Part shown: piece by piece, positions 1 through 24,226 of the stretch
Layout: each line of letters starts with the position of its first letter
Numbering within the stretch: the stretch's first letter is position 1
Virus record (IMG/VR): IMGVR_UViG_3300006789_000154
Location: 1 to 24,226 of that record
Length of the DNA stretch: 24,226 bases
Origin: a virus
Strand: one strand, 5' to 3'
Notes under the pieces: model-generated
What the model saw: the letters and a program-made list of their open reading frames with translations, nothing else
What the model was told of the DNA's origin: nothing
Databases searched by the model: none
Translations under genes and position numbers: made by a program

Positions 1-561
1 ATGAACGACAAAAATTTCAAGGCCACCAAAAATATGGGCGTCCAGAAATCCAAACCAATCTACTGGGCGCAATGCCAGATTGGTATGCATCTCGCTGAAA
101 TGGATCGCTGTTATTTTATAGCTGTCAACAAAAACACAGATGAGATCTATGGTGAGAGGATCAAGCTCGACAAGGCAGAGGCCAAGGCGCTGATTAGCAA
201 GGCTGAGAACATTGTATTCTCTGCCCTACCGCCAGATAAACTGCACGATGATCCGAGTAATTGGCAGTGCAAGTTTTGCCCCTACTGGGCTGTGTGCCAC
301 GGCTGCAAGATTCCAGAGGTTAGCTGTCGGACGTGCAGCCATGTGACGCCAGAGCAAGATGGCACTTGGAGCTGTTCAAAGGGTAAGCCTACTGTCACTT
401 GTGATGAGCATTTGTACATCCCACAGATCATGCCGCCAGACCTAGAGGTGTCAGACGCTGGTGATGATTTTGTTGATTATGAGGATCTGGACAGCGGAGA
501 GATAATCCGCAATCAAAACAACAGCCGCGAGATATTTGAATCGAGGATGCGTGATGAGTGA
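1..561 (+). CDS. PD-(D/E)XK (Cas4/YqaJ-like) nuclease, C-terminal part, with two Cys clusters
   Basis: The visible 186 residues resemble the last part of a phage RecB/Cas4/YqaJ-type nuclease. Near the start, YWAQCQIGMH (residues 21-30) looks like the conserved Tyr/Gln helix of that fold. It is followed by a beta strand and by WQCKFCPYWAVC (about 89-100), a C-x2-C-x5-C arrangement like the C-terminal Fe-S cysteines of Cas4/AddB nucleases. A second group, CRTC (109-112) plus two later cysteines, looks like a small zinc ribbon. The catalytic Glu/Asp/E-x-K core is not present. The reading frame is open to base 1, so the ATG there is probably an internal Met and the gene starts outside the window. 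The role is inferred as DNA end-processing or recombination together with the helicase and VRR-NUC genes downstream. The tail is acidic. It overlaps the next gene by 8 bp. Confidence 0.55.
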   Translation: MNDKNFKATKNMGVQKSKPIYWAQCQIGMHLAEMDRCYFIAVNKNTDEIYGERIKLDKAEAKALISKAENIVFSALPPDKLHDDPSNWQCKFCPYWAVCHGCKIPEVSCRTCSHVTPEQDGTWSCSKGKPTVTCDEHLYIPQIMPPDLEVSDAGDDFVDYEDLDSGEIIRNQNNSREIFESRMRDE

Positions 562-808
562 TAACAGGAACCTTCAAAAGTTGGTACGAAAAATTATTAA
601 CGCCATGCCAGATGAAATTAGTGATGAGGAATTGGTGTGTATAATATTGAATTTGGTGATGTTATATTCACGCCACGAAAATTGGCCAAAAATTCAAAGC
701 GACGTTGGAATTAATATTGTCATGGAAGTGATGGGCAAAAAAAATGATGTAAGACGCGCCGTCCAAGATGCGGATGATTTTTTAGGGAGAATTGTCAATG
801 ACGTTTGA
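554..808 (+). CDS. Small helical hypothetical protein (84 aa)
   Basis: I do not recognise this protein. It is predicted to be almost entirely alpha-helical, with a hydrophobic stretch CIILNLVMLY near the middle and a mixed-charge surface, and it has no cysteine or catalytic motif pattern. A TTG lies upstream at 536, but the ATG at 554 is chosen because GAGGA at 543-547 sits 6 bases in front of it. It overlaps the preceding nuclease-like gene by 8 bp and the helicase by 11 bp, so it is translationally coupled to both. Its base composition is more AT-rich than its neighbours. By position it could be an accessory factor of the nuclease/helicase pair, but that is inference only. Confidence 0.6.
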   Translation: MSDNRNLQKLVRKIINAMPDEISDEELVCIILNLVMLYSRHENWPKIQSDVGINIVMEVMGKKNDVRRAVQDADDFLGRIVNDV

Positions 809-2453
809 ACTTCGAGATTATCAGAAAGAGGCTGTCGATGGTCTGTACAATTACTGGGCTGGAAAGGCTGGCGATAATCCGTTGATCGTTGCGCCAACAG
901 GATCTGGCAAGACGGCTATTATCGCGCAGTTGATTAAGGATGCCATGAGCTATCCTGACACTAGAGTTCTGGTTGTGACGCATGTGAAAGAGCTTCTGGA
1001 GCAAGGCGCAAGTGGGCTGCTAAAACTCTACCCAGAGGCTGATTTTGGCATATACAGCGCAGGGTTGAAGCAGAAGGTTCTAGACCGCCCAATCACGTTT
1101 GCAGGCATCCAGAGCGTCTGGGAGAGGGCGTATGACATTGTGCCAGCTCCTGACTTGGTTTTGATCGATGAGGCACACCTATTGCCCAAAAATACTGAGA
1201 CACGATACAATCGATTTATTGCCGATCTGAAAGTTTGCAATCCACTGGTGAAAGTGGTTGGGCTTACAGCCACGCCGTACAGATTAGACACAGGATATTT
1301 GCATCAAGGAAAGGGCAGAATCTTTGATGGGATTGCCCATGACATACCTGTGGGGATGCTGATGGAGCAGGGATATCTCTCCCCGGTCATCTCGAAGGGT
1401 GGTATAAGGCAGATTGATTTGACAGGTGTTGGCAAGCGAGGCGGTGAGTTTATCGAAAGCCAGCTTGCCACGGCTGCGTCTGATCCAGAATTGGTCAAAT
1501 CAACTGTCGAAGAAATTGTAGATCTGGGGTCTGATCGAAAAAGCTGGCTGGTGTTTAGTAGTGGAATAAATCATGCAAATATGTTGGCTGATGAGTTCGA
1601 GGGGCAGGGGATAGACGTTGGTGTGGTGACAGGTGGCGACAGCAGTGCTGTGCGCGAGAGGACCATTGCTGACTTCAAGAGCGGTCAACTGCGATGCCTG
1701 ATTAATGTGAACGTGCTGACCACAGGTTTCGATCATCCAGAAGTGGATCTGGTTGCGCTTGTTAGAGCGACAGCTTCGACTGGCTTGTATGTTCAGATGG
1801 TTGGGCGCGGGACGCGGATTGCTGACGGCAAGGAAAATTGCCTGATTTTGGACTACGGCCAGAATGTCGAGCGGCATGGCTTCATCGATAAGGTAAAGCC
1901 AAAGGACAAATCGGCAGGCGCGGGGGATGGAGAAGCCCCTGCAAAACAATGCGAGAGCTGCCAGACGATGGTTCACGCAGCCTGTCAGATCTGTCCATCG
2001 TGTGGGTTTGAGTTCCCTGCTCCGACACTCAACCACAGCGCAAGCAGCTATCGTGGGGCTATGCTATCGTCACAGGTGCAGTCTGAGTGGGTTGACGTTG
2101 ATGACGTTAAATATCGTCGGCACAGCAAGGCTGGTAAACCTGACAGTGTGAAAGTCACTTACAAATATGGTTTTTTTGAAGAGGTCTCGGAATGGCTTTG
2201 CCCAGATCACGGCGGCTATGCGTCAGGCAAATATCAGCAGCGTAAGCGCTTATTAAATTCTGAGGCTGACACGACTGATGACGCCCTAAACGAATGTCAT
2301 TTTTGGACAACGCCCAGTCGAATAAAAATTAAACCATCCACCCACAATCCAAAATATAAAGAGGTTGTAGAGTTTGATTATACCCAAGTGGAGATAAAAA
2401 ATGAGGCGCAAAGTAAGGACTTCAATCGTTTCGGTGACGAGATACCCTTCTGA
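798..2453 (+). CDS. DEAH-type superfamily 2 DNA helicase with zinc ribbon
   Basis: A 551-aa ATP-dependent helicase. Motifs occur in order: RDYQKEAV near the N-terminus (Q-motif-like), Walker A APTGSGKT with Lys38, DEAH box at 124-127, TATP at 157-160, motif V LTTGFDHPEVD, and the motif VI arginine fingers QMVGRGTR at about 332-340. After the RecA-like core comes a zinc ribbon starting at Cys385 (CESC then CPSC about 11 residues later). A further C-terminal module containing KYGFFEEVSEWLC and CPDHGGY may bind metal or ssDNA. The RAD3/UvsW/Hef-like architecture is common in phage replication or recombination arms. The start is the ATG at 798 with AGGGAGA 7 bases upstream; a TTG two codons earlier has no such support. 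The 3' end overlaps the VRR-NUC gene by 53 bp. It probably unwinds branched or replicating phage DNA together with the neighbouring nucleases. Confidence 0.9.
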   Translation: MTFELRDYQKEAVDGLYNYWAGKAGDNPLIVAPTGSGKTAIIAQLIKDAMSYPDTRVLVVTHVKELLEQGASGLLKLYPEADFGIYSAGLKQKVLDRPITFAGIQSVWERAYDIVPAPDLVLIDEAHLLPKNTETRYNRFIADLKVCNPLVKVVGLTATPYRLDTGYLHQGKGRIFDGIAHDIPVGMLMEQGYLSPVISKGGIRQIDLTGVGKRGGEFIESQLATAASDPELVKSTVEEIVDLGSDRKSWLVFSSGINHANMLADEFEGQGIDVGVVTGGDSSAVRERTIADFKSGQLRCLINVNVLTTGFDHPEVDLVALVRATASTGLYVQMVGRGTRIADGKENCLILDYGQNVERHGFIDKVKPKDKSAGAGDGEAPAKQCESCQTMVHAACQICPSCGFEFPAPTLNHSASSYRGAMLSSQVQSEWVDVDDVKYRRHSKAGKPDSVKVTYKYGFFEEVSEWLCPDHGGYASGKYQQRKRLLNSEADTTDDALNECHFWTTPSRIKIKPSTHNPKYKEVVEFDYTQVEIKNEAQSKDFNRFGDEIPF

Positions 2454-2769
2454 ACACGATGAACAGGTTGGATTTGTTAATTGGTTTCGAGCTAATTTTC
2501 CAAGAGTTTTGATCTTCGCAATTCCAAACGGCGGCAAGAGATCGATCTCTGCTGGCAAAAAGTTCAAGGCAGAGGGTGTTGTGGCTGGGGTTCCAGACCT
2601 GTTTATTCCTGAGTGGAACTTGTGGGTGGAGATGAAACGAGAACGCGGTGGGCGACTTTCCCCCGATCAAAAAGACATGATTGCGTACCTTGAGGGGATT
2701 GGCCACTGCGTGGTTGTGGGCAAGGGCGCGAAGGATGCTTCGAAGCAGATTATGGATTTTAAAAAATGA
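2401..2769 (+). CDS. VRR-NUC domain endonuclease
   Basis: A 122-aa stand-alone VRR-NUC (PD-(D/E)XK superfamily) nuclease. Visible motifs are E21-Q22 in the first helix (SEHDEQVGFVNWF), IPNGGKR at 41-47, AGVPDLFIP with Asp66, and WVEMKR with Glu77 and Lys79 completing the D-ExK catalytic set. LSPDQK (Gln90) follows, as expected for the family. The length is typical of phage versions. Family members cut branched or structured DNA such as Holliday junctions, so with the helicase next door it is a plausible junction-resolving or recombination nuclease. The ATG at 2401 is supported by GGAGAT about 5 bases upstream. The first 53 bp lie inside the helicase gene in another frame, and the stop overlaps the next small ORF (ATGA). 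Confidence 0.88.
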   Translation: MRRKVRTSIVSVTRYPSEHDEQVGFVNWFRANFPRVLIFAIPNGGKRSISAGKKFKAEGVVAGVPDLFIPEWNLWVEMKRERGGRLSPDQKDMIAYLEGIGHCVVVGKGAKDASKQIMDFKK

Positions 2770-2918
2770 AATTAAAATATCACTGGACAATTAAAGACGA
2801 TGGACTGAATATTTATGAAGAAGGGGTGAGGGTTGCGAAGATCGATCCTGATCAATTCAAACATTTAGTTGCAGAATTAACAGAGCATTTAAGGTGGCAA
2901 GAAACTAGAGAAGGATAG
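2766..2918 (+). CDS. Small hypothetical protein (50 aa)
   Basis: This short ORF begins MKLKYHWTIKDDGLNIYEEG and ends with a helix rich in Leu, His and Glu. Its ATG overlaps the VRR-NUC stop (ATGA), which argues for coupled translation. The pattern is two or three beta strands followed by one helix (IDPDQFKHLVAELTEHL), a compact fold reminiscent of small phage accessory or inhibitor proteins, but I recognise no family. It fills the gap exactly between the nuclease and the following 62-aa gene. The supporting evidence is position, coupling and a sensible amphipathic pattern. Confidence 0.6.
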   Translation: MKLKYHWTIKDDGLNIYEEGVRVAKIDPDQFKHLVAELTEHLRWQETREG

Positions 2919-2923
2919 AAAAA

Positions 2924-3112
2924 ATGGGTGATGAATCTTTACGGCCAGAGCAGAAAGCGCACTTGAGATTTTTGAGACAGCAGGTTGATACATGCCAAAC
3001 CGAGGCTCTTCGAATTGTCGCTCACCCCAACGTCACGCAGGACATGTTCAGAGCATGTAATGAATTAAAAAAATACAGAAAATCCTTACAGCGCGAAGGC
3101 GTAAAAATTTAA
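2924..3112 (+). CDS. Small helical basic hypothetical protein (62 aa)
   Basis: The protein is predicted to be two long helices (PEQKAHLRFLRQQVDTCQ and MFRACNELKKYRKSLQREG), with a basic C-terminus that could contact nucleic acid. It begins five bases after the upstream small ORF; AAGGA at 2911-2915 is a plausible ribosome binding site. It is the last gene before the promoter-like intergenic region at 3113-3190, so it closes the nuclease/helicase operon. The family is not recognised. Confidence 0.6.
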   Translation: MGDESLRPEQKAHLRFLRQQVDTCQTEALRIVAHPNVTQDMFRACNELKKYRKSLQREGVKI

Positions 3113-3136
3113 TTTAAAAAAAATGCACTTCCTCTA

Positions 3137-3190
3137 TTGTAATCTGTGACAACTGTCATATGTTAGTTATGTAGAGAGAGAGGAAACACT
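3137..3190 (+). promoter_or_regulatory. Promoter/operator copy 1 (palindromic block plus GA-rich leader)
   Basis: Bases 3137-3158 are identical to 3963-3984, the copy ahead of the gene at 4019. Both contain the inverted repeat TGACA-AC-TGTCA (here 3147-3158), an operator-like palindrome. A weak -10-like region (TTAGTTATG) follows. Next comes GTAGAGAGAGAGGAAA, shared with copy 2 apart from the number of GA units, which supplies the ribosome binding site for the ATG at 3191. No clear consensus -35 sits 16-18 bases from the -10-like element, so activator dependence, or use of the block itself as a phage-specific promoter, is possible. Confidence 0.65.
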
Positions 3191-3922
3191 ATGAAAAATG
3201 TAAACATCAAATCAGTCAACAATGGCAAAAAAGCAGCAGACCGCAATCGCTACTGTGGCCCAGCCGTCATCAGCGCAGTCACTGGTATGACTACTGGAGA
3301 GGCTGCTCGACTGATTCGTCATGTTGGTGGACGCAAATGCATCAAAGGCTCAACTACACATGAAGTCATAAGATCTCTTGAGATGTGTGGCATTAGAGGT
3401 CAGCACAAAACATTTGGACTTGATCTTGATCGTAGCAGTGGAGTGACACTAGCTGGCTGGCTCAAGTCTACAGTCAAAGAACGCACAGCCAATCGTGTGT
3501 TTTTGATCGTTGCTGGTTGGCACTGGCAACTGGTTCAAGGACGCCGCTACGTTTGTGGGATTGTTGGTGATGTGGTCAGCATCAAAGACAAAAAGGTAAA
3601 ACGCCGTGCGCGTGTAGCCGAAGTCTATGAGCTTACATCAATGGGCGCGATTACTAAACCCAGCGAGGCTATAAAGCCAAAGCGTGTGGCGTGTGGTGCG
3701 GACAGGGATCGTGGCAAAGCTCAACGCCTAGCAAAGAAGATGGGCATGGAGATCACCATTGAGCCTTCTGGGTATGGAGATAATGCGTACTGGATCGATT
3801 ACGACAGTGAAGACGATTATGCAGATCTTGGCGTAATCGAAGGCCACTGCTCGTATGCTTGGTGGGAAGTTTTGGGGAAGCTCCAAGAAATTGAGCGGCA
3901 CCAACAAAAAAAGGCAGCATAA
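3191..3922 (+). CDS. C39/papain-like cysteine protease-like protein
   Basis: A 243-aa protein whose first half looks like a papain-fold (peptidase C39-like) domain. RYCGPAVISAVTG (20-32) places Cys22 at the start of a helix, as in CGPA/CGPT nucleophile motifs. VAGWHWQLVQG places His111 at the start of a strand. Asp127 (GIVGD) lies 16 residues further on, the spacing usual for the third triad member. The C-terminal third (about 165-243) is separate, with a basic stretch followed by a very acidic one (YDSEDDYADLG) and aromatic residues (YAWWEVL). There is no signal peptide, so it should act in the cytoplasm. It is monocistronic: its own promoter-like block lies upstream and a perfect terminator follows 7 bases after the stop. 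The target is unknown. Processing of a host or phage protein, or an inactive protease-fold binding protein, are both possible. Confidence 0.6.
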   Translation: MKNVNIKSVNNGKKAADRNRYCGPAVISAVTGMTTGEAARLIRHVGGRKCIKGSTTHEVIRSLEMCGIRGQHKTFGLDLDRSSGVTLAGWLKSTVKERTANRVFLIVAGWHWQLVQGRRYVCGIVGDVVSIKDKKVKRRARVAEVYELTSMGAITKPSEAIKPKRVACGADRDRGKAQRLAKKMGMEITIEPSGYGDNAYWIDYDSEDDYADLGVIEGHCSYAWWEVLGKLQEIERHQQKKAA

Positions 3923-3929
3923 ATTAATT

Positions 3930-3951
3930 GGGGCTTCGGCCCCTTTTTTTT
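3930..3951 (+). terminator. Rho-independent terminator (TTCG tetraloop)
   Basis: GGGGC-TTCG-GCCCC is a perfect 5-bp GC stem with an extra-stable UUCG loop, followed directly by eight T. It lies 7 bases after the stop codon of the protease-like gene and 12 bases before the second copy of the promoter block, insulating the two units. On the minus strand the hairpin is followed by AATTAATTTA, so it would terminate only weakly in that direction. Confidence 0.93.
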
Positions 3952-3962
3952 GCCTACCCCCC

Positions 3963-4018
3963 TTGTAATCTGTGACAACTGTCACTATCTATAATGTAGA
4001 GAGAGAGAGGAAATCAAA
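3963..4018 (+). promoter_or_regulatory. Promoter/operator copy 2 (palindromic block, TATAAT, GA-rich leader)
   Basis: Bases 3963-3984 repeat the block at 3137-3158 exactly. Here the palindrome extends to 6+6 bp (GTGACA-AC-TGTCAC, 3972-3985). A consensus -10 TATAAT sits at 3990-3995, directly after the palindrome. TTGTAA at 3963-3968 would leave a 21-bp spacer, too long for an ordinary -35, so the palindrome occupies the spacer region where a repressor or an MerR-type regulator would act. GAGAGAGAGAGG follows as leader and ribosome binding site for the ATG at 4019. Confidence 0.7.
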
Positions 4019-4588
4019 ATGGCATACGACCCGACACACGAATATGAGCATAGCTATTACTCTTCAATCGAAGCTCGCAAGCTGGCTAATGCCGCTCACA
4101 CTAAGCGCGTAAACTGGATCGCCACTGATGATCGCGCCCAAGAGATCATCGATTTCTTGGTTAACTACAGCCCAGAAGACGAAGGTTTTTTCCCAGCCGT
4201 TAAAAAAGGTATCAACACATACGGCCAACCCACACCCAATATGCGTAACGCTATGGTCAAGGTGCTGGACAAACGTGCCGCACAAGCCGCTGAGTGGGCT
4301 ACCAGAGATGGCAAGTGTGAGTTTGTTGGCACAGTGGGCAAGCGTCAGGCTTTCACAGTCACAGTGAAGCATATCGTGGATCTGGAAGGCATCTATGGCA
4401 TATCACACCTTCATATCTGCCGTGATGCTGATGACAACGTCATCATCTACAAAGGCACACAATACTGGGGCAAAGGCGCTCAAGTGACTTTCATGGCAAA
4501 AGTCAAAGAGCATGGCGTCCGTGATGGATTAAAGCAAACCATCATCCAGCGCCCCACAAAAGTAAAAGTAAATGGGGAAGATTACTAA
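4019..4588 (+). CDS. Conserved phage protein, probable OB-fold C-terminal domain
   Basis: A 189-aa protein. The N-terminal half is helical (HTKRVNWIATDDRAQEIIDFL, then VKKGINTYGQPTPNMRNAM). The C-terminal half is a run of beta strands (FTVTVKHI, SHLHICRDADDNVIIYKGT, AQVTFMAKVKEH, KQTIIQRP). The strand pattern ending in G-x-K-Q-T-I-x-x-R-P-T-K recalls small OB-fold domains seen in many phage and actinobacterial hypothetical proteins, so single-stranded nucleic acid binding is a reasonable guess. The N-terminal helices may form a DNA-related module; this is not established. It has its own promoter block and heads a three-gene unit with the two small ORFs that follow. Confidence 0.65.
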   Translation: MAYDPTHEYEHSYYSSIEARKLANAAHTKRVNWIATDDRAQEIIDFLVNYSPEDEGFFPAVKKGINTYGQPTPNMRNAMVKVLDKRAAQAAEWATRDGKCEFVGTVGKRQAFTVTVKHIVDLEGIYGISHLHICRDADDNVIIYKGTQYWGKGAQVTFMAKVKEHGVRDGLKQTIIQRPTKVKVNGEDY

Positions 4589-4590
4589 TA

Positions 4591-4686
4591 ATGTACGGTA
4601 AAAATCTCCGCGAATTTATCTTGGCGCTACACGGTTTTGATATCGTGTGGCTCCCATCCGAAAACGGCGATCAGCCACCATTTTAG
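4591..4686 (+). CDS. Very small hypothetical protein (31 aa)
   Basis: The ORF begins MYGKNLREFILALHGFDIVW and ends in a polar, proline-containing tail. Its ATG follows the upstream TAA by two bases, with GGGGAAG ahead at a workable distance. The stop lies 12 bases before the next gene, whose ribosome binding site AGAGAGGAAA is in between. The tight spacing on both sides and the amphipathic helix suggest a real small protein, but no family is recognised and chance cannot be excluded. Confidence 0.45.
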   Translation: MYGKNLREFILALHGFDIVWLPSENGDQPPF

Positions 4687-4698
4687 AGAGGAAATGAA

Positions 4699-4893
4699 AT
4701 GAAAGTAAATGAACATGGATCACCCGCCGATAGGGGAAGTGCCGACGCTTACTATGGGCGCAGAATGAACCCACACTGGTGGCCTAGCGGCTCCTACGAA
4801 GGCAAGCGCATTGAAAGCAGGGATATGTCCCAATCGCAGATAGATGCCTATGTAGAGGCGTATGAGGCGCAGGACAGCTTTAAGGACTGGTAG
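4699..4893 (+). CDS. Conserved small phage protein (64 aa) with YYGRxxNPH motif
   Basis: Residues 9-30 carry PADRGSADAYYGRRMNPHWW. A short helix follows, SQSQIDAYVEAYEAQ, and the end is FKDW. The order (RGSAD-YYGR-NPH, then an acidic AYxxxYE helix) matches a small protein I recall from many phage and bacterial genomes. It has a distant likeness to the ribosome modulation factor layout (A-x-Y-x-GR-x-x-P). That likeness is inference, and the function is unknown. AGAGAGGAAA upstream of the ATG at 4699 is a good ribosome binding site. It is the last gene of the early arm, and its stop is 2 bp from the stop of the convergent late operon. Confidence 0.65.
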   Translation: MKVNEHGSPADRGSADAYYGRRMNPHWWPSGSYEGKRIESRDMSQSQIDAYVEAYEAQDSFKDW

Positions 4894-4895
4894 TC

Positions 4896-7145
4896 TTACT
4901 GGGCTGCGCTTTGTACTCTGGTTGATACGTTTGGGTCCATGTTTTCGATCAGACTTTGTAAGGCTGGAGAGTCGTTAACTTCCTCAACAGGCTGTGCCAT
5001 TGGGGGAGCAATTTGACCATCAGCTCCTGCAACAACTGCCGTTTCCAGAAGTGCGCGTCCAGCTCCCGGCCCCATTTCAACACTCTTTAACCAACGCTTG
5101 TAAGCTGGAGATCTCTCAAGTTTATCTAGAGCGGTTTGCAGTGCAACTTGATTAGCCGCAAAGTCAGCATCCACAAGGCTCTTGAAGGCAGAGCTATTGA
5201 GCAAGTTACCAGCGGCAGCTACCCGATCAGTTTTACCTGAACTAAGCAATACATCAGTGATAAGATCAGCAGCAGCCCCTCCTGCTGGACCACCACTTAC
5301 CACCCCACCGCCTGCAGCAGCTCCACGGACAACCCTGCGACCCAATGAGCTGTTCCAAACTCTCATCGCAATATTTTCTGCAGTTAAGCCTTCCAAGATC
5401 ATAGCTTGGTTAGCCTTACCAGTCTGAGATACACGACCGCGAGCTTCAGTGATTCGCTGAGATACATTTAACAGATCAGTAAGGAATTGATCACTGTCAG
5501 GACCAAGTATGCTGACAATTTTGTTATATATCGGCTTGTTCTGTTTTAGACCTTTTATAGTCTTTGCATACTGAGCAAAGCCAAACGGCAAGTCGCTTGC
5601 ACCACCGGGAAGCGATAGAGAGTTAATTGCAGTTGCAATCGCTTCTTTTTGAAGATCTTTCGGTATAACTTTTAAAATTTTATTTAGGCCACCAACATCA
5701 CCCCTAGTCCCTGCTGTAACGGCAGTTCTTAGCTTTGAAGCAATGCTACCCTCAAGCTCTTTTCCAAAAGCATTTACAATTCGGGTTTCAAGAGCTTTTT
5801 GTTTAGCTGTAGTCTGATTGGCTAAACGTAATTTTGCTCGAAGGTCTGCACCTCCAATTTCATCAACAGTTAAAAGCTGGTCTTCAGATAAAGCTGCATA
5901 CATGCGTTTAAGCGCAGATTGGTTCACATCTCCGTATGGACCCTGACCTCTACCTATTCCACGGCCAATATCTTGCTTTAGACGAATCAAAGCAGCATAT
6001 GTTAGTGGTGTATCTGGGTTCGTCAGTTTATCAAAAAGTAGCCTTTCTGTTGAGCTGAGATTGTCCAAACCTCCCAATTCATCAGTCAGCTCATCAAGCA
6101 AAATGACAGTGTTGTTCCCAGAAGCTAAAGTTGATTTTGGAACTTGAGCGTCAACATCGTTGTACAAATCTCCAGCAGCTTTTTTAAGAGCAGCTTGAGA
6201 TGCTGTAATATTTCTAAAAACTTTATCTGAAACGGAAGCAAGATCTGGGCTTGCGTTGATTGCTGCCATCGCTTCGTCTGCGGCATTAGAGGCATTTATC
6301 ACAATAGTCTCGAACTGTCCTGCTGCTTCAGATGCCTTTAAGTCACGAGTCATCGCGGCAGCATTCTTGAGCAAAGGATTATCACTAAGAACGTCAGGTG
6401 GTAAATCAATACCCAGCCGCGCAGCGGCAGCAGCAGCTTCTGGGTTTGTCTTGGCCTCTTTTGCCAGCTTTTCAATTGCAGCTTGAGAACCAATCCCACC
6501 TTTAGATGCTTGCCGCAACAATGTGCCAAGCTCTTTGGGCGTCAATTGAATTGTATCAATAGGGATTGACGTGTCAGGAAGAGCGTCTTCAAGAGCTTTC
6601 TTTTCAGCGTCTGTAAATTTATCAATAGTTTTATTTATGCTTCCTCTAGAGCCTCTTGGCTTTGCAATAGTTCCAAGAGATCCAGCAAAAGCATCTGGCA
6701 TTGCCATAATGTCTCTGGCTAGACGTTTTGCACCACTTTCGCTCATGCCAGCTTTTACGGCAATATCAGCCATGCCGCCTACGATATAACCTAAAGAGCC
6801 AGAGGCCTTACCACCAGCAAACGCTCCTACATCACCAGCAAATTCTAAGATATTTTGAATGACCTGTGGAATAGGGATTTGAAGACCGTCTTCAGAGTAT
6901 AAGGCCATCTGATCTGGCACATCGACAACGCCTTCAGTTTGCGCTTGAGCAGCCAAATCGAACCCCGGAGCTGAAAACTTACCGCGTAGGTTTGTTGGCC
7001 CTTGCTCTGTTTCTACTGAACTAAAATCGTCAGAATCAGCGGGTGGGGGAAGCATTGGGTCAATGTTTTCAGTACCCAGAGCGGCTTGCTGCCGTGCTTT
7101 TGCTTGGCGTCTTTTTGCTTCTCTGCGCTGTTCTTCTGTGGCCAT
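4896..7145 (-). CDS. Large helical virion protein, candidate internal/ejection protein (749 aa)
   Basis: The protein is Ala-rich and almost wholly helical. The N-terminus is highly charged (EEQRREAKRRQAKARQQ), followed by a Pro/Asp-rich linker. A Gly-rich, moderately hydrophobic segment (about 105-135) and a long coiled-coil or helical bundle region make up the rest. One Gly/Ala stretch (about 600-620, GAAAGGGVVSGGPAGGAA) could insert in or cross a membrane. Size, composition and place as the last gene of the late operon resemble podoviral internal core or DNA-ejection proteins; no enzymatic motif is visible. The start is two bases after the upstream TAA, with AGGG about 9 bases ahead. No terminator follows its stop. 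Confidence 0.6.
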   Translation of the reverse strand: MATEEQRREAKRRQAKARQQAALGTENIDPMLPPPADSDDFSSVETEQGPTNLRGKFSAPGFDLAAQAQTEGVVDVPDQMALYSEDGLQIPIPQVIQNILEFAGDVGAFAGGKASGSLGYIVGGMADIAVKAGMSESGAKRLARDIMAMPDAFAGSLGTIAKPRGSRGSINKTIDKFTDAEKKALEDALPDTSIPIDTIQLTPKELGTLLRQASKGGIGSQAAIEKLAKEAKTNPEAAAAAARLGIDLPPDVLSDNPLLKNAAAMTRDLKASEAAGQFETIVINASNAADEAMAAINASPDLASVSDKVFRNITASQAALKKAAGDLYNDVDAQVPKSTLASGNNTVILLDELTDELGGLDNLSSTERLLFDKLTNPDTPLTYAALIRLKQDIGRGIGRGQGPYGDVNQSALKRMYAALSEDQLLTVDEIGGADLRAKLRLANQTTAKQKALETRIVNAFGKELEGSIASKLRTAVTAGTRGDVGGLNKILKVIPKDLQKEAIATAINSLSLPGGASDLPFGFAQYAKTIKGLKQNKPIYNKIVSILGPDSDQFLTDLLNVSQRITEARGRVSQTGKANQAMILEGLTAENIAMRVWNSSLGRRVVRGAAAGGGVVSGGPAGGAAADLITDVLLSSGKTDRVAAAGNLLNSSAFKSLVDADFAANQVALQTALDKLERSPAYKRWLKSVEMGPGAGRALLETAVVAGADGQIAPPMAQPVEEVNDSPALQSLIENMDPNVSTRVQSAAQ

Positions 7146-7147
7146 GA

Positions 7148-8764
7148 TTAAAACCCTAACTCAGTCATTCGTTTATCCCACGCATCAAATTCAGCATCGG
7201 TCAAAGAGTCTGTATCAATTTCTCGCAATTGTTGAATTGGCATAACAGAAAAATTGAAATTATTTTTTATTTTCCTGCGATTTGCGTCAATGCGTCTAGA
7301 TTCTTCCTGATCAGCTTTCTTCTTGCGTAGCCAATCACCAATTGTCTTGTCACCATCAGATAAGAAAATTGCCTGCTCATTTAAATAAGCCATTAACTTA
7401 TTCTGAGCCTCAATTTTTTCTTGCAGCCAATCAATCAACTGATTTTCTGGCATGTTTGTTGGCAATGCTGTATTAAGCGCCATGTTTAATTCGCTTTCGC
7501 TTAGTGCGCCGAAAGTAACAGATCCGACAACATCTAAACCAAGACGGTTTTTGACGTTTTCAAGAGCAATTGTTGAGGCTTTCCAATTGGGCAATAGATC
7601 AGCAAGCTGACCAGAGTTTGCACCACCGCCGCCTTGATCTTCTGGGGTAAGAAGTCTTTTCGCTTCTTCTAGGTTGGCAATGTTTGTTCTGATCTCACCA
7701 ACTTTTTCAAACGCAGCAAGTGCAGTATCGACACCAACAGTGCCAGCACGTCTTGCACCTGATCGCTCACCTTGAAGCTCAATGCCACGCTCTTCAGCCT
7801 CTGTAATGGCTCTTTGCGCTGCTTCACCAGTTACTTCGTTGCCAAGACCATCCACAACTTTACGCGTGCCGTTTTTAAATGCATAAATAACAACACCACT
7901 ATCAAGTATTTTGCTTGATTGAACCTCTGCTGCATCTTCTGCTGTTTCGCCTTTACTATCGGTCCAACCTTCTGGTGGCACAGCAGCCCAACCTTGTTTT
8001 TCAAACTGTGCTGCATCAGTTTGATTTTTAACCACAACAGGATCAAAGCCAGTTTTAAAGAACTTACGCTCTTTGAAGGTGGATGATGATGGATCTTTTG
8101 GAAGAGCGGAGGTTGGAAGGTGTAGGTTGGGGTCAAAAGAATTGCGAGGAATACTTGTGATGCTTTCATTAACAGGTGTATTTGGATCATCCGCAACCCC
8201 TTTAAGAATAACATCCATTCGGGTGCTGTCTTTAGAAGTCTTGTCAACGCTAGTAAATCTTGCACCTTGGTTCTTTAGCTCATCAAACTGTTTAGCTGTC
8301 AAGTAATCTGTATATGCAGTTTCATAGCCAGTTATCTTACCGTCAGCATCTTTAATTGGCATAGAGATGCTATATTCTTTTGGATCTTTATATGTGCCAA
8401 CTTTTGGCTTCAAACTTGGAGCCAACTGCAACGCAGTCTGCATCCGCGCGCGGTCTGTTTCTGTCTTCTCTTTTTTCTTTGCATTTAGATAGTCAACTGG
8501 AGCCTGTGCTGCCCCAACAGCAGAACCCAACACAGTCGCACCGGGCTGAGATGCACCGCGCCCCATTTCCAAAAAGAATTGCAATGCAGCTTCCCAAGGA
8601 TTTGCCTCTGGTGCGTCAGGATACATTTGTCTGGCGTAATCCATAGCCATTTGGCCACCTTTAGCACCACCCAACTGTGTCAAAATAGGGGCCAAAGCAC
8701 CATTGCCACCCAAGTCACCGATCTGACTTCCTGTTACGCCAAGACGTACTTTGCTATCTACCAT
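7148..8764 (-). CDS. Virion-associated hypothetical protein, candidate internal virion protein (538 aa)
   Basis: Gly/Ala-rich N-terminus (VRLGVTGSQIGDLGGNGAL), then helices, then a charged central segment (KKKEKTETDRARMQTALQLA). A mixed beta region contains ADGKITGYETAYTDYLTAK, and the C-terminal helical part has a charged coiled coil (KKKADQEESRRIDANRRK). I recognise no enzyme motif. It sits between the 460-aa repeat protein and the 749-aa helical protein. These three consecutive large proteins of unusual composition at the operon end are the pattern expected for ejected or core proteins. The start ATG at 8764 has GAGGG upstream. Confidence 0.55.
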   Translation of the reverse strand: MVDSKVRLGVTGSQIGDLGGNGALAPILTQLGGAKGGQMAMDYARQMYPDAPEANPWEAALQFFLEMGRGASQPGATVLGSAVGAAQAPVDYLNAKKKEKTETDRARMQTALQLAPSLKPKVGTYKDPKEYSISMPIKDADGKITGYETAYTDYLTAKQFDELKNQGARFTSVDKTSKDSTRMDVILKGVADDPNTPVNESITSIPRNSFDPNLHLPTSALPKDPSSSTFKERKFFKTGFDPVVVKNQTDAAQFEKQGWAAVPPEGWTDSKGETAEDAAEVQSSKILDSGVVIYAFKNGTRKVVDGLGNEVTGEAAQRAITEAEERGIELQGERSGARRAGTVGVDTALAAFEKVGEIRTNIANLEEAKRLLTPEDQGGGGANSGQLADLLPNWKASTIALENVKNRLGLDVVGSVTFGALSESELNMALNTALPTNMPENQLIDWLQEKIEAQNKLMAYLNEQAIFLSDGDKTIGDWLRKKKADQEESRRIDANRRKIKNNFNFSVMPIQQLREIDTDSLTDAEFDAWDKRMTELGF

Positions 8765-8778
8765 TTGACCGACCCTCT

Positions 8779-10161
8779 TTAGCTATTCATCATTTTATAG
8801 CCGCTGTACAATGCACCAAGACCAGCTATTCCCTGTCCATAAATCGATGGATTTTGCTGATAAGATGTACCCAAACTGTAGCCACGATTTATAGTATTGT
8901 ATGGAGTGCCAGACAGTGCGCCAAGTGCGAAGTTTACCATCTCTTGTGGGTATGCCTTCTGGTCTAGGTAATCAGCGTAAGCCAGATCTAGCGCACGTTG
9001 ATCTAGTATCCGTTGAGCCTCACCAGACGATATCAAGCCAGCAGCGGCTTGGTTTTGTAGGTTCATTACATCAGAACCCATTCCTCTGTATGCATCCATT
9101 TGCGCGATACGAGCCGCCTCATCTGTCTCAAACCCAGACCGTAGTGCATCTTCTGCGCCAAATCTTGCGGCACGTTGATCGCCGTAGCGACGATACATAG
9201 TATCTTCAGCACCAAATCGAGCTGCCCGATCTGCTTCTGCTTGTTGCCGCCTTGCGTCTTCTGCTAAGAACCTACCTTGACGGTCTTCCATGAACTGCCC
9301 ACGCATAACGTCTTCTGCGCTAAATCGACCTTGACGGTCTTCCATAAACTGACCGCGCATAACATCTTCTGCGCCGAAGCGAGCTGCCCGATCACGCTCT
9401 GACTGAGCAACATCTTGGTCATATCTACTAGCCGCAAATCCAAGACCCTCACGCGCTGCTTGTGCGCGGAGATTACCAGCAGCCTGTGCGCCTTCGCCAG
9501 CCGCTGTACCTTCTAGGATACCAAGTCTAGACCCACCAAACGCTCCACTCCTAGCTGCGCTTGTACGAGCTTGGTTCTGCGCTTGTATTGTCTGTTCTTC
9601 AATCTCTCGAATAGCTGGGTCCATAGACCGTTGATAGATGTCCATGTATGGTTGTGCGCTTTCCATTGAGAATGGATCTACGCCTTCGCCAAGTAATTCT
9701 TCTCGCGTCGCACCATCGTATTGCCCCATGAGTTTATCTCGGGATGCGCCGTTATATTTTCCAAGAAGTCTTCTAGAAGACATTCCCTCGAAATCTCCCT
9801 CTAAATAATCTCTGCTCGCTCCACTATATGGATCACCCATCAATTCAGAGCGACTCATAGAGTCATAACCCTGACCCAATGTGTTTGCCACACTGGTTGC
9901 GCGGTTCATGTATGGGACATAATTCTGTGCGCCTCGTCTGAGAATATTCATCCCAGCACGTTCATCTCCTGTCAGTTTATTACCGCCATAAGTCGCCACT
10001 CTCTCACCTGTATAATTTGGATAGGGAGATCCAGCTATACCTGTGGCTGAATTGAAGATCTCACGACCAGCAGCGGCAACCCATGCTGGTATCTCTGTGC
10101 CTTCGACAGTTTCTCCTGCATCGGGTAACGCAGTGTATGATGGTGTGCAAAAACCGCCCAT
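8779..10161 (-). CDS. Virion protein with two tandem-repeat arrays (460 aa)
   Basis: The N-terminal 95 residues include GSPYPNYTGERVA, a motif I recall from phage proteins near the tail. Then come five 12-residue repeats (residues 99-159, pattern Y-x-G-x-S/T-R-x-x-L-x-G) and a helical connector. Five perfect-length 18-residue repeats follow (262-351, each F-x-AED-x8-R-x-x-R-like). The C-terminal region is helical, then Tyr/Gly/Ser-rich (TPYNTINRGYSLGTSY). The 18-mer array is strongly charged and should form a long helical or coiled-coil rod. The first two 18-mers differ at one residue, which points to recent duplication. GGAGG lies 5 bases before the ATG, inside the end of the acetyltransferase gene. 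It is probably an internal or tail-associated protein; the exact role is unknown. Confidence 0.65.
   Translation of the reverse strand: MGGFCTPSYTALPDAGETVEGTEIPAWVAAAGREIFNSATGIAGSPYPNYTGERVATYGGNKLTGDERAGMNILRRGAQNYVPYMNRATSVANTLGQGYDSMSRSELMGDPYSGASRDYLEGDFEGMSSRRLLGKYNGASRDKLMGQYDGATREELLGEGVDPFSMESAQPYMDIYQRSMDPAIREIEEQTIQAQNQARTSAARSGAFGGSRLGILEGTAAGEGAQAAGNLRAQAAREGLGFAASRYDQDVAQSERDRAARFGAEDVMRGQFMEDRQGRFSAEDVMRGQFMEDRQGRFLAEDARRQQAEADRAARFGAEDTMYRRYGDQRAARFGAEDALRSGFETDEAARIAQMDAYRGMGSDVMNLQNQAAAGLISSGEAQRILDQRALDLAYADYLDQKAYPQEMVNFALGALSGTPYNTINRGYSLGTSYQQNPSIYGQGIAGLGALYSGYKMMNS
9109..9378 (-). repeat. Five in-frame 54-bp tandem repeats (18-aa units)
   Basis: Residues 262-351 of the 460-aa protein split into exactly five 18-residue units, each beginning F-x-A-E-D. 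Units 1 and 2 are nearly identical in protein (Gly versus Ser at position 2) and differ mainly at synonymous sites in DNA; units 3-5 are more diverged. Confidence 0.9.
9685..9867 (-). repeat. Five in-frame 36-bp repeats (12-aa units)
   Basis: Residues 99-159 of the same protein form five 12-residue units such as YNGASRDKLMGQ and YDGATREELLGE. One extra proline sits between units 1 and 2. The DNA copies are diverged. Confidence 0.8.
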
Positions 10162-10596
10162 TTAAGCCTCCATGTAGAGCGAACCAACCTTAGATAGTCC
10201 AAGTCGCTCATAAAATTTATCTTTACGCTCACCATCTCCCGAATAGACATGGCCTAATTTAATTTTGATATTTGCTATCTGCGCGAATTGCATAAAGCTC
10301 TTTATCAATTGTACCGCGATATTTGACTTTCTATGTTCTTTATAAACGAAAAACCACATATCAGCTAAGTATTTCTCTTTTGACCACCAATCAGAAGTCT
10401 CCATGCCTGCGATTGATCCAGCTATTTTTCCATTCAACTCAAAAATTAATATAACGCCCTTATGCAAAGCATTTTTAATTGCTGATTTTAGTGTCTCAGG
10501 ATCGACTGGTGACGTGCCTCGAATAGTTCCTGAATGCATGACTTTCAACATCATGTAAATCTCAGAAAAATCTTCAGCTTTCGCCATTCTGATCAT
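10162..10596 (-). CDS. GNAT-family N-acetyltransferase
   Basis: A 144-aa protein with the GNAT layout. It starts MIRMAKAEDFSEIYMML (strand 1 and helix 1). The segment VILIFELNGKIAGSIAG forms strands 2-3. WFFVYKEHRKSNIAVQLIKSF (about 81-101) is motif A, and KDKFYERLGLSKVGSLYME is motif B. The acetyl-CoA pyrophosphate-binding loop, usually R/Q-x-x-G-x-G/A, reads HRKSNIA here, so the first glycine is replaced and cofactor binding may be altered. The substrate is unknown. It lies inside the late operon between virion genes, with its ATG overlapping the upstream stop (TAATG), so it is expressed late. It could modify a virion protein or a host protein during assembly. Confidence 0.78.
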   Translation of the reverse strand: MIRMAKAEDFSEIYMMLKVMHSGTIRGTSPVDPETLKSAIKNALHKGVILIFELNGKIAGSIAGMETSDWWSKEKYLADMWFFVYKEHRKSNIAVQLIKSFMQFAQIANIKIKLGHVYSGDGERKDKFYERLGLSKVGSLYMEA

Positions 10597-10964
10597 TAAC
10601 CCATACCACCTAACGCGCCCATCTGAGCCTCTGCTTGGGGGGCTTGTGCTTGGGGCTGGGACATTGCGCCGTCAGAATCAATCGCTTGAATGAGAGAACG
10701 CAGCTCTGGCAGTAACATTATTAATGCCTCTGCTGCTTCTGGCGTTATGGCTCTGTCTAGCATAGCTAATTGCTCTTCTGTCATAGAACCAAGTCGAGCG
10801 ACTAGAACTGCCGCAATCTTTTCAGATGGCCTTTTGATGTTTTCTTGCGCCATTGCAACTGTTTCGTTGTCAATGTTAGGAGCCTCACCTTGGCCTTGTC
10901 GCATGTTAGCCCCTTCCATGTCTGGCATGGGTGGGCGATCCATTCTATTCATTTCTTCTGCCAT
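10596..10964 (-). CDS. Conserved small virion-operon protein (122 aa)
   Basis: Met/Pro/Asp-rich N-terminus (MNRMDRPPMPDMEGANM), a helical core (PSEKIAAVLVARLGSMTEEQLAMLDRAITPEAAEALIMLLP), and a low-complexity Gln/Ala/Met/Gly tail (SQPQAQAPQAEAQMGALGGMG). I recall proteins of this shape in uncultured marine phages next to the acetyltransferase and core-protein genes, but no function is known. A scaffold, chaperone or small internal protein would fit the composition. Its ATG has AGAGGGAAAAG upstream. Its stop overlaps the acetyltransferase start. Confidence 0.6.
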   Translation of the reverse strand: MAEEMNRMDRPPMPDMEGANMRQGQGEAPNIDNETVAMAQENIKRPSEKIAAVLVARLGSMTEEQLAMLDRAITPEAAEALIMLLPELRSLIQAIDSDGAMSQPQAQAPQAEAQMGALGGMG

Positions 10965-10976
10965 AATCTTTTCCCT

Positions 10977-11951
10977 CTAGAAAAATTTCGATAAGAACCT
11001 GACGATACCGCCAGATCCCGGTATAAGTGCATTTGCCACATAACTCAGAACAGTAGTCTTTGCTGCATCTTTAATTGCATCCATTGGATCTGCACCCATT
11101 GCCACTTGCACAAATGTGTCTGCAATCATGCCGCCTGCTGCGACTTTAGCACCAGAAGTAAGTCCACCGCCTTCAGCAAAGGGATTTAATCTTTGACCAA
11201 AAGTTAAATCTTGATTGCTTGCCGCTAAGAAATCTTGGCCTTTTTTGAGTCCAGTTGGCTCTATTGGAGAGTATCTATTATCTGGATTTAATTCTAATTT
11301 TACTTCTTCTTTTGGAGTTAAAAATATTTCTTTATCACCAACTGTATAATTAGGCGTTTTACCTCCAAGAAACTTATTTAATGGATTGACGGTTGCAAAA
11401 GATTCTTTGAAGGCCGATCCGTAGTCGCTACCTAGTGGTCCTGCTACATCGTCAGTAACACCCTGACCAATCAAAGATGTAACAAAATTAGAACCGACTC
11501 CAGCCGCTGCTGCTCCTGCAAGTTTTTGAGATGCCCTTTCAGCTTCGAGTTGCATTGCTGCCTGCTGTGCGTTTATGCCATGCTTTTTTTCAAATTCTTT
11601 GTTAATTCTATCGATTTCTTTTTGCATCTTATTGTCATCTTCAGGGTCATATGTGTATGTCCCTGTTTGTACTGCTTCCACCCAATTAAAATATGGCATT
11701 AAGTCTGTGCCATATAAGTTCTGCAATTGACCTTGTTCAAGATTTGGGTCATTTGACTGGAGTTCAATTGTCGGTAGCGTGATTGTGCCATCTTCATTTG
11801 TAACAGAGCCACCAATCGAAGACTTAGTAACATTGGCTAATGCACCAATATTTTGGTTCAATTGAGGTATTAAGTTGGCCCCAACCCCTCCGACATCAAT
11901 TGTCGGTAGCGTGATTGTGCCATCTTCAAATGCATTTGTCATTATAGCCAT
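10977..11951 (-). CDS. Hypothetical virion protein with duplicated EDGTITLPTI segment (324 aa)
   Basis: The N-terminus carries EDGTITLPTI twice, 44 residues apart, encoded by an exact 33-bp repeat. After this come a helical charged segment (DNKMQKEIDRINKEFEKK), an Ala/Gly-rich part, a loop-rich part and a C-terminal Gly/Ala/Val-rich hydrophobic helix region (about 265-324) that could be membrane-interacting. The family is not recognised. GGAGG, 7 bases before the ATG at 11951, is inside the 3' end of the upstream gene, and the upstream TGA overlaps the start. It is likely a minor virion component. Confidence 0.55.
   Translation of the reverse strand: MAIMTNAFEDGTITLPTIDVGGVGANLIPQLNQNIGALANVTKSSIGGSVTNEDGTITLPTIELQSNDPNLEQGQLQNLYGTDLMPYFNWVEAVQTGTYTYDPEDDNKMQKEIDRINKEFEKKHGINAQQAAMQLEAERASQKLAGAAAAGVGSNFVTSLIGQGVTDDVAGPLGSDYGSAFKESFATVNPLNKFLGGKTPNYTVGDKEIFLTPKEEVKLELNPDNRYSPIEPTGLKKGQDFLAASNQDLTFGQRLNPFAEGGGLTSGAKVAAGGMIADTFVQVAMGADPMDAIKDAAKTTVLSYVANALIPGSGGIVRFLSKFF
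11764..11796 (-). repeat. 33-bp direct repeat, copy B
   Basis: Bases 11764-11796 are identical to 11896-11928. The copies are 132 bp (44 codons) apart in the same frame and encode the peptide EDGTITLPTI. The flanks differ immediately on both sides. Confidence 0.95.
11896..11928 (-). repeat. 33-bp direct repeat, copy A
   Basis: Identical to 11764-11796, located 8 codons after the start of the 324-aa gene. Perfect identity, including synonymous positions, suggests a recent duplication or gene conversion. Confidence 0.95.
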
Positions 11952-12274
11952 CAGCTAACCTCCAAAAAACTAGCCACAACATGCAAACGATCTGCTGACG
12001 CTGCCGTAACCTTAACAATTTCATTCTCTTGAACCACAAGCGGCCCAGTTAATAGCTCTTCAGTAGAAGGGCCAGACACTGCCTTTACACTGTACACCGA
12101 AAAAACACTGCTGTCTGCATCTGTTATAGTAACAGTAATTGTATCGTTATGAGCGCTATCATTACACACCAAAAAAGATTTAAAAATAGCAGTAGTCGCA
12201 CCGGGACATGTATACAGCGTTGTTACGCTGGTGCTTGTTAAGTCAACTTTTGCATTTTTATAGTTATTTGCCAT
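11951..12274 (-). CDS. Small beta-rich virion protein (107 aa)
   Basis: Starts MANNYKNAKVDLTSTSVTTL and continues as alternating beta strands (TTAIFKSFLVCN, DTITVTITDADSSVFSVYSV, NEIVKVTAASADRLHVVASFLEV). The pattern is an immunoglobulin- or jelly-roll-like sandwich of the kind found in phage decoration or baseplate-associated proteins; I recall many marine phage homologues annotated hypothetical. The ATG at 12274 overlaps the TAA of the preceding gene; in-frame codons further upstream would give a longer product but lie inside that gene. It probably decorates the virion near the tail. Confidence 0.65.
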   Translation of the reverse strand: MANNYKNAKVDLTSTSVTTLYTCPGATTAIFKSFLVCNDSAHNDTITVTITDADSSVFSVYSVKAVSGPSTEELLTGPLVVQENEIVKVTAASADRLHVVASFLEVS

Positions 12275-12459
12275 TACGCCATAAACCACGCTGTGGCTTC
12301 AGCCTGATTTGCTGCTGCTGTTAGGCCAACTGAGGCAGCAAAATATGTGGCTTGTTTTTCAAGTTCTAGCGTATTGGTCAGTCGAGCCATGTAACCCTGA
12401 CTATAATTGTCAGGTGGAGATGGTAGTCGCAAAACCGCTAAACCTGTTCCTGTACTCAT
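12274..12459 (-). CDS. Small hypothetical protein (61 aa)
   Basis: A short protein with a flexible, Pro-containing N-terminal half (LRLPSPPDNYSQGYMARLTN) and an Ala/Thr-rich helical C-terminal half. Its ATG overlaps the stop of the 707-aa virion gene by 4 bp (ATGA) and its own TAA overlaps the next ATG, so it belongs to a coupled virion cassette. The family has no known function; the layout is recalled from marine phage genomes. Confidence 0.6.
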   Translation of the reverse strand: MSTGTGLAVLRLPSPPDNYSQGYMARLTNTLELEKQATYFAASVGLTAAANQAEATAWFMA

Positions 12460-14579
12460 CTCAATCCATCCACTCTTGTATTGATCCTAAAATCTCCCAA
12501 AGACCAGTCATCCTCAGTTCCTGTCGTTTGGAACTTTACACTCATTTGTCTACCTTTAGCTCTTACACTAACTTTTTCTGTCGCTTGGGTCATTGCAAAT
12601 GGACCCTTGGTTGTTTCAGGCGCAGATGGGTATTTGCGCGTGTTGAGGTAAAGATCCATAGACGTGTTTGCCGACATATCTACGTTTGGCACAATTTTAT
12701 CTACCATGTAAAGGTTTTCACCTTCAGCCGTGATTTCTCTTGGTGACGTTTCGATGTATGCGTTCATGGCCGCGCCATCTGCACTTGTGCCTGTCTCTTG
12801 GTTGTAGAGGTATCCATTGTGGTCAAACGCAAATGGAACTTCTCTAGCACCAAAACTGTCATGCCAAGCTGTACGATCCATTGTGCCAATCGACCATGCG
12901 CCCTCTACATAGTTATATGTAACGTAACTGTCAGGTTCTGGATTTACTGTCCCTGCTGTGTTGTCATTGCTGACATACCACCAAGTTATTTCTTTGAATT
13001 TCTTATTGTGGCCAACCACAACTTTATCGATGTATCGCTCTTGCATTCGATCAAAGACAAAATACTTCACTGGGCATGGCAGCTCTTTTACAATACCATT
13101 GTAAGAAAAGAAGTTTTTCTTTCCCATCCAAAAAATGTCGCCATCAACACCAACCATAGTGTTTAGTCCTGCTGCCCCAGCGTCTGTGGCGAGTAATCTA
13201 AATGAGAAAATAAATGGAGCGCCAACAAAGGTCATGCCATAAACAGCTTCATCTGTAGATATGATGGTCTCTTCTCTTGCCGAAGCTATTGCAACAATTT
13301 CCGTGCCTATTTCGAGCCTTTGATCACCCGCTGTGTTTAAAGCAGTTGGACCAAACTTTGTAAAATCTTCTTGAGTTGACCAGCGCACAAGCATGGTATC
13401 TAAATTTCCAACTCCATCAGCACTATATGATTGACATCCACCAGCAATGAAGTGCCGATCTGGGAATGACACTGTAGTGACACGCGCTACAGATGGAATA
13501 CTTTCAGCGCCAGCCAGAGAAGAAGCTAAAACAGCACGATTACCAGTACCGCCTGATGTATCCCAATAATATATTGCACCATTTCTGACTGTAGCAATTA
13601 GATCTTCACCCCATAAATCTAGGTTCCAAGAGCTATTATCTAGAGAAACATCTGATTCAGAAGTGGATCTAGCAGTTCCCCACGCTTCAGCCCCCCAAGC
13701 GCCAACTCCCCAACCAAGTGCTGGATCAGAACTTTGCGCTCCAAGTTTGTCTTGAAGTCCGACTAAGTATTTTATTGCAACTGAATTTCCCCCACCCGCT
13801 GCAACTGTTGATGTTGCATTTGTTGGCAGCGTTATGGTGTAGCTATTGGCATTTAAGACTGTAACTTGGTATCCGTAGTAAGAATTAATATCATCAGCAG
13901 TTATGCCGCCAATTGCAGTAGATCCGCTGATGGCAACCCAATCACCTGTATCGCAGCCATGCGCAGAATCTGTAATAGTAACAACCGCACTGCCGTTAGT
14001 TGTGGCTAGTGGGTTTATAAGCGTCTGAGTTACAGTAGATCCATTTACATGTGCAGACGCGCTTGTGCTATGTGCGCCCCTTGTACAGCCTGTGAGAGTA
14101 AGTGAGCTAATATTTGTGTAAGTAATTATTTCATTTTCAATCAACACATTGCCAGTGGTTGTGAGGCCATCAACACTTGCCAAATCGATTTCTGTTTCAG
14201 TTGCATCCAACGCCTCTGTCGTAGTAGTTGCATTGTTTGATATATCACGCAGTGGTGTAATGTCGTACAAATAGCCATTTTCAAGGATAACCAAGTGATT
14301 GTGTGTGCCAATCGCCATGTAATCTTCACCGTTTGTGCTAGACCTCCAAAATGCAGATTTTCGTGCTATACCAGTCAAAAGAACAGTCGTTGAACTTACT
14401 GATCCGTCTGGGTTTAGACCAAACATCTGATCGTTTTGCCAACCACCAATTTTAGTAGGATACCCATTGCGAAAACGAACTAAGTTACTATCGACCCAAT
14501 ATGGACCATTTTTACCAGCAGCATACTCTGTGATATCTTTGACAATACCGGGGTCATATTTAAGAAGCTGTAAAGGCAT
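12456..14579 (-). CDS. Large beta-rich virion/tail protein, possibly a gp10-like stabilisation or hub protein (707 aa)
   Basis: Begins MPLQLLKYDPGIVKDITEYA and then NGPYWVDSNLVRFRNGYPTK. I recall this N-terminus from a conserved marine podovirus structural protein. The body is beta-rich with aromatic, propeller-like repeats (IGTHNHLVILENGYLYDI; LGWGVGAWGAEAWGTARS; VYGMTFVGAPFIFSFRLL; TYNYVEGAWSIGTMDRTAWH). Two small modules sit near the N-terminus: residues about 122-186, which include EIDLASVDG, ENEIITYT and CTRGAHS, and about 189-270, which include DSAHGCDTGDWVAISG. Both resemble beta modules that recur in unrelated phage proteins. A role at the tail hub or in closing the portal (P22 gp10-like) is plausible but not shown. 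It starts 3 bases after the endolysin stop. Confidence 0.6.
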   Translation of the reverse strand: MPLQLLKYDPGIVKDITEYAAGKNGPYWVDSNLVRFRNGYPTKIGGWQNDQMFGLNPDGSVSSTTVLLTGIARKSAFWRSSTNGEDYMAIGTHNHLVILENGYLYDITPLRDISNNATTTTEALDATETEIDLASVDGLTTTGNVLIENEIITYTNISSLTLTGCTRGAHSTSASAHVNGSTVTQTLINPLATTNGSAVVTITDSAHGCDTGDWVAISGSTAIGGITADDINSYYGYQVTVLNANSYTITLPTNATSTVAAGGGNSVAIKYLVGLQDKLGAQSSDPALGWGVGAWGAEAWGTARSTSESDVSLDNSSWNLDLWGEDLIATVRNGAIYYWDTSGGTGNRAVLASSLAGAESIPSVARVTTVSFPDRHFIAGGCQSYSADGVGNLDTMLVRWSTQEDFTKFGPTALNTAGDQRLEIGTEIVAIASAREETIISTDEAVYGMTFVGAPFIFSFRLLATDAGAAGLNTMVGVDGDIFWMGKKNFFSYNGIVKELPCPVKYFVFDRMQERYIDKVVVGHNKKFKEITWWYVSNDNTAGTVNPEPDSYVTYNYVEGAWSIGTMDRTAWHDSFGAREVPFAFDHNGYLYNQETGTSADGAAMNAYIETSPREITAEGENLYMVDKIVPNVDMSANTSMDLYLNTRKYPSAPETTKGPFAMTQATEKVSVRAKGRQMSVKFQTTGTEDDWSLGDFRINTRVDGLR

Positions 14580-14582
14580 GTT

Positions 14583-15197
14583 CTACTTCACCCACTCATA
14601 TACTGTTTTAGTTTCTTTTATACGATGATCTAGACCTGTATATCCGCCGTTAATTCTCTTAGTCAGACGTTTGATTGCATCATCATTAACACCCTCATCA
14701 CAGATTTTCCATAGGTTGTTTGCCTTGAAGAACCAAATGGCTGTATCCATTGCGTAATCTTCTTCTAGAAGAGATGGATCTGTTAATACCTCTGGCCTAC
14801 CCATATCACTCGCAAAGGCTTTTACGTTGTTATATCCTGTCAATTGAATAAATCCTCGCCCTATGTAGAGACTGGCTTTTTCTTTTGTATCATTACCCAT
14901 TCTCCCAAAGTATACGTTTTCAGCTAATGCCTTTGGATTTCGTGCGTAAGGCTCTGCACTTTCTTTTGTGGGGAAGCGGCTAGGCCACACACGCATCATG
15001 GATTCCACAGAATAGTTTAAGTTTTCTCTCACAAAACGAAATGTGCCTGATTCATGTATTACTTGGCCAAGCAAGTGCGAGCCACGTTCTGGAGACAGGT
15101 CATAATGCTTTACAATACTCCGCGCTGTGTTGGGGCCAAATGCTCCATCTGGGCTACACCCACACTTTTCTTGCAGTAGCTTTAATGCATTACTCAT
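14583..15197 (-). CDS. Endolysin: GH19 (chitinase-like) muramidase with short peptidoglycan-binding-like N-terminus
   Basis: A 204-aa lysis enzyme expected to cleave the glycan of host peptidoglycan. The first 30 residues (LLQEKCGCSPDGAFGPNTARSI) have the pattern of a short PG-binding-1 motif. The GH19-like domain shows GQVIHESGTFRFVRENLNYS with Glu49 as likely catalytic acid and Glu58 in the ENLNYS segment. Then come YFGRMGND, the substrate-groove motif GRGFIQLTGYNNV, and FFKANNLW. The length is normal for phage GH19 lysins. There is no signal peptide or SAR segment, so it needs a holin; candidates lie immediately upstream in the same operon (65-aa, 128-aa and 112-aa membrane proteins). Confidence 0.9.
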   Translation of the reverse strand: MSNALKLLQEKCGCSPDGAFGPNTARSIVKHYDLSPERGSHLLGQVIHESGTFRFVRENLNYSVESMMRVWPSRFPTKESAEPYARNPKALAENVYFGRMGNDTKEKASLYIGRGFIQLTGYNNVKAFASDMGRPEVLTDPSLLEEDYAMDTAIWFFKANNLWKICDEGVNDDAIKRLTKRINGGYTGLDHRIKETKTVYEWVK

Positions 15198-15199
15198 TT

Positions 15200-15538
15200 C
15201 TATTTACCCTTCATGTTCATCATACCGTTGTGATCTCGGTTGATGTATTTCAGATCATTTTCAAGCAGCGCTATCCGTTGTTTGATCGAATTGATCTGAC
15301 TGATACTCATCATCATGCCGGATAGATCGTCCCAAATATCCTCAATTTCCCCGGCGTTAGACTTAACATCTCGTTTTAAATTGACGTTGTCCTCAATTGC
15401 CATGCGAGACCCAAGCTGACTAACGGTTTCTTCGAGGCTCGATATTGTTGACGCTTGCTGTGAAACCCACCAGACGCCACCAGCAAGCTGCGCACCCATT
15501 GCTGCAACCAATGCTACTGGTAGTTTGAGATTTTCCAT
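15200..15538 (-). CDS. Membrane-anchored coiled-coil protein of the lysis cassette (112 aa)
   Basis: One N-terminal transmembrane helix (LPVALVAAMGAQLAGGVWWV, about 5-24) is followed by a long predicted coiled coil (about 26-105). This is the topology of an i-spanin or of a holin regulator, but no partner o-spanin lipobox is seen beside it. The ATG at 15538 overlaps the upstream TGA (TGATG) and has GAGGG 5 bases ahead; the GTG one codon earlier would sit too close to that ribosome binding site. It lies between the 3TM holin and the endolysin. Confidence 0.6.
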   Translation of the reverse strand: MENLKLPVALVAAMGAQLAGGVWWVSQQASTISSLEETVSQLGSRMAIEDNVNLKRDVKSNAGEIEDIWDDLSGMMMSISQINSIKQRIALLENDLKYINRDHNGMMNMKGK

Positions 15539-15924
15539 CACCGCCCTCTTTTGAACAAAGCGGTTGCGCCTCGCACACCAAAGCTGGCGCTAATCGCCAA
15601 ACCTAAACTATAAAAATACCAATCTGGCGCTTTGTTAAGCTGCTCAAACCCACGATCAACCCAGCCTTCAGCACCCGGAATCCAGCAAAGAACCAATGGA
15701 ATCGACAGGATAATCACGAACCATTCATCTTTCCAGCTAGACCTAGATCCTTCCGCCATAATGCGTTCCCAATCGGCAACGCTTGTCTTTTCTGACAACA
15801 ATATTTGTGCTTTTGCCTTGGCCTCGGTTAGCTTTAACTCTGCATTCGCAGCGTTCTTATCCGCTTTGCCTTGCAGCCAGCTTCCTGCTAAATTAGCGAC
15901 TGGGCCTATCAGTGCCTGTAACAT
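15538..15924 (-). CDS. Holin of the GTA-type 3TM family
   Basis: A 128-aa protein matching my memory of the 3TM holin family known from gene transfer agents. An Ala/Lys/Glu-rich amphipathic N-terminal part (NAANAELKLTEAKAKAQILL) precedes the hallmark SRSSWKDEWFVIILSIPLVL and a membrane segment to about residue 88. Then comes the PDWYFYSLGLAISASFGVRG membrane segment and a basic end (FKRGR). It should form the lesion that lets the endolysin out through the inner membrane. The ATG overlaps the upstream TAA. Adjacent genes also encode small membrane proteins, so the primary holin is not certain. Confidence 0.82.
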   Translation of the reverse strand: MLQALIGPVANLAGSWLQGKADKNAANAELKLTEAKAKAQILLSEKTSVADWERIMAEGSRSSWKDEWFVIILSIPLVLCWIPGAEGWVDRGFEQLNKAPDWYFYSLGLAISASFGVRGATALFKRGR

Positions 15925-16121
15925 TACTTAGACTCCTTACCCATCCAGATCCCAAAACTTCCTGTAAAAGCACCAGTGACAACTGATATTAAACCCGCCT
16001 GAGATACTGATAAATCTGGCTGTGACAGCGCCCATTCAAGGCAGCGAATATACATAATAGTTGTCACTAGCATCATTAATCTTGGTAGAATTTTCCAATC
16101 ATCAAGAATTGTATTTGGCAT
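15924..16121 (-). CDS. Small two-helix membrane protein, holin-like (65 aa)
   Basis: Begins MPNTILDDWKILPRLMMLVT. Two hydrophobic segments are visible (about 11-32 and 42-61), joined by a polar turn (ALSQPDLSVSQ), with a short charged end GKESK. This is class II holin topology. The ATG at 16121 has GGAG about 9 bases upstream. It is directly followed by the 3TM holin gene. It could be a second holin, an antiholin or another lysis-timing component. Confidence 0.7.
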   Translation of the reverse strand: MPNTILDDWKILPRLMMLVTTIMYIRCLEWALSQPDLSVSQAGLISVVTGAFTGSFGIWMGKESK

Positions 16122-16221
16122 AGCAATGCTCCGCTACTCGTTTATCTTTGGTTATTATAACAACTTTTCCCCATTTGTCATATACAACATATTTTCCACT
16201 TTTATTCTGTTGTAACCTCAA
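16102..16221 (-). CDS. Possible hidden small ORF (39 aa, TTG start)
   Basis: An open frame fills the only sizeable gap of the lysis block and overlaps both neighbours by 20 bp. The visible sequence SGKYVVYDKWGKVVIITKDK, then RVAEHCYAKYNS, has a convincing beta-hairpin-plus-helix character and good alternation of hydrophobic and charged residues. It has no ATG; the best start is the TTG at 16221, since a TAG lies four codons upstream of it. No good ribosome binding site is seen, so translation may depend on coupling to the upstream gene. The function is unknown. Confidence 0.35.
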   Translation of the reverse strand: MRLQQNKSGKYVVYDKWGKVVIITKDKRVAEHCYAKYNS

Positions 16222-16366
16222 AACAATAAACCGCTATTGTGCTGCTCGTAACCAAAACTTTTGCATCATCCGAAGCCTTCTGACACGCCTCACGCGTTTG
16301 AAATTGACCTAGCTCATAATGTTCGAGCGTTCCATTCGTAAACATAAACCAGACTAAAATCCACAT
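16202..16366 (-). CDS. Small exported or membrane-tethered protein with a Cys pair (54 aa)
   Basis: Starts MWILVWFMFTNGTLEHYELG: a short very hydrophobic N-terminus, then a polar domain with two cysteines (Cys34 and Cys48, in EACQKASD and AVYCFEV). They could form a disulfide if the domain is periplasmic. The ATG at 16366 overlaps the TGA of the preceding gene; longer in-frame versions would lie wholly inside that gene and are rejected. I recall small phage proteins of this shape (hydrophobic start, GT-LEHY, two Cys), all of unknown function. By position it may take part in lysis or superinfection exclusion. Confidence 0.6.
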   Translation of the reverse strand: MWILVWFMFTNGTLEHYELGQFQTREACQKASDDAKVLVTSSTIAVYCFEVTTE

Positions 16367-16836
16367 CAGTAATTTCCGTTTCTTTCGTTGTACAAATACA
16401 ACACAAACACTAAAGATGCCAAACCACCGAGCAGCAGAAGCCCGATAATAATACCATTGAGACAATTATCAAAGAACTCTTGTTTTTTATACACCAGATC
16501 TCGCTGAATCTTTCGCTGCTCGGCCTCCATTTTTACTATTTCCTGCCAAGAACTTGGTCCATAGTGCCAACTGATGTAATTTTTCAATTCCTCACGCATC
16601 TCCTTCGCTTTTTGTTTATGCGCCCATAGCTCAATAGCGTCAGTCTGGGTGTTCGAGAACATCTTATAGGCTGGAGGTTTTCGCGCCCGTTCTTCCATAT
16701 AGTCTAAATCGCTAATAGCCTTAGACCACTGACCCACAGTGCCAGCCATGCCCGAAATATCACGGCCCACATCTATAGCCTTCTTGATACCCTGATAGGC
16801 TGCTGTGGCGGCAGCGATTGCGCTAACAGGGTCCAC
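16366..16836 (-). CDS. Conserved phage protein with C-terminal membrane helix (156 aa, GTG start)
   Basis: Starts with GTG at 16836, giving (M)DPVSAIAAATAAYQGIKKA. I recall this N-terminus from marine and cyanophage small proteins in the lysis or tail-fibre region. The middle is a long charged helical region (residues about 45-125, KEMREELKNYISWHYGPSSW). The C-terminus has one strong membrane helix (CLNGIIIGLLLLGGLASLVF, about 130-150) and a short NERNGNY end. An ATG further upstream would overlap the previous gene by over 90 bp and add an implausible Trp/Cys-rich leader, so the GTG just after the preceding TGA is preferred. A role in lysis timing is inferred only. Confidence 0.6.
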   Translation of the reverse strand: MDPVSAIAAATAAYQGIKKAIDVGRDISGMAGTVGQWSKAISDLDYMEERARKPPAYKMFSNTQTDAIELWAHKQKAKEMREELKNYISWHYGPSSWQEIVKMEAEQRKIQRDLVYKKQEFFDNCLNGIIIGLLLLGGLASLVFVLYLYNERNGNY

Positions 16837-16840
16837 TTCA

Positions 16841-17035
16841 TCAACCCATCTTAGTAAGCACAGCCACCAAAAGCGCAATGATGGAACCTGTAGCAGCCAA
16901 CATGATTGACTCCATACGTTTAACGCGACCAAACAAATCCTTAAACTGGATTTTTACTTCAGTCTTTATGGCAATGACTTCTTTTTCCAAGCCATCAATC
17001 CTTTCATGCGCGGACGCTACAGTTCTTTTATCCAT
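16841..17035 (-). CDS. Tail-anchored small protein, XhlA/holin-like (64 aa)
   Basis: An N-terminal amphipathic coiled-coil helix (HERIDGLEKEVIAIKTEVKI, then FKDLFGRVKRMES) leads into one C-terminal membrane helix (IMLAATGSIIALLVAVLTKMG). This is the layout of XhlA-type holin-associated proteins and of several phage membrane-anchored lysis regulators. It sits between the small chaperone-like gene after the tail fibre and the 156-aa C-tail-anchored protein, so two consecutive genes have a cytoplasmic helix plus C-terminal anchor and could interact. The function is inferred. Confidence 0.6.
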   Translation of the reverse strand: MDKRTVASAHERIDGLEKEVIAIKTEVKIQFKDLFGRVKRMESIMLAATGSIIALLVAVLTKMG

Positions 17036-17047
17036 TATTCAGTATTC

Positions 17048-17260
17048 CTAGTTTACGACTTCAGCCTCAAATGATGTAGCCAGCATTTTTACAAAAGCCT
17101 GCTTACCAACATGTAGTTGATCCAAATTAAATTGTGCAGAGCCTATCTTGCGCTCAAGGTCTTTGATATGATTTATCATAACTTTTTGCTGATCCGTCAG
17201 TTCTTCTTCAGTATAGTTTTTATTGTTGATCGTAATGGATTTTGTTTGTTTCTCAGCCAT
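17048..17260 (-). CDS. Small conserved phage protein, DUF6447-like (70 aa)
   Basis: Pattern KSITINNKNYTEEELTDQQK, then a long helix (MINHIKDLERKIGSAQFNLDQLHVGKQAFVKML). The short ITINxKxYxxxELxDQ hairpin followed by a coiled coil matches my memory of the DUF6447 family, which often lies next to phage tail-fibre genes. A perfect AAGGAGAT lies 5 bases before the ATG, one of the strongest ribosome binding sites in the window, so the protein is probably abundant. A fibre-assembly helper is a guess from position. Confidence 0.6.
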   Translation of the reverse strand: MAEKQTKSITINNKNYTEEELTDQQKVMINHIKDLERKIGSAQFNLDQLHVGKQAFVKMLATSFEAEVVN

Positions 17261-17292
17261 GTTGATCTCCTTTTGGTTAAGGGTTGAATTTC

Positions 17293-20139
17293 TTATCCTT
17301 CTAGTGCCGTTAGTCGTGTCTCAAGATTGTCGATCTTTGTTAGTGCCTCTTGCAGCGCAGCCGTGAGTAATGGGACCATTTTGGACTGATCTATGCCCTG
17401 CATTACTGCATTGCCGTCTGCATCGACTGCATCTTTTTCACCAGTAATTGCTTCTGGGACGACTGCTTGTGCCTCATGTGCAAGGAAACCATCAACTCTA
17501 GTGCCGTCTGCAATCCACTCAAAATTCACTGGGTTTAACGCTTGGACACGTTCAGATGCGCCTGTAATTTGCTGCACGTCAGTTTTTAATCGGTAGTCGG
17601 ATGAGGTGTTGTAGGATGTGGTAGTCCCAGATATACTAATATTTCCTGCCGCGCTATTATCGTTGTAAAAATGAATTAAAACTCCGTTACTACCATTTCT
17701 TCTAAACTGAGCAGCGTAGTTACTTGTATTTGTAGAGAATAATCTACCGCTTCCATCTAGCCATATACCGTCAGTCGAATCGGATGCGCTTGTTTTACCT
17801 ATTAGTACGTTACCGTCATTCTGGAATGTAGCTAATGCACCTGTGCCATAAGTGATTTTTAGGTCATTGCTATCAGCATGTATGCCATACTTATCGGCTT
17901 GGCCTGTGTCATTAATTACAAGGCCGGGGGAACTTGCACCTTTGATTTCTAGCGCTACGTCAGAGCCGTAATCTGGGCTAGGCGAATTTGTCCCAATCCC
18001 AAGATTGCCGCTGCTGTCCAAAGTCATCTGCGGTGTGTCGGTTTCGTAGTTTGTAATCCCACCAGCAAAATGGATGTCCATAAGCCCAGCGGAACTTGTT
18101 GCTTTTGCCCAGACCCCAGCAAAATGATCTTCAGTGCCAGTGTTATCGTCGTGTCCAAACAGGAATGCTCCGATAAAGTCTCCGCTAGCAACCTGATTGT
18201 CAGCTCGATAAGATACTATTTCGCCGCCAGTTGTACTGCCCACCACCATATTTTTGCGGGAGTCAGAACCTATACCTGTGATAGCTGTTGTACTAATTCC
18301 GATTCTCATATCACCATTATTTGTGATGCGGACCCGCTCAGTAGCACCTGTGAAAAACGCCATGTAGTCGCTTGGATGGTTATACTGTATCCGACCAACA
18401 TCATTATCATCAGGATCACCAAACAAAATCTGACCGTTACTTGCAGCGGGTGTGAGAATGCTTAGTCCAGTGTTTCCTGAGTTTTCGACAGTTAAATCAG
18501 TGTTTGTGGAAACCGTTGAAACTCCAGATGCCGCATTATACACATGTAACCGTTGTGTTGTTGCTGGAGAGGCTGTGTTAATTCCAACTTTGCCGTCATC
18601 ATTAATTACCAATCTAGGATTTGTTGCCAAAGTAGAACTTTCAGCAATAACAAATGACAGAGCCGAACGGTCAAGACCCATCGTAAAACTTCTAGAGCCT
18701 TGAGTTTCAAATGTTATAGTCGCATCGTCGCCAGTCGCAGTCCCTTGGTTGTGGATGTCTAGCCCCATTTGGGAGCCGCCGCCATCAAATTTTATATCGA
18801 TGCCGCTGTCAGTGGTGGCGATGCGAGGTGAATTTGAGGCGTGATATAGTGTTACTGCACCAGTTGAGGCGTCACCCTCAAGATAAGTTGATGCACCATC
18901 CGAGGTCAGCAACTGCATATTATCGCCTTGAATTTTAAGCTGCCCAGAACCGTACTCACGAATACGTGCGTGTGTTGCGTCACTAAATATTTCAAGTTCG
19001 TCGCCAAAGACGGCCTTATCGTTGTCACCAAAGGTAAGGTTACCGCTCATAGTGAGAGCCGCCATGCCCTCGGACATTGAAACAATACCTGTCCCTCCGT
19101 CCACCTTTAGAGCGGTCTGGCTGTTGTCACTCTCAACTCTGAAATCAACGTCATTGCTGGAGTCGTTAAAAACGACCTCGCCGTTTGCACCGCCGGAGTC
19201 AGTGCGGAGACGGAGCATATTAATACCAGAGCCAGCCGATAAAAGATTAATGTCGAGACGTGCTGTCTCTGCCCCATCAGTAGGGCTTTCGATAAACGTA
19301 TCAATTTTGGCATATTGTGATTTACCAGCAGCGGAGTTCGCGCCAGAGAAATAAATTTGACCAATATCATCGTCAGCGGCTGGGCTGGCGCTTTCACGAT
19401 ATAGATCAAGGCGAGGACCATCACCAGCCCCACTTTCAGTTGATTTAATAATTACCTGAGCCGCTGCGCTATCTGATTCGACCTGAATGCCGCTAGTGCT
19501 TGTAAATAAACGCTGAGAACCATCATAGTACAGCCTAACCGTTCCGTCAGCCGCTGCCTGCATATACAACTCACCGCCAGTGCTTTGTTCTAGTTGCAGG
19601 TTGTTTGCACGAATACGGAGGTTGCCAGATCCAGTTTCATCAATAAAACTGTCACTACCGTCTCCATGAATATTTAAAGTATCTGAAGGTCCAAAAAACA
19701 AGCTGTTTACTGAAATATCATCTGTAGCTTCAACAAATGCAGCCCCAGCCCCAGCTCCATCACTATAAACTATTTTAGTTTTTCCTGCGCCAATAGTTAT
19801 ATTGGCCCCAGATCCTTGAGATATAATGATATCTTGAGATCCACTTGTGGCATTCTCAATGAACCACATTTTACTAACTGTATTTGGCCCAATAGTAATT
19901 GTGCAAGTACTGTCTAAAGTACCTGTGTATTTTAAGTAAATTGCACGTCCAGCGTCAGACGCTCCATCTGCAATTGTTGTTGTGTGAGCGTCAGCGTTAG
20001 TTGGTATAGACTCTGCGCCATAACCAAAAGCATCCGCGATTAGTTCGAGGTTTGTATTGGTCTTCGTACCCCATGAGCCAGAGTTTTCCCCTGTGGCCAT
20101 TTCTTCGAGGCGAAGGTCATTTTCATAGGTACTAGCCAT
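17293..20139 (-). CDS. Tail fibre with C-terminal S74 autoprocessing chaperone
   Basis: A 948-aa receptor-binding fibre. The N-terminus (MASTYENDLRLEEMATGENS) is a virion-attachment segment recalled from marine phages. Two copies of a fibre beta module (about 149-218 and 375-448: GSGNLRIRANN / GSGQLKIQGDN, then LYYDGSQR / LYHASNSP) give a duplicated shaft. Four triple-beta-helix-like turns follow (GKVGINTASP, GDMRIGIS, GNLGIGTNSP, GNVLIGKT). Residues 846-948 form an intramolecular chaperone (peptidase S74). SSDYRLK provides Ser847 and Lys852, the serine-lysine dyad spacing of the family, and FLAHEAQAVVPEA provides His888. A C-terminal coiled coil ends the chain (ALTKIDNLETRLTALEG). The domain should trimerise the fibre and then cut itself off near Ser847. 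AGGA is 9 bases upstream of the ATG. Confidence 0.88.
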   Translation of the reverse strand: MASTYENDLRLEEMATGENSGSWGTKTNTNLELIADAFGYGAESIPTNADAHTTTIADGASDAGRAIYLKYTGTLDSTCTITIGPNTVSKMWFIENATSGSQDIIISQGSGANITIGAGKTKIVYSDGAGAGAAFVEATDDISVNSLFFGPSDTLNIHGDGSDSFIDETGSGNLRIRANNLQLEQSTGGELYMQAAADGTVRLYYDGSQRLFTSTSGIQVESDSAAAQVIIKSTESGAGDGPRLDLYRESASPAADDDIGQIYFSGANSAAGKSQYAKIDTFIESPTDGAETARLDINLLSAGSGINMLRLRTDSGGANGEVVFNDSSNDVDFRVESDNSQTALKVDGGTGIVSMSEGMAALTMSGNLTFGDNDKAVFGDELEIFSDATHARIREYGSGQLKIQGDNMQLLTSDGASTYLEGDASTGAVTLYHASNSPRIATTDSGIDIKFDGGGSQMGLDIHNQGTATGDDATITFETQGSRSFTMGLDRSALSFVIAESSTLATNPRLVINDDGKVGINTASPATTQRLHVYNAASGVSTVSTNTDLTVENSGNTGLSILTPAASNGQILFGDPDDNDVGRIQYNHPSDYMAFFTGATERVRITNNGDMRIGISTTAITGIGSDSRKNMVVGSTTGGEIVSYRADNQVASGDFIGAFLFGHDDNTGTEDHFAGVWAKATSSAGLMDIHFAGGITNYETDTPQMTLDSSGNLGIGTNSPSPDYGSDVALEIKGASSPGLVINDTGQADKYGIHADSNDLKITYGTGALATFQNDGNVLIGKTSASDSTDGIWLDGSGRLFSTNTSNYAAQFRRNGSNGVLIHFYNDNSAAGNISISGTTTSYNTSSDYRLKTDVQQITGASERVQALNPVNFEWIADGTRVDGFLAHEAQAVVPEAITGEKDAVDADGNAVMQGIDQSKMVPLLTAALQEALTKIDNLETRLTALEG

Positions 20140-20158
20140 GTTGTACTATCCTTTTTTA

Positions 20159-20581
20159 TTAGTCGATGCGGATCAAACCAGCCGCGCCGGGCGCTGGGAA
20201 AACAATGCGGAATGTGCCAGAGGTAACTGTAAAGTCACCGCCAAAATTTAGAACCGCAATCGAATTGTTGCCTACCGTTGTGTCGTTATAAATCAAAGCG
20301 CCAGCAGTTGTGAATGATGCTGATGTCCACTCTGGATTAGCAAAGTCAACATAAGCTGTTGTCCCGCTTGTACCAATCACTGGTGAAGTAAGTGTCTCAC
20401 CACCTGTTGTATACCCATTGCCAGAAGCAACTTCACCGCTTGTGGTATATGCTGTTGTTGCAGCACCTAATGACGCTGAAGAAGTATACAGCGCAATTTT
20501 TATTGTATCTGAATCCAGATCCTGTTCTTTTTGAAACAAGTCTTCTTTAAAACTTGTACACATTGCTTGTGCGATAGCCAT
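20159..20581 (-). CDS. Beta-rich virion protein (140 aa)
   Basis: Begins MAIAQAMCTSFKEDLFQKEQ, then strands and Gly/Thr/Ser-rich loops (KIALYTSSASLG, GNGYTTGGETLTSP, TTAYVDFANPEW, VTSGTFRIVFPAPGAAGLIRID). I recall this as a common small structural protein next to fibre genes in marine phages; a fibre-adaptor or capsid/tail-surface role fits. Two ATGs are adjacent. GGAGG lies 3 bases before the first and 6 before the second (20581), so the second is chosen. The start overlaps the stop of the upstream adaptor gene. Confidence 0.7.
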   Translation of the reverse strand: MAIAQAMCTSFKEDLFQKEQDLDSDTIKIALYTSSASLGAATTAYTTSGEVASGNGYTTGGETLTSPVIGTSGTTAYVDFANPEWTSASFTTAGALIYNDTTVGNNSIAVLNFGGDFTVTSGTFRIVFPAPGAAGLIRID

Positions 20582-21207
20582 CATAAACCTCCGTTATATT
20601 CTGCTGCGTAGTCTCGCTGCATCTCTTGTACAAATAATTGCACTGCTTCGTCAAATTGTGTCTTGTAAAGTGTTAAAGTTTCTCCAGCCTTCAGGAAGGC
20701 TGACGCTTCGTAAAGACACGCTGCTAATAACACATTTTCTGCGTTATCTCCAATCCAAGTATTTGCATTACTTGAACTCAATCCAGTTTCTGGAGCTATA
20801 AAATCAACTTGATAAGTTGATGTTGTCGCATCTGGAGTAGGCGCAACAGTAAAGGTTGTACCGCCAATCGCCGCTGTTTTAGTGCTATACATCTCTGGAA
20901 TGCCTTGAGTTGTAGCATTTGGCCAGTAGTCTCGCAAATATGAATCTACTCTGTGGTTTAAGTATGAAGTCACATTTGCAGCAATAATAGAAACTTGTCT
21001 AATCATCCTTGCAGATGGCACAGTGTAATCTGTTGTGCCTTGTACTAGGGCCGCTGATGCATTTTTTCTAAAACAAGGTAAATTAGGTAACCGCTGAAAA
21101 ATCATTTCTTCAGCCTGTGCTATGATTTGATCAATAGAAGTAGTCAACTCTGCGCTGTCATCTTCTAGAAAGTTTTCGATGTTAGATTTTAATTGCGTGT
21201 AATTCAT
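20581..21207 (-). CDS. Putative head-tail adaptor/connector (gp11/gp4 type, 208 aa)
   Basis: Starts MNYTQLKSNIENFLEDDSAE, followed by IDQIIAQAEEMIFQRLPNLP, a mixed beta region (DYTVPSARMIRQVS, FTVAPTPDATTSTYQVDFI), and a helical end with ENVLLAACLYEASAFLK and YKTQFDEAVQLFVQEM. The helix-bundle plus beta-barrel-like order resembles podoviral adaptor proteins that dock under the portal (T7 gp11 / P22 gp4 type); family assignment is by resemblance. Its ATG overlaps the stop of the Gly-repeat protein. A second protein of related layout (226 aa) lies two genes upstream, suggesting two neck rings or an ancient duplication. Confidence 0.6.
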   Translation of the reverse strand: MNYTQLKSNIENFLEDDSAELTTSIDQIIAQAEEMIFQRLPNLPCFRKNASAALVQGTTDYTVPSARMIRQVSIIAANVTSYLNHRVDSYLRDYWPNATTQGIPEMYSTKTAAIGGTTFTVAPTPDATTSTYQVDFIAPETGLSSSNANTWIGDNAENVLLAACLYEASAFLKAGETLTLYKTQFDEAVQLFVQEMQRDYAAEYNGGL

Positions 21208-22139
21208 TATCCATCACCCCAAGTTCCTGCGCCCCACGCATTATCTCCCCAGCCTGCCGCTGGGAATACTGCACCAATAGCTCCTACGCCTGCCGCGCCT
21301 GTTTCAGTTATCTCTGCAACAGCATCTGTATCAGTATTATCACCAATTGACCCTACGCCACCCAATCCAGTGACTGGACCAACAATAAGATTAAAGTCAC
21401 TACCAGCACCAGTTCCAATGACATGGACAGATCCAGTGCCAGATATACCAGATACTGGCATTTCAGATACTGCTGTCTCCGTTCCTGTCGCGCCTGTGCC
21501 AGCTACGCCTGTCGCAGTTAGTGCATTTTCCGGTGTGTAAGCCCCAATAGATCCAGTACCAACTGCTCCATCTGGCGTTGCAAAGGCTTTTAGAGATGAA
21601 TCCCCGATAGCTCCTGTACCAGCCACGCCGTCGGTAGTAGTGGCTGTGGCAAATATGCCAATAGCGCCTGTGCCGATAACACTGGTGGCAGCAATATCAA
21701 GAGATATGACAATTTCATAATCACCGATTGCGCCTGTGCCGACTGCTGGATCGATGGCAGGGTTTGGATAGGCCGCACCCACAGCGCCAGCACCAGCCAC
21801 TCCAGTGACTGAGATATCCATTTCTAACACAGACCCATGAGACACAACACCAAGCCCATGTATGCCCACTGGAGGGCGCTCTTGTATGGGTGTGAAGAAG
21901 TCGAAGTTGTACCCTATAAATACCTCTGCATTTTCGGGGTCTGTATCTGGGCGCGGATTGAATAGTGCCGTAGCATCGACAACATTCTTTGCGGGTGTGA
22001 GCTGTGGTTGTTTTGGCTCCCAATCATCTGGAGATACGCGAAGGCCATCCCAAGTAGTCATAAGATCCGTATACGGAACCTTTAGGCCACCTCTGTCGCT
22101 TATCGCTTGGGATTTTTTTCCTCTTGCGTATTTTGCCAT
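21207..22139 (-). CDS. Glycine-repeat virion protein (310 aa)
   Basis: The N-terminal 70 residues (MAKYARGKKSQAISDRGGLK, then DWEPKQPQLTP and NPRPDTDPEN) are a conserved basic/loop segment I recall from marine podoviruses, likely the virion-binding part. Residues 111-289 hold about nine copies of an 8-residue motif (VAGTGAIG, AVGTGAIG, AVGTGSIG, AAGVGAIG), spaced 16-27 residues apart by variable beta/loop segments. This looks like a repetitive beta-solenoid or extended fibre. The end (GWGDNAWGAGTWGDG) is Trp/Gly-rich. It lies between the two adaptor-like genes with overlapping stops and starts, so it probably belongs to the neck or tail. Confidence 0.65.
   Translation of the reverse strand: MAKYARGKKSQAISDRGGLKVPYTDLMTTWDGLRVSPDDWEPKQPQLTPAKNVVDATALFNPRPDTDPENAEVFIGYNFDFFTPIQERPPVGIHGLGVVSHGSVLEMDISVTGVAGAGAVGAAYPNPAIDPAVGTGAIGDYEIVISLDIAATSVIGTGAIGIFATATTTDGVAGTGAIGDSSLKAFATPDGAVGTGSIGAYTPENALTATGVAGTGATGTETAVSEMPVSGISGTGSVHVIGTGAGSDFNLIVGPVTGLGGVGSIGDNTDTDAVAEITETGAAGVGAIGAVFPAAGWGDNAWGAGTWGDG
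21273..21809 (-). repeat. Glycine-rich motif array (about nine units)
   Basis: In-frame recurring motif V/A-x-G-T-G-A-I-G across residues 111-289 of the 310-aa protein. Spacers differ in length and sequence, so this is an ancient or selected repeat; no simple DNA tandem array is present. Confidence 0.8.
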
Positions 22140-22819
22140 CAGTATAAATTCAGCGCAGTGGGCTGAACCCTCAGAGATACACCGTCATTATCTGATGACG
22201 CCGCAAAGCTAAATGCACGTTCATACATTTCGTTTAAAATAGAAAATTTTTCTGTTGCAAATTTCATTGCCAGCTTGCTTGCCAGACCAGCACATATGCA
22301 TTCATTCCAGCGATATGGAATATCTGGGTCTTGGTTGGAAGCAGTAACATCGTCAAGCTGCCTGATTGCCCAGTACACCATACTATATGTTGTCTTGTCT
22401 GGAACTTGCCAAAAATATGCGACAGGTGTGTATTGCTTATCAAGCATGTACTGGCTTGGCTTTCCGCCAGAATTTTTGTTTGGAAGCTGATTATAATCCG
22501 CAATCGATACACGGTTTATGATCTGATCAGACGTATCTGTTCCAGAGGTATCGCGGATCACAGCATCGATGATATCAATCGTCCCTACTGGCAGTGTATA
22601 TTGCAGCGTTCCATTAACAAGAGTCAAAGTCTGCTGCTCTACAGCCCAATAGTTTATACCCCTATTAGCCCACTCAGAGAAGAGTAGGTTGAGACTGCGC
22701 CGTGCAGACACAGCCTTGTCACCAGTTTGAGTTTGGGTATCAATACCGCAACGCTCGAATGCTTCAGTTATGATTTCTTCGACATTTGGTTGAAACGCCA
22801 CGGTCCCTGAAGTTGCCAT
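22139..22819 (-). CDS. P22 gp4-like tail accessory/adaptor protein (226 aa)
   Basis: Typical opening NVEEIITEAFERCGID, then ARRSLNLLFSEWANRGINYW and VEQQTLTLVNGTLQYTLPVG. The C-terminal part is helical (NECICAGLASKLAMKFATEK). This arrangement of an initial helix with EAxERCGI, a second helix ending in W-x-N-R-G-I-N, and a following beta domain is what I recall for podoviral gp4-like tail accessory proteins, which bind under the portal and close the head. AGGAG lies 7 bases ahead of the ATG. The stop overlaps the start of the Gly-repeat gene (TGATG). Confidence 0.72.
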   Translation of the reverse strand: MATSGTVAFQPNVEEIITEAFERCGIDTQTQTGDKAVSARRSLNLLFSEWANRGINYWAVEQQTLTLVNGTLQYTLPVGTIDIIDAVIRDTSGTDTSDQIINRVSIADYNQLPNKNSGGKPSQYMLDKQYTPVAYFWQVPDKTTYSMVYWAIRQLDDVTASNQDPDIPYRWNECICAGLASKLAMKFATEKFSILNEMYERAFSFAASSDNDGVSLRVQPTALNLY

Positions 22820-22828
22820 TGAAAACTC

Positions 22829-23242
22829 CTAGTATTCTTTGATTACCCTTAGAACCAGTTGATATGAGTCTCCTACTGCTCCTGCGCCAGCAGTCGTAAA
22901 CTTCACATCCCCAGTTGGGTTTGTTCCATACGACTTCGTTGAAGGAAGGCCACCAAACTTTGAAAAATCGTGATAACCAATATCGTCGTCACCAATATTC
23001 ATCAAGATTATGTCTACGTCAGCATCTGCCAAGATCCTCACGGTCATGCTTTTAATGACCCACCATCCTTCGATGATGCGAACAGCCGTGCAAGCTTCTC
23101 CATTCGCGTTAGGGGCGAGTGTAGAAACATCAATCTTTAGAACAGCACTTTCGTCGCCAGTATCAACATATTGATATTGGAACGCAAACACGGCCTCTCT
23201 GGTGCTATCACTGAGCTTTTTTACTGATACGATGTCAGCCAT
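22829..23242 (-). CDS. Conserved virion-operon protein (137 aa)
   Basis: A beta-rich protein starting MADIVSVKKLSDSTREAVFA. It has segments VLKIDVSTLAPN, CTAVRIIEGWWVIKSMTVRI, DVDIILMNIGDDDIGYHDFS and YQLVLRVIKEY. The strand content and the IGDDDIGYHDFSKFGG segment, which could bind a metal, are the notable features. I recall similar proteins beside the capsid in marine phages, possibly capsid-associated or neck proteins. AAGGA lies about 8 bases upstream of the ATG. The function is unknown. Confidence 0.6.
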   Translation of the reverse strand: MADIVSVKKLSDSTREAVFAFQYQYVDTGDESAVLKIDVSTLAPNANGEACTAVRIIEGWWVIKSMTVRILADADVDIILMNIGDDDIGYHDFSKFGGLPSTKSYGTNPTGDVKFTTAGAGAVGDSYQLVLRVIKEY

Positions 23243-23245
23243 TTG

Positions 23246-23434
23246 CTAGTCCTTCTTTTTTGCAGGACGGCCACGTTTCTTTGCAACTGGAGCGTCTTCC
23301 CAAGCCTCATTTACATCAGGCGTGGATGGATCGTCAGCTTTAAGTGTGCCATCTGATTTTCGAGCGCGAACTTTAACAACACCGATTCCTCGGGCTGCTA
23401 GTTCTTCTTCGGATGCGGGTTTGAACCTACTCAT
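23246..23434 (-). CDS. Small basic-tailed protein with AT-hook-like end (62 aa)
   Basis: Starts MSRFKPASEEELAARGIGVV. The central part is flexible and acidic (DDPSTPDVNEAWED). The C-terminus APVAKKRGRPAKKKD contains an R-G-R-P core flanked by Lys, the signature of an AT-hook minor-groove binder. The protein is likely disordered. Placed between the capsid-proximal small gene and the neck genes, it may bind DNA in the head or act as a small connector. GTAGG or AAGGAAG precede the ATG. Confidence 0.55.
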   Translation of the reverse strand: MSRFKPASEEELAARGIGVVKVRARKSDGTLKADDPSTPDVNEAWEDAPVAKKRGRPAKKKD

Positions 23435-23445
23435 AACCTACTTCC

Positions 23446-23670
23446 TTATGCTGCTGCGATTGTAGCACCAGTGTCAGAACGCTTCCAGTTTGTTCCGTCA
23501 GAGAAAGCTAGGATAGCGGCACCCGCCGCGCCGTTGGAAACAAATACAACCGTACCAGCTCCAGCATCTGAGGCAGATGGGGCATTTGCAACTGTGTAAG
23601 TAGGAACAATGATGTCACCAATAAAGCCATTGGTGGAAGTAACTGGACCTGTAAATGTAGTATTAGCCAT
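23446..23670 (-). CDS. Small capsid-proximal decoration/fibre-like protein (74 aa)
   Basis: Starts MANTTFTGPVTSTNGFIGDI and continues VANAPSASDAGAGTVVFVSN, AAILAFSDGTNWKRSDTG. I recall this signature (TFTGPVxSxNGF, then PSAS-AG-GTVVFVSNGAAG, AFSDGTNW) from small marine phage head or fibre-tip proteins, so a capsid decoration or head fibre is likely. The ATG at 23670 has AAGG 8 bases upstream; an in-frame extension of 15 codons lies in non-coding-like sequence and is rejected. It is the first gene after the terminator that follows the capsid gene. Confidence 0.65.
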   Translation of the reverse strand: MANTTFTGPVTSTNGFIGDIIVPTYTVANAPSASDAGAGTVVFVSNGAAGAAILAFSDGTNWKRSDTGATIAAA

Positions 23671-23853
23671 TTTTAGTACCTTTTTGCATAAGGATTTGCT
23701 TTGCAGTCTATGCAACGTCAGGTGGGCAAGTAAACCTGTCTACAAAGCTGATATGATGCCCTTCCAAAAAATATACATCACATCCAAACAAAAAGAAAGA
23801 GGCGATCCGAAGACCGCCTCAATCAAACCTAACAGAGAGGAGAAGTTAGGTAA
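23671..23853 (-). other. Intergenic region downstream of capsid gene
   Basis: A 183-bp non-coding stretch on the late strand, the longest in the window. It holds the strong terminator at 23790-23820 and, after it, about 120 bp leading to the ATG at 23670. I see no convincing -35/-10 pair for restarting transcription, so the downstream genes may depend on read-through or on a promoter type I cannot recognise. Confidence 0.6.
23790..23820 (-). terminator. Rho-independent terminator after the capsid gene
   Basis: Read on the minus strand: GAGGCGGTC-TTCG-GATCGCCTC, a 9-bp stem with one G-U pair and a UUCG loop, followed by TTTCTTTTT. It lies 33 bases after the capsid stop codon and should trim or stop most transcripts there, raising the capsid share relative to downstream genes. 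Confidence 0.9.
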
Positions 23854-24226
23854 TTAAGCGCCTTGTGATCCGAAGACCCCACGCCAGTCAGTAGCACCGA
23901 AGCTGTAACGCTCACGCACTTTGTAGCGCACGTTGCCAGTTTCGAAGTCACCTTCCATGCCTTTTTTCATAGGCGAGCGTTGGAACATTTTCAGACCATC
24001 AGGAATATCCGTTTGGACAAACCACTGATCGCTGTCTGTTAGACGGCGCATAATGTGGTAGCCTTTTGGGAGATACCCACCTTGACGAATCGCGTTGATA
24101 TCGTTGTCAGCAGTAGCAGTGCGAAGCTGAGATTCCAGCAAACGCTCTGCAACAAAAGTGTAAGCTGTTGGAATAACCAACTGCGTACCCTGCGCTGCAA
24201 CGCGAAGACCGCGATCATCTTTCATG
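23854..24226 (-). CDS. Major capsid protein, C-terminal part (cut by window edge)
   Basis: The last 123 or so codons of a capsid protein. Visible are PTAYTFVAERLLESQLRTA, NAIRQGGYLPKGYHIMRRLT, and the diagnostic end DSDQWFVQTDIPDGLKMFQR, then GMEGDFETGNVRYKVRERYS and FGATDWRGVFGSQGA. The W-F-x-x-T-D-x-P-x-G and RYKxRERYSFG segments match my memory of the HK97-fold Mu-type/marine podovirus capsid family. The frame is open to the right edge, so the true start lies outside. The strong terminator directly after the stop fits a highly expressed gene. Confidence 0.78.
   Translation of the reverse strand, partial: MKDDRGLRVAAQGTQLVIPTAYTFVAERLLESQLRTATADNDINAIRQGGYLPKGYHIMRRLTDSDQWFVQTDIPDGLKMFQRSPMKKGMEGDFETGNVRYKVRERYSFGATDWRGVFGSQGA

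Follow-up and report, generated by a model that had tools for sequence, protein, structure and literature searches.

We analysed a 24,226-nucleotide stretch of viral DNA (the window), positions 1 to 24,226 of IMG/VR record IMGVR_UViG_3300006789_000154. The phage is a marine bacterial virus related to the Roseobacter phages CRP-901 and CRP-902. Between a fibre gene and a structural gene (phrog_3287), we found a block of small genes, with all of the open reading frames (ORFs) present and on the (-) strand (Table 1). Neighbouring ORFs overlap or nearly abut, except that p54 and p65 lie 80 bases apart; this space is filled by a 39-aa ORF that the initial annotation missed. Purifying selection was apparent in 7 of the 8 genes tested (3 to 14 relatives per gene), with a median dN/dS of 0.07 for p64, 0.09 for p156, 0.19 for p54, 0.045 for p65, 0.05 for p128, 0.10 for the endolysin, and 0.18 for p70. 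The eighth gene, p112, yielded no usable pair.

Table 1 Features of the gene block, by position in the window.
Feature	Description	Position	Strand	Basis
p70	soluble neighbour between cassette and fibre	17048..17260	-	phrog_21153 E=2.4e-17
p64	putative tail-anchored protein, short cytoplasmic coil (slot A)	16841..17035	-	charge bias, exclusivity
p156	helical, predicted C-terminal TM, most widespread accessory	16366..16836 (GTG start)	-	phrog_32327 E=2e-14
p54	predicted small ββαβ protein, two invariant Cys	16202..16366	-	phrog_3766 E=6.4e-6
39-aa ORF	soluble, TTG start	16102..16221	-	CRP-901 gp44 relative, HMM E=1.2e-22
p65	two-helix hairpin, proposed holin (2TM slot)	15924..16121	-	phrog_10198 E=1e-7
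p128	predicted 2-3 TM, holin-like, in 3TM/u-spanin slot	15538..15924	-	phrog_2524 E=1.4e-31
p112	predicted N-anchored (N-in/C-out) coiled coil, i-spanin-like	15200..15538	-	charge bias
Endolysin	GH19-type, without signal sequence	14583..15197	-	phrog_181 endolysin E=6.7e-45

The initial annotation listed at least six membrane-linked proteins in the block. We scored family members for a 19-residue segment with a Kyte-Doolittle mean of at least 1.5, and found one in 40/40 members for p64, 199/201 for p156, 154/188 for p128, 87/109 for p65, and 99/120 for p112, but in 0/100 for p54. Five of the listed six therefore have credible membrane segments. Among the single window sequences, only p64 (28/2000) and p156 (0/2000) clearly beat composition shuffles. 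As p128 (111/2000), p112 (269/2000), and p65 (988/2000) did not, their membrane assignment draws on family and topology rather than on one sequence.

Related loci were retrieved with lysis-gene baits (the best 80 or fewer per scan), and loci with an identical ORF of at least 250 aa were merged into one group. After short-flank loci were dropped, 156 of 315 groups were left; 162 cassettes were obtained from 451 loci, and the set with a unimolecular spanin (u-spanin) comprised 44 groups from 82 hits. Because only the best-scoring bait-fetched loci were included, cassette frequencies are not population frequencies, while exclusivity is less affected. The complete six-protein set was rarely kept (3/156 cassettes). 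The conserved core comprises a two-helix protein (65 aa in the window), a slot that the 128-aa protein occupies in this phage, and an endolysin.

The window sequence of p65 contains two hydrophobic segments (mean 1.37 and 1.41), and the C-side of the main TM is more positive in 118/130 family members; a class II 2TM holin would have two TMs and an N-in/C-in topology. A 2TM gene is common to both cassette types (53/53 p128-baited groups and 43/44 u-spanin groups), and the 3TM gene was preceded by an upstream 2TM gene in 240 of 248 pairs. p65 and an EF-hand 2TM family (EF2TM) were mutually exclusive, occurring together in 0/156 cassettes; profile comparison found no clear kinship between them, so known homology offers no explanation. 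In p128, a strong TM is accompanied by a weaker one and by a hydrophobic N-terminus, and two to three TMs are therefore predicted. p65 and p128 may act as holins. The endolysin matched the GH19-type phage endolysin family profile via phrog_181 and scored 23.5 bits against Pfam Glyco_hydro_19, just below the 25.5 cut-off.

p54 was originally described as an exported protein. Its structure model (mean pLDDT 89) runs strand-strand-helix-strand from residue 2, so the supposed export signal would be the first strand. The Cys pair was invariant (16/16), and at a looser Kyte-Doolittle mean of 1.2, 3/100 members qualified. Given the ββαβ model and the lack of sufficiently hydrophobic members, we rejected p54 as an exported or spanin-like protein; it is predicted to be a small soluble domain. 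p54 lies away from lysis genes in four isolate genomes, and within the replication region in three isolates; the view of the region as a lysis block holds for the p65-p128-endolysin core but not for p54. No PDB fold matched p54 in Foldseek at E<=0.001, the best VIA hit (Z 5.0) having a common arrangement, and likeness to small phage inhibitors such as Dmd or p56 was not counted as evidence. Against Pfam DUF1482, p54 scored 13.8 bits (cut-off 25). The family of the 39-aa ORF was found in 80/156 cassettes.

An N-in charge bias was observed in 30/38 p64 members and the opposite bias in none. p64 and an N-anchored 77-aa family, sA77, were mutually exclusive (both in 0/156 cassettes), and because profile comparison again gave no clear kinship, known homology does not account for this. 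In PBSX, XhlA-XhlB-XlyA comprises a single-TM coil protein, a two-helix holin, and an endolysin, a trio of similar types, although none of 8 p64 members matched Pfam XhlA. The p156 model (pLDDT 72) had no PDB fold match at E<=0.001. Neither p156 nor p54 differed between 3TM and u-spanin cassettes. p112, p64, p156, p54, and the 39-aa ORF are regarded as exchangeable accessories, any function of p64 and p156 in lysis being putative.

Among independent cassettes that combine a 2TM gene with an endolysin, 162/162 had exactly one slot occupant: p128 in 109, GTA_holin_3TM (GTA3TM) in 18, a third 3TM-like family, p153, in 10, and u-spanin in 25. Thus 137 cassettes carried a 3TM-type gene and 25 a u-spanin, with both or neither in 0 (Fisher p=1.2e-21, computed before p153 was included). 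In 50 records of 21-57 kb (36 3TM and 14 spanin), u-spanin was found in 0/36 3TM records and 14/14 spanin records, and p128, GTA3TM, and p153 in 0/14 spanin records. The complete isolates CRP-1, CRP-9, and CRP-345 carry u-spanin and no p128, and CRP-901, CRP-13, and HMO-2011 carry p128 and no u-spanin; among the tblastn matches listed, neither GTA3TM nor p153 was seen in CRP-1 or CRP-9. Host strain FZCC0023 is named for CRP-1 and CRP-9 (u-spanin) and CRP-13 (3TM) alike. One record (G029/L274) carries two of these genes, GTA3TM at one terminus and a partial p128 at the other.

The u-spanin, which is absent from the window, combines a lipobox with a C-terminal TM and weakly matched the Rz-like spanin profile phrog_1804 (3/3). 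A lipobox scan (antisense control: 32 ORFs) was positive in 24/25 u-spanin cassettes versus 6/137 3TM cassettes, none of the six convincing. Switches between 3TM and u-spanin numbered at least 6 on the M15 tree, 5 on the p65 tree, 9 on the p156 tree, and 1 on the EF2TM tree; these are minima on rough short-protein trees, whose error may inflate them. All 25 u-spanin cassettes contained an M15 endolysin and none a GH19 (p=5e-6), and since they also came from one similarity-ranked scan, lineage contributes to the slot rule. In EF2TM cassettes, the u-spanin usually lies downstream of the endolysin and not in the 3TM position. The exclusion shows equivalence or incompatibility, and does not say which function is common to both.

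p128 shares its cassette slot and similar length with GTA_holin_3TM (PF11351), which includes TeaA of phage ICP1 and the RcGTA holin rcc00556 as cited in papers. The profile kinship is weak (hhalign probability 37; the GTA3TM model matched one p128 gene, E=1.5e-4), and p128 was not assigned to PF11351, as 0/15 members matched at E<=0.5, whereas other slot occupants did (E=1.2e-23). According to the TeaA study, TeaA expression caused an inner-membrane lesion, collapsed the proton motive force, and gave lysis by TeaA alone (PMC7182436). T4 T-holin alone likewise lysed V. cholerae in that study (PMC7182436), so 3TM proteins are not unique in this respect. The alternative occupant, u-spanin (T1 gp11 type; 'spanin2 family protein' in the GenBank entry of CRP-345), differs by its lipobox and C-terminal TM; p128 has neither a lipobox nor an evident periplasmic domain. 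CRP-901 carries p65, p128, p112, and the endolysin in the same order as the window, but lacks p54 and has slot A exchanged. SAR116 phage HMO-2011 carries p128, p65, and a lysozyme; its endolysin differs and its 3TM gene comes first.

Computation shows that the ORFs exist and are conserved, that the slot rule applies, and that the cassette has no lipoprotein ORF, whereas the topologies, the holin action of p65 and p128, and the replacement of the spanin by the 3TM protein are inferred. With about even confidence, we propose that this is a lysis cassette lacking any recognisable spanin, in which the 3TM-slot protein would supply or obviate the outer-membrane step. p65 and p128 would permeabilise the inner membrane, the cytoplasmic GH19-type endolysin would escape and degrade the wall, and the 3TM-slot protein would give, or remove the need for, the step for which related phages use a u-spanin in the same cassette. 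The proposal that a 3TM holin-like protein may render the spanin dispensable is based on the slot rule, the record searches, the lack of a convincing lipoprotein, and the shared host strain. Against it, the 3TM charge pattern suggests a cytoplasmic long helix (p128 itself being ambiguous), and hence no evident periplasmic arm toward the outer membrane.

Alternatively, the 3TM protein could be a holin only and p112 an i-spanin whose o-spanin is encoded elsewhere or carries an atypical lipobox, the phages then not being truly spanin-less. p112 resembles the i-spanin of lambda Rz/Rz1 in topology: it has an N-terminal type II TM, is N-in/C-out by charge bias in 117/123 members, and probably has a periplasmic coil. 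Some members weakly matched 'Rz-like spanin' profiles (phrog_739, 5/15; phrog_214, 4/15), and N-coil proteins were found in 59/137 3TM versus 2/25 u-spanin cassettes (p=0.0006). However, 78/137 3TM cassettes had no N-coil gene within 2.5 kb, the 36 3TM records yielded 8 full p112 matches and 4 partial ones, and CRP-345 carries p112 together with u-spanin. No o-spanin partner was found: a scan of all frames of the cassette gave no lipobox ORF, and an embedded Rz1 was therefore rejected. The sole hit in the window lay at 10690, in an ORF on the plus strand that runs antisense to a gene. The whole CRP-13 genome likewise contained no ATG-started lipobox ORF. We consider this reading rather unlikely; p112 appears i-spanin-like but not a general spanin substitute. 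The original suggestion that an extra member replaces the missing o-spanin gains support, with u-spanin-exclusive p128 singled out instead of p112.

It is quite possible, if somewhat short of an even chance, that p64, p156, and p112 are, rather than lysis proteins, membrane-linked assembly, entry, or exclusion proteins encoded in the shared late operon. The p112-p156 pair of CRP-13 and CRP-345 lies at 25-28 kb and the endolysin at 49-53 kb, so p156 and p112 may not be lysis genes; p156 accompanies 3TM and u-spanin alike, and an N-anchored coil neighbour of p128 in PA11 is annotated as virion structural. Against this, p156 occurs in 125/156 endolysin cassettes, though these loci were lysis-baited. 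The initial suggestion that the additional proteins control when lysis occurs, as antiholins do, or prevent superinfection seems unlikely. p64 and sA77 both appear to have a short cytoplasmic coil and one TM, and they never co-occur, as one regulatory role would predict, but profile searches matched none of the block to known antiholin or exclusion families, and p54, apparently soluble, maps to the replication region in three isolates. A fragile host envelope needing no outer-membrane disruptor, as a spanin survey proposes for spanin-less phages of marine cyanobacteria (PMC6139136), would make the choice of 3TM or u-spanin historical chance. This is very improbable: both types infect FZCC0023, the slot rule persists across several switches, and chance loss predicts some cassettes with both or neither (0/162 seen).

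Our preferred reading, a 3TM protein that may stand in for the spanin, bears on a wider group of phages. In the survey, about 13% of genomes lacked a recognisable spanin, and how they break the outer membrane was an open question (PMC6139136). At least six phages of its spanin-less list (Table 10) carry a p128 or GTA3TM relative: PA11, RC-2014, phiSboM-AG3, SFP10, SJ2, and AD45-P1 (PMC6139136). More tentatively, the 3TM 'GTA holin' group (p128, PF11351, and p153) could be a holin-class spanin substitute that carries lysis through the outer membrane, which would be the exit route of many published 'spanin-less' phages and possibly also of gene transfer agents. The strict 3TM-or-u-spanin rule in phages of one host strain names a candidate and provides matched isolates for testing. 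If true, spanin replacement by a small membrane protein would explain how such viruses lack the usual outer-membrane disruptor.

The closest named DNA relatives of the 24,226-base IMG/VR virus record were the Roseobacter phages CRP-901 and CRP-902 of the CHAB-I-5 lineage (77% identical to a 4 kb query across 59% and 44% of its length, respectively). The accessible text of the paper on these two phages does not contain the terms holin, spanin or endolysin (PMC10149686). With proteins named by length in amino acids, the minus-strand late genes were ordered fibre, p70, p64, p156, p54, a 39-aa ORF, p65, p128, p112, endolysin and a phrog_3287 structural gene. The ORFs listed in the initial annotation were present and conserved. 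Of the six proteins it took to be membrane-linked, five were upheld at the family level. The sixth, p54, was predicted to form a compact, soluble-type ββαβ domain in which the stretch taken for a signal is the first strand; this model and family-level hydrophobicity ruled it out as a membrane protein.

Both p54 cysteines were invariant in 16 of 16 sequences. The gene was present in 4 of the 9 isolate records searched, adjoining thymidylate synthase in a plus-strand region of CRP-13, CRP-4 and CRP-345 and the portal gene in CRP-3. Since it lies away from the lysis genes in isolates, p54 is not tied to lysis, despite being common in our loci, which are bait-biased toward lysis (72/156 cassettes, p156 present every time).

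We then compared gene content in 156 independent cassettes that included an endolysin and had 3.2 kb or more of upstream sequence. The complete GH19 set (p64-p156-p54-p65-p128-N-anchored coiled-coil protein-endolysin), whose conservation had been proposed as a check, was found in only 3 of them. What is conserved is the slots rather than the complete gene set. Four pairs of alternatives never occurred together (n=156): p65 and an EF-hand two-helix (2TM) family (92 and 56 cassettes), p128 and GTA_holin_3TM (PF11351; 119 and 23), p64 and an N-anchored 77-aa family (25 and 45), and GH19 and M15 endolysins (69 and 82). On the p156 tree, these exchanges required at least 19, 8, 16 and 29 changes, respectively. 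In counts predating recognition of a third 3TM family, a 2TM and a 3TM gene were found together in 139/156 cassettes and 28/34 GH19-baited groups. The 2TM gene preceded the 3TM gene in 240/248 pairs.

Side observations at individual loci
Locus	Position	Observation
Window	16102-16221 (-)	39-aa ORF, TTG start, between p54 and p65, absent from the initial annotation; related to CRP-901 gp44; core VV.DK.GK..IIT
L081 (CRP-901)		GenBank names look unsupported: gp41 (p112) 'methyl-accepting chemotaxis sensory transducer', gp45 (p156) 'peptidase'
L087 (HMO-2011)	4029-4142	gp57 (annotated length 37 aa) covers just the C-terminal end of a p65 relative whose full gene spans 46026-46217 of the record
L087 (HMO-2011)	1726-2808	Methanesulfonate monooxygenase alpha-subunit gene immediately ahead of p156 relative and lysis genes
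L086 (CRP-13), L084 (CRP-4)		gp67 and gp30, small four-Cys proteins with p54-like layout
L029; L044	4892-5281; 5592-5996	Nuclease-like genes, presumably staphylococcal-nuclease-like, within some lysis cassettes (21 matches)
L253; L060	6240-6698; 5178-5636	~153-aa 3TM-like family (phrog_6637) in the p128 slot; also in eight other loci
L473		PF11351-type locus also matching the phrog_6637-family model (E=1.9e-4)
L274 (record G029)	174-572; 38173-38430 (record coordinates)	Sole record with GTA_holin_3TM and partial p128, one at each end of the contig, as might result from opening a circular genome within the cassette
L004	4333-5267	Exported 142-aa coiled-coil and N-anchored 169-aa proteins where p156 and N-anchored coiled-coil protein are absent (5/156 cassettes); possibly a two-part envelope bridge without lipobox
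L084 (CRP-4); L089 (CRP-7)	4982-5425; 1142-1588	147-aa three-TM protein adjoining N-anchored coiled-coil proteins and p156; no endolysin recognised nearby

A lipoprotein search of whole isolate genomes found a unimolecular spanin (u-spanin) gene in CRP-345, flanked by an M15 endolysin gene and the EF-hand 2TM gene; its GenBank name is 'spanin2 family protein'. Among its relatives (the best 80 of 427 from the scan), 44 independent groups were obtained, with a 2TM gene in 43, an M15 endolysin in 42, and p128 or GTA_holin_3TM in none. Pooled cassettes with a 2TM gene and endolysin comprised 127 with a 3TM gene, 25 with a u-spanin, none with both and ten with neither. All ten carried a third membrane family (~153 aa, phrog_6637) after the 2TM gene; counting it, 162 of 162 cassettes hold exactly one of the four occupants. 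Across 50 records of 21-57 kb selected by what they carry, u-spanin was found in 0/36 3TM records and 14/14 controls (Fisher p=1.1e-12, records chosen by content); the 14 spanin records lacked all three 3TM families. The two states were strongly clustered on the protein trees, with at least 6 changes on the M15, 5 on the p65, 9 on the p156 and 1 on the EF-hand 2TM tree. These several changes indicate that the exclusion is not one lineage's accident.

A different spanin might accompany the 3TM gene. A lipobox scan recovered 24/25 u-spanin cassettes and gave only 6 matches, none convincing, in 137 3TM cassettes; the antisense strand gave 32 ORFs. No ATG-started lipobox ORF was found in the CRP-13 genome, and two doubtful ones in CRP-901. 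Nor was any lipobox ORF found within 5.4-6.4 kb around the 3TM gene of ZRG1, QDWS535, ParMal1, MEP301 and PA11, five annotated 3TM phages that did not contribute to the cassettes. PA11, RC-2014, phiSboM-AG3, SFP10, SJ2 and AD45-P1 are spanin-less in the accessible part of a published survey (PMC6139136); at least these six have a p128 or GTA_holin_3TM relative, in a comparison that covered spanin-less phages and, in one search, 60 of 333 matching records. The i-spanin-like p112 was rejected as a general replacement for the spanin. N-anchored coiled-coil proteins were enriched with 3TM genes (59/137 versus 2/25 u-spanin cassettes); p112 itself was missing from most 3TM records, coexisted with the u-spanin in CRP-345, and travels as a pair with p156 that can be far from lysis genes. 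Both p64 and its 77-aa alternate seem to place their coil in the cytoplasm. Alternatively, the host may simply need no spanin; one host strain is named for CRP-1 and CRP-9 (u-spanin) and CRP-13 (3TM), which argues against this.

The more positive side precedes the main TM in 35/35 GTA_holin_3TM proteins, a pattern that fits an N-out/C-in topology; the charge pattern of p128 is ambiguous. TeaA, of the GTA_holin_3TM family, is described as an experimentally tested holin in the available text (PMC7182436). For rcc00556, direct lytic evidence had not yet been presented according to the text seen of a 2012 paper (PMC3423380). Searches of an open-access paper collection turned up no account of the 3TM/u-spanin exclusion. 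Each part of the cassette belongs to a known kind. p65 would serve as the common holin, with p128 as a second protein of the holin class, and the GH19 enzyme would cut the wall. From the exclusion, we infer that the presence of the 3TM protein would make a spanin unnecessary.
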